Source: Pseudomonas sp. S09G 359 | GTDB taxonomy: Bacteria; Pseudomonadota; Gammaproteobacteria; Pseudomonadales; Pseudomonadaceae | NCBI RefSeq assembly: GCF_002843605.1 | Contig: NZ_CP025263.1 | Location: 5,051,501-5,115,500, forward strand | Reading direction: 5' to 3' | DNA length: 64,000 nucleotides | In this document: positions 1 through 64,000 of the stretch, piece by piece | Position numbering within the stretch: the stretch's first letter is position 1 | How the letters are laid out: each line of letters starts with the position of its first letter | Position numbers and translations under genes: made by a program | Notes under the pieces: generated by a model | Told to the model about the DNA's origin: nothing | What the model saw: only the letters and a program-made list of their open reading frames with translations | The model's database searches: none

Positions 1-1
1 C

Positions 2-232
2 GACCACACCTACGTGCTCGACGCCGCAGGCCTGCCGGACCTCAAGCTGCAAGGCCGGCGCGAAATCAAGGTGGCCGCCGGCGATATCGTCAGTATGCCG
101 GTGGAGTTGTCGAGCGCGCCGGAGCAATTGCCGTCGAGCACCAACGAGGTCAAATTCATCCTCACCGACGCCGATGACGACAGTGTTCGTATTGAAGCCA
201 AGAGCCGATTCATCGGCCCCCAAGTCCGTTAA
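2..232 (+). CDS. ccoG: CcoG/FixG cbb3 oxidase accessory protein, C-terminal end (partial)
   Basis: Only the last 76 or so codons are inside the window; the reading frame is already open at base 2 and stops at 232. The residues fit the C-terminal immunoglobulin-like domain of CcoG (FixG), a membrane-bound iron-sulfur protein linked to copper handling for cbb3-type cytochrome c oxidase assembly. No cluster-binding cysteines are visible in this fragment, so the call rests on its position directly before ccoH, ccoI and ccoS and on the residual similarity. The next gene starts 15 bases later, so the genes are probably co-transcribed. Confidence 0.85.
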   Translation, partial: DHTYVLDAAGLPDLKLQGRREIKVAAGDIVSMPVELSSAPEQLPSSTNEVKFILTDADDDSVRIEAKSRFIGPQVR

Positions 233-247
233 ACAGAGAGCACAACA

Positions 248-787
248 ATGCCCGCAGCTACTGCCGCAAGCCCCTGGTACAAGCACCTCTGGCCCTGGAT
301 CATCATTGGCATCCTGGCCTGCTCGGTGACCTTGACCTTGTCCATGGTGACCATCGCGGTGAACAACCCGGACAACCTGGTCAACGACAACTACTACGAG
401 GCCGGCAAAGGCATCAACCGTTCCCTGGACCGCGAGCTGCTGGCCCAGACCCTGCAACTGCGTGCCAAGGTGCACCTGGACGAGCTGACCGGCGAAGTCG
501 AGGTACACCTGAGCGGCAACAGCAACCCGGCGACCCTGGAACTGAACCTGATTTCCCCGACCCAGCCCGAGAAGGATCGCAAGATCAACCTGGCCCTCAG
601 CGCCAGCGAACCCGGGCGCTACATCGGCCAGGTCACCGACAAGGTCGAAGGCCGCCGTTTCGTCGAACTGCTCGGCGTGGAAGGCGACCGCACCTGGCGC
701 ATGTTCGAAGAAGAACAGGTCAGCCATGACAAGGACTTGCTGCTGGGCGACGAACCATTGCAGGGTGCTGAAGACCTGAAAAAATAA
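248..787 (+). CDS. ccoH: CcoH/FixH cbb3 oxidase assembly protein
   Basis: A 179-residue protein with a cytoplasmic N-terminus, one transmembrane helix at about residues 14-38 (rich in Ile, Leu and Val) and a periplasmic beta-rich domain. The motif NDNYYEAGKGIN just after the helix is typical of FixH. CcoH stabilises the cbb3 cytochrome c oxidase during assembly in the inner membrane. It starts at ATG 248 behind a GAGAG ribosome site and follows ccoG by 15 bases. Length and topology are normal. It is separated from ccoI by a REP palindrome that may form an mRNA hairpin inside the operon. Confidence 0.92.
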   Translation: MPAATAASPWYKHLWPWIIIGILACSVTLTLSMVTIAVNNPDNLVNDNYYEAGKGINRSLDRELLAQTLQLRAKVHLDELTGEVEVHLSGNSNPATLELNLISPTQPEKDRKINLALSASEPGRYIGQVTDKVEGRRFVELLGVEGDRTWRMFEEEQVSHDKDLLLGDEPLQGAEDLKK

Positions 788-803
788 AAGCCGCGCTTCG
801 CGT

Positions 804-869
804 ATCGGGGGCAAGCCCCCTCCCACATTTGGAATGCATTTCAAATGTGGGAGGGGGCTTGCCCCCGAT
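804..869. repeat. REP palindrome pair between ccoH and ccoI
   Basis: Two arms in inverted orientation, 804-830 and 843-869, each containing the core GGGGGCAAGCCCCCTCCCAC (or its complement), separated by 12 bases. This is the dominant REP family of the window. In RNA it would give a strong long hairpin between two genes of an apparent operon. Confidence 0.9.
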
Positions 870-901
870 GAGGCCCTCCCAGCCAACCAAGATCCATAAC
901 C

Positions 902-3346
902 ATGACCTCCCCCTGCTACCACTGCGCCCTCCCCGTCCCCTCCGGCAGCCGCTTTACCGCCGTAATCCTCGGCGAGCGCCGCGAATTATGCTGCCCAGGC
1001 TGCCAGGCAGTGGCCGAAGCCATCGTGGCCGGTGGCCTGGAAAGCTATTACCAGCACCGCAGCGAAGCCTCGGCCAACCCCGAGGCGCTGCCGGTGCAAC
1101 TGGTGGACGAACTGGCGCTGTACGACCGCGCCGACGTGCAACAGCCCTTCGTGCGCCATCAGGGCGAGCTCGCCGAAATCACCCTGTTGATGGAAGGCAT
1201 CAGTTGCGCGGCCTGTGGCTGGTTGATCGAAAAACACCTGCGCAGCCTGCCCGCCGTGGCCGAGGCGCGGTTGAACCTGTCCAACCATCGTCTGCACGTG
1301 CGCTGGGCCGACGGGCAATTGCCGTTGAGCCAGCTGCTGAGTGAATTGCGCCACATCGGCTACGCCGCCCACCCCTACCAGGCGGACCGCGCGGCCGAAC
1401 AGCTGGCCAGCGAAAACCGCCTGGCCCTGCGCCAACTGGGGGTAGCCGGGTTGCTGTGGTTCCAGGCGATGATGGCGACCATGGCCACCTGGCCGGAATT
1501 CAATATCGACCTCAGCCCCGAGTTGCATGTGATCCTGCGTTGGGTGGCGATGTTTCTGACAACCCCCATCGTGTTCTACAGCTGCGCGCCGTTTTTCAAG
1601 GGCGCCCTGCGCGATCTGCGCACACGCCACCTGACCATGGATGTGTCGGTGTCCCTGGCGATTGGTGGCGCCTACCTGGCCGGCATCTGGACCGCGATGA
1701 CCGGCGTGGGCGAACTGTACTTCGACGCGGTGGGCATGTTTGCGCTGTTCCTGCTGGCCGGGCGCTACCTGGAGCGCCGCGCACGCGAGCGCACGGCCGC
1801 CGCCACCGCGCAGTTGGTCAACCTGCTGCCCGCCTCGTGCCTGCGGCTCACGGCGGATGGCCAGAGTGAACGCATCCTGCTGCGCGAACTGGCCGTGGGC
1901 GACCGCGTGCTGGTGCATCCGGGCGCGGTGCTGCCGGCGGATGGGCTGATCCTCGACGGCCAGTCCAGCATCGATGAATCCCTACTCACCGGTGAGTATC
2001 TGCCGCAACGGCGGCAAGTCGGTGATTCGGTTACAGCCGGCACCCTGAATGTCGAAGGCGCCTTGACGGTTGAAGTACGCGCCCTGGGCCACGACACCCG
2101 GCTGTCCGCCATCGTGCGCCTGCTGGAGCGCGCCCAGGCGGAGAAACCGCGCCTGGCGCAGATCGCCGACCGCGCCGCGCAATGGTTTCTGCTGTGCTCG
2201 CTGATTGCCGCCGCCGTGATCGGCCTGGTGTGGTGGCAGTTGGATGCATCGCGAGCATTCTGGATCGTACTGGCGATGCTGGTAGCGACCTGCCCGTGCG
2301 CGTTGTCACTGGCCACGCCGACGGCCCTCACCGCCGCCACCGGCACCCTGCACAAACTCGGGCTGCTGTTGACCCGTGGCCATGTGCTGGAAGGCCTGAA
2401 CCAGATCGACACAGTGATTTTTGATAAGACCGGCACCCTCACCGAAGGCCGCCTGGCATTGCGCGCGATCCGGCCCTTGGGCGGCACCAGCAGCGACCTG
2501 TGCCTGGCCCTCGCGGCCGCCCTCGAAAACCGCTCCGAACACCCGATTGCCCGGGCTTTTGGCCGCGCGCCACTGGCAGCCGAAGAGGTGCTCAGTTCGC
2601 CCGGCCTGGGCCTGGAAGGTCGCGTCGGCGAGCGCCAGTTGCGCATTGGCCAGCCCGGTTTTGTCTGCGAACTGAGCGGCTGCCCAATCCCGGCCTCACC
2701 GAACGAGGCTGGTCAGTGGCTGCTGCTCGGTGACCGTGACGGCGCCCTCGCCTGGTTCGTGCTGGATGACCGCCTGCGCAGCGATGCCCCGGCCTTGCTG
2801 GCCGCGTGCAAGGCGCGCGGGTGGCGCACCTTGCTGCTGTCGGGGGACACCTCGCCGATGGTCGCCAGCGTGGCAGCCGAGTTGGGTATCGACGAAGCCC
2901 ACGGCGGCCTGCGCCCCGATGACAAACTACAAGTGCTGCAGCGCCTGCACCAGGAAGGCCGCAAGGTGCTGATGCTCGGCGATGGCGTCAACGATGTGCC
3001 GGTACTGGCCGCCGCCGATATCAGCGTGGCCATGGGCACGGCCACCGATCTGGCGAAGACCAGCGCCGATGCGGTGCTGCTGTCCAACCGCCTCGATGCG
3101 CTGGTGCACGCGTTTACCCTGGCGCGGCGCACGCGGCGGGTAATCATTGAAAACCTGCTGTGGGCGGGGCTGTACAATGGCTTGATGCTGCCGTTCGCCG
3201 CCCTCGGTTGGATCACCCCGATCTGGGCGGCGATCGGCATGTCCCTCAGTTCGTTGACCGTGGTGCTCAACGCCCTGCGCCTGACTCGCCTGCCGAGGGC
3301 GCAGGCGGACAGCGCCCCTACCGTAACCCGCCCGCTGCCGGCTTGA
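902..3346 (+). CDS. ccoI: CcoI copper-transporting P1B-type ATPase for cbb3 oxidase
   Basis: An 814-residue heavy-metal P-type ATPase. The N-terminus has a cysteine-rich metal site (C5, C8, C30, C31, C34) followed by an HMA domain with the GISCAAC motif (C102, C105). Further on are the intramembrane CPC motif (C464-P465-C466), the phosphorylation motif DKTGT (D508) and the hinge motif GDGVND (around D694). CcoI exports copper to the periplasm for the catalytic subunit of cbb3 oxidase rather than for detoxification. It lies between ccoH and ccoS, as in other proteobacteria. Length, motif order and start codon are all normal. Confidence 0.96.
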   Translation: MTSPCYHCALPVPSGSRFTAVILGERRELCCPGCQAVAEAIVAGGLESYYQHRSEASANPEALPVQLVDELALYDRADVQQPFVRHQGELAEITLLMEGISCAACGWLIEKHLRSLPAVAEARLNLSNHRLHVRWADGQLPLSQLLSELRHIGYAAHPYQADRAAEQLASENRLALRQLGVAGLLWFQAMMATMATWPEFNIDLSPELHVILRWVAMFLTTPIVFYSCAPFFKGALRDLRTRHLTMDVSVSLAIGGAYLAGIWTAMTGVGELYFDAVGMFALFLLAGRYLERRARERTAAATAQLVNLLPASCLRLTADGQSERILLRELAVGDRVLVHPGAVLPADGLILDGQSSIDESLLTGEYLPQRRQVGDSVTAGTLNVEGALTVEVRALGHDTRLSAIVRLLERAQAEKPRLAQIADRAAQWFLLCSLIAAAVIGLVWWQLDASRAFWIVLAMLVATCPCALSLATPTALTAATGTLHKLGLLLTRGHVLEGLNQIDTVIFDKTGTLTEGRLALRAIRPLGGTSSDLCLALAAALENRSEHPIARAFGRAPLAAEEVLSSPGLGLEGRVGERQLRIGQPGFVCELSGCPIPASPNEAGQWLLLGDRDGALAWFVLDDRLRSDAPALLAACKARGWRTLLLSGDTSPMVASVAAELGIDEAHGGLRPDDKLQVLQRLHQEGRKVLMLGDGVNDVPVLAAADISVAMGTATDLAKTSADAVLLSNRLDALVHAFTLARRTRRVIIENLLWAGLYNGLMLPFAALGWITPIWAAIGMSLSSLTVVLNALRLTRLPRAQADSAPTVTRPLPA

Positions 3347-3368
3347 GCCGCGTGGGCATGGAGTGCAG

Positions 3369-3587
3369 ATGCCAGCTCTATACGTGATGATTCCGGCGGC
3401 GCTGCTGTTAGTGGGTGTGGCCATCTACATCTTCTTCTGGGCGGTGGACAGCGGCCAGTACGACGACCTCGATGGCCCGGCCCACAGCGTGCTGTTTGAC
3501 GACCAGGACCCCAACCACCTGGCCGCTGTCGACGCAGCCAACAACCCCGAGCAACCGCCCGCGCCTAAAGAACCGCCCCATGCTTGA
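3369..3587 (+). CDS. ccoS: CcoS cbb3-type oxidase assembly protein
   Basis: A 72-residue protein with one N-terminal transmembrane helix (about residues 3-24, ending FFWAVDSGQYDDLDGPA) and a short acidic, proline-rich tail. The FWA.. .GQ.DDL pattern is characteristic of CcoS, needed for cofactor insertion into cbb3 oxidase. The ATG at 3369 is preferred over an in-frame GTG at 3363 because family members begin MPALYV. The last 8 bases overlap the start of the next gene, which indicates translational coupling. Confidence 0.93.
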   Translation: MPALYVMIPAALLLVGVAIYIFFWAVDSGQYDDLDGPAHSVLFDDQDPNHLAAVDAANNPEQPPAPKEPPHA

Positions 3588-4263
3588 ACTGGCGCCCCTG
3601 CTGGTCTCCGCGCTGATCCTCGGCCTGCTGGGCGGCGGCCATTGCCTGGGCATGTGCGGCGGGCTGATGGGCGCGCTGACCCTGGCGATCCCCAAGGAGC
3701 AACGCAGCCGGCGTTTTCGCCTGCTGCTGGCGTACAACCTGGGGCGCATCCTCAGCTATGCCACCGCCGGCCTGCTGCTGGGCCTGGCCGGCTGGGCAGT
3801 GGCCAACAGCCCGGCGGCGATGTTCATGCGCGTGCTCGCCGGCTTGCTGTTGATCTGCATGGGCCTGTACCTCGCCGGCTGGTGGAGCGGCCTGACCCGC
3901 ATCGAAAGCCTCGGGCGCGGCCTGTGGCGCTACATACAGCCGGTGGCCAACCGTTTGCTGCCGGTGTCCAGCCTGCCGCGTGCGTTACTGCTGGGCGCGC
4001 TGTGGGGCTGGTTGCCGTGCGGGCTGGTCTACAGCACCCTGCTGTGGGCCGCCAGCCAGGGTAACGCGCTGGACAGTGCGCTGCTGATGCTGGCGTTCGG
4101 CCTGGGCACCTGGCCGGTGCTGCTGGCCACCGGGCTGGCAGCCGAACGCGTCACGGCATTGCTGCGCAAACGCAGCGTGCGCGTGGCCGGAGGGTTGCTG
4201 GTGATCCTGTTTGGTCTGTGGACCTTGCCCGGCCCGCATCAGCACTGGCTAATGGGCCACTAA
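3580..4263 (+). CDS. Sulfite exporter TauE/SafE family membrane protein downstream of ccoS
   Basis: A 227-residue integral membrane protein with about six hydrophobic segments. It starts at ATG 3580, overlapping ccoS by 8 bases. The N-terminal region has the GGGHCLGMCGG signature (His and two Cys in helix 1) and a second WGWLPCGLVYS motif near residue 147. These are the paired cysteine motifs of the DsbD-like subgroup of the TauE/SafE clan that accompanies cco genes. The conserved cysteines suggest a role in copper or thiol handling during cbb3 assembly; this is inference, since members of this clan have mixed functions. It ends the cco cluster. Confidence 0.85.
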   Translation: MLELAPLLVSALILGLLGGGHCLGMCGGLMGALTLAIPKEQRSRRFRLLLAYNLGRILSYATAGLLLGLAGWAVANSPAAMFMRVLAGLLLICMGLYLAGWWSGLTRIESLGRGLWRYIQPVANRLLPVSSLPRALLLGALWGWLPCGLVYSTLLWAASQGNALDSALLMLAFGLGTWPVLLATGLAAERVTALLRKRSVRVAGGLLVILFGLWTLPGPHQHWLMGH

Positions 4264-4292
4264 CCGGCAATGTGGCAAAGCGCCGCTCCCCG

Positions 4293-4306
4293 TTGATGCA
4301 AATCAA
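4293..4306 (+). promoter_or_regulatory. Anr/FNR binding box upstream of hemN
   Basis: The sequence TTGATGCAAATCAA is a perfect match to the FNR/Anr consensus TTGAT-N4-ATCAA. It lies 61 bases before the hemN start codon, a spacing consistent with activation near -40. The regulator itself, anr, is encoded 2 kb downstream in this window. Confidence 0.9.
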
Positions 4307-4366
4307 CATGGCCTGCCCGCCACGCCCCTAGACTCGGCCCACTAGCCTATCCGGGGGACCGCCCGC

Positions 4367-5749
4367 ATGCTCGACGCCATTCGTTGGGACACCGATCTGA
4401 TTCACCGCTACGACCTGGCGGGACCGCGCTACACGTCCTACCCCACCGCCGTACAATTCGACAGCCAGGTAGGCACCTTCGACCTGCTCCATGCCCTGCG
4501 CGACAGCCGCAAGGCCGTGCGGCCGTTGTCGGTGTATGTGCATGTGCCGTTCTGCGCGAACATCTGCTACTACTGCGCCTGTAACAAAGTGATTACCAAG
4601 GACCGCGGCCGCGCCCAGGCGTACCTGCAGCGCCTGGAGCAGGAGATCCAATTGGTGGCTTGCCACCTCGACCCGAAACAGCCGGTGGAGCAACTGCACT
4701 TCGGCGGCGGCACGCCGACCTTTCTCAGCCACGACGAACTGCGCCAGGTCATGGGCAGCCTGCGCCAGCACTTCAACTTGCTGGACGACGATTCCGGCGA
4801 CTACGGCATCGAGATCGACCCCCGCGAAGCCGACTGGGCGACCATGGGCCTGCTGCGCGAATTGGGCTTCAACCGCGTGAGCATCGGCCTACAAGACCTA
4901 GACCCGGACGTGCAGCGGGCGGTCAACCGCCTGCAGAGCCTGGAAGAAACCCGCGCGGTGATCGACGCGGCGCGCACCTTGCAGTTTCGTTCGATCAATA
5001 TCGACCTGATCTACGGCCTGCCCCAGCAAACGCCGATCAACTTTGCGCGCACTGTGGAAGAAGTGATCAAGCTGCAACCGGACCGCCTGTCGGTGTTCAA
5101 CTACGCGCACCTGCCGGAGCGTTTCATGCCCCAGCGGCGCATCAACAGCGACGACCTGCCCTCCCCGGCCGCCAAGCTGCTGATGCTGCAAACCACCATC
5201 GAACAATTGACCCAGGCCGGCTACCGCTACATCGGCATGGACCACTTCGCCCTACCGGACGACGAACTCGCCATCGCCCAGGAGGAAGGTGCCCTGCAGC
5301 GCAACTTCCAGGGCTACACCACCCACGGGCATTGCGACCTGATCGGCCTCGGCGTGTCGGCGATCAGCCAGATCGGCGATCTGTATTGCCAGAACACCAG
5401 TGATCTCAACGCCTACCAGAACACCCTGGCCGGCGCGCAACTGGCCACCAGCCGTGGTTTGCGCTGCACCACGGACGATCGGTTACGACGGGAAGTGATT
5501 CAGCAGTTGATCTGCAATTTCAGCCTGGCATTCGAAAGGATCGAACAGGCCTTTAACATCGATTTTCGCGCGTATTTCGACGACGCTTGGCCACAACTTG
5601 AAACTATGGCCAGAGATGGCCTGATCGCGCTGGATGCCCAAGGCATCCGCGTACTGCCGGCCGGGCGCCTGCTGGTGCGCTCGGTGTGCATGGTGTTCGA
5701 TGCCTACCTGGAGCACCAGAATCGGCAACGGTTTTCACGGGTGATCTAG
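4367..5749 (+). CDS. hemN: Oxygen-independent coproporphyrinogen III oxidase (HemN)
   Basis: A 460-residue radical SAM enzyme that converts coproporphyrinogen III to protoporphyrinogen IX without oxygen, the anaerobic step of haem synthesis. The cluster motif CX3CX2C is C63, C67 and C70, followed by another Cys at 72. GGGTPTF and IGLQDLDPDVQ are the family's SAM-binding motifs, and the HemN C-terminal domain is present. It is preceded by a perfect Anr box. Position between the cco genes and anr makes sense: all are needed for micro-oxic respiration. Length and start are normal. Confidence 0.97.
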   Translation: MLDAIRWDTDLIHRYDLAGPRYTSYPTAVQFDSQVGTFDLLHALRDSRKAVRPLSVYVHVPFCANICYYCACNKVITKDRGRAQAYLQRLEQEIQLVACHLDPKQPVEQLHFGGGTPTFLSHDELRQVMGSLRQHFNLLDDDSGDYGIEIDPREADWATMGLLRELGFNRVSIGLQDLDPDVQRAVNRLQSLEETRAVIDAARTLQFRSINIDLIYGLPQQTPINFARTVEEVIKLQPDRLSVFNYAHLPERFMPQRRINSDDLPSPAAKLLMLQTTIEQLTQAGYRYIGMDHFALPDDELAIAQEEGALQRNFQGYTTHGHCDLIGLGVSAISQIGDLYCQNTSDLNAYQNTLAGAQLATSRGLRCTTDDRLRREVIQQLICNFSLAFERIEQAFNIDFRAYFDDAWPQLETMARDGLIALDAQGIRVLPAGRLLVRSVCMVFDAYLEHQNRQRFSRVI

Positions 5750-6217
5750 TTACATCGCCAGCGAAGCGGCCTTGAGCGCGCCATCCGCGCTCAAGCTTTT
5801 CATCGCCTTGAGCAGGGAGCCCTGGGAGGTCATCAAGCCCGCCTGCAGCGCACTGATAGCGCCCTGGATGTTGTTGGTCTTCACCCGGGCCTGCTCCGGC
5901 GTCAGGCTATTGTCATTCGCGACCGCCTGGAGCTCGGCCATTTTCTCGGCGATCTGTTGCTTGAGCTTGCGAATCATTTTGAGGATCTGTTTAACGCTGT
6001 CATCCAAGCCACTGTCATCGATATCGGAATTGGCTTTACTGGCCACCGCCACCGCCTTGAACGCCGCGCCGGAAATCGTCACCGTCACGCCTTCCACGCC
6101 TTTGGTTTCAGCCGCCGGCGCAGCGGCCTGGGCCTTTACCGCAGTTTCGGCTGCTGGCTTCGCGTCCGGCACTGTAGGAACTCGGATGGCAGGATTGTAG
6201 GCGGCGATGACAGACAT
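5750..6217 (-). CDS. Small conserved coiled-coil protein of unknown function between hemN and anr
   Basis: A 155-residue protein starting at ATG 6217, just behind a GGAG site; an upstream in-frame extension lacks such a site. It has an Ala/Pro-rich N-terminus (residues 10-45), a segment VTVTISGAAF, then a Lys/Gln-rich heptad region (about residues 80-105, ILKMIRKLKQQIAEKMAELQ) predicted as coiled coil, and an Ala/Leu-rich tail. No signal peptide or membrane helix is seen. The helical region recalls FlxA-like proteins, but this is only an impression. Its stop codon abuts hemN's stop, so the two genes are convergent. A gene at the same place is known in P. aeruginosa. Function unknown. Confidence 0.75.
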   Translation of the reverse strand: MSVIAAYNPAIRVPTVPDAKPAAETAVKAQAAAPAAETKGVEGVTVTISGAAFKAVAVASKANSDIDDSGLDDSVKQILKMIRKLKQQIAEKMAELQAVANDNSLTPEQARVKTNNIQGAISALQAGLMTSQGSLLKAMKSLSADGALKAASLAM

Positions 6218-6368
6218 GATCCGAGCTCCGGTGGGTAGGAATGCCCTTGTATCGGCGCCGATACAAAAAGCTTTATACCGTTGCCGGTTTTTTGTACAGG
6301 CTGGCCTCACCGCCCCCCAGTGCGTTACCCTTACGTCTTATGTGTGTTTTCCCACAAGGATTTAAGAA

Positions 6369-7103
6369 ATGTCCGAGCCAGTCAAACTGCGCGCTCATAG
6401 CCAGGCCCATTGCAAGGATTGCAGCCTGGCCCCCCTCTGCCTGCCACTTTCGCTGAATCTGGAAGACATGGATGCGCTGGACGAGATCGTTAAACGCGGT
6501 CGCCCGCTGAAAAAAGGCGAATTTCTGTTTCGCCAGGGTGACAAGTTCGATTCCGTCTACGCAGTACGCTCGGGTGCACTGAAGACCTTCAGCCTGAGCG
6601 ACGGCGGCGAAGAGCAGATCACCGGATTCCACCTGCCCAGCGAATTGGTCGGGCTGTCAGGCATGGACACCGAGATTCACCCCGTGTCCGCCCAAGCGCT
6701 GGAGACGACATCGGTGTGTGAAATCCCGTTCGAGCGCCTGGACGAATTGGCCCTGCAGTTGCCGCAGCTGCGCCGTCAGCTGATGCGCGTGATGAGCCGC
6801 GAAATTCGTGACGACCAGCAAATGATGCTGCTGCTGTCGAAGAAGACCGCCGACGAGCGCATCGCCACCTTCCTGGTCAACCTGTCGGCGCGGTTCCGTG
6901 CCCGTGGCTTCTCGGCCAACCAGTTCCGCCTGAGCATGTCGCGCAATGAAATCGGCAACTACCTGGGCCTCGCGGTAGAAACCGTATCCCGCGTATTCAC
7001 GCGCTTTCAGCAGAACGAGCTGATCGCTGCCGAGGGCAAGGAAGTGCATATTCTCGATCCGATCCAGCTCTGCGCATTGGCCGGTGGCTCCCTGGAAAGC
7101 TGA
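6369..7103 (+). CDS. anr: Anr, oxygen-sensing transcriptional regulator of the FNR family
   Basis: A 244-residue Crp/Fnr-type activator. The N-terminal cluster ligands C15, C18 and C24, with C117 further on, are the four cysteines that hold the oxygen-labile [4Fe-4S] cluster. The effector domain is followed by a winged helix whose recognition helix has E204, S207 and R208, the residues that read the TTGAT half-site in FNR. It acts as the master switch to low-oxygen metabolism (cbb3 oxidase, hemN, denitrification and arginine fermentation where present). Target boxes occur in this window upstream of hemN. Confidence 0.97.
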
Positions 7104-7183
7104 GGCAAAGCCTTGCGGCCGCGCCAATCGGCGAGGCCGCAGGTATACTTCGAGTCCGTTTCCAGCCCCAGGACTCTTCGACG

Positions 7184-7732
7184 ATGACCTTCGATTCGTT
7201 CGACATCAAATCCCTGATCCGCCCTGTCATTGACTTCCCCAAGCCTGGGGTGATCTTCCGTGACATCACACCGTTGTTCCAATCGCCCAGGGCACTGCGC
7301 CTGGTGGCCGACACCTTTGCCCAGCGCTACGTAGAAGCGGATTTCAGCCATATCGGCGCGATGGATGCGCGGGGCTTCCTGATTGGCTCGATCATCGCCT
7401 ACCAACTGAACAAACCGCTGATCCTGTTCCGCAAGCAGGGCAAGCTGCCGGCCGACGTGCTGGCCGAGGGTTACCAGACCGAATACGGCGAAGCGTTCCT
7501 GGAAGTGCACGCCGACAGCCTGTGCGAAGGCGACTCGGTGCTGATGTTCGATGACCTGATCGCCACCGGCGGCACCCTGATCGCGGCGGCCAACCTGGTG
7601 CGGCGCATGGGGGCGAAGATCTTCGAAGCGGCGGCGATTATTGATTTGCCCGAGCTGGGCGGTTCGCAGCGGTTGGAAGATATGGGGATTCCGACTTTTT
7701 GCCTGACGCAGTTTGCGTTGACTGAAAGATAG
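7184..7732 (+). CDS. apt: Adenine phosphoribosyltransferase
   Basis: A 182-residue cytoplasmic enzyme that joins adenine and PRPP to give AMP in purine salvage. The PRPP-binding loop [13 protein letters not shown] is at residues 119-131, and the N-terminal [19 protein letters not shown] region is the typical Apt start. It follows anr by 80 bases in the same direction, as in other Pseudomonas. Length is normal. Confidence 0.96.
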
Positions 7733-7752
7733 GGGCTGCCTGGGCGGACCTC

Positions 7753-7839
7753 ATCGGGGGCAAGTCGAATCGTCGCACCGCCCCTCCCACATTTGGAAAG
7801 TATTCACAGATCAAAGGTGGGAGGGGGCTTGCCCCCGAT
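7753..7839. repeat. REP pair with a 16-nt insert in one arm
   Basis: Two inverted REP arms between apt and the acyl-CoA dehydrogenase. The right arm (about 7817-7839) is canonical. In the left arm the usual GGGGGCAAGCCCCC is interrupted by the 16-base insert TCGAATCGTCGCACCG, placed between GGGGGCAAG and CCCCTCCCACATTT. The same insert occurs again at 39834-39849, so this is a propagated REP variant, not a random change. Confidence 0.85.
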
Positions 7840-7862
7840 GAGGCCAGTGAGAACAACCCACC

Positions 7863-9011
7863 TCACAACCCCATCTGCTTACTGATGATCTCATTCATCA
7901 CCTCCCGGGTCCCCCCACCAATCGACAGTATCCGGTTATCGCGATACAGCCGCTCCACCAGGCTGCCGCGCATATAACCCTGCCCACCAAGAATCTGCAC
8001 GGCGTCATAGGTCACGCGGTCAGCCGTGTCGGTGGCGAGGTTCTTGGCCATGGAAATCTCCTTGATCACACTCTTGCCGGCCGCCATCTTGGCTGCCTGG
8101 CGGTAGGTGAATTCCCGTGAGACCTCAACGGCGGTGGCCATTTCCGCCAAGCGATGCTTGAGCACCTGGAACTTGCCGATGGGTTTGCCGAACGCCTCGC
8201 GCTGGGCCGCCCAGTTGAGGCTTTGTTCCAGCGCCAGTTGTGCGGTCATATTGGCCATCAGCGCCAGGGCCAAGCGTTCGCTCTGGAAATTACCCATGAT
8301 GCAGGCAAAGCCCATGTTCTCGGCGCCAATCAGGTTGCCTACAGGCACCCGGCAATCGTCGAAGAATAATTCAGCCGTGTCCGACGCCCACCAACCCATT
8401 TTCTTCAGGGGCTGGCCGACGGTGAACCCAGGAGTGTTCTTTTCGATCAGCAGCAGGCTGATGCCGGCAAAGCCCGGCCCGCCGGTGCGTACGGCGACGG
8501 TGTAGAAGTCGGCGCGGATGCCGCTGGTGATAAAGGTCTTGCTGCCGCTCACGCGGTAATACTCGCCGTCACGCACTGCGCGGGTTTGCAGGTTGGCCAC
8601 GTCGGAGCCGCCACCTGGCTCGGTCACGGCCAGAGCGATGATCTTTTCGCCCGCCAGCACCTGTGGCGCAACCCGCTCGCGCACCTCGGGTCGCGCCCAT
8701 TTCACCACCGGCGGCAAACCAATATCCAACGAGCCCAACCCCGCCACCACACCTGCGGAACCGCAGCGCATCAGTTCCTCGCTGGCCGCCACCTTGGCGA
8801 ACACATCACCTTCGTGGCTGCCGCCCAAGGTTTCGGCGTAGCCGATACCCAGGATGCCCGCCGCGCCTGCCTTGAGGTACAGCTCGCGAGGAAAGCATTC
8901 GGCCTCCTCCCATTGCTCGATGCCCGGCAACATTTCGCGCTCGACAAAACGGCGCACGCTGTCGCGGACCAATTGGTGGCTGGGGTCGAAGTAGTCCTGA
9001 AAGGCAGACAT
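7863..9011 (-). CDS. Acyl-CoA dehydrogenase family protein
   Basis: A 382-residue flavoprotein of the acyl-CoA dehydrogenase family, which oxidises acyl-CoA thioesters to enoyl-CoA and passes electrons to ETF. The three-domain pattern is complete: N-terminal helical part, a middle beta domain with AVTEPGGGSDVANLQT and GSKTFITSG, and a C-terminal domain with QREAFGK and ILGGQGYMRG. At the place of the C-terminal catalytic Glu of MCAD there is GGGT, while a Glu precedes QREAFGK, as in long-chain and isovaleryl types; the substrate is therefore uncertain. ATG 9011 with a GGAG site is preferred to TTG 9017. A palindromic candidate operator lies upstream. Confidence 0.9.
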   Translation of the reverse strand: MSAFQDYFDPSHQLVRDSVRRFVEREMLPGIEQWEEAECFPRELYLKAGAAGILGIGYAETLGGSHEGDVFAKVAASEELMRCGSAGVVAGLGSLDIGLPPVVKWARPEVRERVAPQVLAGEKIIALAVTEPGGGSDVANLQTRAVRDGEYYRVSGSKTFITSGIRADFYTVAVRTGGPGFAGISLLLIEKNTPGFTVGQPLKKMGWWASDTAELFFDDCRVPVGNLIGAENMGFACIMGNFQSERLALALMANMTAQLALEQSLNWAAQREAFGKPIGKFQVLKHRLAEMATAVEVSREFTYRQAAKMAAGKSVIKEISMAKNLATDTADRVTYDAVQILGGQGYMRGSLVERLYRDNRILSIGGGTREVMNEIISKQMGL

Positions 9012-9044
9012 CGGCAAGCTCCACGGAGGGGTGGAGCGAACTTA

Positions 9045-9060
9045 CCAAGCGCTTGCTTGG
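9045..9060. promoter_or_regulatory. Palindromic candidate operator upstream of the acyl-CoA dehydrogenase gene
   Basis: CCAAGCGCTTGCTTGG: two perfect 6-base arms (CCAAGC/GCTTGG) around GCTT, located 34 bases before the start codon. The CAAGC...GCTTG form is typical of TetR-family operators that control fatty acid or branched-chain catabolism. No regulator gene is adjacent, so the binding protein is unknown. Confidence 0.5.
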
Positions 9061-9103
9061 TTTTCAAGATGTCACTGCCTGGAGCAGATCAATGTGGTGT
9101 TGC

Positions 9104-9706
9104 TTAGAGCGCGATCGGCTTGCGGCCGGCGAACGAATGCGCCAGCGTGCCGCCATCCACCAGCTCCAGCTCGCCACCCAACGGCACGCCGTGGGCGATA
9201 CGCGAGGTGATCAAGCCCTTATTGGTCAGCAACTGGGCGATGTAATGCGCCGTCGCCTCACCTTCAACGGTCGGGTTGGTGGCCAGGATCACTTCGGTAA
9301 AGGTGCCCTGCTCTTCAATTCGCGCCACCAACTGCGGAATACCGATGGCTTCCGGGCCCAGGCCATCGAGGGGCGACAGGTGCCCCTTGAGCACAAAATA
9401 GCGCCCGCGATAGCCGGTCTGCTCTACCGCGTACACATCCATCGGGCCTTCCACCACACACAGCAAAGTGTCGTCGCGACGCGGGTCGGCGCATTGCGGG
9501 CAGAGTTCTTCTTCGGTCAGGGTGCGGCACTGGCGGCAGTGGCCGACGCCGGTCATGGCCTGGCTCAAGGCCTGGGCCAACCGGGTGCCGCCGCTGCGAT
9601 CACGCTCCAGCAGTTGCAGCGCCATGCGTTGGGCGGTTTTCTGGCCTACGCCCGGCAACGTGCGCAGGGCGTCGATCAGTTGGCGAATCAGGGGGCTGAA
9701 GCTCAT
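9104..9706 (-). CDS. recR: Recombination protein RecR
   Basis: A 200-residue protein that acts with RecF and RecO to load RecA on gapped DNA. It has the N-terminal helix-hairpin-helix ([16 protein letters not shown]), the four-cysteine zinc finger CRQC...CPQC (about residues 57-72) and the TOPRIM segment [14 protein letters not shown]. Start is at ATG 9706 (MSFSPLIRQ), the usual start; a TTG 18 bases upstream is less likely. It normally follows ybaB directly; here an oxidoreductase gene and a terminator separate the two. Confidence 0.96.
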
Positions 9707-9772
9707 GGGCGAATGGTCCGACAAAACAACGAGACGCGGTTTATACCCGCGCCTCGGATTAGCGTCAAATCC

Positions 9773-10807
9773 TCAGTCCTGCGCGACACGTACCACCAAC
9801 TTGCCGAAGTTGCGCCCTTCGAGCAAACCGATAAAGGCTTCGGGCGCCTGCTCCAGGCCCTCTACCACGTCCTCGCGAAACTTCACCTTGCCCTCGCGCA
9901 CCCACGCTGCCATGGCACTGATGAACTCCGGGTGGCGGTCACCGTAGTCGTCGAACACGATAAAGCCCTGGATGCGCACGCGCTTGGTCAGCAAGGTGCG
10001 TTGCAACGCCGGCAAGCGATCAGGCCCGCTGGGCGCTTCATGCGCGTTGTAACCGGCAATCAGCCCGCACAGCGGAATGCGCGCCTTGGGGTTGAGCAAC
10101 GGCAACACCGCGTCGAACACCTTGCCGCCGACGTTTTCAAAATAAATGTCCACGCCCTTGAAACAGGCCTGGGCCAGCTCATCGGCGAAATCCGCGCTCT
10201 TGTGGTCGATGCAGGCATCAAAGCCCAATTCGTCCACCACGTAGCGGCATTTGTCGGCGCCGCCCGCAATACCCACCACACGCAAGCCCTTGAGCTTGGC
10301 CACCTGGCCTACCACCGAACCCACGGCGCCGGACGCTGCGGCTACCACCAGGGTTTCGCCGGCCTTGGGCTGGCCGATGTCCATCAGGCCCATATAGGCG
10401 GTCATGCCCGGCATGCCCAGCACGCCCAATGCCATGGAAGGGCTGGCCAGGCCCTTGGGCACCGGCATCAGGTTGCGGCCGTCGGAAATGCTGTGGCTCT
10501 GCCAGCCGGTGGAACCGACCACCAGATCGCCCACTTCGAACTTCGGATTACGCGACTGCTCGATACGGCTGACAGCCCCACCGGTCATCACTTCGTCGAT
10601 TTCCACCGGCGCGGCGTAGGACGGCGCGTCGCTCATGCGTCCGCGCATGTAGGGGTCGAGGGACAGGTACAGGGTTTTCAGCAGGACCTGGCCGTCCGCC
10701 AACTCCGGCAGGTTCACACGCTCCAGGCGAAAGTTCTCCGGGGTCGGCGCACCTTGAGGGCGCGAGACCAGGACAATGCGCTGGTTGAGAATCGGTTCTT
10801 GAGGCAT
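9773..10807 (-). CDS. NADP-dependent MDR-family oxidoreductase (CurA/leukotriene B4 dehydrogenase type)
   Basis: A 344-residue, probably zinc-free, medium-chain dehydrogenase/reductase. The N-terminal domain has LSLDPYMRGRMSD, typical of the CurA/PTGR group that reduces alpha,beta-unsaturated carbonyl compounds with NADPH. The nucleotide fold carries AASGAVGSVVGQ at about residues 157-168, and the GADKCRYV region is the usual NADPH 2'-phosphate contact. No structural zinc cysteine cluster is seen. It lies between ybaB and recR on the same strand, where other pseudomonads usually have these genes adjacent, so it may be an insertion. Substrate unknown. Confidence 0.88.
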   Translation of the reverse strand: MPQEPILNQRIVLVSRPQGAPTPENFRLERVNLPELADGQVLLKTLYLSLDPYMRGRMSDAPSYAAPVEIDEVMTGGAVSRIEQSRNPKFEVGDLVVGSTGWQSHSISDGRNLMPVPKGLASPSMALGVLGMPGMTAYMGLMDIGQPKAGETLVVAAASGAVGSVVGQVAKLKGLRVVGIAGGADKCRYVVDELGFDACIDHKSADFADELAQACFKGVDIYFENVGGKVFDAVLPLLNPKARIPLCGLIAGYNAHEAPSGPDRLPALQRTLLTKRVRIQGFIVFDDYGDRHPEFISAMAAWVREGKVKFREDVVEGLEQAPEAFIGLLEGRNFGKLVVRVAQD

Positions 10808-10887
10808 CTGGGGCTCCTTTAACGAATGCTTCGGTATAGGGTGCAGACCATGGGGGCAGTGCCGGGGTTCAGCTCAAGTGACGTATT

Positions 10888-10924
10888 GGGGCTGCTTCGC
10901 AGCCCTGCGCGGGCAAGCCCGCTT
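10888..10924. repeat. REP element, second family (GCGGGCAAGCCCGC type)
   Basis: GGGGCTGCTTCGCAGCCC hairpin (10888-10905) followed by the palindrome GCGGGCAAGCCCGC. A close relative is found at 21092-21126. It differs from the GGGGGCAAGCCCCC family in the core and in having the GCTGC hairpin in front. Confidence 0.75.
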
Positions 10925-10937
10925 GCCACAACCACAA

Positions 10938-10967
10938 ACAAAAATGCCAGGCACTGGGCCTGGCATT
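10938..10967 (-). terminator. Intrinsic terminator of dnaX-ybaB
   Basis: Inverted repeat AATGCCAGGC (10943-10952) / GCCTGGCATT (10958-10967) with a 5-base loop; on the minus strand it is followed by a T-rich tract (TTTTTGTTT). It lies 24 bases after the ybaB stop and should end transcription before the oxidoreductase gene. Confidence 0.8.
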
Positions 10968-10990
10968 GGAGTCTAGCCAAAGGCTGCCGA

Positions 10991-11329
10991 TTAGAACGGC
11001 AGCTTCATGCCCGGTGGCAATTGCATGCCCGCGGTCGCGGCGCCCATTTTTTCCTGGCTGTTGGCTTCGATCTTGCGCACGGCGTCGTTGACGGCCGCGG
11101 CGAACAGCGCTTCGAGCATTTCCAGGTCATCTTCGCCCACGCCTGGCAGCACGCTTGGGTCGATGCTTACGCGCTTGATGTCGTGACGACCGGTCATCAC
11201 CACGCTGACCATATCGCCACCGGCTTTACCGGTGACTTCGGCGTTGGCCAGTTCTTCCTGCATCTTGGCCATTTTTTCCTGCATCTGCTGCGCCTGCTTC
11301 ATCAGGCCGGCCATGCCACCTTTCATCAT
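10991..11329 (-). CDS. ybaB: YbaB/EbfC family nucleoid-associated protein
   Basis: A 112-residue protein beginning [20 protein letters not shown], the typical Met/Gln-rich helical start of YbaB. It forms dimers that bind DNA, and its gene nearly always follows dnaX. The ATG at 11329 has a GAGG site directly upstream; longer in-frame starts lie inside the spacer to dnaX. The Met-rich C-terminus [11 protein letters not shown] is also typical. The gap to dnaX is 43 bases. Confidence 0.95.
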
Positions 11330-11372
11330 GGGAATCACCTCAAAAGTACGTGGATCAATTAGTAGCCCGGTG

Positions 11373-13472
11373 TCAGGACGCCTGGGGCACCGGGGCTTCG
11401 ACAGGTTCAATAGTATCGTGACGGACGACCGCACCGAACTGTTGCATCATTTGCTGGATGAGCGGATCGCCGTGGATCGAGTCCTCGGCTTCGCGCTGGC
11501 GGTTGATACGCCGACGCGTAGCGGCCTGGGCCGGGGTTTCCTGCTCAGGCTTGATCAGCTCGATGGCGATGGTCAGCGTGCGCTCATGGTACTGGTTAAG
11601 CGCGTCGTTGAGGCGGCGTTGCTGGGTCGCGTTGAACAGGGCGCTGTGGGCCGGGTCCAGGTGCAACAGCCAGTGGTCGCCATCAACCGCGATCAGCGTG
11701 CAGTTGGCGGCGATGCTGCCGGTCATGCCGGAAATCGGCAATTTCGGGAACAATTCCAGCCATTGCAGCGCCAGGCCGGTGGCCGGCGCCGCTGCAGGCT
11801 CGGCCTCGGGTTCCGGGGCCGGCTCGGCGGTGTGCTCGCTGGCCAGGTCGTCCAGGTAGCTGTAGGCCGAATCCATGTCCGGCTCAATGTAGTCTTCGTC
11901 CAGCGGCGGTTCGTCGTCGAGGTCGATACCCGGGGTTGCGGCCTCGACCTGCGCCACGCTCGGCTCCGGCACGGGCGCGGCGACCCACTCCGGCGCGTCC
12001 GGCACGACGCTGTCGGGCGTCGGCGTGGGCATCGGGATCAGTTCGGGCTGCTCGCCGGTGGTTTCCAGCACCGGCTCCACATAGGGCTGCTGTTCAGGTT
12101 CGGCTTCGGCCTCTACCGGATCATTCCAGGGCAAGTCGACAACGGCCGCAGGTTCGGGCTCAGGCTCGGGCACCACAACCGGCTCGGGCTCAACCACAGG
12201 CGCTGCCACCACCGGTGCCGGCTCGGGCACCGGCGCAACCGGCGCAACCGGCGCAACCGGCGCAACCGGCGCAGGCGCAGCGACCACTGGCGCAACCGTT
12301 GCCGCGCCAGCCACTGGTTTGGCGGAATCAACTGTGGCCTGGCTGATCCCCACTGGCTTTAGCGGCTGTCTCGGCGCATCGGCCGAGTCAGCGGGCCGGA
12401 AGGCCAACATCCGCAGCAGGACCATTTCGAAGCCACCGCGCGGGTCCGGCGCCAGGGGCAAGTCTCGGCGGCCGATCAGGCCCATCTGGTAGTAAAACTG
12501 TACATCTTCGGCCGGCAGCGCCTGGGCCAGGGCCAGCACGCGGTCACGGTCGCCATGGCCGTTGTCGACACCTTCAGGCAAGGCCTGGGCGATGGCAACG
12601 CGGTGCAGCACATTGAGGATTTCCGAGAGCACGCCATTCCAGTCCGGGCCTTGCTCCGACAGGTGGCGCACCGCCTCGAGCAATGCCTTGGCATCGCCTT
12701 CGATCAACGCGTGCAGCACGTCGAATACCTGGCCGTGGTCCAGCGTGCCGAGCATGGCGCGCACATCGGCGGCCATGACCTTGCCTTCACCAAAGGCGAT
12801 GGCCTGGTCGGTGAGGCTCATGGCATCCCGCATCGAGCCGTCGGCGGCGCGGCCGAGCAGCCACAATGCGTCGTCTTCGAACGGTACGTTCTCGACGCCC
12901 AGCACGTGGGTCAAATGCTCGACCACACGCTCCGGGGTCATGTTTTTCAGCGAGAACTGCAGGCACCGCGACAGAATCGTTGCAGGGAGTTTCTGCGGGT
13001 CGGTGGTGGCCAGGATGAATTTGACGTAGGGCGGCGGCTCTTCCAGGGTTTTCAACAAGGCGTTGAAGGAATGGCTCGACAGCATGTGCACTTCGTCGAT
13101 CAGGTAGACCTTGAAGCGACCACGGCTGGGCGCGTACTGCACGTTGTCGAGCAACTCGCGAGTGTCTTCGACCTTGGTGCGGCTGGCGGCGTCGATCTCG
13201 ATCAGGTCGACAAAGCGCCCTTCGTCGATTTCCTTGCACACCGAGCAGGTGCCGCAGGGCGTCGAAGTGATACCGGTTTCACAGTTCAGGCATTTGGCGA
13301 TGATGCGCGCGATGGTGGTCTTGCCCACGCCCCGGGTACCGGTGAACAGGTAGGCGTGGTGCAGCCGTTGGCTGTCCAAGGCATTGATCAGAGCCTTGAG
13401 CACATGGGTCTGGCCGACCATTTCGCGGAACGAGCGCGGACGCCATTTACGTGCAAGAACCTGATAACTCAT
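11373..13472 (-). CDS. dnaX: DNA polymerase III subunit tau/gamma
   Basis: A 699-residue clamp-loader ATPase starting [12 protein letters not shown] at ATG 13472. Walker A is GTRGVGKTT (residues 45-53), the zinc-module cysteines are C64, C73, C76 and C79 as in E. coli, and the SRC sensor motif LSRCLQF follows. After the ATPase and oligomerisation domains there is a long Ala/Pro/Val/Glu-rich linker (about residues 385-570) that includes four identical APV units, then the C-terminal domain V region that contacts the polymerase. No obvious programmed frameshift site was identified. An upstream in-frame extension lies in the promoter region and is rejected. Confidence 0.96.
12232..12267. repeat. 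9-bp tandem repeat inside the dnaX linker
   Basis: Four identical copies of GGCGCAACC in tandem, flanked by partial copies. Read on the minus strand each copy encodes Ala-Pro-Val, so changes in copy number keep the frame and alter only linker length. Confidence 0.9.
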
Positions 13473-13605
13473 CGAAAACCGTCGCAACTGGGAAGCGGAA
13501 GCCGGTAATGCTAGCGGAGCAAGGGGGAAATTGCATCCGGCACGCTCGCCTATTCTGACTAAGCTCTGCTGATTGGCCCCGAAAAGGCCTGAACCCGGAG
13601 TGTGT

Positions 13606-14367
13606 ATGCGCGTAGTCCTGGGCGCTTTATGGATGATCACCACGGCTTGCCTGGCGGCGCCTGCACCGTTGCGTTTCTCGGTTTCCGACAGCTGGGCGAT
13701 GCCCATGGTGCAACTGGAGGACGGCCGGCCCGTGCAGGGCATTTTGTATGACTTGATGTTGAGCCTGGCCACCCAGGTCGGCCGCCCGGCGCAGTTTCAG
13801 GTACTGGCCAGGGCGCGCATCTCCGCCGCCATGGAGCATGGCGACATCGACGTGCGCTGTTATGTCACCCAGGCCTGGTTCGAGAATATGTCCGGCGATT
13901 ACACCTGGAGCATTCCGCTGATGGTGCAGCGCAACCTGCTGATCAGCACCCAGGTTCCCGTACAGCCGGTGCAGGTCAACACGCTGGCGCCCCAATCGAT
14001 CGGCACGGTGCTCAACTATCGCTACGTCACCCTCGACCCGCTGTTTGCCAGCGGCCAGCTCAGCCGCGATGACGCGCGCAGCGAAGAACAGGTATTGCAC
14101 AAGCTGGTGGCCGGGCGCTTCAAGTACGCCGTAAGCAACGAATGGATACTCGACCGCTTCAACCAGCACATGCCGGTCGGCAAAAAGCTGCATAAGATTG
14201 CCGTGATCGATGAGCAGAAACTCGGCTGCACCGTGCGTAATGACCCGAACGTGCCGGTGCAGCGAATCCTGCGTACGCTGCTGCGGATGCAGATGTCGGG
14301 GGAGATCGATGACATCATCCAGCTGTATACCGGAGAACACCCGCCGCTCACTCCTGACAGGAACTGA
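13606..14367 (+). CDS. Periplasmic solute-binding protein-like (SBP family 3)
   Basis: A 253-residue secreted protein. A signal peptide with a hydrophobic core ends near residue 19 (ACLAAPAP). The mature part resembles family 3 extracellular solute-binding proteins: PLRFSVSDSWAMPMV at the start, LYDLMLSLATQVGR, then GDIDVRCYVTQAWFENM and a C-terminal RTLLRMQMSGEIDDI. No permease or ATPase is nearby, so it may be an orphan binding or sensor protein. ATG 13606 has GGAG seven bases upstream and is preferred to an earlier in-frame start. It is divergent from dnaX. Confidence 0.8.
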   Translation: MRVVLGALWMITTACLAAPAPLRFSVSDSWAMPMVQLEDGRPVQGILYDLMLSLATQVGRPAQFQVLARARISAAMEHGDIDVRCYVTQAWFENMSGDYTWSIPLMVQRNLLISTQVPVQPVQVNTLAPQSIGTVLNYRYVTLDPLFASGQLSRDDARSEEQVLHKLVAGRFKYAVSNEWILDRFNQHMPVGKKLHKIAVIDEQKLGCTVRNDPNVPVQRILRTLLRMQMSGEIDDIIQLYTGEHPPLTPDRN

Positions 14368-14422
14368 CAGTACGGCCTTATAGACTGGCGCCACTTCCAA
14401 CGCCCGTCTTCAAGGAGCCTGC

Positions 14423-14794
14423 ATGCACACCGTCGCCCATTATTTCCTGCTGTACGTCGACAGCCCGGCCACCAGCGCCAACTTCTATAGCCGCCTGCTG
14501 GGCAAGCCGCCAGTGGAGCTCAACCCGACGTTTGCCCTGTTTATCCTCGACCACGGCGTGAAGCTCGGGCTGTGGTCGCGCCATACCGTGGAACCGGCGG
14601 CGCAGCTCACCGGCGGTGGCGGCGAAGTGGGTTTCTCGCTGCCCGACCAGGCCGCCGTGGATGCCTTGCACGCTGAATGGGTGGAGCGTGGCGCGCAGAT
14701 CATTCAATCACCGGCCCACCTGGATTTCGGCTACACCTTCGTCGCCCAGGACCTTGACGGCCACCGCTTGCGCGCCTTCAGCCTGAGCGATTGA
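14423..14794 (+). CDS. VOC family (glyoxalase/dioxygenase fold) protein
   Basis: A 123-residue single-domain protein of the vicinal oxygen chelate superfamily. YFLLYVDSPATSANFYSRLLGKPP is the first beta-alpha-beta unit with a possible metal ligand region, and FVAQDLDGHRLRAFSL is the typical C-terminal strand (PDGH variant). Such small proteins dimerise; activities range from glyoxalase to drug binding, and nothing here fixes the substrate. Its last 87 bases overlap, on the opposite strand, the end of the exporter gene. Confidence 0.85.
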   Translation: MHTVAHYFLLYVDSPATSANFYSRLLGKPPVELNPTFALFILDHGVKLGLWSRHTVEPAAQLTGGGGEVGFSLPDQAAVDALHAEWVERGAQIIQSPAHLDFGYTFVAQDLDGHRLRAFSLSD

Positions 14795-15667
14795 CCGCCA
14801 GCGCCCTTCCAGGCTGATGGCCGCCACGCTGGCCAACACGATCACCGCGCCCAGCACCACCTGCAGGGCGATGTGCTCGCCCAGCAGCGTCGCGGCCAGC
14901 GCCATGGCCACCGGCGGAATCAGGTACATCGCCACCGACGCGCGGCTGACCTCGACATGCTTGAGCACATAACCCCAGGCCAGGTACGCCAGGGCACTCG
15001 GGAAAATCCCCAGCACCAGCACCGCCAGGTTCTCCGGCAACGGCGCCTGCGCTACGGCGGCGGGCAGGCCCGGCAGATTGACGCAAAGCATCAGGGTGCC
15101 GGCCCACACCATGTAGCACGCCATGGTCAGCGGGCTGTAACGGTGGGCGTAGTGTTTCTGGATGGCGAAATACACGCTCCATGAGCCCGCCGCCAGCAGG
15201 ATCAACAAGCCACGCGGGTCGATATCGCCGACGCCGTGATCGCCCCAGACCACCACCAGCACGCCCAGCAAGCCCAGCAACACACAGCCCCAGCGCCAAA
15301 GGCTGACGCGCTCCTTCAAGCAGAAAAACGCAATCAACACACTGAACAGCGGCGCCGACTGCGCCAACACGCTGGACGCGGCCGCCGTCACCCATTGCTG
15401 CCCATAATTAAGGCAAGTGTGGTGCAGGAACACCCCAAAGAACGCCAGCACCAGCAGCCACGGCACGTCCCGCAGGCGTGGCCGGCCGATACCCAGCACC
15501 AGCGCCACCGCCGCCATAAACACCGAAGCAATCAGAAACCGCAGCAATGCCAACTGGCCAGGGCTATAGCTGTGCAGCCCCATATGCACGCCAATCGGCG
15601 AATAAGCCCAACAGAGGATGACGCTGGCGATCACTAGCGTAAGCTTTACGGGCGAAGGGGTATTCAT
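14708..15667 (-). CDS. EamA/DMT-superfamily transporter
   Basis: A 319-residue membrane protein with about ten transmembrane helices arranged as two EamA repeats, the RhaT/YdcZ type of drug/metabolite exporter. Recognisable pieces include FLHHTCLNYGQQWVTAAASSVL and the second repeat AYLAWGYVLKHVEVSRASVA. ATG 15667 is preferred to a start at 15730. After the last helix there is a soluble tail of about 34 residues encoded across the convergent VOC gene. A LysR regulator is divergently encoded 102 bases upstream and probably controls it. Substrate unknown. Confidence 0.9.
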   Translation of the reverse strand: MNTPSPVKLTLVIASVILCWAYSPIGVHMGLHSYSPGQLALLRFLIASVFMAAVALVLGIGRPRLRDVPWLLVLAFFGVFLHHTCLNYGQQWVTAAASSVLAQSAPLFSVLIAFFCLKERVSLWRWGCVLLGLLGVLVVVWGDHGVGDIDPRGLLILLAAGSWSVYFAIQKHYAHRYSPLTMACYMVWAGTLMLCVNLPGLPAAVAQAPLPENLAVLVLGIFPSALAYLAWGYVLKHVEVSRASVAMYLIPPVAMALAATLLGEHIALQVVLGAVIVLASVAAISLEGRWRSIAQAEGAQAVAVKVLGDEGVAEIQVGR

Positions 15668-15769
15668 CGACGGCGTCCAGACATTCAGAAGGAATGCCGT
15701 CAGTCTTGGCCCCGCCAAGGCGCAGGACAATTAACCGTTTCTGACATCTGAAATCACTGGAACTGAGCA

Positions 15770-16633
15770 ATGGAACTGGCCCAACTGAAGATGGTACGAG
15801 CCGTGGCGCAAACCGGCAGCGTGGCCCAGGCTGCCCTGCAACTGCACTGCGTGCCGTCCAACATCACCACGCGCATCAAGCAGCTGGAAAGCGAGTTGGG
15901 CACGCCGTTGTTTATCCGCGCCGGGCGTGGCCTGGCGATCAGCGCCGCCGGTGAGATCTTCCTCGATTACTGTGAGCGCATCCTGGCCCTGGTGGAGGAA
16001 TCCAAACGTGCCGTGGATGTGAATGCCATCCCCCGTGGCACCTTGCGGATCGGCGCAGTCGAGTCGAGTGCCAGCGGCCGCTTGCCACCGCTGCTGGCGG
16101 AATATCACCGGCGCTACCCCGAAGTCAGCCTGGAACTGGTGACCGGCGCCTGGGGCCCGTTGCTCGATGACCTGCAACACCATCGCCTGGATGTGGCGTT
16201 GGTCGCCTCCGGCAACAAACGCGCGAAGCTGGAACACAGCGTGGTCTACAGCGAGCGCCTGGTGCTGATCGCCAGCGCCTCCAGCCCGCCGATCCACAGC
16301 GCCGGGGACCTGGCGGGCCGCACGCTGCTGGTATGGCCGCCCGGCTGCCCGTATCGCGCCGCATTGGAAAACTGGGTCAAGCCCCATGATTTCAAGCCAG
16401 CCATCGCCAGCTATGCCAGTTGGGGCACGATCATCGGTTGCGTGAGTGCGGGGATTGGCGTGGCGTTGGCGCCGGAAGGCATCCTGGCGCGCTATGAACA
16501 GGCCAATCAACTGGCGTCCTATCGCTTTGAAGAATTGAAGGCCGTGGACAACCTGCTGTTCTGGCACAAGGACACCCAGCGGCACCTGGCGCGGGATGCG
16601 TTTGCCGGGCTGCTGCGGGAGACTTTCGGCTAA
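15770..16633 (+). CDS. LysR-family transcriptional regulator
   Basis: A 287-residue LysR regulator. The N-terminal winged helix (residues 1-60, MELAQLKMVRAVAQTGSVAQ and VPSNITTRIKQLESELG) is followed by a periplasmic-binding-like effector domain with GTLRIGAVESSASGRLPP. Its substitution of CVPSNITTRI for the usual S..AVS is typical of the DMT-associated branch. It is divergent from the EamA transporter, with a 102-base shared promoter region, which points to local control of that gene. Confidence 0.92.
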   Translation: MELAQLKMVRAVAQTGSVAQAALQLHCVPSNITTRIKQLESELGTPLFIRAGRGLAISAAGEIFLDYCERILALVEESKRAVDVNAIPRGTLRIGAVESSASGRLPPLLAEYHRRYPEVSLELVTGAWGPLLDDLQHHRLDVALVASGNKRAKLEHSVVYSERLVLIASASSPPIHSAGDLAGRTLLVWPPGCPYRAALENWVKPHDFKPAIASYASWGTIIGCVSAGIGVALAPEGILARYEQANQLASYRFEELKAVDNLLFWHKDTQRHLARDAFAGLLRETFG

Positions 16634-16694
16634 CCTGTAACAGTTTATTTCATGTATTCTCCCGCGAAATTAATTCAAAATGTAAGGGACTACC

Positions 16695-17603
16695 ATGAAT
16701 TACTTCCGCCTATTGCTGGCGGCGGCCTTGCTGAGCCTGCCTGTCGCACCCGCCTTTGCCGCCACCGCACCTGCATCTGCACCTGCCGAAGCCAGCGCCC
16801 CCGCTGAAACGGCCGAACATTTTCTCGCCTCGCTCAAGCAAAAGACCGGCACGGTCACCCTGCCCAGCGGCATTGCCACCCTCAAGCTAAACGACGAGTT
16901 CTACTACCTCGACCCGGCCGACACCGAGCGCCTGCTGACCGATGGCTGGGGCAACCCGCCGGGCTTCAAGACCTTGGGCATGATCGTGCCAAAAGCTGTC
17001 AGCCCCTTGTCAGAACGTGGCTGGGGCGTGATCGTCAGTTACAAGAACGACGGGCATATCTCCGACGAGGATGCGGCGAAAATCGACTACGCCGACCTGC
17101 TCAAGCAAATGCAGGAAGAAGACGAAGCAGAGAACAAGGAACGCCAGAAACAAGGCTACGCCGGCCTGCACCTGTTGGGCTGGGCCGAGCCGCCGCGCTA
17201 CGACGACACCAGCCACAAGATGTACTGGGCCCGTGAGTTGAAAGCCGATGACGCCGACCAGAACACCCTCAACTACAGCATTCGCGTGCTGGGCCGCGAG
17301 GGCGTGCTGGAACTAAACGCCGTCGCCGCGATGGCCGACCTGGCCACCATCCAGCAGGAAATGCCCAAGGTGCTGGCCTTCACCAACTTCACCGACGGCA
17401 ACCTGTACACCGACTTCAACCCGAAAACCGACAAGCTCGCGACTTACGGCCTCGCGGCTCTGGTGGCCGGCGGGATTGCCGCCAAGGCCGGGCTGTTCGC
17501 CAAGATCGGCATCTTCCTGCTGGCCGCGAAGAAGTTCTTGGTGATCGGTGTGGTGGCGTTGCTCGCCGGGGTCCGCAAGCTGTTCAACCGTAACAAGGCC
17601 TGA
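16695..17603 (+). CDS. DUF2167 family membrane-anchored protein
   Basis: A 302-residue protein with a signal peptide (cleavage near AFAATAPA, residues 22-28), an Ala/Pro-rich spacer, a large periplasmic domain and two C-terminal hydrophobic segments (about residues 245-295) ending in a basic tail RKLFNRNKA. The region EFYYLDPADTERLLTDGWGN and RGWGVIVSYKNDGHISDEDA identifies DUF2167. The function of the family is unknown; some members occur with stress-response genes. It stands alone between the LysR gene and a convergent terminator. Confidence 0.88.
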   Translation: MNYFRLLLAAALLSLPVAPAFAATAPASAPAEASAPAETAEHFLASLKQKTGTVTLPSGIATLKLNDEFYYLDPADTERLLTDGWGNPPGFKTLGMIVPKAVSPLSERGWGVIVSYKNDGHISDEDAAKIDYADLLKQMQEEDEAENKERQKQGYAGLHLLGWAEPPRYDDTSHKMYWARELKADDADQNTLNYSIRVLGREGVLELNAVAAMADLATIQQEMPKVLAFTNFTDGNLYTDFNPKTDKLATYGLAALVAGGIAAKAGLFAKIGIFLLAAKKFLVIGVVALLAGVRKLFNRNKA

Positions 17604-17614
17604 ACGCCACACAC

Positions 17615-17648
17615 AAAAACGCCGCAATGTGCCTGGCACATTGCGGCG
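17615..17648 (-). terminator. Perfect 14-bp stem terminator between convergent genes
   Basis: CGCCGCAATGTGCC (17620-17633) and its exact complement (17635-17648) around one base; on the minus strand it is followed by TTTTTGTGTG. It would end transcription of the minus-strand muramidase/secreted-protein pair and may also stop the DUF2167 gene. Confidence 0.8.
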
Positions 17649-17660
17649 CACGCAGATAAC

Positions 17661-18257
17661 TCAGTGCGGTGCAGCCGGTGCGGCCAGGCGGCTGTATTGG
17701 TCCTGGCTGATCCAGCCGGTGAATGCACGGTCATCGGCGTTGATGAACTCGACCTGGGCCCAGCCATCCTTGAAGGCCAGCACACCGACCACATCTCTTT
17801 TGACGATGTACGAGCGCTTGGCGGCCTTGGCACCAGGGGTTTTCAGCAGGTAGGCCTTGTCGGCGGACACCGTGACCAGGCCGATCCACGGTTTGGCGGC
17901 GGTCTGGGTCAAGTCCAGGCCGGTGGCAATCTCCGGCATCAGCACACTCAGGCAACCGGGATGCTCGCGACCCTGCTCCACGGTCAGGGTCACGCCGTCG
18001 GCCGAAGGCGCCACACTGCCGGGGTACGCCGCATCGAGCCAGGTGGTCAGCGCAGCGGGCTTGCCTTGCAGGTAAAACGCACAACCGCGGGTCACGCCCT
18101 CGCCCATCTCTTCAGCATAAAAGCCTTCAACCTGATGCTCCGGCGTCACCGCCAGCATCAGCCCTTCGTATTTGCCTGAATGCAACCCGGCCGAACCGGC
18201 AAAAGCCGACGCCCCGGCGCACAACGACAGCACGCCAACTGCTAGAAAACGCATCAT
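17661..18257 (-). CDS. Secreted protein of unknown function, candidate immunity protein for the adjacent muramidase
   Basis: A 198-residue protein with a clear signal peptide (MMRFLAVGVLSLCAGASAFA, then G), so periplasmic. The mature part has two cysteines that could form a disulfide (CAFYLQ near 60 and CLSVL near 105) and a C-terminal SH3-like stretch (KRDVVGVLAFKDGWAQVEFI, then TGWISQDQYSRL). The gene starts one base after the stop of the muramidase gene, so translation is coupled. Small periplasmic proteins encoded directly behind peptidoglycan-cleaving effectors are often their immunity proteins; that role is inference. No family name recognised. Confidence 0.75.
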   Translation of the reverse strand: MMRFLAVGVLSLCAGASAFAGSAGLHSGKYEGLMLAVTPEHQVEGFYAEEMGEGVTRGCAFYLQGKPAALTTWLDAAYPGSVAPSADGVTLTVEQGREHPGCLSVLMPEIATGLDLTQTAAKPWIGLVTVSADKAYLLKTPGAKAAKRSYIVKRDVVGVLAFKDGWAQVEFINADDRAFTGWISQDQYSRLAAPAAPH

Positions 18258-18258
18258 G

Positions 18259-19305
18259 CTATTTTTTCCCTTCAAGTTTTTCGTAGGCCTTTTGCATAAG
18301 CACGTCATAGTTGCCGTAGTCCTCGCCGTTATAGTTACGGGCCATGCCGGTAAAGTCTTTGGCTTTCATGGCTTTCATCAACGCCGGGCTTTTACTGCAA
18401 AAACCGAGAAATGCCTTTAGTTGGTTGCCGGCATTTACTTTCAATGCCGCCGAGAACTCAAACACGGTCTTGTAACCGCACGACGCAAAGTTGAACCCCA
18501 TGATCTGAAACATGCCCCAGGACGCCGACATCAAGGCCGCTTCCTGGTCGAGGGCAAACGCGGTGGCCATGGTTTCCCAGGCCTTGGCCTGGTCCTTGTT
18601 ATTGGCTTGCCACTGCGGCCCGGCCTTTTTCTTGTAGGGGTACGAAAGCAGCGGGTGCGCCTGGTCGTAGATGTGTTTGGTGTACTTGCGAAACAGGTGC
18701 CCTTCAAAGGCGATCACCGGCAACTTGGCCGGCCCGAAACCGGAACGCCCACCGGATTCCACAGTGGCGAAGGCCTTGATGATATTCACCGAAATACCAC
18801 TGCCCAACTGCGTGGCGGCGTTCTGGAAGTCCGTTTCGCTGAGCGTCATACCCCCATCGCACGTGGCCTGGAGCATCAACTGCCGGTTGCGTCGCTCGGC
18901 CTCGACCATCGCGCGCATGCGGTCCAGGTACACATTGACCGTCGCCTGCACCGCATCGCCCTGGTTATTGCCGAACACATTCAAAAAGCTTGGAATGCGC
19001 ATCGTCGGGAAGGCTTTCACCGGCACTTTCACCGCTTCTTCGATCAGGCTGTTGAAGGTGCGCCCAGTGGGGTCGATCACGCCATCGGGGTGGGCGTATT
19101 TGAGATGGCGAAACTGGTATTGGCTGATGCATTGCACCAACTGGCCATCGCACTTACCGTTTTCAGCCAGCGGAAACCCCATCTTGGGAATGATCAAATT
19201 GAACAAGTATTGGACGCACTGAACATCGGCGGGCAAGTTACGGGCTTTACCGGGGGCGCCCACCGAAGCGGTGATAAGACGCGGCAACCCTTGCAGGCTT
19301 TTCAT
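18259..19305 (-). CDS. N-acetylmuramidase (DUF3380-type) with N-terminal peptidoglycan-binding-like region
   Basis: A 348-residue cytoplasm-made protein with no signal peptide. Residues 20-90 resemble a peptidoglycan-binding-like module (VQYLFN, GKCDGQLVQCISQYQ, DGVIDPTGRTF). The C-terminal part (from about 170) fits the N-acetylmuramidase family: AFATVESGG with the candidate catalytic Glu at 183, FEGHLFRKYT, and MSASWGMFQIMGFNF. ATG 19305 has AGGA eight bases upstream and is preferred to ATG 19314. A leaderless muramidase coupled to a secreted partner fits a type VI secretion or similar effector; a phage-type endolysin is the alternative, though no phage genes are near. Confidence 0.85.
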   Translation of the reverse strand: MKSLQGLPRLITASVGAPGKARNLPADVQCVQYLFNLIIPKMGFPLAENGKCDGQLVQCISQYQFRHLKYAHPDGVIDPTGRTFNSLIEEAVKVPVKAFPTMRIPSFLNVFGNNQGDAVQATVNVYLDRMRAMVEAERRNRQLMLQATCDGGMTLSETDFQNAATQLGSGISVNIIKAFATVESGGRSGFGPAKLPVIAFEGHLFRKYTKHIYDQAHPLLSYPYKKKAGPQWQANNKDQAKAWETMATAFALDQEAALMSASWGMFQIMGFNFASCGYKTVFEFSAALKVNAGNQLKAFLGFCSKSPALMKAMKAKDFTGMARNYNGEDYGNYDVLMQKAYEKLEGKK

Positions 19306-19328
19306 CACAGACATCCTTGTTAGTTAAA

Positions 19329-19344
19329 GAAGTGATAGCACTTC
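19329..19344. promoter_or_regulatory. Palindrome in the muramidase promoter region
   Basis: GAAGTG-ATAG-CACTTC, perfect 6-base arms, 24 bases before the muramidase start in an AT-rich stretch. Possible operator or small leader hairpin; no regulator is identified. Confidence 0.35.
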
Positions 19345-19545
19345 AATATCAAGCTGGCACCCTTGTCATATTCTGAAACAAGTGGCCGGCGCAAACTAAC
19401 AAGGCGGTTTTGGGTTGTCCAGCGGGGGTTTGGAAAGTTGTGAAACAGCCGTCATCGACCGCACAATAAATATTGGCAGTGGCTGGGAAACACGGGATTT
19501 GGGTTTGAATCAGAGGGGGTGCTGCAAGAGGGAGCGTTATGGAGG

Positions 19546-19650
19546 CAACCCCACCAGCCACACCCCGGCACACAATGTTCCCGCTGTGGCTGCTGCCTTC
19601 CGGCTCTGACCAGGTTCACGGGTAATCGTTGCGGGGGGACCGATGGGGTC
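19546..19650 (-). ncRNA. ffs: 4.5S signal recognition particle RNA
   Basis: On the minus strand the sequence contains the nearly universal SRP domain IV: GGTCAG, then AGCCGGAAGG, then CAGCAGCC. The flanks pair as expected for the long hairpin: ACCCCATCGG at the 5' side with GGTGGGGTT at the 3' side, and CCGCAACG opposite GTGCCGGG. The RNA binds Ffh and guides membrane protein targeting. The ends are set from the helix and may be off by a few bases. It lies alone between the muramidase and the metallopeptidase genes. Confidence 0.92.
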
Positions 19651-19757
19651 ACCATAACGACGCCTGCCTCTCGGCAAGCGGGGCCATTGTACCGATCTCA
19701 TCGGAAGTTACAACCGTTGGTTCCGGATTAAAAAATGAGAAGGTTCAAGTACTTGCC

Positions 19758-19848
19758 ATGTGGGAGGGGGCTTGCTCCCGATGGCGGTGGATCAGGCAGT
19801 GGATTTGCTTGCTGGTATACCGCCATCGGGGGCAAGCCCCCTCCCACA
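19758..19848. repeat. REP pair (divergent arms, about 40-base spacer)
   Basis: Left arm ATGTGGGAGGGGGCTTGCTC and right arm GGGGGCAAGCCCCCTCCCAC in inverted orientation; the inner flanks also pair (GATGGCGGT with ACCGCCATC). It lies between ffs and the metallopeptidase gene. Confidence 0.88.
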
Positions 19849-19854
19849 GGTGCT

Positions 19855-21021
19855 TCATTGTGCCTGTACTACCTCATCGGCCCGGCCGCCCTCTTGCTGG
19901 ATCACCAGGTGAATAAAGTGCAGCTTGGCGATGACCGCCGGGGGCAGCACGAAGGGGTAGAAATCCGGCTGGCCCATGCTGCGCGACAGTTCATTGAGCA
20001 TGCCGGCCAGTTCGATCCAGGCGTTGACGAATGCCAGGAACGCCGTGCCGCCGGGGTGTTCCGGGTCGTAGAGGGTGGTGAGGGGGAATGGCTGGTAATC
20101 CAGGTCCATCTCGCGGGCGCTCATGCCAAAGCCCAAGGCAGTGTCGACCGCATCCATCATGTGCAGGTAATGCGCCCAGGTTTCGGCCCAGTCTTCCCAG
20201 GGGTGCATGGTGGCGTAGGCGCTGACGCAGGTTTGCTGCCAGTCAGGCCGCGGGCCGTTTTGGTAGTGCTGGTCGAGGGCGTCGGCGTAACTGGCGCGTT
20301 CGTCGCCGAATATGCGGCGAAAGGGTTCAAGCCGGTGGCTGTTGGCGATCAGGCGATCCCAATAATAATGGCCGACCTCATGGCGAAAATGGCCGAGCAA
20401 GGTGCGATAGGGTTCGCGCATCTGCACGCGGATTTTCTCGCGGTGGGCGTCGTCGGCTTCTTTGATGTCGAGGGTGATCAGGCCGTTGGCGTGGCCGGTC
20501 ATGGGCGCGTTGCCTTCGAGGTCGATGCCTACGAAGTCGAACGCCAGGCCGTTGTCTTCGTCGACACTTTTAGGCACCACTTGCAGGCCGAGGCTGATCA
20601 GTTGCGCCACCAGGCGGCGTTTGGCTGTTTCCACCTTGCGCCAGCGCTCGGGGTTTTCCGGGACGGACAAGTCGGGGATGGTGCGATTGAGGCTGCAGGC
20701 CACACACAACGGCGCGGTGCTGTGGGCCGGGATCAGCCAGTTGCAGGCGGCTGGAGTGTCGAGGTTGGCGCAGCGGCGGAAGGCGCCGGCGTCGAGGTTG
20801 TCGTCTTGCAGCCAGGTGTCGACGACGGGCCCGGGTTGCAGGGACGACAAGCGGCTCTGTTGTGGCTGATAGCCCAACAGCGCCTGGCAGGCCAGGCATT
20901 GGCTGTTGCGGAAGAACAGGGATTGCCCGCAACGGCACTGCCACACTTTGCTGTTGCGGGATGAGCCCGCCGTGAACGGTGCAGCGATGCGCGAACTGAG
21001 TTGCTCGAAGTAGCGGAACAT
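19855..21021 (-). CDS. Putative zinc-binding metallopeptidase with N-terminal zinc ribbon
   Basis: A 388-residue cytoplasmic protein. Near the N-terminus is a zinc-ribbon-like set, CRCG (about residues 31-34) and CLAC (about 44-47). In the second half HEVGHYYWD supplies the HExxH metal site and WEDWAETWAHY a likely third ligand Glu, the pattern of the putative zinc-binding peptidase family often seen near transglutaminase-like genes, none of which is in this window. ATG 21021 with GGGAGAG just upstream is preferred to an earlier in-frame start. Natural substrate unknown. Confidence 0.85.
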   Translation of the reverse strand: MFRYFEQLSSRIAAPFTAGSSRNSKVWQCRCGQSLFFRNSQCLACQALLGYQPQQSRLSSLQPGPVVDTWLQDDNLDAGAFRRCANLDTPAACNWLIPAHSTAPLCVACSLNRTIPDLSVPENPERWRKVETAKRRLVAQLISLGLQVVPKSVDEDNGLAFDFVGIDLEGNAPMTGHANGLITLDIKEADDAHREKIRVQMREPYRTLLGHFRHEVGHYYWDRLIANSHRLEPFRRIFGDERASYADALDQHYQNGPRPDWQQTCVSAYATMHPWEDWAETWAHYLHMMDAVDTALGFGMSAREMDLDYQPFPLTTLYDPEHPGGTAFLAFVNAWIELAGMLNELSRSMGQPDFYPFVLPPAVIAKLHFIHLVIQQEGGRADEVVQAQ

Positions 21022-21091
21022 GGCGATCTCTCCCTGGGTGACTGAGACTAGATCATTTCCTCTTCGAGATCGTTCCACTTTGGTAATGAGC

Positions 21092-21126
21092 GGGGCTGCT
21101 GCGCAGCCCAACGCGGGCAAGCCCGC
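21092..21126. repeat. REP element, second family
   Basis: GGGGCTGCTGCGCAGCCC hairpin followed by GCGGGCAAGCCCGC, close to the element at 10888. Its right end runs straight into the 18-bp tandem repeat. Confidence 0.75.
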
Positions 21127-21132
21127 TCGCCA

Positions 21133-23615
<2,483 letters not shown>

Positions 23616-23663
23616 TCAATATGTTAGTGCGCTTATTCTACTGACAACGCTGGAAACCAATCC

Positions 23664-24533
23664 TCAGCGTTTCTGTGTCAGGGCGCGACGCTCGAACTCG
23701 ACGATGCGCTGACGGTAGTGCTCGATGGTCTGGGCAGTCAGGACGCTGCGTTGGTCGTCCTTGAGCTCGCCGTTGAGTTCCTGGGACAGCTTGCGGGCGG
23801 CGGCCACCATCACGTCGAACGCTTGTTTCGGGTGACGCGGGCCTGGCAAACCGAGGAAGAAGCTCACCGCCGGGGTGCTGAACAGGTCGATATCGTCGAG
23901 GTCGAAGGTGCCTGGCTTGACCGCGTTGGCCATGGAGAACAGCACTTCGCCATTGCCAGCCATGCTTTCGTGACGGTGGAAGATATCCATCTCGCCAAAA
24001 CGCAGGCCGCTTTCGAGGATGTTCTGCAACAGTGCCGGGCCTTTGAAGCCGGCGGCGTCGCGGCAGATCACGCTGATCACCAGGACTTCTTCGGCAGCCG
24101 GCTGGTCGTTGACCGATTGGCGCGGCGCGGTCGACGTCTTGCCGACGTTTTCATCCGGGAAATCATCGTCGCGGCTGCTGAAGCTAGGCCCTTCGTCCAC
24201 GTCGAGGTTGAGGTCGCCCTGATGTGGCTCGGCAACCGCCGCGCTCGCGCGTTTGCCACGCTTGGAGGACGGCTCGCGGGCTTCACGCAGCGGCGCGCTC
24301 ATCGACGGCAAGTCGTGCTCGTCCAGCTGTGGTTCTTTGTGGGTATCCAGCACACGGGGCGGCCCCAGCAGCTCGGCGCTGCCGTCGTCGTCGGGCAAGT
24401 TGGACAGGTTGCGGTCCAGACGGAATTTGAGCTTGCCCTTGCCACCGCGCATGCGGCGCCAGCCATCAAAAAGAATACCGGCAATGACAATAATGCCGAT
24501 GACGATCAGCCACTCGCGCAGACCGATTTCCAT
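23664..24533 (-). CDS. zipA: Cell division protein ZipA
   Basis: A 289-residue inner-membrane protein that anchors FtsZ at the division site. It has a very short periplasmic N-terminus, one transmembrane helix (about residues 9-24, [26 protein letters not shown]), a charged proline-containing linker (residues 35-145) and the C-terminal FtsZ-binding domain with [14 protein letters not shown] and [18 protein letters not shown] 24533 is the standard start (MEIGLREW). A 259-base AT-rich spacer separates it from smc and probably holds its own promoter. Confidence 0.95.
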
Positions 24534-24792
24534 GTAATCCCGTGCCTCTAATAAAAAATGCTGAAAAATAAGGGGTTTAGCAACGTGCAAACCGCTTTAA
24601 AACGTGGCGCCAACTCTATGTTCTGGCTGACGTTTTACCCACGCACACGAAAATTTGACATTAAACTAGCACGACCAAAGATAACTTTACACCGTCTGTC
24701 AAAATGCCTTGAACAAATATGTCCATTTGCCACTTTCGCCAGACCGGTAAACGACCTTACATCGCGCTACAAAAAATCTCTCAAGGCGTGGC

Positions 24793-27700
24793 TCAGGATT
24801 CCACCATCGCCATCGCTTCTTCCACATCCACGGCCACCAATCGCGAACAGCCCGGCTCATGCATCGTGACGCCCATCAGCTGATCAGCCATTTCCATGGC
24901 GATCTTGTTGTGGGTGATGTAGATGAACTGCACGGTCTGGGACATCTCTTTGACCAAACGCGCGTAGCGTCCAACGTTAGCGTCATCCAGCGGGGCGTCA
25001 ACTTCATCGAGCATGCAGAACGGCGCCGGGTTCAACTTGAAGATGGCAAATACCAAGGCCAATGCGGTCAGGGCTTTCTCGCCGCCGGACAACAAATGGA
25101 TGGTGCTGTTCTTCTTGCCCGGAGGCCGCGCCATGATCGTTACCCCTGTATCGAGTAGATCTTCGCCCGTCAGTTCCAAGTAAGCGCTGCCACCGCCGAA
25201 AACTTTTGGGAATAACGCCTGTAAACCGCCATTAATCTGATCAAAGGTATCTTTGAAGCGGTTGCGGGTTTCCTTGTCGATCTTGCGGATCACGTTTTCC
25301 AGGGTGTCCAAGGCTTCCACCAAGTCGGCGTCCTGGGCATCCAGATAACGTTTACGCTCGGACTGCTGCTGGTATTCATCGATGGCCGCGAGGTTGATCG
25401 CGCCCAGGCGTTGGATACGTGCGGCAATCCGCTCAAGTTCTTCTTCGGCGTCTTTTTCGTTGGCCTGTGCGGTCAAGGTATTGAGCACGCCGTGCAGGTC
25501 GTAGCCGTCTTCCAGCAACTGGTCTTGCAGGGTCTTGCGGCGCACGGTCAGGGCTTGCCATTCCATGCGCTGCTGCTCGAGCTGGCCGCGGATCAGCTGG
25601 GACTGCTGCTCGGCCTGGGTCCGGCGTTTTTCGGCGTCGCGCAGTTCGCGGTCGGCGTCTTCCAGGGCGATCTGTGCAGTCTTGAGTTCTTCGTCGACGG
25701 TCATGCGTTTGTCGAGCAACTCTTCGAGCTTGAGGCGCAACTCTTCCAGGGGCGCTTCGCCCTCTTCAAGGTTGAGGCTCAGTTGCTCGCGCTTTTCGGT
25801 AAGGCGTTCGGATTGCATCTCCAGGCGCTCAAGGGCCTGGGCCGTGGAATTATGCTGAGCCTTGAGCGAGCCCAGGCGCACCGCCAATTGGTGGGCGTGG
25901 TCCTTGTGCTGGCGGGCTTCCTGGCGCACGCGGTCGAGGCGCTCGCGCAGGCTGTCGCGCTGGGCCAGCAGCAGCTCGCGCTGCTCGGTGTCCAGCGCCA
26001 TGCTGTCGAGGGCTTCCTGCAACTGCAGGCGCGCTTCACCGATCTGTTCGTGTTCGAGGGCGCGCTGCTCGCCCATCTCGGCGACTTCTTCGTCGAGGCG
26101 CGTACGACGCAGGGTCAGTTGCTCGACCTTGGCCTTGCTCGCCGACAGTTGGGCTTTCAGTTCGCCTTGCTGGCGCGCCTCGTCCTGCAACAGTCGGCGC
26201 AGGTGCTCGCGGCCGGTCTCTTGCTGACGCTGGGTGGCGCGCAGGGTTTGCAGTTCGGTTTCCAAGCGTTCCAAGGTGGCTTCGCGCTCTTCACGCTCGG
26301 CGCTCAGGTTGACGATTTCCTGGCCACGGGCCAATACGCCGCTTTCCGCTTCACTGGCGCGGCGCACCCGCAGGAAGTGCCGCCCGACCCAATAGCCGTC
26401 GCGGCTGATCAGGCTTTCGCCGGCTGCCAGTTGGCCGCGCTGGGCCAATGCCTGTTCCAGGGACTCCACCGGTTTGACCTGGCCGAGCCAGGGCGACAGA
26501 TCAATCGCCGCCTCGACTTTATCCAGCAGGCTGCCCGGCACCCGCACGCCATCGGCGGCCGGGCTGAGCAAACGCAGATCGCCCTGGGCAAAACCGGCCA
26601 GGTCGAAGCCGCCAAAATCGTCCACCAGCACGGCTTGCAGGTCGGCGCCTAAAACGGTTTCCACCGCCAGCTCCCAACCGGCTTCAACTTTTAACCCTTC
26701 GGCCAGGCGCGGGCGCTCGGCCAGATGCTGGTCGCGCAACCACTCGGCGGTGCCGGTGCCCGGGTCCAGCGCGGCTTGCTGCAAGGCCTCGAGGGAGGCC
26801 AACCGGCCGTTGAGCCGCTGCAAATCGCCCTGGGCTTGCTGCTGCGCCTGGGTCGCCTGTTGCAGCTGCTGACGCAATTGCTCCAGGCGCTCCACTTGCT
26901 GTTCTTCGCTGGCCTCCAGCTCTTCGAGGGTCATCTCGCTTTCGGCGAGTTGCTCACTCAGTTCCATGATCGCCGCGTCTTCCGGGTCGGCGGCGAGCAA
27001 TGCGCGCTCTTCCTGCATGCGGCGCTGGCGCTCGGCCAGGCGTTCCATGCTGGTTTCCAGCTGTTGGATGCGCGACTGCTGCACTTCGGCCTGGCGGCGC
27101 GGTTCGGCAGATTGCAGGTTGAAGGTGTCCCACTGCTCCTGCCAACCGTGCATGGTGGTTTCGGATTCTTCCAGCGCGGCGGCGGCTTCTTCGGCGGCGG
27201 CGCTGGTGATTTCCTGCTCGGGGGTGAGCATGTCCAGCTCTTCGCCGAGGGTCAGCAGCAGCGTGCGGTCGTGGCCCAGATGCGATTCGGTTTCCAACCG
27301 CGCGCGCTCGGCTTCTTTCAAGTCGTCCTGCAACTGGCGCAAACGCTGCTGGCCGTGCTGGATGCTCTGCTCGACGCGGGCGATATCGCCGCCCACCGAA
27401 TAGAAGCGCCCCTGCACCAGATTGAAGCGCTCGGACAGGTCGTGGTGCCCATCACGCAGGCGCTCGATGCTGGCGTCGGCATTACGTTGCTCGGCCACCA
27501 GGGCTTCGAAGCTGATTTCCTGGGTGCCGATAATCGCTTCGCGCTGGCCCACCTGGTCATTCAGCGCCTGCCAACGCAGGGCCGACAGTTGCGCCTTGAG
27601 CTGGCGCTCCTCGCCCTTGTATTCCTGATACTTCTCGGCGGCCTGGGCCTGGCGGTGCAGGCGCTCGAGTTGACGCTCCAGCTCTTCGCGCAGGTCGGTC

Positions 27701-28281
27701 AGGCGGGCGAGGTTTTCATGGGTGCGGCGGATACGGTTTTCGGTCTCGCGGCGGCGCTCCTTGTACTTGGAGATGCCGGCGGCTTCCTCGATAAAGTTGC
27801 GCAGGTCTTCGGGCTTGGCTTCGATCAGCTTGGAGATCATGCCCTGTTCGATGATCGAGTAGCTGCGCGGGCCCAGGCCGGTGCCGAGGAAGATGTCGGT
27901 GATATCGCGTCGACGGCATTTGGTGCCGTTGAGGAAGTAACTGTTCTGGCTGTCGCGCGTGACTTTACGGCGGATCGAGATCTCCGCGTAGGCCGCGTAC
28001 TCACCGATCAGCGTGCCGTCGGAGTTGTCGAACACCAGTTCGATGCTGGCCTGGCTCACTGGCTTGCGGCTGGTGGAGCCGTTGAAGATGACGTCGGTCA
28101 TCGACTCGCCACGCAGGTTTTTTGCCGAGCTCTCGCCCATCACCCAGCGTACGGCGTCGATGATGTTCGACTTGCCGCAACCATTGGGCCCGACCACCGC
28201 CGCCATGTTACTGGGGAAGTTCACCGTGGTCGGGTCGACGAAGGATTTGAACCCCGCCAGTTTGATGCACTTGAGCCGCAC
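24793..28281 (-). CDS. smc: Chromosome segregation protein SMC
   Basis: A 1162-residue SMC ATPase. Walker A VVGPNGCGKSNIIDAVRW is near residue 30; long heptad-rich coiled coils run to a hinge around residues 510-640 and back; the C-terminal head has the signature LLSGGEKALTALALVFAIF and Walker B FCMLDEVDAPLDDANV. It condenses and resolves chromosomes. The start codon is GTG at 28281 (reads MRLKCIKLAGFKSF); it begins 2 bases after the stop of the GntR gene, so the two are translationally coupled. Confidence 0.96.
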   Translation of the reverse strand: MRLKCIKLAGFKSFVDPTTVNFPSNMAAVVGPNGCGKSNIIDAVRWVMGESSAKNLRGESMTDVIFNGSTSRKPVSQASIELVFDNSDGTLIGEYAAYAEISIRRKVTRDSQNSYFLNGTKCRRRDITDIFLGTGLGPRSYSIIEQGMISKLIEAKPEDLRNFIEEAAGISKYKERRRETENRIRRTHENLARLTDLREELERQLERLHRQAQAAEKYQEYKGEERQLKAQLSALRWQALNDQVGQREAIIGTQEISFEALVAEQRNADASIERLRDGHHDLSERFNLVQGRFYSVGGDIARVEQSIQHGQQRLRQLQDDLKEAERARLETESHLGHDRTLLLTLGEELDMLTPEQEITSAAAEEAAAALEESETTMHGWQEQWDTFNLQSAEPRRQAEVQQSRIQQLETSMERLAERQRRMQEERALLAADPEDAAIMELSEQLAESEMTLEELEASEEQQVERLEQLRQQLQQATQAQQQAQGDLQRLNGRLASLEALQQAALDPGTGTAEWLRDQHLAERPRLAEGLKVEAGWELAVETVLGADLQAVLVDDFGGFDLAGFAQGDLRLLSPAADGVRVPGSLLDKVEAAIDLSPWLGQVKPVESLEQALAQRGQLAAGESLISRDGYWVGRHFLRVRRASEAESGVLARGQEIVNLSAEREEREATLERLETELQTLRATQRQQETGREHLRRLLQDEARQQGELKAQLSASKAKVEQLTLRRTRLDEEVAEMGEQRALEHEQIGEARLQLQEALDSMALDTEQRELLLAQRDSLRERLDRVRQEARQHKDHAHQLAVRLGSLKAQHNSTAQALERLEMQSERLTEKREQLSLNLEEGEAPLEELRLKLEELLDKRMTVDEELKTAQIALEDADRELRDAEKRRTQAEQQSQLIRGQLEQQRMEWQALTVRRKTLQDQLLEDGYDLHGVLNTLTAQANEKDAEEELERIAARIQRLGAINLAAIDEYQQQSERKRYLDAQDADLVEALDTLENVIRKIDKETRNRFKDTFDQINGGLQALFPKVFGGGSAYLELTGEDLLDTGVTIMARPPGKKNSTIHLLSGGEKALTALALVFAIFKLNPAPFCMLDEVDAPLDDANVGRYARLVKEMSQTVQFIYITHNKIAMEMADQLMGVTMHEPGCSRLVAVDVEEAMAMVES

Positions 28282-28283
28282 GC

Positions 28284-28943
28284 TTAGGCGTCCGCCAACG
28301 CTGCGATAACCAATGAGGAACTGCGCTGGCAGTAGGCCGACAGTACTTGGCGAATCTGCGGCAGGTCACGGGCAAGTACGGCGGCGAGCAATTGCTCGAA
28401 CAGTGCCAGGTATTCGCTCATCGACGCCTTGCGCTGATCCAGGGCCAGGTAATAGGCGCGGTTCATCGCCGGTTGCAGGTTCTCGACGGTTTCCTGCAAA
28501 TACGGGTTATTGGCGAAGGGGTACGCGGCGCGCATCACGTTGAAGCACTCTTCGACGAAGGCGCGGATGTCCTGGCGCTCGAAGTTGCCGACAAGACGCT
28601 GCTGGATCTGCACGAACGGCGCCATGTCGGCCTGGGTCTGCCAACCTTCGGCAACCGCATTGCCCAGCAAGATGTACAACTCGCTCATCAAGGTGCACAG
28701 GCTCTGCACCTTGTGCGCGGTGAGCTCGGTGACGTGGGCGCCACGGCGCGGCAGGATCGCGATCAAGTGACGGCGTTCAAGGATCAGCAGGGCTTCACGC
28801 ACGGAACCACGGCTGACATTGAGTGCCAGCGTGACTTTCTGCTCCTGGATCCGCTCCCCAGGCTTGAGATCGCCGCGAATGATACGTTCGGCGAGGTGAT
28901 GAGCGATTTGCTCGGCGAGACTGTCCGGCGCCTTGAACGTCAT
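28284..28943 (-). CDS. GntR-family regulator (FadR/FCD type) upstream of smc
   Basis: A 219-residue regulator with an N-terminal winged helix (residues 1-70, AERIIRGDLKPGERIQEQ and SRGSVREALLILE) and a C-terminal all-helical FCD effector domain. It is divergent from xdhA with a 280-base spacer that contains TGACC/GGTCA inverted repeats, so it is the best candidate for the local regulator of the xanthine dehydrogenase operon; its ligand may be a purine catabolite. It also sits at the head of smc with 2 bases between them, which links the expression of smc to it. Confidence 0.92.
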   Translation of the reverse strand: MTFKAPDSLAEQIAHHLAERIIRGDLKPGERIQEQKVTLALNVSRGSVREALLILERRHLIAILPRRGAHVTELTAHKVQSLCTLMSELYILLGNAVAEGWQTQADMAPFVQIQQRLVGNFERQDIRAFVEECFNVMRAAYPFANNPYLQETVENLQPAMNRAYYLALDQRKASMSEYLALFEQLLAAVLARDLPQIRQVLSAYCQRSSSLVIAALADA

Positions 28944-29110
28944 GTTTTCCCTTCAAAATCTTCTATCGATACAAGCGCGGCAGTGTAGCGCATTGGCTGG
29001 CTGATGGCGCTACGCCCACGGTGGCGAATTTGGCACGGAATAAGCAGCAATGAAAAGCCATAAGCCCGTAAAAACGCCGGTTTCAGAAGACTGAACCATA
29101 ATTGAAAGTG

Positions 29111-29165
29111 TTGCGATCGCAATTTCTTGACCTTCTGGTCAGAAAATCGTTGACCGAAAAGTCAG
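29111..29165. promoter_or_regulatory. Operator-like array upstream of xdhA
   Basis: A perfect 12-base palindrome TTGCGATCGCAA (29111-29122) is followed by TGACC-N4-GGTCA (29128-29141) and TGAC-N6-GTCA (29151-29164). The elements lie 60-110 bases before xdhA and 170 or more from the divergent GntR gene. FCD-type GntR proteins often bind GGTC/GACC inverted repeats, which makes that regulator the likely ligand. Confidence 0.55.
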
Positions 29166-29223
29166 ACATGACTAGATTCGGCGCAAAGCGGTTAACAACA
29201 ATAATGAGTCTGCGAGGCCTTCC

Positions 29224-30672
29224 GTGATCCAGTTTTTACTTAACCAGGAACTCCGTAGCGAGCACGCCCTGGACCCCAACCTGACTGTGCTCAACTATTT
29301 GCGCGAGCACCTGGGCAAATCCGGTACCAAGGAAGGCTGCGCCAGCGGCGACTGCGGCGCGTGCACCGTGGTGGTCGGCGAGCTGCACAGCGACGCACAA
29401 GGCGCGGAGCAGATTCGTTATCGCAGCCTCAATTCGTGCCTGACCTTTGTCTCGTCCCTGCACGGCAAGCAGTTGATCAGCGTCGAAGACCTCAAGCACC
29501 AGGGCCAACTGCACAGCGTGCAACAGGCCATGGTCGAGTGCCACGGCTCGCAATGCGGCTTTTGCACCCCAGGGTTTGTGATGTCGTTGTTCGCCCTGCA
29601 AAAGAACAGCGACGCCCCCGACAGTCAAAAAGCCCACGAAGCCCTGGCCGGCAACCTGTGCCGCTGCACCGGTTATCGCCCGATCCTCGCCGCCGCCGAG
29701 CAGGCTTGCTGCAACAAACCGCTGGACCAGTTCGACAGCCGCCAAGCCGAAACCATCGCGCGCCTCAAAGCCATCGCGCCGACGCAAACCGGTGAACTCA
29801 ACAGCGGCGACAAACGCTGCCTGGTACCGCTCACCGTCGCCGACCTGGCCGACCTCTACGACGCCTACCCGCAAGCCCGCCTGCTGGCCGGCGGCACTGA
29901 CCTGGCGCTGGAAGTCACGCAGTTCCACCGCACCCTGCCGGTGATGATCTACGTGGGCAACATTGAAGAAATGAAGCGCATCGAATCTTTCGACGACCGC
30001 CTGGAAATCGGCGCCGCCACCGCCCTCTCCGACTGCTACACCGCGCTGCACCACGAATACCCGGACTTCGGCGAGTTGCTGCACCGCTTCGCCTCCTTGC
30101 AGATCCGCAACCAGGGCACGCTGGGCGGCAATATCGGCAACGCCTCGCCGATTGGCGATTCGCCGCCGCTGCTGATCGCCCTTGGCGCGCAGATCGTGCT
30201 GTGCAAGGGCACTACCCGCCGCACCCTGGCGCTGGAAGACTACTTTATCGACTACCGCGTCACCGCGCGGCAGGACAGCGAATTCATCGAGAAAATCATC
30301 GTCCCCAAGGGCCATGCGCTGTTCCGTGCCTATAAGGTCTCCAAGCGCCTGGACGATGACATTTCTGCCGTCTGCGCCGCCTTCAACCTGAAGATTGAAA
30401 ACGGAGTGATCAACGCAGCCCGCGTCGCGTTCGGTGGCATGGCCGCCACACCAAAACGCGCCAAAAGCTGCGAAGCCGTGTTGGTCGGCGCCACCTGGAA
30501 TGCCGCCACCGTGGAAAAAGCCTGCGCGGCCCTGGCCGAGGATTTCACCCCGCTGTCGGACTTCCGCGCCAGCAAGGAATACCGCCTGCTCAGCGCGCAA
30601 AACCTGCTGCGTAAATACTTTATCGAGCTGCAAACGCCACACATCGAGACTCGGGTGACCGCTTATGTCTAA
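29224..30672 (+). CDS. xdhA: Xanthine dehydrogenase small subunit (2Fe-2S and FAD)
   Basis: A 482-residue subunit of the molybdenum enzyme that oxidises hypoxanthine and xanthine to urate. The first 2Fe-2S cluster uses C39, C44, C47 and C72; the second uses C111, C114, C146 and C148. The C-terminal half is the FAD-binding CO-dehydrogenase-type domain, with LLAGGTDLALEVTQ and TLGGNIGNASPIGDSPP. It overlaps xdhB by 8 bases. ATG is not used: the gene starts with GTG at 29224. Confidence 0.96.
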   Translation: MIQFLLNQELRSEHALDPNLTVLNYLREHLGKSGTKEGCASGDCGACTVVVGELHSDAQGAEQIRYRSLNSCLTFVSSLHGKQLISVEDLKHQGQLHSVQQAMVECHGSQCGFCTPGFVMSLFALQKNSDAPDSQKAHEALAGNLCRCTGYRPILAAAEQACCNKPLDQFDSRQAETIARLKAIAPTQTGELNSGDKRCLVPLTVADLADLYDAYPQARLLAGGTDLALEVTQFHRTLPVMIYVGNIEEMKRIESFDDRLEIGAATALSDCYTALHHEYPDFGELLHRFASLQIRNQGTLGGNIGNASPIGDSPPLLIALGAQIVLCKGTTRRTLALEDYFIDYRVTARQDSEFIEKIIVPKGHALFRAYKVSKRLDDDISAVCAAFNLKIENGVINAARVAFGGMAATPKRAKSCEAVLVGATWNAATVEKACAALAEDFTPLSDFRASKEYRLLSAQNLLRKYFIELQTPHIETRVTAYV

Positions 30673-33064
30673 CCATCACGCCGTCGTTAAAACCCAGGCC
30701 GAACTCGCCGAATTGTTTGCCCAGGACCTGACCTCCGGGGTCGGCCGCAGCGTCAAGCATGACAGCGCCGCCAAGCACGTCTCCGGTGAGGCGCAGTACA
30801 TCGATGACCGCCTGGAATTCCCCAACCAATTGCACCTGTATGCGCGCATGTCCGACCGCGCCCACGCCCGCATCATCAGCATCGACACCGCGCCCTGCTA
30901 CGCCTTCGAAGGCGTGCGCATCGCCATCACCCACGAGGATGTGCCGGGCCTGAAAGACATCGGCCCGTTGATGCCCGGCGACCCGTTGCTGGCCATCGAC
31001 ACTGTGCAGTTCGTTGGCCAAGTGGTCCTGGCCGTGGCCGCCCGCGACCTGGAAACCGCGCGCAAGGCCGCCATGGCCGCCGTGATCGAATACGAAGACC
31101 TGGAGCCGGTGCTGGACGTGGTCGAGGCGTTTCGCAAAAAACACTTCGTGCTGGACAGCCACACCCATCAGCGCGGTGATTCGGTGGGCGCATTGGCGAC
31201 GGCGAAAAACCGCATCCAGGGCACCCTGCATATCGGCGGCCAGGAACACTTTTACCTGGAAACCCAGATTTCCTCGGTAATGCCCACCGAAGACGGCGGC
31301 ATGATCGTCTACTGCTCCACGCAAAACCCCACCGAAGTGCAGAAACTGGTGGCCGAAGTGCTCGACGTGTCGATGAACAAAATCGTCGTCGACATGCGCC
31401 GCATGGGCGGTGGTTTCGGCGGCAAGGAAACCCAGGCCGCCAGCCCCGCGTGCCTGTGTGCAGTGGTGGCGCGCCTGACCGGGCAGCCGACCAAGATGCG
31501 CCTGCCGCGCGTCGAAGACATGCTGATGACCGGCAAGCGCCACCCCTTCTATATCGAATACGACGTGGGCTTCGACGACAGCGGCCGCCTGCACGGGATC
31601 AACCTGGACCTGGCGGGTAACTGCGGCTGCTCGCCGGACCTGTCCAACTCGATTGTCGACCGCGCGATGTTCCACTCCGATAACTCGTATTACCTGGGCG
31701 ACGCCACGGTCAACGGCCATCGCTGCAAGACCAACACCGCGTCCAACACCGCCTATCGCGGCTTCGGTGGCCCGCAAGGCATGGTCGCCATCGAGGAAGT
31801 CATGGACGCCATCGCCCGTCACTTGGCGCTGGACCCATTGGCCGTGCGCAAGGCCAACTACTACGGCAAGACCGAGCGTAACGTCACCCACTACTACCAG
31901 ACCGTCGAGCACAACATGCTCGACGAGATGACCGCCGAGCTTGAGGCCAGCAGCCAATACGCCGAACGCCGCGAAGCGATCCGCCTGTACAACGCCCACA
32001 GCCCGATCCTGAAAAAAGGCCTGGCGCTGACCCCGGTGAAATTCGGCATTTCGTTCACCGCCAGCTTCTTGAACCAAGCGGGCGCGCTGATCCATATCTA
32101 CACCGACGGCAGTATCCACCTGAACCACGGCGGCACCGAGATGGGCCAGGGTTTGAACACCAAGGTCGCGCAGGTGGTGGCCGAGGTGTTCCAGGTCGAC
32201 ATCGACCGTGTGCAAATCACCGCCACCAACACCGACAAGGTGCCCAACACCTCGCCGACTGCCGCCTCCAGCGGTGCCGACCTGAACGGCAAGGCCGCGC
32301 AGAACGCCGCCGAAACCATCAAGCAGCGCCTGGTGGAGTTCGCTGCGCGCAAATACGACGTGAGCGAAGCGGACGTGGAATTCCACAACGGCCATGTGCG
32401 CGTGCGTGACCAGATCCTGACCTTCGAAGCCTTGATCCAGCAGGCGTATTTCGCCCAGGTGTCGCTGTCGAGCACCGGCTTTTACAAGACCCCGAAAATC
32501 TTCTACGACCGCAGCCAGTCGCGCGGGCGGCCGTTCTATTACTTCGCCTTCGGCGCGGCCTGCTGCGAAGTGATCGTCGACACCCTGACCGGCGAATACA
32601 AGATGCTGCGTACCGACATCCTCCACGACGTGGGCGCCTCGCTGAACCCGGCCATCGACATCGGCCAGGTCGAAGGCGGCTTTATCCAGGGCATGGGCTG
32701 GCTGACCATGGAAGAGCTGGTGTGGAATAACAAGGGCAAGCTGATGACCAACGGCCCGGCCAGCTACAAGATCCCGGCCGTGGCGGACATGCCCCTGGAT
32801 TTGCGCGTGAAGCTGGTGGAAAACCGCAAGAACCCGGAAGACACGGTGTTCCACTCCAAGGCCGTGGGTGAGCCGCCGTTCATGCTCGGGATTGCCTCGT
32901 GGTGTGCGATCAAGGATGCGGTGGCGAGTTTGGGTGACTACCGCCATCAGCCCAAAATTGATGCGCCGGCAACGCCGGAGCGGGTGTTGTGGGGGTGTGA
33001 GCAGATGCGGCAGTTGACCGCTGCTGTGGCTGTGGAGACCGAAACTGAGTTGGCTTCGCTTTAG
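30665..33064 (+). CDS. xdhB: Xanthine dehydrogenase large subunit (molybdopterin binding)
   Basis: A 799-residue catalytic subunit with molybdenum-pterin binding motifs, including GGGFGGKETQA (about residues 248-258), AYRGFGGPQGM, GTEMGQGLNTKVAQV and the catalytic Glu in AVGEPPFMLG near the C-terminus. Pairs with XdhA and needs XdhC for cofactor maturation. The start overlaps xdhA by 8 bases. A REP pair lies between its stop and xdhC. Confidence 0.96.
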   Translation: MSNHHAVVKTQAELAELFAQDLTSGVGRSVKHDSAAKHVSGEAQYIDDRLEFPNQLHLYARMSDRAHARIISIDTAPCYAFEGVRIAITHEDVPGLKDIGPLMPGDPLLAIDTVQFVGQVVLAVAARDLETARKAAMAAVIEYEDLEPVLDVVEAFRKKHFVLDSHTHQRGDSVGALATAKNRIQGTLHIGGQEHFYLETQISSVMPTEDGGMIVYCSTQNPTEVQKLVAEVLDVSMNKIVVDMRRMGGGFGGKETQAASPACLCAVVARLTGQPTKMRLPRVEDMLMTGKRHPFYIEYDVGFDDSGRLHGINLDLAGNCGCSPDLSNSIVDRAMFHSDNSYYLGDATVNGHRCKTNTASNTAYRGFGGPQGMVAIEEVMDAIARHLALDPLAVRKANYYGKTERNVTHYYQTVEHNMLDEMTAELEASSQYAERREAIRLYNAHSPILKKGLALTPVKFGISFTASFLNQAGALIHIYTDGSIHLNHGGTEMGQGLNTKVAQVVAEVFQVDIDRVQITATNTDKVPNTSPTAASSGADLNGKAAQNAAETIKQRLVEFAARKYDVSEADVEFHNGHVRVRDQILTFEALIQQAYFAQVSLSSTGFYKTPKIFYDRSQSRGRPFYYFAFGAACCEVIVDTLTGEYKMLRTDILHDVGASLNPAIDIGQVEGGFIQGMGWLTMEELVWNNKGKLMTNGPASYKIPAVADMPLDLRVKLVENRKNPEDTVFHSKAVGEPPFMLGIASWCAIKDAVASLGDYRHQPKIDAPATPERVLWGCEQMRQLTAAVAVETETELASL

Positions 33065-33078
33065 ACCGAGGCGCTGCC

Positions 33079-33151
33079 ATCGGGGGCAAGCCCCACTCCC
33101 ACATTTTTATCTGTGAATACCTTCAAATGTGGGAGGGGGCTTGCCCCCGAT
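33079..33151. repeat. REP pair between xdhB and xdhC
   Basis: Inverted arms GGGGGCAAGCCCC (33082-33094) and GGGGGCTTGCCCCC (33136-33149), spaced by an AT-rich stretch that also pairs partly. The hairpin is inside an apparent operon and could reduce or stabilise the upstream message. Confidence 0.88.
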
Positions 33152-33182
33152 GACGGCCTCACAGACACCACAAGAGGTGACT

Positions 33183-34022
33183 ATGAACAACTGGATCAGC
33201 GCCCTCGCCGACCTGCAGAACCGGGGTGAACCCTGCGTACTGGTAACCATCATCGAAGAACTCGGCTCCACGCCGCGCAATGCCGGCTCGAAGATGGTGA
33301 TCAGCGCCGCGCAGACCTTCGACACCATCGGTGGCGGGCACTTGGAATACAAGGCGATGCAGATCGCCCGGGACATGCTCGTACGCGGCCAGCAGAACAC
33401 CCACCTGGAGCGCTTCAGCCTGGGCGCGAGCCTGGGCCAGTGCTGCGGCGGCGTGACCGTGCTGCTGTTCGAGCCCATGGGCCAAGTGCAGGCGCAGATT
33501 GCGGTGTTTGGCGCCGGCCATGTCGGCCGCGCGCTGGTGCCGCTGCTGGCGAGCCTGCCGTGCCGGGTGCGCTGGATCGATTCCCGTGACCAGGAGTTTC
33601 CAGAACACATCCCCCAGGGCGTGCGTAAAATCGTCAGCGAAGAGCCGGTGGATGAAATTGCCGACCTGCCCGTGGGCAGTTACTGCATCGTCATGACCCA
33701 CAATCACGCGCTGGACCTGGAACTGACCGCCGCCCTGCTCAAGCGCAATGACTTTGCCTACTTCGGCCTGATCGGTTCGAAGACCAAACGCGTGAAGTTC
33801 GAACACCGCCTGCGCGATCGCGGCTTCGACACCGCGCAGCTACAACGCATGCGTTGCCCCATGGGCCTCACCGAGGTGAAGGGCAAACTGCCGGTGGAGA
33901 TCGCCATCTCCATCGCCGGCGAAATCATCGCCACCTATAACGCGAATTTCGGCCAGCACACTGCCAGCGCCGAACCCATTGCCAAACTGCTGCCGGCCTC
34001 GCGTCGCAGCCAAGCTATCTAA
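33183..34022 (+). CDS. xdhC: Xanthine dehydrogenase accessory protein XdhC
   Basis: A 279-residue protein that inserts the sulfurated molybdenum cofactor into XdhB. It has the N-terminal XdhC/CoxI domain (NNWISALADLQNRGEPCVLVTI, GSTPRNAGSKMVI and GQCCGGVTVLLFE) and a C-terminal Rossmann domain with IAVFGAGHVGRAL. ATG 33183 follows a good AGAGGTG site; an earlier in-frame start is inside the REP. guaD starts 12 bases after its stop. Confidence 0.95.
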   Translation: MNNWISALADLQNRGEPCVLVTIIEELGSTPRNAGSKMVISAAQTFDTIGGGHLEYKAMQIARDMLVRGQQNTHLERFSLGASLGQCCGGVTVLLFEPMGQVQAQIAVFGAGHVGRALVPLLASLPCRVRWIDSRDQEFPEHIPQGVRKIVSEEPVDEIADLPVGSYCIVMTHNHALDLELTAALLKRNDFAYFGLIGSKTKRVKFEHRLRDRGFDTAQLQRMRCPMGLTEVKGKLPVEIAISIAGEIIATYNANFGQHTASAEPIAKLLPASRRSQAI

Positions 34023-34034
34023 GTTGAGAACCCC

Positions 34035-35339
34035 ATGCCTTTGACTCGCAAAGCCTACCGTGCCGCCATCCTGCACAGCATCGCCGACCCTGCTGAAGTC
34101 GGGATCGAAGCCTCTTATGAGTATTTCGAAGACGGCCTGCTGGTGATCGATAACGGCCAGATCAGTGCCGTCGGTCATGCCGGCGACCTGCTGCCGACAC
34201 TGCCCGCCGATATCGAAGTGACCCATTACCAGGACGCGCTGATCACCCCGGGCCTGATCGACACCCACATCCACCTGCCGCAAACCGGCATGGTCGGCGC
34301 CTATGGCGAACAGTTGCTGGATTGGCTCAACACCTACACTTTCCCGTGTGAAAGCCAGTTCGCCGACAAGGCCCACGCCGACGAAGTCGCGGATATTTTC
34401 ATCAAGGAACTGTTGCGCAACGGCACCACCACCGCGCTGGTGTTCGGCAGCGTGCACCCGCAATCGGTGAACTCATTCTTCGAAGCGGCCGAGAAACTCG
34501 ACCTGCGCATGATCGCCGGCAAGGTGATGATGGACCGCAACGCGCCGGACTATCTCACCGACACCGCCGAAACCGGTTACCAGGAAAGCAAGGCACTGAT
34601 CGAACGCTGGCACGGCAAAGGCCGCCTGCACTATGCGGTCACGCCACGTTTCGCCCCCACCAGCACGCCGGAGCAACTGGCGCTGGCCGGGCAACTGCTG
34701 GGTGAATACCCGGACCTGTACATGCAGACGCACATCAGTGAGAACAAGCAGGAAGTCGAGTGGGTGAAAGAGCTGTTCCCGGAGCGCAACGGCTATCTGG
34801 ACGTGTACGACCACTACAAATTGCTCGGCGAGCGCTCGGTGTTTGCCCACGGCGTGCACCTGTGCGACGACGAGTGCGCGCGCTTGGCAGAAACCGGCTC
34901 GGCTGTAGCGTTCTGCCCGACCTCGAACTTCTTCCTCGGCAGCGGCTTGTTCAACCTGCCGATGGCCGAGAAGCACAAATTGAATGTGGGCCTGGGCACC
35001 GACGTGGGCGGCGGCACCAGCTTCTCGCTGCTGCAGACCCTGAACGAAGCCTACAAGGTCATGCAGTTGCAGGGCGCGCGGTTGAGCCCGTTCAAATCGC
35101 TGTACCTGGCCACCCTGGGCGGCGCGCGGGCACTGCGCCTGGAAGACAAGATCGGTACGTTGCAACCGGGCACCGATGCCGACTTCTTGGTGCTGGACTA
35201 CAACGCCACGCCGCTGCTGAGCTATCGCTTGAAGCAAGCCAATAACATTGCCGAGACGTTGTTCGTGTTGATGACGCTGGGGGATGATCGGACGATTCTG
35301 CAAACCTACGCGGCCGGGCAACTGGTGCACCAACGCTAA
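34035..35339 (+). CDS. guaD: Guanine deaminase
   Basis: A 434-residue amidohydrolase converting guanine to xanthine, the substrate of the dehydrogenase encoded just upstream. Zinc ligands are recognised in DTHIHLPQTG (H78, H80), the histidine of YMQTHISENKQEVEW, VFAHGVHL and the Asp of GLGTDVGGGTSFS. Length is normal. It ends the purine operon and is followed by a REP pair. Confidence 0.96.
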   Translation: MPLTRKAYRAAILHSIADPAEVGIEASYEYFEDGLLVIDNGQISAVGHAGDLLPTLPADIEVTHYQDALITPGLIDTHIHLPQTGMVGAYGEQLLDWLNTYTFPCESQFADKAHADEVADIFIKELLRNGTTTALVFGSVHPQSVNSFFEAAEKLDLRMIAGKVMMDRNAPDYLTDTAETGYQESKALIERWHGKGRLHYAVTPRFAPTSTPEQLALAGQLLGEYPDLYMQTHISENKQEVEWVKELFPERNGYLDVYDHYKLLGERSVFAHGVHLCDDECARLAETGSAVAFCPTSNFFLGSGLFNLPMAEKHKLNVGLGTDVGGGTSFSLLQTLNEAYKVMQLQGARLSPFKSLYLATLGGARALRLEDKIGTLQPGTDADFLVLDYNATPLLSYRLKQANNIAETLFVLMTLGDDRTILQTYAAGQLVHQR

Positions 35340-35359
35340 TCTCAGCCACAACACAAAAC

Positions 35360-35454
35360 AAATGTGGGAGGGGGCTTGCCCCCGATTGCAGTGTGTCAGC
35401 TACACATAAGCTGACTGATCCACTGCCATCGGGGGCAAGCCCCCTCCCACATTT
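35360..35454. repeat. REP pair between guaD and the convergent GntR gene
   Basis: Inverted arms AAATGTGGGAGGGGGCTTGC and GCAAGCCCCCTCCCACATTT around a 50-base spacer whose inner parts also pair (GTCAGCT with AGCTGAC). No T-tract is present, yet it sits between convergent genes where a terminator is expected. Confidence 0.88.
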
Positions 35455-35478
35455 TTAATCCCATGTGAACCTGGGAAA

Positions 35479-36243
35479 TTACAACTTTACTGAGGAACGC
35501 CCAGGCTTCTTCGTCTGCAACAAATGCGAAAACACCGCATGCAGATCATCCGACGCGCCTTCCTCATCGAGGTTGAGCTTGCTGTCAATGTGATCCATGT
35601 GATGCATCATCAAATCCACCGCCAACACCGCGTCCCGCGCTTCGATCGCGTCGATCAGCTGGGTGTGCTCATCGTAGGAACAGTGCGAGCGGTTGCCGCT
35701 TTCGTACTGGGCGATGATCAACGAGGTCTGGGACACCAGGCTGCGCTGGAAGCTGATCAGCGGCGCGTTCTTCGCCGCTTCGGCCAGCTTGAGGTGGAAT
35801 TCGCCGGAGAGGCGGATGCCCGCACCGCGATCGCCACGGGAGAAGCTGTCACGCTCGTCGTTGACCATCTGGCGCAGCTCAGCCAACTGGTCGGCCGTGG
35901 CATGCTGCACGGCCAACTCGGTGATTGCTCGCTCTACCAGGCGCCGCGCCATAAACACCTGACGGGCCTCCTCGACACTCGGGCTGGCAACCACTGCTCC
36001 GCGATTGGGCCGCAGCAGCACCACGCCTTCATGGGCCAGGCGCGACAGCGCGCGGCGAATGATGGTGCGGCTCACGCCGAAGATTTCGCCCAGTGCCTCT
36101 TCACTCAACTTGGTTCCGGGCGCCAGGCGTTGCTCAAGGATGGCCTCGAAGATATGCGCGTAGACGATATCGTCCTGGGTTCCGCTGCGACCGGCCTTGC
36201 CGGCACGCGGTTGTTTCTTGAGAGGTTGCAACTGTTCGTTCAT
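35479..36243 (-). CDS. GntR-family regulator (FCD type), divergent from a BenE-type permease
   Basis: A 254-residue regulator with a basic N-terminal tail, a winged helix (FGVSRTIIRRALSRLAHEGVVLLRPNRGAVV) and an FCD domain with the metal-site-like HLKLAEAA and histidine-rich LMMHHMDHIDSKL. ATG 36243 is preferred to GTG 36249 by its GAG spacing. Encoded next to guaD and divergent from the permease with a 226-base spacer holding TTGT-N2-ACAA at 36332. Regulation of purine uptake or catabolism is a reasonable inference. Confidence 0.9.
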   Translation of the reverse strand: MNEQLQPLKKQPRAGKAGRSGTQDDIVYAHIFEAILEQRLAPGTKLSEEALGEIFGVSRTIIRRALSRLAHEGVVLLRPNRGAVVASPSVEEARQVFMARRLVERAITELAVQHATADQLAELRQMVNDERDSFSRGDRGAGIRLSGEFHLKLAEAAKNAPLISFQRSLVSQTSLIIAQYESGNRSHCSYDEHTQLIDAIEARDAVLAVDLMMHHMDHIDSKLNLDEEGASDDLHAVFSHLLQTKKPGRSSVKL

Positions 36244-36469
36244 GGGCACTCGGGTTTGGAGAACGGCGGCGAATTAACGGTAATACGGCAAGCGCGTGTC
36301 GCTGGCAAGTATCACCTAAAAACAGGGCACATTGTACACAACCGAGTGCGCCAACACACTGTACGGCTGTTTGCGCCTGCGGCTGTATTGCAATGAGTCG
36401 TTACGTTTGAGTTTAGGCTTGAATCCGTGCCGAAAACGGCAAACTCCCAGGTAAAAGGAACACCTTTCC

Positions 36470-37660
36470 ATGCACGACGCCACCCAAGCGCCTTTGCGCC
36501 CGCTGGCCGACACCTCTGCGTCGGCCGTGGTCGCCGGCTTCATCGCCATGATGACCGGCTATACCAGCTCCCTGGTGCTGATGTTTCAGGCCGGGCAAGC
36601 CGCCGGTTTGACCACGGCGCAGATTTCTTCGTGGATCTGGGCGATCTCCATCGGCATGGCGGTGTGCAGCATCGGCCTGTCGCTGCGTTATCGCACGCCG
36701 ATCACCATTGCCTGGTCCACACCCGGCGCGGCGCTGCTGATTACCAGCCTGGGCGGCGTCAGCTATGGTGAAGCGATCGGCGCCTATATCACCTGCGCCG
36801 TGCTGGTCACGCTTTGCGGGTTGACCGGCAGCTTTGAAAAACTGGTCAAGCGCATCCCGGCATCGCTGGCGGCGGCTTTGCTGGCAGGGATTCTGTTCAA
36901 GATCGGCAGCGAAATCTTCGTCGCTGCGCAGCATCGTACCGGCCTGGTGCTGGGGATGTTCTTCACCTACCTGATCATCAAGCGCCTGTCGCCACGCTAT
37001 GCGGTGTTGGCTGCGCTGCTGATCGGCACTGCGCTGTCGGGGCTCATGGGGTTGCTGGATTTCAGCGGCTTTCACCTGGAAGTGGCCACGCCGGTATGGA
37101 CCACACCGCACTTCTCCTTGGCGGCGACCATCAGTATCGGCATCCCATTGTTCGTGGTGGCGATGACCTCGCAGAACATGCCCGGCGTCGCCGTATTACG
37201 CGCCGACGGTTACACCGTGCCGGCCTCGCCGCTGATCACCACCACCGGCCTGGCCTCGCTGGTGCTGGCGCCATTCGGCTCCCACGGCATCAACCTGGCG
37301 GCGATCAGCGCCGCGATCTGCACCGGGCCCCATGCCCACGAAGACCGTAACAAGCGCTATACCGCAGCTGTGTGGTGTGGGGTGTTCTACGGGATTGCCG
37401 GGGTGTTCGGCGCCACCTTGGCGGCGTTGTTCGCAGCCCTGCCCAAGGAACTGGTGCTGTCGATTGCGGCATTGGCGTTGTTTGGCTCGATCATCAATGG
37501 CTTGACCATCGCGATGAATGAGCCGAAGGAGCGCGAAGCGGCGCTGATCACCTTTATGGTCACCGCGTCTGGCTTGACGCTGTTTTCCATCGGGTCGGCG
37601 TTCTGGGGGATTGTGGCGGGGGTGTTGACGCTGCTGATTCTGAACTGGCGCAGGGCATAA
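36470..37660 (+). CDS. BenE family (benzoate/H+ symporter-type) transporter
   Basis: A 396-residue inner-membrane protein with about 12 hydrophobic segments and the family signatures TGYTSSLVLMFQAG near the start, SQNMPGVAVLRADGY and GPHAHEDRNKRY. BenE proteins import benzoate, but close relatives such as YdcO have no known substrate. Its position beside guaD and a GntR regulator leaves a purine or related aromatic as an option. It ends at a strong terminator. Confidence 0.88.
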   Translation: MHDATQAPLRPLADTSASAVVAGFIAMMTGYTSSLVLMFQAGQAAGLTTAQISSWIWAISIGMAVCSIGLSLRYRTPITIAWSTPGAALLITSLGGVSYGEAIGAYITCAVLVTLCGLTGSFEKLVKRIPASLAAALLAGILFKIGSEIFVAAQHRTGLVLGMFFTYLIIKRLSPRYAVLAALLIGTALSGLMGLLDFSGFHLEVATPVWTTPHFSLAATISIGIPLFVVAMTSQNMPGVAVLRADGYTVPASPLITTTGLASLVLAPFGSHGINLAAISAAICTGPHAHEDRNKRYTAAVWCGVFYGIAGVFGATLAALFAALPKELVLSIAALALFGSIINGLTIAMNEPKEREAALITFMVTASGLTLFSIGSAFWGIVAGVLTLLILNWRRA

Positions 37661-37692
37661 AAAAACGGCGACCCGAGGGTCGCCGTTTTTTT
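37661..37692. terminator. Bidirectional intrinsic terminator
   Basis: AAAAACGGCGACCC then GAG then GGTCGCCGTTTTT: an 11-14 base perfect stem with A- and T-tracts, between the convergent permease and yggL genes. It can serve both directions. Confidence 0.93.
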
Positions 37693-37697
37693 TAGTA

Positions 37698-38042
37698 TCA
37701 CTTAGCCGCGTTGATCGGCTTTTCCGGATACCACACGTCCAGCAACGGGCTGACTTCAGCCTTGGTCAGCTCGGAACGGGTTTTCAGCCAGGCTTCAACG
37801 GCAGCGCGCTGCTCTTCGGAGACCGAGCCACGCTTCTGCAGGCAAACCAGACCGTAGTCATCGCCGCCAACATAGCCCAGACCGTTGGCTTCCATGGCTT
37901 CTTTGATGAATGCTTCGAGGAAAGCGTCGATAGCTTCTTCACTCAGGCCTTCGTTGAAGTCCAGGTTCAGTTCGAAACCCAGCTCTTGAAATTCATCAAC
38001 GCACAGTTTTTTGCGCAGACGCTGGGAACGGTTAGTCGCCAT
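37698..38042 (-). CDS. yggL: YggL family 50S ribosome-binding protein (DUF469)
   Basis: A 114-residue protein beginning MATNRSQRLRKKLCVDEFQELGF, a clear YggL start, followed by the FLEAFIKEAMEANGLGYVGG core. YggL binds the 50S subunit in E. coli. ATG 38042 has GAGG nine bases upstream; a start 15 bases further upstream lacks this. Single gene ending at the shared terminator. Confidence 0.9.
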   Translation of the reverse strand: MATNRSQRLRKKLCVDEFQELGFELNLDFNEGLSEEAIDAFLEAFIKEAMEANGLGYVGGDDYGLVCLQKRGSVSEEQRAAVEAWLKTRSELTKAEVSPLLDVWYPEKPINAAK

Positions 38043-38278
38043 TGGAACAATCCTCATAAGTAATAACGGGCGGCACTTTAGCAGTTTAAGGCGGCAATTG
38101 CCCGACTCTCTGGGACGGGCGGCATAATGCCTGCAAAAAAACCCCGATTAGCAGCTATCGTTCAGCTACAAGTGGAACCACCTTGGGGCATAATGCCGAC
38201 ACTTTCATGACCAATGAGGGATTTTCTTACATACCCCTCGCCTTTTTCACCCTTCTCAGCAGTAGGGTTTTACTCTTT

Positions 38279-39739
38279 ATGATCAAATCTTTGCGTTCCG
38301 TGCTACTTGCCAGTGTTGTCCTGCCACTGGCCCTCTCCGCCACCGCTGCCCCGATCAATAACACCTTGCCGCCCAACGTGGCGCAGGCCCTCGAGAAAGC
38401 CAAGCTGCAAAACACTGCGCTGTCCCTGGTGATGATTCCCCTGAACGGCCCCGGCACCCCTACCGTGTTCAACGCTGATGTCTCGGTGAACCCGGCCTCT
38501 ACCATGAAGCTGGTCACCACCTATGCGGCCCTGGAAATGCTCGGCCCCAACCACCAGTGGAAAACCGAGTTCTACACCGACGGCACCCTCAGCGGTGGCG
38601 TGTTGCACGGCAACCTGTACCTCAAGGGCGGCGGCGACCCCAAGCTGAACATGGAAAAACTCTGGCTGCTGATGCGCGACCTGCGCGCCAACGGCGTACA
38701 GCAAGTGACCGGCGACCTGGTGCTGGACCGCAGTTTCTTCAACCAGCCGCAGTTGCCCGAGTTCAATGACGACGGCAATGACGAGAACAAGCCGTTCCTG
38801 GTCAAACCCGACGCCCTGCTGGTTAACCTCAAGGCCCTGCGTTTCGTCACCCGCAATGACTCAGGCCGGGTGATCGTGTCGGTCGAGCCGCCCATTGCCA
38901 GTATCCGCATCGACAACCAGGTCAAGGTTTCCGCTGCCAAGCAATGCACCGGCGACGTCCGCTACAACCCGGTCACCGCCGCCGATGGCAGTGTGACGGT
39001 GACGGTCAGCGGCCAGTTGGCCGAGGGCTGCAGCTCGCAGACCTATCTGTCGCTGCTGGATCACGCCACCTACACCGCCGGCGCCGTCCGGGCGATCTGG
39101 CAGGAATTGGGCGGCAGCATCCAGGGTCGGGATATCCAGGCGCCGGTGCCCAAGGATGCCAAGGTACTGGCCCGCGCATTTTCGCCGGACCTGGCGGAAA
39201 TCATCCGCGACATCAACAAATACAGTAACAACACCATGGCCCAGCAGTTGTTCCTGAGCCTGGGCGCGCAATTCCGTAACGATGCCGACGGCGACGACGC
39301 CAAGGCCGCACAGCGCGTGGTGCGCCAGTGGCTGGCGAAAAAAGGCATTACCGCGCCGCACCTGGTGATGGAAAACGGTTCCGGGCTGTCCCGCGCCGAA
39401 CGGGTCAGCGCCCGCGAAATGGCGGCCATGCTGCAAGCCGCGTGGAAAAGCCCCTACGCTGCGGAATACATCAGCTCGATGCCGATTGCCGGTACCGACG
39501 GCACCATGCGCAAACGCCTGAAAACCACCGCCATGCGCGGCGAGGCCCACGTCAAGACCGGTACCTTGAACACCGTGCGGGCTATCGCCGGCTTCAGCCG
39601 TGACAACAATGGCAATACCTGGGCGGTGGTGGCGATCCTCAACGATCCGAAGCCATGGGGCGCTTCGTCGGTGCTCGACCAGGTGCTGCTGGACCTGTAT
39701 CGCCAGCCGAAGGCAGTGGCTGCGGCGCCCGTCCTTTAA
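38279..39739 (+). CDS. dacB: D-alanyl-D-alanine carboxypeptidase/endopeptidase (PBP4, DacB)
   Basis: A 486-residue periplasmic penicillin-binding protein of family S13. A signal peptide ends near residue 24 (ALSATAA). The catalytic motifs are STMK (S74, K77), SNN in NKYSNNTMAQ and KTG in HVKTGTLNTVR. The insertion between the first two motifs carries the two extra domains of PBP4. It trims or cuts peptide cross-links in peptidoglycan. ATG 38279 is preferred because the predicted signal peptide begins there; the ribosome site is weak. Confidence 0.94.
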   Translation: MIKSLRSVLLASVVLPLALSATAAPINNTLPPNVAQALEKAKLQNTALSLVMIPLNGPGTPTVFNADVSVNPASTMKLVTTYAALEMLGPNHQWKTEFYTDGTLSGGVLHGNLYLKGGGDPKLNMEKLWLLMRDLRANGVQQVTGDLVLDRSFFNQPQLPEFNDDGNDENKPFLVKPDALLVNLKALRFVTRNDSGRVIVSVEPPIASIRIDNQVKVSAAKQCTGDVRYNPVTAADGSVTVTVSGQLAEGCSSQTYLSLLDHATYTAGAVRAIWQELGGSIQGRDIQAPVPKDAKVLARAFSPDLAEIIRDINKYSNNTMAQQLFLSLGAQFRNDADGDDAKAAQRVVRQWLAKKGITAPHLVMENGSGLSRAERVSAREMAAMLQAAWKSPYAAEYISSMPIAGTDGTMRKRLKTTAMRGEAHVKTGTLNTVRAIAGFSRDNNGNTWAVVAILNDPKPWGASSVLDQVLLDLYRQPKAVAAAPVL

Positions 39740-39757
39740 GAGGGAATGCAGCCCCCC

Positions 39758-39865
39758 TGTGGGAGCGGGCTTGCTCGCGAATGCGGTAGACCAGTCACTA
39801 GATTGGGTGACTGAGACTCCGCATTCGGGGGCAAGTCGAATCGTCGCACCGCCCCTCCCACATTT
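39758..39865. repeat. REP pair, one arm with the 16-nt insert
   Basis: Left arm TGTGGGAGCGGGCTTGCTCG and right arm GGGGGCAAG, insert TCGAATCGTCGCACCG, then CCCCTCCCACATTT. The inner flanks pair twice (AATGCGG with CCGCATT, CAGTCAC with GTGACTG), so the whole unit can fold into one long hairpin. The insert is identical to that at 7764-7779. Confidence 0.87.
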
Positions 39866-39880
39866 GCCCTGTGTCTGTCA

Positions 39881-42280
39881 TCAAGCCCGTATCCGCTCGG
39901 CCTCCACCCGATCCCTGCCCGCCTGCTTGGCCACATACACCGCCGAGTCGGCGCGCAGCAGCAGCCCATCAATACCTTCATCGACCCGCCAACTGGCCAC
40001 GCCAAAGCTGGCGGTGACGATGCCCACCGGCTCCATCGGCGTATCGCGCAGCGACTGCCATAACTCCATCGCCACGCGGTAGGCCTGCTCGCCATCGGTG
40101 TTGGGGCACAAAACCATGAACTCCTCACCGCCCAGGCGGCAGAACACATCGCTGCGCCGCAGGCGCTGGCTGATGCGCTTGCACAACTCCTGCAGCACGC
40201 CATCGCCGACCGCATGCCCGTGCTGGTCATTGATACGCTTGAAGTGGTCGACATCGAGCATGATCACCGACAGCGCCCCCGAGGTGCGGTTGAGTCGCAC
40301 CATCTCGGCCTTGAGGCGATCCTGGAAATAGCGACGGTTGTGAATCCCGGTCAGGGAGTCGGTAATGGAGAGCGCGCGCAATTCCTCTTCAACCCGCTTA
40401 AGGTCGGAAATATCCGACACATAGCCATGCCACAGCGTACCGCCGCCCGGTAACTCTTCCGGGGTGGCCTCGCCGCGAATCCAGCGCAGGCCCCGTTGCG
40501 GCAACAGCACCCGATACTCTTCGCGCCAATGGCTCAACTGCAAGGCCGACAAGCGAATCGACGCACGTACCCGCTCCACGTCCAGCGGGTGGATACGCTC
40601 GAAAACCTTCGCCGCATCCTGCTGCAACACGCTGGTTTCGATTTCATAGATGTCGCGCATCCCGTCGCTGGCGTAGATAAAGCGCCAGTTGTCATGGGGT
40701 TCCAGGGTGAACTGGAAAATCCCGCCAGGCACATGGGCGCTGAGTTTCTTGAGCAGACGGTCGCGGGCCGCCAGGGCCTCGTAGGCGCGTTTCTGCTCGG
40801 TAATGTCGAGGTAAATGGCGAGGTGGCCGATCCACAAACCATGGTCGTCGAGCAACACGGTGGCCAGCATATTCACGGTCAACTGGCTGCGGTCCTGGCG
40901 GATCAGGCTCCACTCACGGGCTTTGTGCAGGTTATCGGGGCTTTCCACCAGCATCGCCTGGCTCGGCGGGATGCGCTTGCCCAAGGCCACACTCAGGCTG
41001 GCGGAGCGCGCCTCGAGCTCCGACGGCAGGTGCAGGCTTTCCAGGGTCAACTTGCTTACCACCTGCTCGGCGTTGAACCCGAGCATCTGCTCGGCACCGG
41101 CGTTGAAGGTGTTGATGACCCCACGCAAGTCAGTGGCAATGATCGCGACTTGGGTGGCGGCGTTCAACACGCTGCGCAATTGGCCATGGGCGCCGCGCAG
41201 CTCCAGTTCGCGCTGGCGCAACTGCAGGGTACGCTGTTCCACCAGTTTCAACGCCCGCTGGCGCTGGCTCACCAACACATAGAGCAAGGCACCGAGCAAC
41301 AGGCTGAGCAAGCCGCCCATAGTCAGGATCGTGGCCAGCGAAGAGTGGTTGGCCTGGTCGAATACCTGGCTCGGGCGTAGGCTCAGCGCGTACACGTGGT
41401 CCCCCAGGGTCAGGCGACGCGCGCCGGTGAGGTCGCTGTCGCCCACGGCATTGCTGGATTCAAACAGCACGCGCTTTTGCAGGTCGGAGGTGTCGACAAT
41501 CTGCATTACCAGGTTGTCCCGGTCCGGCTTTGGCAAACCGTCAGCCACCAGCTGGCGCATGCTGATCACCGCCATTACATAGCCGTAGGGCTCATTCTGC
41601 GACTGCGTTGACGTAGGCAGGCTGCTCACCGGCGCCACCAGCAATACGCCAGTGGCATACGCCGGCTCCACCCCCACCAGTTGCATTGGCTGCGACACCG
41701 CCAGCTTGCCGCTCTTTTGCGCACGCTCAAGGGCTGAACGCCGCAGCGGCTGGGCCAACAGGTCAAAACCCAGCGGCGCGCCCAGCAGGCTTTGGGTCTG
41801 GCTGTAGAGCACCGGTACGTACTCCTCGCGCTCGGGCGCAGGGGCCAACTCACCGGCTGAATTCAATTCTCGAATGACAAACGGCGTGCCGCGCTGGCGC
41901 GACACGTCCTGTTCGAATTGACTGCGCTGCTCGCGAAACACCCGCGGGGCCCACGAATAGGCACGGGCACGCAGCAACAAGGGCCGGGCAAAGCCGTCAA
42001 ATTCTTCGCGGGACACGTCATCGGAATTGGCGAAGAAACGCCGTAGGCTGTTAAGACGTTGTTCCTGGTCTTCGAAGCGTTCCTGCAAGCGGGTGTAACG
42101 CTCGTTGACCAGCAACTGAAAGCGCTGGCGCACCTGTTGTTGATAGAGGTCGGACGCCGCCCAGGCGACGATGATCGTCAGGGCGCCGCCTGCCAAAAAC
42201 ACCACCAATGCCACCAGCCAAGCCGACGCCTGCTCACTGATAAAGCCTAGGATTTTCGGGCGAACGGCTTGCAACGGCAT
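39881..42280 (-). CDS. CHASE-PAS-GGDEF diguanylate cyclase
   Basis: A 799-residue membrane sensor. An N-terminal helix (about residues 17-42) is followed by a periplasmic CHASE domain (residues 80-260, WAPRVFREQR and PYGYVMAVISMRQL), a second helix near 310-335, a coiled stretch, two PAS regions (STATQVAIIATD region and HVPGGIFQF) and a C-terminal GGDEF domain with the active motif GGEEF and an inhibitory RRSD site five residues before it. It should make c-di-GMP. No EAL domain follows. ATG 42280 is preferred to GTG 42289. Confidence 0.93.
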   Translation of the reverse strand: MPLQAVRPKILGFISEQASAWLVALVVFLAGGALTIIVAWAASDLYQQQVRQRFQLLVNERYTRLQERFEDQEQRLNSLRRFFANSDDVSREEFDGFARPLLLRARAYSWAPRVFREQRSQFEQDVSRQRGTPFVIRELNSAGELAPAPEREEYVPVLYSQTQSLLGAPLGFDLLAQPLRRSALERAQKSGKLAVSQPMQLVGVEPAYATGVLLVAPVSSLPTSTQSQNEPYGYVMAVISMRQLVADGLPKPDRDNLVMQIVDTSDLQKRVLFESSNAVGDSDLTGARRLTLGDHVYALSLRPSQVFDQANHSSLATILTMGGLLSLLLGALLYVLVSQRQRALKLVEQRTLQLRQRELELRGAHGQLRSVLNAATQVAIIATDLRGVINTFNAGAEQMLGFNAEQVVSKLTLESLHLPSELEARSASLSVALGKRIPPSQAMLVESPDNLHKAREWSLIRQDRSQLTVNMLATVLLDDHGLWIGHLAIYLDITEQKRAYEALAARDRLLKKLSAHVPGGIFQFTLEPHDNWRFIYASDGMRDIYEIETSVLQQDAAKVFERIHPLDVERVRASIRLSALQLSHWREEYRVLLPQRGLRWIRGEATPEELPGGGTLWHGYVSDISDLKRVEEELRALSITDSLTGIHNRRYFQDRLKAEMVRLNRTSGALSVIMLDVDHFKRINDQHGHAVGDGVLQELCKRISQRLRRSDVFCRLGGEEFMVLCPNTDGEQAYRVAMELWQSLRDTPMEPVGIVTASFGVASWRVDEGIDGLLLRADSAVYVAKQAGRDRVEAERIRA

Positions 42281-42366
42281 AGGCAACACTCACAACGCCA
42301 GCGTGCGGGGGGTGTCACTTTGGCTAGGCCATAGTTATAGCTAGCGTCCCACTATTTGACCAGCGT

Positions 42367-42408
42367 AAAAAAGCCGCAAGCCCGGAAAAATCCAGGCTTG
42401 CGGCTTTT
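42367..42408 (-). terminator. Intrinsic terminator of rlmL
   Basis: AAAAGCCGCAAGCC (42369-42382) pairs with GGCTTGCGGCTTTT (42395-42408). On the minus strand the stem is followed by six T residues, 12 bases after the rlmL stop. Confidence 0.9.
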
Positions 42409-42419
42409 GTTTACCGCGA

Positions 42420-44684
42420 TCAGCGCGCGGTGATTTTCCACGCCCGGTGGATCTTCGCGTTGCGCGCAAAATCCGGGTCGATGGTCTTGTCGCTGATTTC
42501 CTCGACCGCGTAGCGTTCGCTGAGGTTGTCCTCCAGCGCGAACTTGCGGAAGTTGTTCGAGAAATACAGTACGCCGCCCGGTGCCAGGCGGGCCATGGCC
42601 AAGTCGAGCAACTGCACGTGGTCACGCTGTACGTCGAAAATGCCTTCCATGCGCTTGGAGTTGGAGAAGGTCGGCGGGTCGATGAAGATCATGTCGAACT
42701 CATCGCGGCTAGCCTCCAGCCACGCCATCACATCACCCTGCTCCAGGCGGTTCTTGTCGGAGAAACCGTTGAGGGAGAAGTTGCGACGCGCCCAGTCCAG
42801 GTAGGTCTTGGACAGGTCGACGCTGGTGGTGCTGCGCGCACCGCCCTTGGCAGCGTGCACACTGGCCGTGGCGGTGTAGCAATACAGGTTGAGGAAGCGC
42901 TTGCCGGCGGCTTCTTTCTGGATGCGCAGGCGCATTGGGCGGTGATCGAGGAACAGGCCGGTGTCCAGGTAGTCGGTGAGGTTGACCAGCAGCTTCACGC
43001 CGCCTTCGCTGACCTCGGTGAACTTGCCCTGGGCGCTCTGGCGCTCGTACTGCTTGGTGCCGCTCTGACGCTCGCGACGCTTGACCACCACGCGGCTCTT
43101 GTCGATGTTCAGCGCCTGGGGAATCGCGGCCAGGGCGTCGAACATGCGCGCCGAGGCCTTCTCCGGGTCGATGGACTTAGGCGCGGCGTATTCCTGTACA
43201 TGGACCCAATCGTGGTACAGGTCGATGGCCATGGAGTATTCCGGCATGTCGGCGTCGTACACGCGGTAGCAATCCACACCTTCGCGCTTGGCCCACTTAC
43301 CCAGCAACTTGAGGTTCTTTTGCAGGCGGTTGGCGAACATCTGCCCGCCTTCGCTCAGGCGTGCCTGTTCGACCACAGGGGCCGGGGCCGGCTTGATCGG
43401 GTTACCGTTCTTGTTGTACTGGCGCTCTTGCGGCTCGACCGGGGCCTGATCGTAGGCGGCTTGCTCACGCTCAGCCTGGCGCTGCTCCGGGGTGCGGCGC
43501 TCACCGGTGACGAACTGATCCGGGTTGACCTTGATCAGCAGCAATTTGCACGGCAACGCGCCGTTCCAGAACGAGTACTGCTTGTGGCTGCGGATGCCCA
43601 TGCGCTTGCCCAGGTCCGGCGCGCCGGTGAACACCGCGGCTTCCCAACCCATGCACGCCTGGCGCAGGCGCTCGCCGAGGTTCTGGTAGAGGTACAACAG
43701 GCTGGCTTCGTCACCCAGGCGCTCGCCGTAGGGTGGGTTGCAGATCACCAGGCCTTTCTGGTTCTGGTCCGGACGCGGCTCGAAGGTGCCGACTTCGCCC
43801 TGGTACACCTTGATCCAGTGGCTGAGGCCCGCCCGTTCAATGTTGTTGCGCGCCGGCTGGATCAGGCGCGGGTCGGCTTCGTAGCCACGCACCCACAACG
43901 GCGGCTTGTTCATGCCGATGGCCGCGCGTTCGCTGGCCTCGGTGTGCAGTTTCTTCCACAGTGCCGGGACGTGACCGAGCCAGGTGGTGAAACCCCAGAG
44001 TTCGCGATTGAGGTTAGGCGCCATGTCGGCGGCGATCATCGCGCCTTCGACCAGGAAGGTGCCCACGCCGCACATCGGGTCAGTCAGCGCGCCGCCTTCG
44101 GCCGCAATGCGCGGCCAGCCAGCGCGAATCAGGATCGCCGCCGCCAGGTTTTCCTTCAACGGCGCAGCGCCCTGCTGCAGGCGGTAACCGCGCTGGTGCA
44201 GGCTGTGGCCGGACAGGTCGAGGGAGAGGATCGCTTCGCCACGGTCCAGGCGCAGGTGGATGCGCAGGTCCGGGTTGATCTTGTCGATGGACGGGCGTTC
44301 GCCAGTCGGGGTGCGCAGCTTGTCGACAATCGCATCCTTGACCTTCAGCGCGCCGAAGTGGGTGTTGTCGATGCCCGAACCGTGGCCGCTGAATTCCACG
44401 GCCAGCGTGCCATCCGGGACCATGTGGTCAGCCCACTCGATGTCCAGGACGCCGTGGTAGAGGTCTTCGGCGTCCTTCATCGGGAAGCGCTTGAGCACCA
44501 GCAACACACGGTTGGCCAGGCGCGACCAGAGGCACAGGCGGTAGGCGGTTTCCATGTCGGCCATGCCGCGCACGGCCGAGGTGTGCTCGCGGGCTTCCTC
44601 AAGGCCAAGCCCGATGGCTTCCTCGATCAGCAGGCCTTCGAGGCCCTTGGGGCAGGTGAGGAAGAGTTCAAAACGGTCCGACAT
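42420..44684 (-). CDS. rlmL: Bifunctional 23S rRNA methyltransferase RlmKL
   Basis: A 754-residue fusion of two SAM-dependent methyltransferases that modify 23S rRNA at G2445 (RlmL, N-terminal) and G2069 (RlmK, C-terminal). A THUMP domain (residues 45-155) is followed by the first catalytic domain, with DPMCGVGTFLVEGA and CNPPYGERLG, and the second with LNLYCYTATASVHAA and FIDPPTFSNSKRM. Start is ATG 44684 (MSDRFELFLTCPKGLE); a 72-codon upstream extension is not typical of the family. Confidence 0.95.
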   Translation of the reverse strand: MSDRFELFLTCPKGLEGLLIEEAIGLGLEEAREHTSAVRGMADMETAYRLCLWSRLANRVLLVLKRFPMKDAEDLYHGVLDIEWADHMVPDGTLAVEFSGHGSGIDNTHFGALKVKDAIVDKLRTPTGERPSIDKINPDLRIHLRLDRGEAILSLDLSGHSLHQRGYRLQQGAAPLKENLAAAILIRAGWPRIAAEGGALTDPMCGVGTFLVEGAMIAADMAPNLNRELWGFTTWLGHVPALWKKLHTEASERAAIGMNKPPLWVRGYEADPRLIQPARNNIERAGLSHWIKVYQGEVGTFEPRPDQNQKGLVICNPPYGERLGDEASLLYLYQNLGERLRQACMGWEAAVFTGAPDLGKRMGIRSHKQYSFWNGALPCKLLLIKVNPDQFVTGERRTPEQRQAEREQAAYDQAPVEPQERQYNKNGNPIKPAPAPVVEQARLSEGGQMFANRLQKNLKLLGKWAKREGVDCYRVYDADMPEYSMAIDLYHDWVHVQEYAAPKSIDPEKASARMFDALAAIPQALNIDKSRVVVKRRERQSGTKQYERQSAQGKFTEVSEGGVKLLVNLTDYLDTGLFLDHRPMRLRIQKEAAGKRFLNLYCYTATASVHAAKGGARSTTSVDLSKTYLDWARRNFSLNGFSDKNRLEQGDVMAWLEASRDEFDMIFIDPPTFSNSKRMEGIFDVQRDHVQLLDLAMARLAPGGVLYFSNNFRKFALEDNLSERYAVEEISDKTIDPDFARNAKIHRAWKITAR

Positions 44685-45079
44685 GGGGCATTCCAGGCTT
44701 TTCAGCAATAAATGAACGGGCGACGCATCGCCGGCTCGGTTTTCAATCAAGCACTTTTCTTGAAGAGTGCTCGCGTGGCACGAATGTGCCGTCCCACCCC
44801 GTCTACCGGGCCCTTGAGCCTTTATTGACGGGGCAGAGTGAATTTTTGAAGCAACAAAAAGAAATATTCCGACCCTTCGTCGAATAATAACCGACTGCAA
44901 CGAGCGGGCATTCTCACTAAAGGATTAAACCCATCCTCTTTGCAGGGTGCATCATAGCTGGCTTTGCCTAATAAATGGGGCGAAAAGCCATCCCAGCTTA
45001 TGGCTATAGCATCGTTATCGTTACGTGCTTATGACAAAACGATCATTGAATCCATGTGACCTATTGGTTAGAACTCAAC
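44685..45079. other. Spacer between rlmL and the rmf leader
   Basis: No gene seen in 395 bases. It must contain the divergent promoters of rlmL and rmf. Near rlmL are two small perfect hairpins, AGCACT/AGTGCT (44750-44771) and GGCAC/GTGCC (44777-44790), in the presumed rlmL leader. The middle part is AT-richer than the surroundings. Confidence 0.5.
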
Positions 45080-45215
45080 ACAGGTTGGCGCCGTAACGAC
45101 GCCGACACATAGGCTCGCCACGCCGGCAGCGAGCCCACCAACGGCAGAAAAACTCTGCCCGGCCCCAGACGAGGCCGAAGGATATCAAGACAGTCAACAA
45201 GTGAGGGAAACACCC
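45080..45215 (+). promoter_or_regulatory. Structured rmf leader (rmf RNA motif region)
   Basis: The 135 bases before rmf contain three hairpins in a row: GGCGCCG/CGACGCC-like (about 45087-45103), GGCTCGC/GCGAGCC (45112-45135) and GGCAG/CTGCC (45143-45158), then GGCC/GGCC (about 45161-45176). A conserved RNA structure called the rmf motif is known upstream of rmf in Pseudomonas; this region is the matching place and type. Exact agreement with the published consensus was not tested. Confidence 0.6.
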
Positions 45216-45216
45216 T

Positions 45217-45432
45217 ATGAGAAGACTTAAGCGTGATCCGTTGGAAAGAGCATTTTTACGCGGATATCAATATGGCGTTCATGGCAAATCCCGTGAGCTT
45301 TGCCCATTTACTCTACCGTCGGTACGCCAAGCCTGGATCAACGGCTGGCGAGAAGGACGCGGCGACAACTGGGACGGTATGACTGGCACTGCGGGCATCC
45401 ACAGACTCAACGAACTTCACGCCGTCGGCTAA
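45217..45432 (+). CDS. rmf: Ribosome modulation factor
   Basis: A 71-residue basic protein that dimerises 70S ribosomes to inactive 100S particles in stationary phase. MRRLKRDPLERAFLRGYQYG, WINGWREGRGDNWDG and RLNELHA are the conserved features. ATG 45217 follows GAGGG. It has a structured leader and its own terminator downstream. Confidence 0.96.
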   Translation: MRRLKRDPLERAFLRGYQYGVHGKSRELCPFTLPSVRQAWINGWREGRGDNWDGMTGTAGIHRLNELHAVG

Positions 45433-45516
45433 TCAAGGGCATTTAATTCCGACACCACCACGAATATGTAACGACTTAACCACGCACGCCCTATCCAGGC
45501 GGCGGGCTTCGGCCCA

Positions 45517-45543
45517 GGGGCTCCTTCAAGGAGCCCTTTTTAT
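45517..45543. terminator. Terminator between convergent rmf and pyrD
   Basis: GGGCTCC (45518-45524), loop TTCAA, GGAGCCC (45530-45536), followed by TTTTTAT on the plus strand. It ends the rmf transcript. Confidence 0.9.
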
Positions 45544-45553
45544 TGCCTGTGGT

Positions 45554-46582
45554 TCAAGCCTTCTTTGGCAGTGCTGCAATGGCATCCACCGACTGGCGAA
45601 TCAATTCAGGGCCCTTGTAGATAAAGCCTGAATACAACTGCACCAGGCTGGCGCCCGCAGCGATCTTCTCCGCGGCATGCTTGCCTTCGGTGATACCGCC
45701 CACCGCAATGATCGGCAAACGCCCGGCCAGTTCAGCAGCCAGCACCTTGACGATATGCGTGCTCTGGTCACGCACCGGGGCCCCCGACAGGCCACCGGCT
45801 TCATCACCATGGGCCAGGCCTTCAACGCCGACGCGGCTGAGCGTGGTGTTGGTGGCGATGACCGCATCCATACCCGAATCCACCAGGGCCTGAGCCACCA
45901 GCACGGTTTCTTCGTCGCTCATGTCCGGGGCGATTTTGATCGCCAACGGCACGCGCTTGCCATGGCGTACGGCCAGGTCTTCCTGGCGCTGGCGCAAGGC
46001 TTCGAGCAATTGCTTGAGGGAGTCGCCGAACTGCAGGCTGCGCAGGCCCGGCGTGTTCGGCGAGCTGACGTTGACGGTGACGTAGCTGGCGTGGGCGTAG
46101 ACCTTGTCCAGGCAGATCAGGTAGTCGTCGACCGCGCGTTCTACCGGGGTATCGAAGTTCTTGCCGATATTGATCCCCAGGACGCCCTTGTACTTCGCCG
46201 CCTGGACCCGCGACAGCAGATGATCAACGCCCAGGTTGTTGAAGCCCATGCGATTGATGATCGCCTCGGCTTCGGGCAGGCGGAAGATACGCGGCTTGGG
46301 GTTGCCCGGCTGCGGCCGAGGCGTCACGGTGCCGATTTCGACAAACCCGAAACCCAGCTGCGCAAAGCCATCGATGGCCCCGCCATTCTTGTCCAGGCCA
46401 GCCGCCAGCCCAACCGGGTTGGGGAAATCCAGCCCCATCACCGACACCGGCATTTTCGCCGGTGCCTTGCATACCAGGCCATTGAGCCCCAGGCGGCCAC
46501 CGGCACCGATCAGGTCCAGGGACAGATCGTGGGAGGTTTCCGGGGAAAGTTTGAACAACAGCTGGCGGGCCAGGGTATACAT
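45554..46582 (-). CDS. pyrD: Dihydroorotate dehydrogenase (quinone), class 2
   Basis: A 342-residue membrane-associated flavoprotein that oxidises dihydroorotate to orotate in pyrimidine synthesis. Signature stretches are [33 protein letters not shown] (with the class 2 catalytic Ser) and [10 protein letters not shown] at the FMN phosphate site. The N-terminal helix [20 protein letters not shown] binds quinone. ATG 46582 is the standard start. Adjacent to rmf, as is usual in Pseudomonas. Confidence 0.96.
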
Positions 46583-46668
46583 GGGCGGGCTAGACTCGGA
46601 TGGCGGCGAAAGGTGGCGCCGATTATAGCCGGGGTGACGCCGCGCGCGCGAGGCGTGCGGTGTAAACG

Positions 46669-47130
46669 TCAATCGCGCTGCATGACCAGGGCCTCATAAT
46701 GCGACCAGATTTTTTCGGCGTAGCGCATACGCAATGTCTCGAGCTGCGGCCCGGACCCCATCCCCACGTTGTATGACCCCACCGCTGTCCAGTTATAGCC
46801 AAAGCGCCGGATGAACTCCGCGAGAATCGACGCCCCTACCTCCACTGACAGGCAAGGCTCGCTCAACAAGCGCTCTTCGGTAATCCCCTGCTTGAGCAGG
46901 CGCGGTAGATGGATGCTGTTGATCTGCATCAAACCGATGTCGCGGGTGCCATTGCGATTGGCCGCATTGATAGCATCCATACGATAACCCGACTCCACAG
47001 CAGCGATAGCCTGCAATAATTCCGGCTCGATGTTGTAACGGCTGGCGGTCTCAACCCAGCAATAGGCCAGCGCCTGATCAGCGCTTATCCATAAGCTAAA
47101 CAACACGCCCTTGCTCCAGAACCTAGCCAT
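46669..47130 (-). CDS. IagB-like lytic transglycosylase of type III secretion systems
   Basis: A 153-residue exported enzyme with a short signal peptide (cleavage near DQALA, residue 22) and an SLT fold: catalytic Glu in [11 protein letters not shown], then [13 protein letters not shown] and [11 protein letters not shown]. Such small transglycosylases (IagB, IpgF, HrpH type) open peptidoglycan for type III secretion. Its start overlaps the stop of the wHTH gene by 8 bases. In Salmonella iagB follows hilA, the same order as here. Confidence 0.88.
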
Positions 47131-47551
47131 GTTTTACCTGCTCATACGTTACCGGCGCATGGCTGACCTGGCCGCACACCGAACACACATGCGCCAATTG
47201 CCCGCTCCCCCGCGATGCCTGCCCGTCGGCCCTCACCGAACAGGTAAACCGATAGCCTCGGCCATAGATCGTCTTGATAAACCCCTTGTCCGCGCCAAGG
47301 TATTTGCGCAGCGAGTAAATGCAGCGCGTCAGCGATTCTTCGGCGACCTCCCCTTGGGGCCACACCAGCTCCAGCAAGCGATCCTTGGTCATCAACTCAC
47401 CGCCCGAAGCCAGCAGAAGCCGCAGTACGCGCCACTCCTTGGGTGGCAGTTGAACATCCGAACCCTCGCCGGTCAGGCGGCCATCGCCGTACAGGGTCCA
47501 ACGCGCAAAGATCAGAGAATGCGTCGTCAATTCACTATCCACGACGACCAT
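47123..47551 (-). CDS. HilA-like winged-helix regulator, short form
   Basis: A 142-residue protein with one OmpR/PhoB-type DNA-binding domain at residues 15-107 (LPPKEWRVLRLLLASGGELMTKDRLLELVW and SLTRCIYSLRKYLGADKGFIKTIYGRGYRF). There is no receiver or TPR domain, while HilA is over 550 residues long with a TPR part. Downstream of the helix come three Cys (CSVRADG, CSVCGQ) of unknown role. Coupled to the IagB-like gene by an 8-base overlap. Likely a local activator of the T3SS genes, or a trimmed relic of one. Confidence 0.82.
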   Translation of the reverse strand: MVVVDSELTTHSLIFARWTLYGDGRLTGEGSDVQLPPKEWRVLRLLLASGGELMTKDRLLELVWPQGEVAEESLTRCIYSLRKYLGADKGFIKTIYGRGYRFTCSVRADGQASRGSGQLAHVCSVCGQVSHAPVTYEQVKHG

Positions 47552-47706
47552 ACCTGCCTCGGTATCCGACGACTGACATTGAAGCCCCTATTTCCAGTTA
47601 CGGCGTATGTGCCCATGTCACAACTATAAAAACCTGCCTTACGTCTCACGCTAGGAAAAAGCCCATACACCCGGCGACTTTAAGAACCACCTCGTAGGAT
47701 TTTTCT

Positions 47707-47931
47707 TCATCCAGCCCCGCCAGACACTGGAACCTGATAAACCTCAAGCAACTCAACCCCCAAACGATCTTCCAGTTGCACCAGTTCACCCAAGGCAAGC
47801 AACCGGCCGTCAACCCGTACCTCCACGCAATGAATAGCCTCGGGCGCCAAGGGCAGTACCTTTCCCGGCGCGAATGCTGCGAGGCGCCTGGTGCTGACCA
47901 ATTGTTCCTGTAGCAAAATTTCCAGATGCAT
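47707..47931 (-). CDS. SctQ/SpaO C-terminal (FliN-like) fragment
   Basis: A 74-residue protein that consists almost only of one SpoA/FliN domain: LVSTRRLAAFAPGKVLPL, then VEVRVDGRLLALGELVQLEDRLGVELLEV. This matches the C-terminal domain of cytoplasmic sorting-platform proteins SctQ (SpaO, HrcQb). Full SctQ proteins are about 300 residues, or made as a full and a short form from an internal start; only the short form exists here. It follows the secretin gene by 15 bases. A relic or a functional HrcQb-like unit are both possible. Confidence 0.75.
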   Translation of the reverse strand: MHLEILLQEQLVSTRRLAAFAPGKVLPLAPEAIHCVEVRVDGRLLALGELVQLEDRLGVELLEVYQVPVSGGAG

Positions 47932-47946
47932 GGGGTATCGCCTTTT

Positions 47947-49398
47947 TCACGGAGAGATATCGCGATCCGGCCGTACGAACGCCCGTTGCACACGCTCGTA
48001 TTGGCTCGCAGTCAACGGCGGAGGCCCGACACCCCCCAGCTCATTGCCCACGGCCCGCGCCTGAATGACGAACAGGCGCACGGGGGCCGAACGACCTGGC
48101 AGCGTGCCACGCCCCTGCTCCGCGGTTTCTCGTCGAAACGCTCCCAGCCATAAACGCTTGCCCTGCGGCACGCGGACCACGCTATCAACGCTGATGCGTC
48201 CAACTGCGCCAGGCACTCCGCGACGCCCCACCTCAACGATCTGGCGGCCATCCTCGACATCAAGGCGCATTTCGATCTGGTTGGCCTCGGCAAAACGCGG
48301 CACTACGCTGACCTGAGTGCGATAACGCACGGGTTTCCAGTCAGCCTCGTCGCTTCCGGGCGCCGGTAGATAGAACGAGTGGTTATCCTGAAATACCGCT
48401 GGCACATTCTCTTGGGTGAGAATCACCGGCAACGTCACCACTCGCGCGCGCCGCCGGCGTTCCAGCACTTCGATTTGCGTGATCAAACGATTGTCGTCCA
48501 GAGGCTCCATGATTCGCGTGGTCGCCGCCTCGGCATCGCTGCCGCCGTCCAGGCCGAGTTTCTTCAGGTCGTCACGGTACATGTCCACCAGCCACAGGGA
48601 GACCTCGATGGATCGCTTGGGCACATCCAATTCCGCCACCAGCGCCTGGATAAAACGTACCTGCGCCGGTTTGCCCTTGATCAACAGGCTGTTGGTGTCC
48701 GGGTAGGCGATCACGCCTAGGTCTTTGTCGGCCAGCGGGCCATTGCGCTCGCTGGCCAGCAGGGTTTCGATCATCGACGCCATGCCCGGCACGTTGACCG
48801 GGCTGTCACTGCTGCCGTACTGCTGGTCCGCAACGTCGGAGTTGAGCACCTGGACCACCGCAAAGGCCTGCGCGCCCACGCGTAGATCCGCGCGTTGCCG
48901 GTCCATCAATTGGGCCAGGCGAAGCACCTGGTCTACATAGTTAGGCGGGCCGGACACATAGAACGTGCTCCCGGCGCTTTCGCGCAACGGGTAGCGTGAC
49001 TCATCGAGGCCCGAGCGGCGCATGAGGGCACGCAGCCTGTCGATGGAAATATGCCGCAACGCAACCGCCGAGCTTTTTGCTTCACTGGCGTCGTAGACGT
49101 AGAGCACTTGCCCGTCGCTATACCAGATCAGCGCCTGTTGCAGCGCAAGCGCCTCCAGGGTCTGCTGCGGAACGTCGAGATTCAGCATCCCGCTGAAGCG
49201 TTTGCGCGCCACTGCGCTGCTCACCACGATGGGCACGCCCAAAGGCACCGACAACGCAGTCAACACGGTATGCAGGCTTTCGTCCTGCGCCAGGTAGCTT
49301 TCGCCCCAGGCCATCGCATTGCTCAGTATCAGCACGGCAAACAGCAGCCAGCGACAAAGCCGGAGGCGGGGCATGGTTGCGGGGAATTCAGCGTACAC
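47947..49398 (-). CDS. sctC: Type III secretion outer-membrane secretin SctC (InvG-like)
   Basis: A 483-residue secretin with a signal peptide (LILSNAMAWGES, about residues 20-33), N0/N1-type periplasmic domains (residues 34-200, including YPDTNSLLIKGKPAQVRFIQALVAELD) and a C-terminal secretin core (VPAVFQDNHSFYLPAPG, then VRVPQGKRLWLGAFRRET). The two-residue spacing and LDVPKRSIEVSLWLVD motif are typical of the InvG/SctC group rather than of GspD or PilQ. GTG 49398 has AGGA eight bases upstream; ATG 49374 is an alternative. No pilotin, ring or ATPase gene is near. Confidence 0.88.
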   Translation of the reverse strand: MYAEFPATMPRLRLCRWLLFAVLILSNAMAWGESYLAQDESLHTVLTALSVPLGVPIVVSSAVARKRFSGMLNLDVPQQTLEALALQQALIWYSDGQVLYVYDASEAKSSAVALRHISIDRLRALMRRSGLDESRYPLRESAGSTFYVSGPPNYVDQVLRLAQLMDRQRADLRVGAQAFAVVQVLNSDVADQQYGSSDSPVNVPGMASMIETLLASERNGPLADKDLGVIAYPDTNSLLIKGKPAQVRFIQALVAELDVPKRSIEVSLWLVDMYRDDLKKLGLDGGSDAEAATTRIMEPLDDNRLITQIEVLERRRRARVVTLPVILTQENVPAVFQDNHSFYLPAPGSDEADWKPVRYRTQVSVVPRFAEANQIEMRLDVEDGRQIVEVGRRGVPGAVGRISVDSVVRVPQGKRLWLGAFRRETAEQGRGTLPGRSAPVRLFVIQARAVGNELGGVGPPPLTASQYERVQRAFVRPDRDISP

Positions 49399-49503
49399 CG
49401 TGGGTTTCCTGGGCAGCCTGGCGTTAAAGAGGTGGCCATACTGAAAGGCCGTCTGCTTTCAATCTTGATGGAAAGCTGACGGCCGGCTGCGCCTGTCGCC
49501 CCG

Positions 49504-49519
49504 TGGCATGTGCCTTGCT
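49504..49519 (+). promoter_or_regulatory. Sigma-54-type promoter upstream of nasS
   Basis: TGGCATGTGCCTTGCT fits the -24/-12 pattern TGGCA-N6-TTGCT with correct spacing. It precedes the structured nasS leader. Sigma-54 promoters are common for nitrogen genes, so NtrC-type control is likely. Confidence 0.75.
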
Positions 49520-49539
49520 ATGGACTCTGTATCACAGCG

Positions 49540-49627
49540 CGCACCAACGGCGGAGCGAGCTTACGGACAAAGGCGTCGTTACCTGCAATGGCTTACATCG
49601 CCATCTGAGGGAACGACGCTTTTTTTT
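49540..49627 (+). promoter_or_regulatory. ANTAR-responsive antitermination leader of nasS
   Basis: Two hexaloop hairpins and a terminator. P1: arms CGCACC (49540) and GGAGCG (49552) around loop AACGGC. P2: GAC/GTC around loop AAAGGC (49569-49574). Terminator: GCGTCGTT (49573-49580) pairs with AACGACGC (49612-49619), followed by eight T. Loops with A at position 1 and G at position 4 are the known ANTAR target form, and the P2 arm overlaps the terminator's 5' arm, so the two exclude each other. Predicted ligand: NasT. Confidence 0.7.
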
Positions 49628-49647
49628 GAAAGAAAAGGTAGGTCTTG

Positions 49648-50874
49648 ATGAACGATTCGGTAGGCAACAGCCCGATGAACGACCCGTTGGCCTGGGTAAA
49701 CGGCAGTGATGCCCCGGAAAAAAGCAGCCTCGACCTGGGCTTCATGGCCCTGAGCGATTGCGCTTCACTGGTGGTGGCCGCCACCCAAGGCTTCGCGCAA
49801 CCCTATGGGCTGACCCTGAACCTCAAGCGCCAACCCTCATGGGCCAACCTGCGGGACAAACTGGTCAGCGGCGAACTGGATGCCGCCCATAGCCTGTACG
49901 GGCTGATCTACGCCGTGCACCTGGGCATCGGTGGCGTGGCAGCCACCGACATGGCCGTGCTGATGGGGCTGAACCAGAACGGCCAGAGCATCAACCTGTC
50001 CCGGGGTTTGCAGGAGCAAGGTGTGATCACTCCTGAAGCACTGGACCGCCACGTGCACCAAAGCCGAACAAAACTGACTTTTGCGCAGACCTTTCCCACC
50101 GGCACCCACGCCATGTGGCTGTATTATTGGCTGGCGAGCCAAGGCATCCATCCCTTGCAGGATGTGGACAGCGTAGTGGTGCCCCCGCCGCAAATGGTTG
50201 CGCACCTGCAAGCCGGGCGGATCGACGGTTTTTGCGTCGGCGAACCCTGGTGTGCCAGCGCGGTAAAGCAAAACCAGGGGTTTACCCTGGCAACCACCCA
50301 GACAATCTGGCCGAACCACCCGGAAAAAGTGCTCGGCTGCACCCAGGCCTTCGTCGATCAGTACCCCAACACCGCTCGCGTATTGGTGATGGCGGTGCTG
50401 GAGGCCAGTCGTTTTATCGAGCAGAACCTCGAAAACCGCCGCTCTACCGCGCAACTGCTCAGCGGTCGCGACTACCTCGACGCGCCGCTCGACTGCATCG
50501 AACCGCGCTTGCTGGGCAGCTACGAGGATGGCCTCGGCAACCAGTGGCAAGACCCCCACGCGCTGCGGTTCTTTGCGGATGGCGAAGTGAACCTGCCCTA
50601 CCTCTGCGATGGCATGTGGTTCATGACCCAGTTCCGGCGCTGGGGCTTGCTGCGCGAAGATCCCGACTACCTGGGCGTTGCGCGCCAGGTTCAACAGTTG
50701 CGGCTCTATCGCCAGGCCGCCGACGCCCTGGGGATCACCGACAATGGCCGGGACATGCGTAGCAGCCAGCTGATCGACGGCAAGATCTGGGACGGCTCGG
50801 ACCCTGCCGCTTATGCGCGCAGCTTCCGCCTGCATGCCATGGCCGACCCTACCCATCGCCAAGCCTTGCGCTGA
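49648..50874 (+). CDS. nasS: NasS nitrate-sensing protein (CmpA/NrtA-like)
   Basis: A 408-residue cytoplasmic protein related to nitrate/bicarbonate ABC binding proteins (LGFMALSDCASLVVAATQGF, GLKLELDAAHSLYGLIYAVHLG-like region, GFCVGEPWCASAV). No signal peptide is seen, as expected for NasS, which binds NasT in the absence of nitrate and releases it when nitrate or nitrite is bound. ATG 49648 with AGGT upstream is preferred to TTG 49645. nasT follows after 13 bases. Confidence 0.93.
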   Translation: MNDSVGNSPMNDPLAWVNGSDAPEKSSLDLGFMALSDCASLVVAATQGFAQPYGLTLNLKRQPSWANLRDKLVSGELDAAHSLYGLIYAVHLGIGGVAATDMAVLMGLNQNGQSINLSRGLQEQGVITPEALDRHVHQSRTKLTFAQTFPTGTHAMWLYYWLASQGIHPLQDVDSVVVPPPQMVAHLQAGRIDGFCVGEPWCASAVKQNQGFTLATTQTIWPNHPEKVLGCTQAFVDQYPNTARVLVMAVLEASRFIEQNLENRRSTAQLLSGRDYLDAPLDCIEPRLLGSYEDGLGNQWQDPHALRFFADGEVNLPYLCDGMWFMTQFRRWGLLREDPDYLGVARQVQQLRLYRQAADALGITDNGRDMRSSQLIDGKIWDGSDPAAYARSFRLHAMADPTHRQALR

Positions 50875-50887
50875 CAGGAGCCCCCTT

Positions 50888-51463
50888 ATGCTGCGAATCC
50901 TGTTGATCAACGATACCCCGCGCAAGGTCGGTCGCCTCAGGGCGGCGCTGATCGAGGCCGGTTTTGAGGTGATCGATGAGTCGGGCCTGACCATCGACCT
51001 GCCCGCGCGCGTCGAAACGGTGCGCCCGGATGTGATCCTGATCGATACCGAGTCACCGGGCCGCGATGTGATGGAACAAGTGGTGCTGGTCAGCCGCGAC
51101 CAGCCCCGCCCAATTGTGATGTTTACCGACGAACACGACCCCAATGTGATGCGACAGGCGATCAAGTCCGGCGTCAGTGCCTACATCGTCGAAGGCATCC
51201 AGGCCCAGCGCCTGCAGCCCATTCTCGATGTGGCCATGGCTCGATTCGAGAGCGACCAGGCCTTGCGCGCGCAGCTCCACGCCCGCGACCAGCAGTTGGC
51301 CGAGCGCAAGCGCATCGAGCTGGCCAAGGGCATGCTGATGAAAATGAAGGACTGCAATGAGGAAGAGGCCTACACCCTGATGCGCCGCCAGGCCATGAGC
51401 CGGCAGCAGAAGCTGATCCAGGTGGCGGAGCAGATTATCGCCATGAATGAGTTGCTTGGCTGA
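50888..51463 (+). CDS. nasT: NasT ANTAR-domain antiterminator
   Basis: A 191-residue response-regulator-like protein. The receiver domain (residues 1-115, ILLINDTPRKVGRLRAALIEAG and an Asp in VILIDTESPG) is followed by an ANTAR RNA-binding domain (about 130-190, ERKRIELAKGMLMKMKDCNEEEAYTLMRRQAM). It is held by NasS and, when free, binds leader RNAs with two hexaloop hairpins to prevent termination. Two such leaders flank it in this window. Confidence 0.95.
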   Translation: MLRILLINDTPRKVGRLRAALIEAGFEVIDESGLTIDLPARVETVRPDVILIDTESPGRDVMEQVVLVSRDQPRPIVMFTDEHDPNVMRQAIKSGVSAYIVEGIQAQRLQPILDVAMARFESDQALRAQLHARDQQLAERKRIELAKGMLMKMKDCNEEEAYTLMRRQAMSRQQKLIQVAEQIIAMNELLG

Positions 51464-51465
51464 TT

Positions 51466-51481
51466 TGGCTCAGCTCTTGCT
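51466..51481 (+). promoter_or_regulatory. Sigma-54-type promoter upstream of the nitrate transporter gene
   Basis: TGGCTCAGCTCTTGCT keeps the GG and GC elements with the right 10-base spacing (TGGC-N7-TTGCT). It starts 2 bases after the nasT stop and precedes the second ANTAR leader. Confidence 0.65.
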
Positions 51482-51495
51482 AAAGAATCATCACA

Positions 51496-51577
51496 GGTAG
51501 CCAACGGCGGTTGCCCCTCCACGACAAAGACGTCGCACACCCGGTTTGCCCTCGCGAACCCGGTGGCGGCGTTTTTT
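51496..51577 (+). promoter_or_regulatory. ANTAR-responsive antitermination leader of the nitrate transporter operon
   Basis: P1: GGTAGCC (51496-51502), loop AACGGC, GGTTGCC (51509-51515). P2: CGAC (51522-51525), loop AAAGAC, GTCG (51532-51535). Terminator: GACGTCGC (51529-51536) pairs with GCGGCGTT (51566-51573), with an inner hairpin and six T. P1 has the same loop as in the nasS leader and the P2 arm again overlaps the terminator. Predicted ligand: NasT. Confidence 0.75.
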
Positions 51578-51671
51578 CGTTTTGGCCCCTTCGCGGGGCC
51601 GGTGGGGCGGCCCTGGCGGGCTGTTCCATCACCAGGCCTTCTTACAAGACTCCCAACCGTTGAGGTGCGTG

Positions 51672-52883
51672 ATGAAATCAAGCTTCTGGAAATCCGGGCA
51701 CACCCCGACCCTGTTTGCCGCGTTCCTGTATTTCGACCTGAGCTTCATGGTCTGGTACCTGCTGGGCCCACTGGCGGTACAGATTGCCGCTGACCTGCAC
51801 CTGACCACCCAGCAGCGCGGCCTGGTGGTGGCGACGCCGATCCTGGCGGGCGCGGTGCTGCGCTTCCTGATGGGCATGCTGGCCGACAAACTGTCGCCCA
51901 AGACCGCCGGTCTGATTGGCCAGGTGATTGTGATCGTGGCCTTGTTCGGTGCCTGGAAACTGGGCATTCACAGCTATGAGCAAGCCCTGCTGCTGGGTAT
52001 GTTCCTCGGCATGGCCGGCGCGTCCTTCGCGGTGGCCCTGCCCCTGGCATCCCAGTGGTACCCGGCCGAACACCAGGGCAAGGCCATGGGCATTGCCGGT
52101 GCCGGCAACTCGGGCACGGTGTTCGCGGCGTTGCTGGCGCCCGTGCTGGCCGCCGCGTTCGGCTGGAGCAATGTGTTCGGTTTTGCCCTGATTCCCTTGG
52201 TGCTGACCCTGATCGTTTTCGCCTGGTTGGCGCGTAACGCTCCTGAGCGGCCGAAAGCCAAATCCATGGCCGACTACTTCAAGGCCTTGGGCGACCGTGA
52301 CAGTTGGTGGTTCATGTTTTTCTACAGCGTGACTTTCGGCGGTTTTATCGGCCTGGCCAGCGCCCTGCCAGGCTACTTCAACGACCAGTACGGCCTGAGC
52401 CCGGTGACTGCTGGCTACTACACCGCCGCCTGCGTGTTCGGTGGCAGCCTGATGCGCCCGCTGGGTGGCGCCCTGGCCGACCGCTTCGGCGGGATCCGCA
52501 CACTGCTGGGCATGTACAGCGTGGCGGCGATCTGCATCGCGGCGGTCGGTTTCAACCTGCCAAGCTCCTACGCGGCACTGGCACTGTTCGTCTGCACCAT
52601 GCTCGGTCTCGGCGCAGGTAATGGCGCGGTGTTCCAGCTGGTACCCCAGCGTTTCCGCCGCGAGATCGGCGTGATGACCGGCCTGATCGGCATGGCCGGC
52701 GGTATCGGCGGCTTCGCCCTGGCGGCGGGTATGGGCGCCATCAAGCAAAGCACCGGCAGCTATCAGTTGGCCTTGTGGTTGTTCGCCAGCCTCGGCGTAT
52801 TGGCCTGGTTCGGCCTGCACGGCGTCAAGCGTCGCTGGAGAACCACTTGGGGTTCGGCCGCTGTGACCGCCGCACGCGTCTGA
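51672..52883 (+). CDS. nasA: Nitrate/nitrite transporter (MFS, NasA/NarK family)
   Basis: A 403-residue inner-membrane carrier with about 12 helices. The signatures NNP family 1 AGAGNSGTVFAALLAPVLAAAFGW-like segment and GGGNGAVFQL-like segment (read here GLGAGNGAVFQLVPQRF) identify a nitrate porter. ATG 51672 with GAGGTG is the start. Located after a sigma-54 promoter and an ANTAR leader. Its TGA overlaps the ATG of the next gene by one base. Confidence 0.92.
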   Translation: MKSSFWKSGHTPTLFAAFLYFDLSFMVWYLLGPLAVQIAADLHLTTQQRGLVVATPILAGAVLRFLMGMLADKLSPKTAGLIGQVIVIVALFGAWKLGIHSYEQALLLGMFLGMAGASFAVALPLASQWYPAEHQGKAMGIAGAGNSGTVFAALLAPVLAAAFGWSNVFGFALIPLVLTLIVFAWLARNAPERPKAKSMADYFKALGDRDSWWFMFFYSVTFGGFIGLASALPGYFNDQYGLSPVTAGYYTAACVFGGSLMRPLGGALADRFGGIRTLLGMYSVAAICIAAVGFNLPSSYAALALFVCTMLGLGAGNGAVFQLVPQRFRREIGVMTGLIGMAGGIGGFALAAGMGAIKQSTGSYQLALWLFASLGVLAWFGLHGVKRRWRTTWGSAAVTAARV

Positions 52884-54553
52884 TGAGCCTGCAACTAAGC
52901 GTCGCCCACGCCAGCGCCATCGGCCCACGGGCGGAAAACCAGGATGCCCTGCGGGTGGTCACCCCCGTGGCAGAACTGGCGGCGAGCAAAGGCTACCTGT
53001 GCGCCATGGCCGACGGCGTGAGCCAATGCGCCGATGGCGGCCTGGCTGCACGCTCGACCTTGCAGGCGCTGGCACTGGACTACTACGCCACGCCGCAAAC
53101 CTGGGGCGTGGCCCAGGCCCTGGAACGCTTGCTGTTGGCGCAGAATCGCTGGCTGCAGGCCAACGGCGGTGGCCAGCCGTTGCTGACCACCCTGAGTGCC
53201 TTGGTGTTTCGCGGCCAGCGCTTCACCCTCGCCCATGTCGGCGATTGCCGGGCCTACCGCTGGCTGGACGGTGAGTTGCAGCGCATCAGCGAGGATCACG
53301 TTTGGGAACAGCCGGGCATGCAGCATGTGCTCAAGCGCGCACTCGGGCTGGATCAACACCTGGTGCTGGATTTTCTGGATGGCCAGTTGCGCGAGGGCGA
53401 GTGTTTCCTGCTGCTCAGTGATGGCGTGTGGGCGACCCTGGGCGATCACAGCATCAGCGCCATCCTGCGAGAGCAGGTTGACCTGGATCTGGCGGTCAAC
53501 ACCCTGGTGACTGCCGCGCACTTGGCGGGCAGCCAGGACAATGCCAGCGCCCTGCTGGTGCGCGTCGACACACTTGGCGCAGCCACCCTCGGTGATGCGC
53601 TGGTGCAGTTGCAGCAATGGCCGCTGCCGCCGCCCTTGAAAGCCGGGCAACACTTTGAAGGCTGGCAGGTAGAAAGCGTGCTGGCGCACAGTCGACAGTC
53701 ATTGCTGTACCGGGTACGCGATGCCCAACAGCAACCCTGGCTGCTGAAAACCCTGCCGCTGAGCCGCGATGATGACAGCGACGCAGGCCAGGCGCTGTTG
53801 TCCGAGGAATGGTTTTTGCGGCGCGTGGCCGGGCGGGCATTTCCTGAAGTGCATGCCGCCAGCGGGCGTCAGCATTTGTACTACGTGATGCGCGAATACC
53901 CGGGGAAAACCCTGGCCGAATTATTCCAGCAACAAGGCCCATTGCCCCTGGCGCAATGGCAGTCGGTGGCCGAACGCTTGCTGCGGGCGGTGGGCATGCT
54001 GCACCGACGGCAGATCCTGCACCGCGACATCAAGCCGGAAAACCTGCTGCTGGGAGACGACGCTGAACTGCGTGTGCTGGATTTCGGCCTGGCTTACTGC
54101 CCAGGCCTCTCGGAGGACCGCGCGCACGTGCTGCCCGGCACACCAAGCTTCATTGCCCCCGAGGCATTCAGTGGTGAGCGCCCTACAGCCCAGCAGGATT
54201 TATACAGCGTGGGCGTGACCCTGTATTACCTGCTGACCGGGCATTACCCCTACGGTGAAATCGAAGCCTTCCAACGGCCTAGATTCAACCAGCCCATCAG
54301 TGCCAGCCGCTACCGCCCCGACCTGCCGGACTGGTTGCCGCTCAGCCTGGAGCGGGCCGTGGCGGCCCAGCCTGCACAACGCTTTGAGACTGCCGAGGAA
54401 TGGTTGCTGGTGCTGGAACAGGCTGACCGGCGAGAACTGAGCATCCGCCCCAGGCCATTGCTGGAGCGCGAGCCGTTGAAGGTCTGGCGCACCGTCGCGC
54501 TGATTTCGATGCTGATCAATCTGGTGCTGTTTTATTCATTCTTCCACCGCTGA
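52883..54553 (+). CDS. Fused PP2C phosphatase/Ser-Thr protein kinase with C-terminal membrane helix
   Basis: A 556-residue fusion. The N-terminal PP2C phosphatase (residues 1-230) has RAENQDALR, ADGVSQC, HVGDCRAY, SDGVWATLGD and QDNASALLV, the metal-binding set. A kinase domain follows (about 260-530) with HRDIKPENLLLG and DFGLAYC, and Lys in WLLKTLP, but its glycine loop is poor (LAHSRQSLLYRV instead of G-x-G). A single hydrophobic helix ends the protein. P. aeruginosa has a similar gene at this place. Substrate unknown. Confidence 0.9.
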   Translation: MSLQLSVAHASAIGPRAENQDALRVVTPVAELAASKGYLCAMADGVSQCADGGLAARSTLQALALDYYATPQTWGVAQALERLLLAQNRWLQANGGGQPLLTTLSALVFRGQRFTLAHVGDCRAYRWLDGELQRISEDHVWEQPGMQHVLKRALGLDQHLVLDFLDGQLREGECFLLLSDGVWATLGDHSISAILREQVDLDLAVNTLVTAAHLAGSQDNASALLVRVDTLGAATLGDALVQLQQWPLPPPLKAGQHFEGWQVESVLAHSRQSLLYRVRDAQQQPWLLKTLPLSRDDDSDAGQALLSEEWFLRRVAGRAFPEVHAASGRQHLYYVMREYPGKTLAELFQQQGPLPLAQWQSVAERLLRAVGMLHRRQILHRDIKPENLLLGDDAELRVLDFGLAYCPGLSEDRAHVLPGTPSFIAPEAFSGERPTAQQDLYSVGVTLYYLLTGHYPYGEIEAFQRPRFNQPISASRYRPDLPDWLPLSLERAVAAQPAQRFETAEEWLLVLEQADRRELSIRPRPLLEREPLKVWRTVALISMLINLVLFYSFFHR

Positions 54554-54578
54554 CCTATTTCTACACGAGGGACACCCC

Positions 54579-55322
54579 ATGAATGCAAAAGTCTGGCTGG
54601 TGGGCGCAGGCCCCGGCGACCCGGAGCTGTTGACCCTCAAGGCTGTGCGGGCCATGAACGAGGCCGATGTGGTGCTGATTGATGACTTGGTCAACCCGGC
54701 GGTATTGGAGCATTGCCTGGATGCACGGGTAATTACCGTCGGTAAACGCGGCGGCTGCCGATCAACCCCACAGGATTTTATCCACCGCCTGATGCTGCGT
54801 TATGCACGCCAGGGCAAGTGCGTGGTGCGGCTCAAGGGTGGCGACCCGTGCATTTTCGGACGCGCAGGCGAAGAGGCCATGTGGCTGCGCGAACGCGGGG
54901 TCGAGGTAGAGCTGGTCAACGGGATAACGGCGGGGCTCGCCGGTGCGACGAATTGCGATATCCCGCTGACCCTACGCGGTGTCAGCCGTGGGGTCACCCT
55001 GGTTACGGCACATACCCAGGACGACAGCCGCCTTAACTGGCGCGCATTGGCGGAGGGCGGGACAACACTGGTGGTGTATATGGGCGTGGCGAAGCTGGAG
55101 GAGATTCGCCAGCAGTTGCTCGATGGTGGGATGGCGGCGGATATGCCTGTGGCGATGATCGAAAATGCCTCGCTGCCCCAGCAGCGCGAATGCCGCAGTG
55201 AGCTTGCACGGATGTATGCGGATGCCCAGGCATTCGCACTGAAAAGCCCGGCGATCCTGGTGATCGGCAGCGTTGCCGCCAGCGGACAAGCCGCCTCCAT
55301 CGCGTCGGCTGCCAGCGCTTGA
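54579..55322 (+). CDS. cobA: Uroporphyrinogen-III C-methyltransferase
   Basis: A 247-residue SAM-dependent enzyme that makes precorrin-2, the precursor of siroheme (needed by nitrite and sulfite reductase) and cobalamin. Motifs are GAGPGDPELLTLKAV at the N-terminus, GDPCIFGRAGEE and GLAGATNCDIPLT. It follows the kinase gene by 25 bases and has a GAGG site. In P. aeruginosa the equivalent gene follows nirB, nirD and the nitrate reductase gene, which are missing here. Confidence 0.95.
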   Translation: MNAKVWLVGAGPGDPELLTLKAVRAMNEADVVLIDDLVNPAVLEHCLDARVITVGKRGGCRSTPQDFIHRLMLRYARQGKCVVRLKGGDPCIFGRAGEEAMWLRERGVEVELVNGITAGLAGATNCDIPLTLRGVSRGVTLVTAHTQDDSRLNWRALAEGGTTLVVYMGVAKLEEIRQQLLDGGMAADMPVAMIENASLPQQRECRSELARMYADAQAFALKSPAILVIGSVAASGQAASIASAASA

Positions 55323-55337
55323 GACAAATCGCAGGCA

Positions 55338-55369
55338 AAAAAAAGCCCGGCCTAAGCCGGGCTTTTTTA
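55338..55369. terminator. Bidirectional terminator between cobA and oprF
   Basis: AGCCCGGC (55344-55351), loop CTAA, GCCGGGCT (55356-55363), with eight A before and six T after. It serves the convergent cobA and oprF genes. Confidence 0.93.
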
Positions 55370-55382
55370 TACCACTCAGTAA

Positions 55383-56363
55383 TTACTGAGCAGTAGCTTC
55401 AACCGACGCTTCTACGCGACGGTTAACAGCACGACCAGCTTCAGTTGCGTTGTCAGCAACTGGGCGGGATTCGCCGTAACCTACTGCAGTTACACGGCTA
55501 GGAGCCACGCCGTCTTTAACCAGGACTTGCTTAACAGCGTCAGCACGACGCTGGGACAGCTTCTGGTTGTAAGCGTCTGGACCTACGGAGTCAGTGTGAC
55601 CAGCAACTTCTACGTTGGTAGCTGGGTACTGAGCCATGAAGTCGGCCAGGTTTTTCACGTCGCCGTAGCTGTTAGGCTTAACAACGGACTTGTCGAAGTC
55701 GAACTTAACGTCCAGCTCAACACGAACAACCTGAGCAACTGGAGCTTCTGGCTCTGGAGTTGGCTCTGGAGCTGGTGCTGGGGTAGGAGCTGGAGCAGCT
55801 GCGCCAGCGTTGCCGCCGAAGTTCACGCCCAGGCCGACCAGTGCGGAGTAGTCCCACTTGCCGTTGTCGATTGCGTAGTCAGCTTCAACACCAGCACGAG
55901 CGTACAGGTTGTTGGTGAAGTAGTACTTCACGCCAGCGCCAGCGATAGCCAGGGTCGACTGATCGCGACCGCTGTGGCCGTCAGCCTGAACGTTGGTACG
56001 GCTCTGGTGGCCGAAACCGCCTTCAACGTATGGACGCAGGCTGTCAACGCCAGCCTGACCGAAGTGGTACTGAGCAGTCAGGCTGCCAGTGTCACCTTTG
56101 ATCTTCTGGTTGCCAGTACCGTCGTTCGAACGGGTGTGGTTGGTCTTGTCGTAGGACAGGTTCAACGACAGGTCGTCGGTCAGGAAGTAACCAATGCGAG
56201 CGCCTGGGTTGAAGCCGTCTTCGATGTGCTTGACGCTATCGTTGTACTGCTTCTTGTAGAACAGCTCGCCTTCAACTGCGCCTTGGCCTTGTGCCAGAAC
56301 GCCGAAAGAAGTAGCGGCAATAAGAGAACCAATGGCCAAGCCCAAGGTGTTTTTCAGTTTCAT
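55383..56363 (-). CDS. oprF: Outer-membrane porin OprF
   Basis: A 326-residue protein with a signal peptide (LIAATSFGVLAQ, cleavage near residue 24), an N-terminal eight-strand barrel, a Pro/Ala-rich linker (about residues 186-208) and a C-terminal OmpA-like peptidoglycan-binding domain with NVEVAGHTDSVG and SQRRADAVK. The cysteines of the P. aeruginosa linker are absent. Codon use looks strongly expressed (preferred codons). Start at ATG 56363 behind GGGGA. The gene for its sigma factor is directly upstream. Confidence 0.97.
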   Translation of the reverse strand: MKLKNTLGLAIGSLIAATSFGVLAQGQGAVEGELFYKKQYNDSVKHIEDGFNPGARIGYFLTDDLSLNLSYDKTNHTRSNDGTGNQKIKGDTGSLTAQYHFGQAGVDSLRPYVEGGFGHQSRTNVQADGHSGRDQSTLAIAGAGVKYYFTNNLYARAGVEADYAIDNGKWDYSALVGLGVNFGGNAGAAAPAPTPAPAPEPTPEPEAPVAQVVRVELDVKFDFDKSVVKPNSYGDVKNLADFMAQYPATNVEVAGHTDSVGPDAYNQKLSQRRADAVKQVLVKDGVAPSRVTAVGYGESRPVADNATEAGRAVNRRVEASVEATAQ

Positions 56364-56470
56364 CCGTTAAATCCCCATCTGGTGATTGTAAAGCAGTCCC
56401 ACAAACCGGGGGACAACTCGGTGGCAAGTCTAACAGAACCTGCCTACACGTAAGAGATATTTGCCACGCA

Positions 56471-57061
56471 CTAAGTTTCAGTCTCGCCCGCAAATTTCTC
56501 ACGTAATTTATCTAGAGCACGTTTGTAACGCATTTTTGTAGCACTCAAACCCATGTGCATGATGTCAGCGATTTCCTGAAATTCCAGCTCTGCGACAAAT
56601 CGTAGCACCAGAATTTCGCGGTCAATCGGGTTCACATACACCAGCCAGCGATCGAGCCCGCCCTTCTCCTCGGGTGCCGGCGCCTTTTCTTCAGACGCCT
56701 CCTCAAGGGGGTCAAGACTCAAAGCGTCCATCAAGCGACGCTTTCGCCGTTCCTTCCGATACTGCGTGATGCACTCATTGTACGTGATGCTGTATAGCCA
56801 GGTTTTGAACTTCGATTTGCCCTCAAAGTTCTTCAAACCGTACAGCACCTTGAGCATCACTTCCTGACAGACATCATCCGCATCTCTATCGTTCCCTAAA
56901 TACCTTGAACAAACGTTGAACAGAGTGCGTTGATATCTGCGCATCAATTCTTCGTACGCGCGAGTTACGTGAAACAGCTCCGTGTGCGCGCGCGCGACCA
57001 ACTCCTCATCAGAGAGCTCACGGGGGTCATAGCGCGTGGACAGCGTTTGGGCTTTATTCAA
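56471..57061 (-). CDS. sigX: ECF sigma factor SigX
   Basis: A 196-residue extracytoplasmic-function sigma factor. Region 2 (YLGNDRDADDVCQEVMLKVLYGLKNFEGKSKFKTWLY) and region 4 (LEFQEIADIMHMGLSATKMRYKRALDKLREKF) are complete. It is required for oprF transcription and envelope lipid homeostasis in pseudomonads. The start is TTG 57061 (MNKAQTLSTRYD), as the protein aligns with relatives from there. Upstream lies cmpX. Confidence 0.95.
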   Translation of the reverse strand: MNKAQTLSTRYDPRELSDEELVARAHTELFHVTRAYEELMRRYQRTLFNVCSRYLGNDRDADDVCQEVMLKVLYGLKNFEGKSKFKTWLYSITYNECITQYRKERRKRRLMDALSLDPLEEASEEKAPAPEEKGGLDRWLVYVNPIDREILVLRFVAELEFQEIADIMHMGLSATKMRYKRALDKLREKFAGETET

Positions 57062-57148
57062 AACAAGTCGTGCCGACAGTCAGGTCAATATCCACTACAA
57101 CCCGGTAAGCCGGGTTTGCGGCGGCGTACATTAGCAGGGTTTACCGGA

Positions 57149-57973
57149 TTAGCGGCTACTGACCTGCTGCTCGAGGAGGATCCGATTGGACAACGACACC
57201 AGGTCGCCGTCATCGGTCAGCACCGTCGTCTTGACCGTGCCGATCTCTTCGATTTGCCCTTCGACCTCGCCCACACGCACCTGTTGCCCTACCTGATACA
57301 ACTCACGCACATAGATTCCCGCAAGAATCTGCCCGGCAATTTCCCGGCTTCCCAAGCCCATGGCCAGCGCAACGGCCAGACCAACGGTAATCAAAACAAT
57401 CACAATCACATGGTTGAGCAGGTCAGTTTTGACCTCCAACTGGCTGATCGCGACCGAAATACTGATGATGATCACCAGCCCCTGGGCGATTCGCCCCAGG
57501 CCGGCAGCATAGTCCAACCCCACGCCTTCTGCGGCGCCGCGCACCAGGCCATTGGCCAGTTGCGCCAGCAAAACGCCTACCAGCAGTACCAGCGCACCAC
57601 CGAAAACCTTCGGCAAATACAACGCCAGCATGTCGAGCGTAGCTGAAACTCGCTCAAGTCCAAGGGATTGAGCCGCAGAAACCAGAAAAATCAGCAGAAC
57701 AAACCAATAAACGATCTTGCCGATCAGTGTCGAGATCGGCACTTGCAGCCCCGCACGCCCCAGCAGTTTGGTCAGGCCGGTGCCAGCCATCAGGCGATCA
57801 AGGCCGAGTTTGGCGAGCAATTTCGACAGCAGGGTATCGAGCAACTTGGCCACGACAAAGCCCAGCAGCACCAGTACCAGAGCACCAAACAGGTTGGGAA
57901 TGAAATTCGCCACCTTGGTCCACAATGCGGTCATCGCGGTGACCAGGCTCTGGGTCCAGAGATCAAGTTCCAT
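57149..57973 (-). CDS. cmpX: CmpX mechanosensitive-channel-like membrane protein
   Basis: A 274-residue membrane protein with about five hydrophobic segments and the MscS-like repeated helix motif (LFGALVLVLLGFVVAKLLDTLLSKLLAKLG; FGGALVLLVGVLLAQLANGLV), followed by a beta domain (VGEVEGQIEEIGTVKTTVLTDDGDLVSLSN). In P. aeruginosa CmpX lies next to SigX and influences its activity. ATG 57973 is preferred to TTG 57979. It follows crfX by 2 bases. Confidence 0.9.
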   Translation of the reverse strand: MELDLWTQSLVTAMTALWTKVANFIPNLFGALVLVLLGFVVAKLLDTLLSKLLAKLGLDRLMAGTGLTKLLGRAGLQVPISTLIGKIVYWFVLLIFLVSAAQSLGLERVSATLDMLALYLPKVFGGALVLLVGVLLAQLANGLVRGAAEGVGLDYAAGLGRIAQGLVIIISISVAISQLEVKTDLLNHVIVIVLITVGLAVALAMGLGSREIAGQILAGIYVRELYQVGQQVRVGEVEGQIEEIGTVKTTVLTDDGDLVSLSNRILLEQQVSSR

Positions 57974-57975
57974 AT

Positions 57976-58221
57976 TCAATCAGCCTTATCAGCAGTGCGA
58001 GCAAGAGGTTTACGACGGGAAACAGGCGATACGTGGGCCGAACCATTGTTCAGGGCCATCATCAACGCCGGCAGCCAGCGGCCGAGCAGACCGAACAAGT
58101 CACCCGCCCCTACCTGACGGTTGGCGGTTTTCAACACGCGGCCCAAGCAGGCGTCGTCGTCACGGTTGGACGGCGAAGCATTGAGCATGTCACGCAAAGA
58201 CTGTTCGAACGGATCGTGCAT
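57976..58221 (-). CDS. crfX: CrfX small protein encoded with cmpX
   Basis: An 81-residue protein with an acidic N-terminal half (MHDPFEQSLRDMLN, then RDDDACLGRVLKTANRQ) and one weak hydrophobic segment (LFGLLGRWLPALMMALN), ending in a basic tail. It matches CrfX by position (crfX-cmpX-sigX). ATG 58221 follows GAGAGG. Translation of cmpX may be coupled to its stop. Biochemical role not known. Confidence 0.8.
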   Translation of the reverse strand: MHDPFEQSLRDMLNASPSNRDDDACLGRVLKTANRQVGAGDLFGLLGRWLPALMMALNNGSAHVSPVSRRKPLARTADKAD

Positions 58222-58306
58222 AAAGACCTCTCGCAAGTGTTTTAAAAGACGAGGGTTAAATTCCAGGGGTCACATGCCCCCTGCTTACGTTCAGGTCATA
58301 TTCAGC

Positions 58307-59302
58307 TCAAACCCAGCGCAATCGTCGAAATAGCCACCATTGTCCGAGTGCAACCGACACCATTAACAGGCACGCAATCACGAATCCGTAGGGGCTGGCA
58401 GAGAACGGTATGCCGCCCACATTGATGCCCAGCAAACCGGTCAGGAAACTCATCGGCAGAAAGATCCCGGTGATGATCCCGAAGCGGTACATGGTGCGGT
58501 TCATACGTACGCTCAAGCGCCGATCTTCGGCCTCAAGCACAAGCCCTACGCGCTCCCGGGTCAATTCGAGCTCTTCCAGGTAGCGGGTCAGGCTGTTGTT
58601 CAATTCGTTCCAATAATCGGCATCGTCATCACAAAACCACGGCAATTTTATCCGGGTGAGCTGGGCAAAAATATCCCGCTGCGGGGCAAGGAATCGCTTC
58701 AGCCCAGCCGCTCGGCGACGGATCTGCAAAACGCTGCCATGCTCCGGGGTATACCGTTCGTCGGTATCCAGTTTTTCTTCCTCTGCGTCGACGACTTCCG
58801 ACAAGTCCGTGACCAGATCCTGCACTTTATTGGTCAGGTACTGCGCCATATAAAGGATGAGTTCCGATGCGGTTTTCGGCCCTTTGCCGTCTGCCAACTG
58901 CACCAGCAGCTCATCGGTGGCGCGCAGTGGGCGCAAACGCAGGGAAATCACACGGCTGGCGGCGGCGAAAATACGCACCGAAACCATGTCTTCCGGCTCG
59001 GCCCCCGGGTTGAGGTTGACCCCACGCAGGAACAGCAGCAGTTCCGCGTCCGGCAGCGGCAGCAAGCGCGGGCGGGTGTTTTCCTCCAGCAGCAGGTCAC
59101 AGGCGAATTCGCTCAGGCCACTGGATTTGCGCAGCCAGGTCTGGGTTTGCGGATGGCTGCGATCCCAGTGCAGCCACAGGCTTTCCTGAGGCTGCAGTTG
59201 CAAATCGTCGAGCTCAGTCCGGGCAATCGAACGCGCACCGCCTTTACCGTCCAGCACCAGGGCATGTACCAGCCCCCATTGCGCGTTTTCTTCCTCGAAC
59301 AT
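58307..59302 (-). CDS. cmaX: CorA/ZntB-family divalent cation transporter (CmaX)
   Basis: A 331-residue protein with a long cytoplasmic N-terminal domain and two C-terminal transmembrane helices; the loop motif between them is GIN in LLGINVGGIP, a variant of the GMN selectivity motif, as in zinc transporters of the ZntB branch. ATG 59302 is preferred to GTG 59308 by its AGGGG site. It lies between rraA and crfX as in P. aeruginosa. Zinc or magnesium as cargo is not settled. Confidence 0.88.
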   Translation of the reverse strand: MFEEENAQWGLVHALVLDGKGGARSIARTELDDLQLQPQESLWLHWDRSHPQTQTWLRKSSGLSEFACDLLLEENTRPRLLPLPDAELLLFLRGVNLNPGAEPEDMVSVRIFAAASRVISLRLRPLRATDELLVQLADGKGPKTASELILYMAQYLTNKVQDLVTDLSEVVDAEEEKLDTDERYTPEHGSVLQIRRRAAGLKRFLAPQRDIFAQLTRIKLPWFCDDDADYWNELNNSLTRYLEELELTRERVGLVLEAEDRRLSVRMNRTMYRFGIITGIFLPMSFLTGLLGINVGGIPFSASPYGFVIACLLMVSVALGQWWLFRRLRWV

Positions 59303-59327
59303 CCTCACCCCTGTCGGTTCTTGCGGT

Positions 59328-59819
59328 TTATTCAGGCATTTTCAGCGGGCTGGGCGATACGATCACGCCGTTATTATCGGCATACACGTATTCACCCGGG
59401 CGGAATGTAACGCCAGCAAACGTCACCACCACGTTCAGGTCGCCGATGCCGCGCTTGTCGGTCTTCATCGGGTGGCTGGCCAGGGCCTGCACGCCCAGAT
59501 CGGTCTGGGCGATCACATCGACATCGCGGATGCAGCCGTAGATCACCAGCCCTTCCCAGCCGTTTTTCGCGGCTTTCTCGGCGATCATGTCGCCCAGCAA
59601 GGCGCGACGCAGGGAACCACCACCGTCAACCACCAACACCTTGCCGGCGCCCGGCTGGTCGGCCTGTTCCTTGACCAGGGAGTTATCCTCGAAGCATTTG
59701 ATAGTGACAATCTCGCCGCCAAAGGAGTCTCGGCCGCCGAAGTTGCTGAACATCGGCTCAAGCACCTGCACCAGGTCCGGGTAGGCGTCGCAGAGGTCGG
59801 GGGTCACGTAATGGTTCAT
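59328..59819 (-). CDS. rraA: RraA family protein (ribonuclease E activity regulator/aldolase-like)
   Basis: A 163-residue protein with the RraA/DlpA fold: [15 protein letters not shown] at the N-terminus, [26 protein letters not shown] and [18 protein letters not shown]. coli RraA inhibits RNase E; many related proteins are 4-hydroxy-4-methyl-2-oxoglutarate aldolases. The G.D.R motif needed for aldolase activity (GCIRDVD) is present, so enzymatic function cannot be excluded. ATG 59819 follows AAGGAA. Confidence 0.88.
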
Positions 59820-60006
59820 TGAAAAATTCCTTTCCGTCAAAGAAGTGTCTTTCGAAAGAAGCGCCAACGATGCAGGTGCGCAACATCCCATTCGCGTCGC
59901 CGCAACGCAAGAGCGACGAAGCGACTGAATATGACCAGAAGCGTTTAACGCGTCATATCTTAGCCGCAACCACCCGTGAGCGAAACGCCCTTGGTAGAGC
60001 GTGCCG

Positions 60007-60996
60007 TCAAACCGTGGCCAGCACCGCGGGCGATGCGCCGAACAAAGGTGTCAGCGGATCTTTCAGCCACTGCGCAACCAATGGCCACACTTCGACCTGG
60101 GCGGCTTTGCTGACGAGCATTTCCACATGCCCGAAATCCCCGGTAAACCCTTGCTGGCGGCCCAGGCACAGGTATTGACGGTGCTCAGAGCCAACTTGCT
60201 CGAACAGCTTGCGGCAGGCCCAGTCAGGGTCTTGCTGGTCCCCTGCGGCGCTGACGGCCAGCAGCGGCACATCGACCTCCGCCAGGCCCTTCCACCAGTC
60301 GTTTTTGCCCTCGCCGAAGCGGCCGAACAGGCCGTTCCAGCGCATGGCTTCGATCATCACGCCCGCCGGTTCGTCCTCCGGGCCGCGTTTGAGCCGCGAG
60401 CCGGACACCTCACCAAAACGCTTCAAAAGCAAACGCCCGGTCCACTCCACCGGGGGAATTTTCAACGGCCAGTGGGTGCGGCTGACCTGGCTACCAAACA
60501 GTGCCACCGAGGCCACCGCCGGCGCGCCAAGATGCTGGCCGCCGAGTGCCGCCGCCAGGGCAATACCGCCCAGGGAATGGCCAAGCCAGTGGGGAACCTG
60601 CCCACTCTGCTCACGCACAAAGGCGCCAATGGCCGGCAAATCGTAGCGCGCGTAGTCGGCGACCCGATTCTTCGCGTAGTCATGATTGCGCTTGGACAGG
60701 CCATGGCCGCGCATTTCCGGGACCCACACGTCGAACCCCTGGCGCGCCAGGTAAGCGCCCAGGCCGATACCCTTGGGCGAGTACCAGAAGCGCCGGTTGG
60801 AAAAACTGCCATGTAACAAAATTATCGGGATGCCCCGGTTTTCCGGGACATCGGCCAGGCCCAAACGGGTCACCGCCAACTCGACGGTACCGTCGGGGCT
60901 GTTACCGGGCTTGAGGCGGTATACGTCTTCACTCAGGTCGCCACGACGTTCAGCGCTGATCAGGGCGACGGGAAACAGATTGCTGCTGCTTTGCAT
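60007..60996 (-). CDS. estX: Alpha/beta hydrolase (EstX-like)
   Basis: A 329-residue hydrolase. The nucleophile elbow is GHSLGG (about residue 140), with [10 protein letters not shown] as the oxyanion region, an Asp in [11 protein letters not shown] and a His in FGHVEML. No signal peptide is apparent. It is probably an esterase or lipase-like enzyme; substrate unknown. ATG 60996 has AAGAG upstream. The gene order matches estX of P. aeruginosa. Confidence 0.82.
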
Positions 60997-61057
60997 AATG
61001 CTCTTGCACAAAAAAGGGCGGCGTCCGGAAGGATTCCCGCCCTGCACAGATAAGAAT

Positions 61058-61090
61058 GCCGGTCACCCGCAACGGGTGACCGGCACTTTT
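61058..61090. terminator. Perfect 12-bp stem-loop between ppsA and estX
   Basis: GCCGGTCACCCG (61058-61069), loop CAA, CGGGTGACCGGC (61073-61084). The tail is only TTTT on the plus strand and ATTCTTAT on the minus strand, so it may be a weak ppsA terminator or a 3' stabiliser. Confidence 0.65.
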
Positions 61091-61102
61091 GACGTATCGA
61101 CC

Positions 61103-63478
61103 TTAGACGGACGCCTGGCCTTCCGCCAGGAAGAACCAGGTTTCCAGCACGGAATCGGGGTTCAGCGAGACGCTTTCGATACCCTGTTCCATCAGCCATT
61201 TGGCCAGGTCCGGGTGGTCGGAAGGGCCTTGGCCGCAGATGCCGATGTACTTGCCGGCCTTGTTACAGGCCTGGATGGCGTTGGCCAGCAGCTTCTTGAC
61301 CGCAGGGTTACGTTCATCAAACAGGTGCGCGATGATCCCCGAGTCACGGTCCAGGCCCAGGGTCAGCTGGGTCAGGTCGTTGGAGCCGATGGAGAAGCCA
61401 TCGAAGAATTCCAGGAACTCTTCGGCCAGGATGGCGTTGGATGGCAGTTCGCACATCATGATCACGCGCAGGCCGTTTTCGCCACGGGACAGGCCGTTTT
61501 CGGCCAGCAGGTCCACCACTTGGCTCGCCTCACCCAGGGTGCGCACGAACGGCACCATGATTTCGACGTTGGTCAGGCCCATCTCGTTACGCACACGTTT
61601 CAGCGCGCGGCATTCGAGCTCGAAGCAGTCGCGGAACGCTTCGCTGATGTAACGCGAGGCGCCACGGAAACCCAGCATCGGGTTTTCTTCTTCCGGCTCG
61701 TAGAGCTTGCCGCCGATCAGGTTGGCGTATTCATTGGACTTGAAGTCCGAGAGGCGCACGATAACCTTTTTCGGGTAGAACGCCGCCGCCAGGGTGCTGA
61801 TGCCTTCCACCAGCTTCTCGACGTAGAAGCCCACCGGGTCGTTGTAGCCGGCGATGCGCTTGTCGACGCTTTCCTTGATCTCCAGCGGCAGGCCGTCGTA
61901 GTTCAACAGGGCCTTGGGGTGCACGCCAATCATGCGGTTGATGATGAACTCCAGGCGAGCCAGGCCCACACCGGCGTTCGGCAACTGCGCGAAATCGAAA
62001 GCGCGGTCCGGGTTACCGACGTTCATCATGATCTTGAACGGCAGGTCCGGCATCGCGTCGATGGAGTTTTGCTTGATATCGAAGCCCAGCTCGCCTTCGA
62101 AGATGAAACCGGTGTCGCCTTCGGCGCAGGATACGGTCACACCCTGGCCGTCTTTCAACAGTTGGGTCGCGTTGCCGCAACCGACGACTGCAGGAATCCC
62201 CAGCTCACGGGCGATGATCGCCGCGTGGCAGGTACGCCCGCCGCGGTTGGTGACAATCGCGCTGGCGCGCTTCATCACCGGTTCCCAGTCCGGGTCGGTC
62301 ATGTCGGAAACCAGTACGTCACCGGGCTGGACCTTGTCCATTTCGGACACGTCCTTGATGATCCGCACCTTGCCGGCGCCGATACGCTGGCCGATGGCGC
62401 GGCCTTCCACCAGCACGGTGCCGGTTTCTTTCAGCAGGTAGCGTTCCATGACATTCGCCGAGGTGCGGCTCTTCACGGTCTCAGGGCGCGCTTGCACGAT
62501 GTACAGCTTGCCGTCGTCACCGTCCTTGGCCCACTCGATGTCCATCGGGCACTTGTAGTGCTTTTCGATGATCATCGCTTGTTTGGCCAATTCGCTGACT
62601 TCAGCGTCGGTCAGGCAGAAACGCGCACGCTCGGCCTTGTCTACATCAACGGTTTTCACCGAGCGACCGGCCTTGGCCTCGTCGCCGTAGATCATCTTGA
62701 TGGCCTTGCTGCCCAGGTTGCGGCGCAGGATGGCCGGGCGGCCGGCTTCAAGGGTGTGTTTGTGTACGTAGAATTCGTCCGGGTTCACCGCGCCTTGTAC
62801 GACGGTTTCGCCCAGGCCGTAGGCGCCGGTGATAAACACCACGTCACGGAAGCCCGATTCGGTGTCCAGGGTAAACATGACGCCGGCGGTGCCGGTTTCC
62901 GAGCGCACCATGCGCTGCACACCGGCAGACAAAGCCACCAGCTTGTGGTCGAAACCCTGATGCACGCGGTAGGAAATGGCGCGGTCGTTAAAGAGCGAGG
63001 CGAATACTTCCTTGGCCGCGCGGATCACGTTTTCCACGCCGCGAATGTTCAGGAAGGTTTCCTGCTGGCCGGCAAAGGAGGCGTCCGGCAAGTCTTCGGC
63101 GGTGGCCGAGGAGCGCACGGCAACGGCCATGTCCGGGTTACCGGCCGACAGAGCGGCGAAAGCGGTGCGGATTTCTTCGTTGAGCTTCTCGGGGAACTCG
63201 GCTTCCATGATCCACTGGCGGATCTGGCTGCCGGTCTTGGCCAGTGCGTTGACGTCATCGACGTCCAGGGCGTCCAGCGCGGCGTGGATCTGAGCGTTGA
63301 GGCCGCTCAGTTCGAGGAAATCGCGGTAAGCCTGGGCCGTGGTGGCAAAACCACCGGGCACCGACACACCTGCGCCTGCAAGATTACTGATCATCTCGCC
63401 GAGGGATGCGTTCTTGCCCCCCACGTGCTCTACATCATGGACGCCGAGCTTATCGAGGGAAACTACGTACTCTACCAA
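61103..63478 (-). CDS. ppsA: Phosphoenolpyruvate synthase
   Basis: A 791-residue enzyme that turns pyruvate and ATP into PEP for gluconeogenesis. The N-terminal nucleotide-binding domain begins [28 protein letters not shown]; the phosphohistidine is in [20 protein letters not shown] (about residue 420); the C-terminal PEP/pyruvate domain has [11 protein letters not shown]. Start is TTG 63478 behind GGAGAGATCACC, a strong ribosome site. It is divergent from its own regulator ppsR. Confidence 0.96.
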
Positions 63479-63656
63479 GGTGATCTCTCCACTAACTGTG
63501 TTGGAAAAGCTCAGGACGCCGGCAGCTCAATAGGAGCTAACGCCCGCGCTTGTGGCCTGGACCTGGAAAATAAGTGAGAATGCGGCCCACTGCGGGACGG
63601 CAAAATCGCGCCTATCATATCCAAGATTCGCCATCAGCTTAAGGCCCAGGGCTCAA

Positions 63657-64000
63657 ATGAAACGATCTGCTTTCTTTATCTCCGACGGCACCGGCATTAC
63701 AGCCGAAACATTGGGCCAAAGCCTGCTCGCGCAGTTCGAAAACATTACCTTCGCCAAATTCACGCGGCCCTATATCGACAGCGTGGATAAAGCGCGGGCC
63801 ATGGTACAACAAATCAATCTGGCGGCTGAAAAAGACGGTTTTCGGCCGATCATTTTCGACACCATCGTCAATCAAGACATTCGTGAGATTCTCGCGACGT
63901 CGAATGGTTTCATGATCGACATTTTCTCGACCTTCCTCGCGCCGCTGGAGCAGGAGTTGAGTGAACACTCCTCCTACTCGGTAGGAAAGTCCCATTCCAT
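63657..64000 (+). CDS. ppsR: PEP synthase regulatory protein (kinase/pyrophosphorylase), N-terminal part
   Basis: The first 114 codons of a protein beginning [23 protein letters not shown], the start of the DUF299/PSRP family that phosphorylates and dephosphorylates PEP synthase. The DGTGITAE motif is the family's signature, and the frame is open to the window edge. It is divergent from ppsA with a 178-base shared promoter region, the standard arrangement. The P-loop motif lies beyond the window. Confidence 0.93.

Follow-up and report, generated by a model that had tools for sequence, protein, structure and literature searches.

NasT is said to control the nasA/nasAB leaders of Azotobacter, reportedly from the work of Wang in 2012, and a nirBD leader of Pseudomonas aeruginosa was reportedly described by Romeo in the same year. 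ANTAR leaders, antitermination by NasT and the structure of EutV are already known (PMC3369931, PMC8934654, PMC3795266, PMC5424462, PMC7496416, PMC7801951). The eut, nasF and amiE antiterminators (Ramesh 2012, PMC3369931) have a pair of hairpins with six-nucleotide loops, P1 and P2, with A at position 1 and G at position 4 of the loops (A1/G4), an overlap between P2 and a terminator, and an ANTAR gene. EutV activity is lost when the linker between the hairpins measures 3 or 14 nt (PMC3369931) and, in vitro, with 20 extra linker nucleotides (PMC8934654). In Paracoccus, the release of NasT by the binding of nitrate to NasS is established, NasT shifts the nasA leader RNA, and a NasS-NasT pair goes with a leader ahead of the nitrate assimilation genes, as in the genome analysed here (PMC3795266). 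As for other species, P. putida depends on nasT for the use of nitrate (PMC7261876), and NasT hairpins were predicted for Bradyrhizobium narK, yet this gene is up in a nasT mutant under denitrification (PMC6759348). Nothing on nitrate was found in the excerpts of PMC2965389.

The window, i.e. the whole stretch of 64,000 nucleotides analysed in Pseudomonas sp. S09G 359 (contig NZ_CP025263.1), carries a leader of this architecture on its forward strand, between the stop of nasT (51463) and the start of narK (51672). Its P1 hairpin (51496-51515, GGTAGCC-AACGGC-GGTTGCC) is fully paired (7 of 7, including two G-U pairs) and is followed by a 6-nt linker (51516-51521), which fits the 5-12 nt range of E. 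faecalis eut, and by P2 (51522-51535, CGAC-AAAGAC-GTCG; 4 of 4 pairs). Both loops, AACGGC and AAAGAC, are six nucleotides long and show A1 and G4, kept in relatives. The intrinsic terminator (51526-51577) is built on the loop and 3' arm of P2, then T6; it starts inside the P2 loop and shares 51526-51535 with P2. The perfect 4-bp stem of P2 and the overlap of its arm with the terminator, both put forward in the original prediction, were thus recovered. Unlike the eut, nasF and amiE antiterminators (PMC3369931), the narK leader has a sigma54 promoter abutting P1 and a C-G closing pair, the P1 loop is here often AACGGC, and sensor genes lie within the regulon. Compared with the NasT systems of Paracoccus and Azotobacter, narK and nasST also carry leaders here.

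The predicted folding energy of the leader (51492-51580) is -46.9 kcal/mol (z -5.70), equalled by 0 of 200 shuffles. A terminator scan left the narK terminator unlisted, and it was judged from folds: the terminator fold has -43.1 kcal/mol vs. -32.0 kcal/mol with P2 forced, which in the predicted structure costs the terminator stem its base, so that overlap and predicted energies alike make P2 and the terminator mutually exclusive. In the nascent RNA cut off at P2, both P1 and P2 are predicted to form. In the terminator fold, the U-run has AAA from the P2 loop as its pairing partner, which may account for a constancy of this loop beyond the needs of NasT binding.

Concerning the putative reader, nasT (50888-51463, + strand) codes for a protein with a receiver-like domain and an ANTAR domain (59.9 bits), the single ANTAR match of the genome, and ends 33 nt ahead of P1. 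Aligned with EutV (6wsh), NasT is identical at 7 of the 11 RNA-contact residues, as listed in PMC8934654, including the Tyr stacking on G4 and the Met plug, and differs at 4. A strict P1-P2-terminator finder gave 0 matches in 90.8 kb of other sequence from the same genome, made up of ten 3-kb loci and the window minus 49001-52500. Scanning the whole genome for the two-loop pattern alone was uninformative (79 + 106 matches vs. 129 + 115 for the reversed-pattern control) and was put aside.

Promoters of the sigma54 type follow the consensus TGGCACG-N4-TTGCW (GG-N10-GC), and their transcripts start about 12 nt past the GC element. Ahead of the narK leader, TGGCTCAGCTCTTGCT (51466-51481, +) has the -24 GG and -12 GC and agrees with 10 of 12 consensus positions; the nasST promoter, TGGCATGTGCCTTGCT (49504-49519, +), agrees with 11 of 12 and has the top score in the window, where 13 sites in about 128,000 positions score at least 10. 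Given the sigma54 spacing, the narK leader RNA would start at about 51492 (51492-51493), some 4 nt ahead of P1. A site scoring at least 10 precedes 78 of 78 narK and 79 of 80 nasS genes of named relatives, as well as 39 of 40 nasS genes in a second sample, and each of the narK, nasST, nasA and nirB leaders of this genome has a sigma54 promoter. A scan of 49400-51700 for sigma70 promoters found none. Expression of nasS and nasT drops in an ntrC mutant of P. stutzeri (PMC8443478), and sigma54 promoters have been predicted ahead of nasT (PMC12316311).

The original prediction had overlooked both this promoter and the identity of the leader in Rfam. The stretch 51467-51536 (+) matches the narK RNA family RF03032 with 80.8 bits (E 1.3e-13), above the gathering threshold of 43.2, and is a member of it; the nasS leader, with 37.6 bits, stays under this cut-off. 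About 15 positions at the start of the model read GGCaCAgcucUUGCU, which is the sigma54 -24/-12 promoter, while its structure line draws P1 only, leaves P2 without a helix and stops short of the terminator. The family, under its name or its accession, did not turn up in the literature searched, the coverage of which was partial, and its connection to ANTAR proteins may be in print elsewhere. The ANTAR leader reading offers a mechanism for this catalogued family.

The narK leader had been presented as the second of two ANTAR leaders with the same P1 loop on different stems, less than 2 kb apart. The other, on the same strand, comprises P1 (49539-49558, loop AACGGC on a mismatched stem), P2 (49565-49577, loop AAAGGC) and a terminator (49569-49627, T8), and lies upstream of nasS (49648-50874), which codes for an NrtA-like nitrate sensor. 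The P1 loop AACGGC is common to both leaders on unlike stems, and their P1 starts are separated by 1957 nt. The nasS P1 stem, CGCACC/GGAGCG, does differ from that of narK but holds an A-A mismatch and forms 5 of 6 pairs. When its 55-nt P1-P2 stretch is isolated, the predicted fold departs from the drawn structure; for the RNA from the inferred start, it equals the drawn P1-P2.

The nasS leader is present in this genome but not in all relatives. By the strict rule it was found in 27 of 40 genomes; in 6 of the 13 failing ones a promoter scoring at least 10 is no more than about 50 nt away from the start codon, which leaves no room for a leader, and in several of the remaining ones leader parts are visible by eye. 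Among 125 distinct nasS regions, 14 have their best promoter-like site less than 70 nt from the ATG (11 of these sites score at least 10). Since the leader is absent in part of the relatives, control of nasST by it would be lineage-specific. Two nasS leaders (L215, L233), inspected by eye, have a P2 loop ATAGNC on stem letters unlike the usual GAC/GTC (CAC/GTG in L233), a difference that looks like a compensatory change.

Different stems under equal loops had been taken as a sign of selection on a protein site, and freely varying loops as evidence to the contrary. As several leader tables demanded A1/G4 by rule, they are silent on loop constancy; for the counts given here, loops were chosen by their stems, without the A1/G4 letters. 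Some nasS picks of a first stem-chosen set were off register, and the nasS columns come from a re-read set: after 6 duplicates were dropped from 131 regions and the 14 with a promoter near the ATG were set aside from the 125 distinct ones, 111 were left, with P1 in 99 (4 two-register cases being kept out of the columns), P2 in 109, and one or both anchors missing in 12. These regions are related and the counts therefore not independent: the nasS P1 loops have A1 in 95 of 95, A2 in 89 and G4 in 93 of 95, position 3 being C in 73, T in 16 and A in 6, and position 5 G in 51, A in 32 and T in 12; the P2 loops have A1, A2 and G4 in 109 of 109, with A (62), T (37) or C (10) at position 3. In the named relatives, the narK P1 loop is AACGGC in 78 of 78 cases, and the P2 loop has A1/G4 in 77 of 78.

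Stem covariation was analysed on 36 chosen, distinct P1 stems, which cover the four genes as well as other genera, the leader types being mixed. The proportion of paired cells (94.4%) is inflated by the preselection of rows for pairing. Double changes occupy 77 cells vs. 24.1 after shuffling, and the covariation score is 0.846 vs. 0.249, with 0 of 500 shuffles as high and slid versions at 0.050-0.171; when pairs showing double changes are simply counted, their number (5) is not above that of the shuffles (384/500). All 36 stems are closed by a C-G pair. The stems thus change while A1/G4 stay, and exact loop identity is not needed: as read from the alignments, the constraint is on A1/G4 plus the C-G closing pair and not on the whole hexamer. 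The covariation expected of the stems therefore stands and the constancy of the full hexamer does not, the loops varying at positions 3 and 5 and hardly at A1 and G4.

A genome-wide search for nirBD or nitrate reductase targets, which had been proposed as a check, brought up leaders of both nirB and nasA. A covariance model of P1, linker and P2 (R1), made from 38 distinct narK, nasA and nasS leaders with the three of this genome included, scored 64.5 bits for narK, 54.8 for nasA and 37.2 for nasS in the genome (6.77 Mb, one contig), the next match having 21.2. The nasA leader (genome position 3797458 on) stands ahead of a gene for a 1328-aa assimilatory nitrate reductase fused to a flavoprotein. 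The nirB gene is divergent from nasA and has a sigma54 leader of its own, with P1 cggtc-AACGAC-gatcg, P2 caggc-AAAGAC-gcctg and a linker of 58 nt. Equal P1 loop letters, AACGGC, hold for narK and nasS but not for the regulon, where nasA has AACGCT and nirB AACGAC. A Guanidine-II riboswitch match was also recorded near a nasA locus (L061:3089-3139, minus strand, 43.4 bits).

The leader table, in which A1/G4 and GG-N10-GC were required, was passed by 48 of 50 narK, 20 of 20 nasA, 18 of 20 nirB and 3 of 11 nasS rows; its narK and nasA loci had been chosen for matching RF03032, and genomes G119 and G030 are each represented twice among the 50 narK rows. The two failing narK rows (L048, L050) have a leader visible by eye (no T4 run; P2 loop AACGAC). 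In 20 of 20 nasA rows (L041, L061-L080), P2 has an A-C mismatch at its second pair, and in the nascent nasA RNA a pair is predicted inside the P1 loop, with P2 not forming unaided. Linkers measure 6-14 nt for narK (48 rows), 5-12 nt for nasA (20 rows) and 22-69 nt for nirB (17 rows, a row with a doubtful P1 and a linker of 18, L071, being kept apart). The nirB leaders thus fall outside the 5-12 nt range and beyond the spacing tolerated by EutV, which makes them a natural spacing test. Most long nirB linkers of the species group (L041:3553-3810, minus strand, and L061-L079) contain a predicted hairpin; consensus folding of seven of them gave no double changes, and this hairpin is thus without covariation support. 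In a class-wide search, 135 of 274 genomes gave an R1 match by rough E-values; outside this genome, five of the matches listed exceed 27 bits, and the rest are below 26 and were taken mostly as chance matches. Use was restricted to sites having gene context.

The family RF00625, "Pseudomonas sRNA P11", is the nirB leader in two loci (L126:7941-8080, 126.2 bits; L083:5072-5210, 124.8 bits). Both matches share with the narK leader a sigma54 promoter at the start, A..G.. hexaloops and a terminator, and differ from it by a long P1-P2 linker, vs. 6 nt, and another P1 stem. RF00625 is over its cut-off (70) in 82 of 149 genomes of the genus; in 18 of the best 20 of these 82, as compared by eye, the narK leader is followed on its own strand by P11 at a distance of 3.1-3.3 kb, the two exceptions being G058 (another contig) and G041 (no RF03032 match). 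The nirB leader of S09G 359 itself has no RF00625 match at E values up to 1. In the window, matches to P18 (RF01671, 21.6 bits) and P11 (19.9 bits) were weak and were not used. P11 has been tied to a nitrogen assimilation operon in work on C. elegans avoidance (PMC12080996); from the same name and the same operon, this P11 would be the Rfam family.

At E 0.001, RF03032 was found in 129 of the 149 genus genomes (125 over the cut-off) and in none of the 14 control genomes. NasT was found in 127 of the 149. Both are present in 126 genomes and neither in 19, with NasT only in 1 and RNA only in 3 (Fisher p 6e-20, kinship ignored; G146 and G147 were scored NasT-less by elimination among the matches listed). 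These exceptions mostly dissolve. In the NasT-only genome (G041), the finder detects a leader and RF00625 is matched as well; the RNA-only ones are G043, where RF03032 is below the cut-off, G068 and G086, of which the first two carry a NIT-ANTAR protein. G086 has no ANTAR match, and its leader, likely a relic, precedes a nasA gene without its middle; at this locus (L297), tblastn matches cover residues 2-119 and 1240-1328 only.

As a whole, 7 of the 22 NasT-less genomes have leader RNA, assigned to RF03032 in G043, G068 and G086 and to RF00625 in G001, G018, G133 and G147. Five of the seven carry a NIT-ANTAR (NasR-type) protein with PF08376 and PF03861 (L284, L285, L286, L287, L288); no ANTAR match was found in G086 or in G133 (88%-complete), nor in the four leaderless NasT-less genomes examined (G003, G037, G065, G074). 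NIT-ANTAR relatives are encoded in 5 of 22 NasT-less vs. 2 of 127 NasT-bearing genomes (p 8e-4). In G001 and G147 (nirB leaders L292 and L295), P2 (GGAC AAAGGC GTCC) is kept and the A..G.. hexaloop of P1 is, by eye, lost; this, and a P1 loop starting with G in G043, count against a simple reader swap.

Across the class, 74 of 369 genomes encode a NasT-like protein, and 30 loci were taken, 28 of them outside the family (41-48% identity). The strict finder gave leaders at 8 of these 28 loci vs. 3 of 140 resampled controls (p 3e-5), and none at the other 20; three of the eight come from one genus with identical sequence, and six have AACGGC in P1. At the other end, the NasT of S09G 359 is 98-99% identical to those of, among others, P. 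orientalis (98), P. marginalis (99) and P. aylmerensis (99), which we take to be P. fluorescens-group species. Anatomy, P1 covariation around fixed loop positions, the adjoining nasT, the co-occurrence of RF03032 with NasT and the distant leaders together support well the originally proposed ANTAR leader, and on this sequence evidence the narK leader is most likely a two-hexaloop antitermination leader with NasT as its reader.

Downstream of the leader, narK (51672-52883, +) codes for a nitrate/nitrite transporter of the MFS type (TIGR00886, 308.3 bits, slightly below the cut-off of 311.7), directly followed by a fusion of a PP2C phosphatase and a Ser/Thr kinase (52883-54553, +) and by cobA, uroporphyrinogen-III C-methyltransferase (54579-55322, +). 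Such a fusion also lies behind narK in the distant genome G284 (L125, 38% identity). Elsewhere in the window, Rfam matches correspond to rmf RNA (45064-45198, +, 106.8 bits) and the bacterial small SRP RNA (19549-19645, - strand, 75.4 bits).

The best explanation, and a very probable one, is a leader started by sigma54 that terminates by default and is read through when nitrate releases NasT. Weighing against it are the 20 distant NasT loci at which the strict rule gave no leader, the 4 EutV contacts at which NasT differs, the long nirB linkers, the deviating folds of the isolated nasS stretch and of nascent nasA RNA, the plain double-change count and the rise of narK in the Bradyrhizobium nasT mutant. 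That the hairpin and T-run merely end the nasST operon, narK having a promoter of its own, is an unlikely alternative: the terminator does start just 63 nt past the nasT stop, but the sigma54 promoter lies upstream of it, so that any RNA begun there must pass the terminator. The same layout, moreover, is found in the divergent region between nasA and nirB, with no same-strand gene close upstream, and an operon end would not account for the constraint on the P1 and P2 loops and on the P1 stems.

Somewhat less credit goes to the idea that the conservation reflects the sigma54 promoter alone, over a constitutive attenuator with no protein reader. Part of RF03032 is indeed promoter, yet A1/G4 are fixed amid drifting loop neighbours, the P1 stems covary, and RF03032 tracks NasT over the genomes. 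Direct binding of a small molecule such as nitrate by the RNA, i.e. a riboswitch, appears the most improbable: although RF03032 is filed as a cis-regulatory RNA with its mechanism unstated in the search output, two tiny hairpins on a 6-nt linker show no conserved core past the loop positions, and an ANTAR motif match comes with an adjoining ANTAR protein gene.

For the NasT-read leader, the following sequence of events is proposed. A sigma54 promoter, presumably driven by NtrC and hence on under nitrogen scarcity, would start a short leader RNA at P1. By default, this RNA would fold into the terminator, engulfing the loop and 3' arm of P2, and transcription would halt ahead of narK. Nitrate bound to NasS would free NasT, which would grip the P1 and P2 hexaloops via A1 and G4 and keep P2 out of the terminator; read-through would then allow narK and the genes behind it to be made. 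The same switch would operate ahead of nasST, nasA and nirB and, as it also precedes nasST, nitrate should raise its own sensor in this genome.

The broader view, to which we assign an even chance, is that RF03032 and RF00625 form one class of sigma54 ANTAR leaders gating on both scarce nitrogen and nitrate, that NIT-ANTAR replaces NasS-NasT in some species, and that one NasT spans the 22-69 nt nirB spacings. If so, both transport and reduction, as well as the sensor in many species, would need nitrogen scarcity and nitrate together; the leader would outlive its reader, with a one-component NIT-ANTAR protein in place of NasS-NasT in some species; and a single NasT would work across spacings that EutV does not tolerate. 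The P11 of the worm-avoidance work would be linked to a terminated, nitrate-gated leader, a predicted connection that may already be in print. The value of the finding lies in an explanation for RF03032, in a regulon of four sites, each with its own sigma54 promoter, and in testable natural variants: as loop, stem and linker variants would be read by a nearly identical protein, the use of two hexaloops by the ANTAR dimer becomes directly testable. For nitrate assimilation in Pseudomonas, the transporter, reductase and sensor genes would thereby come under one RNA code.
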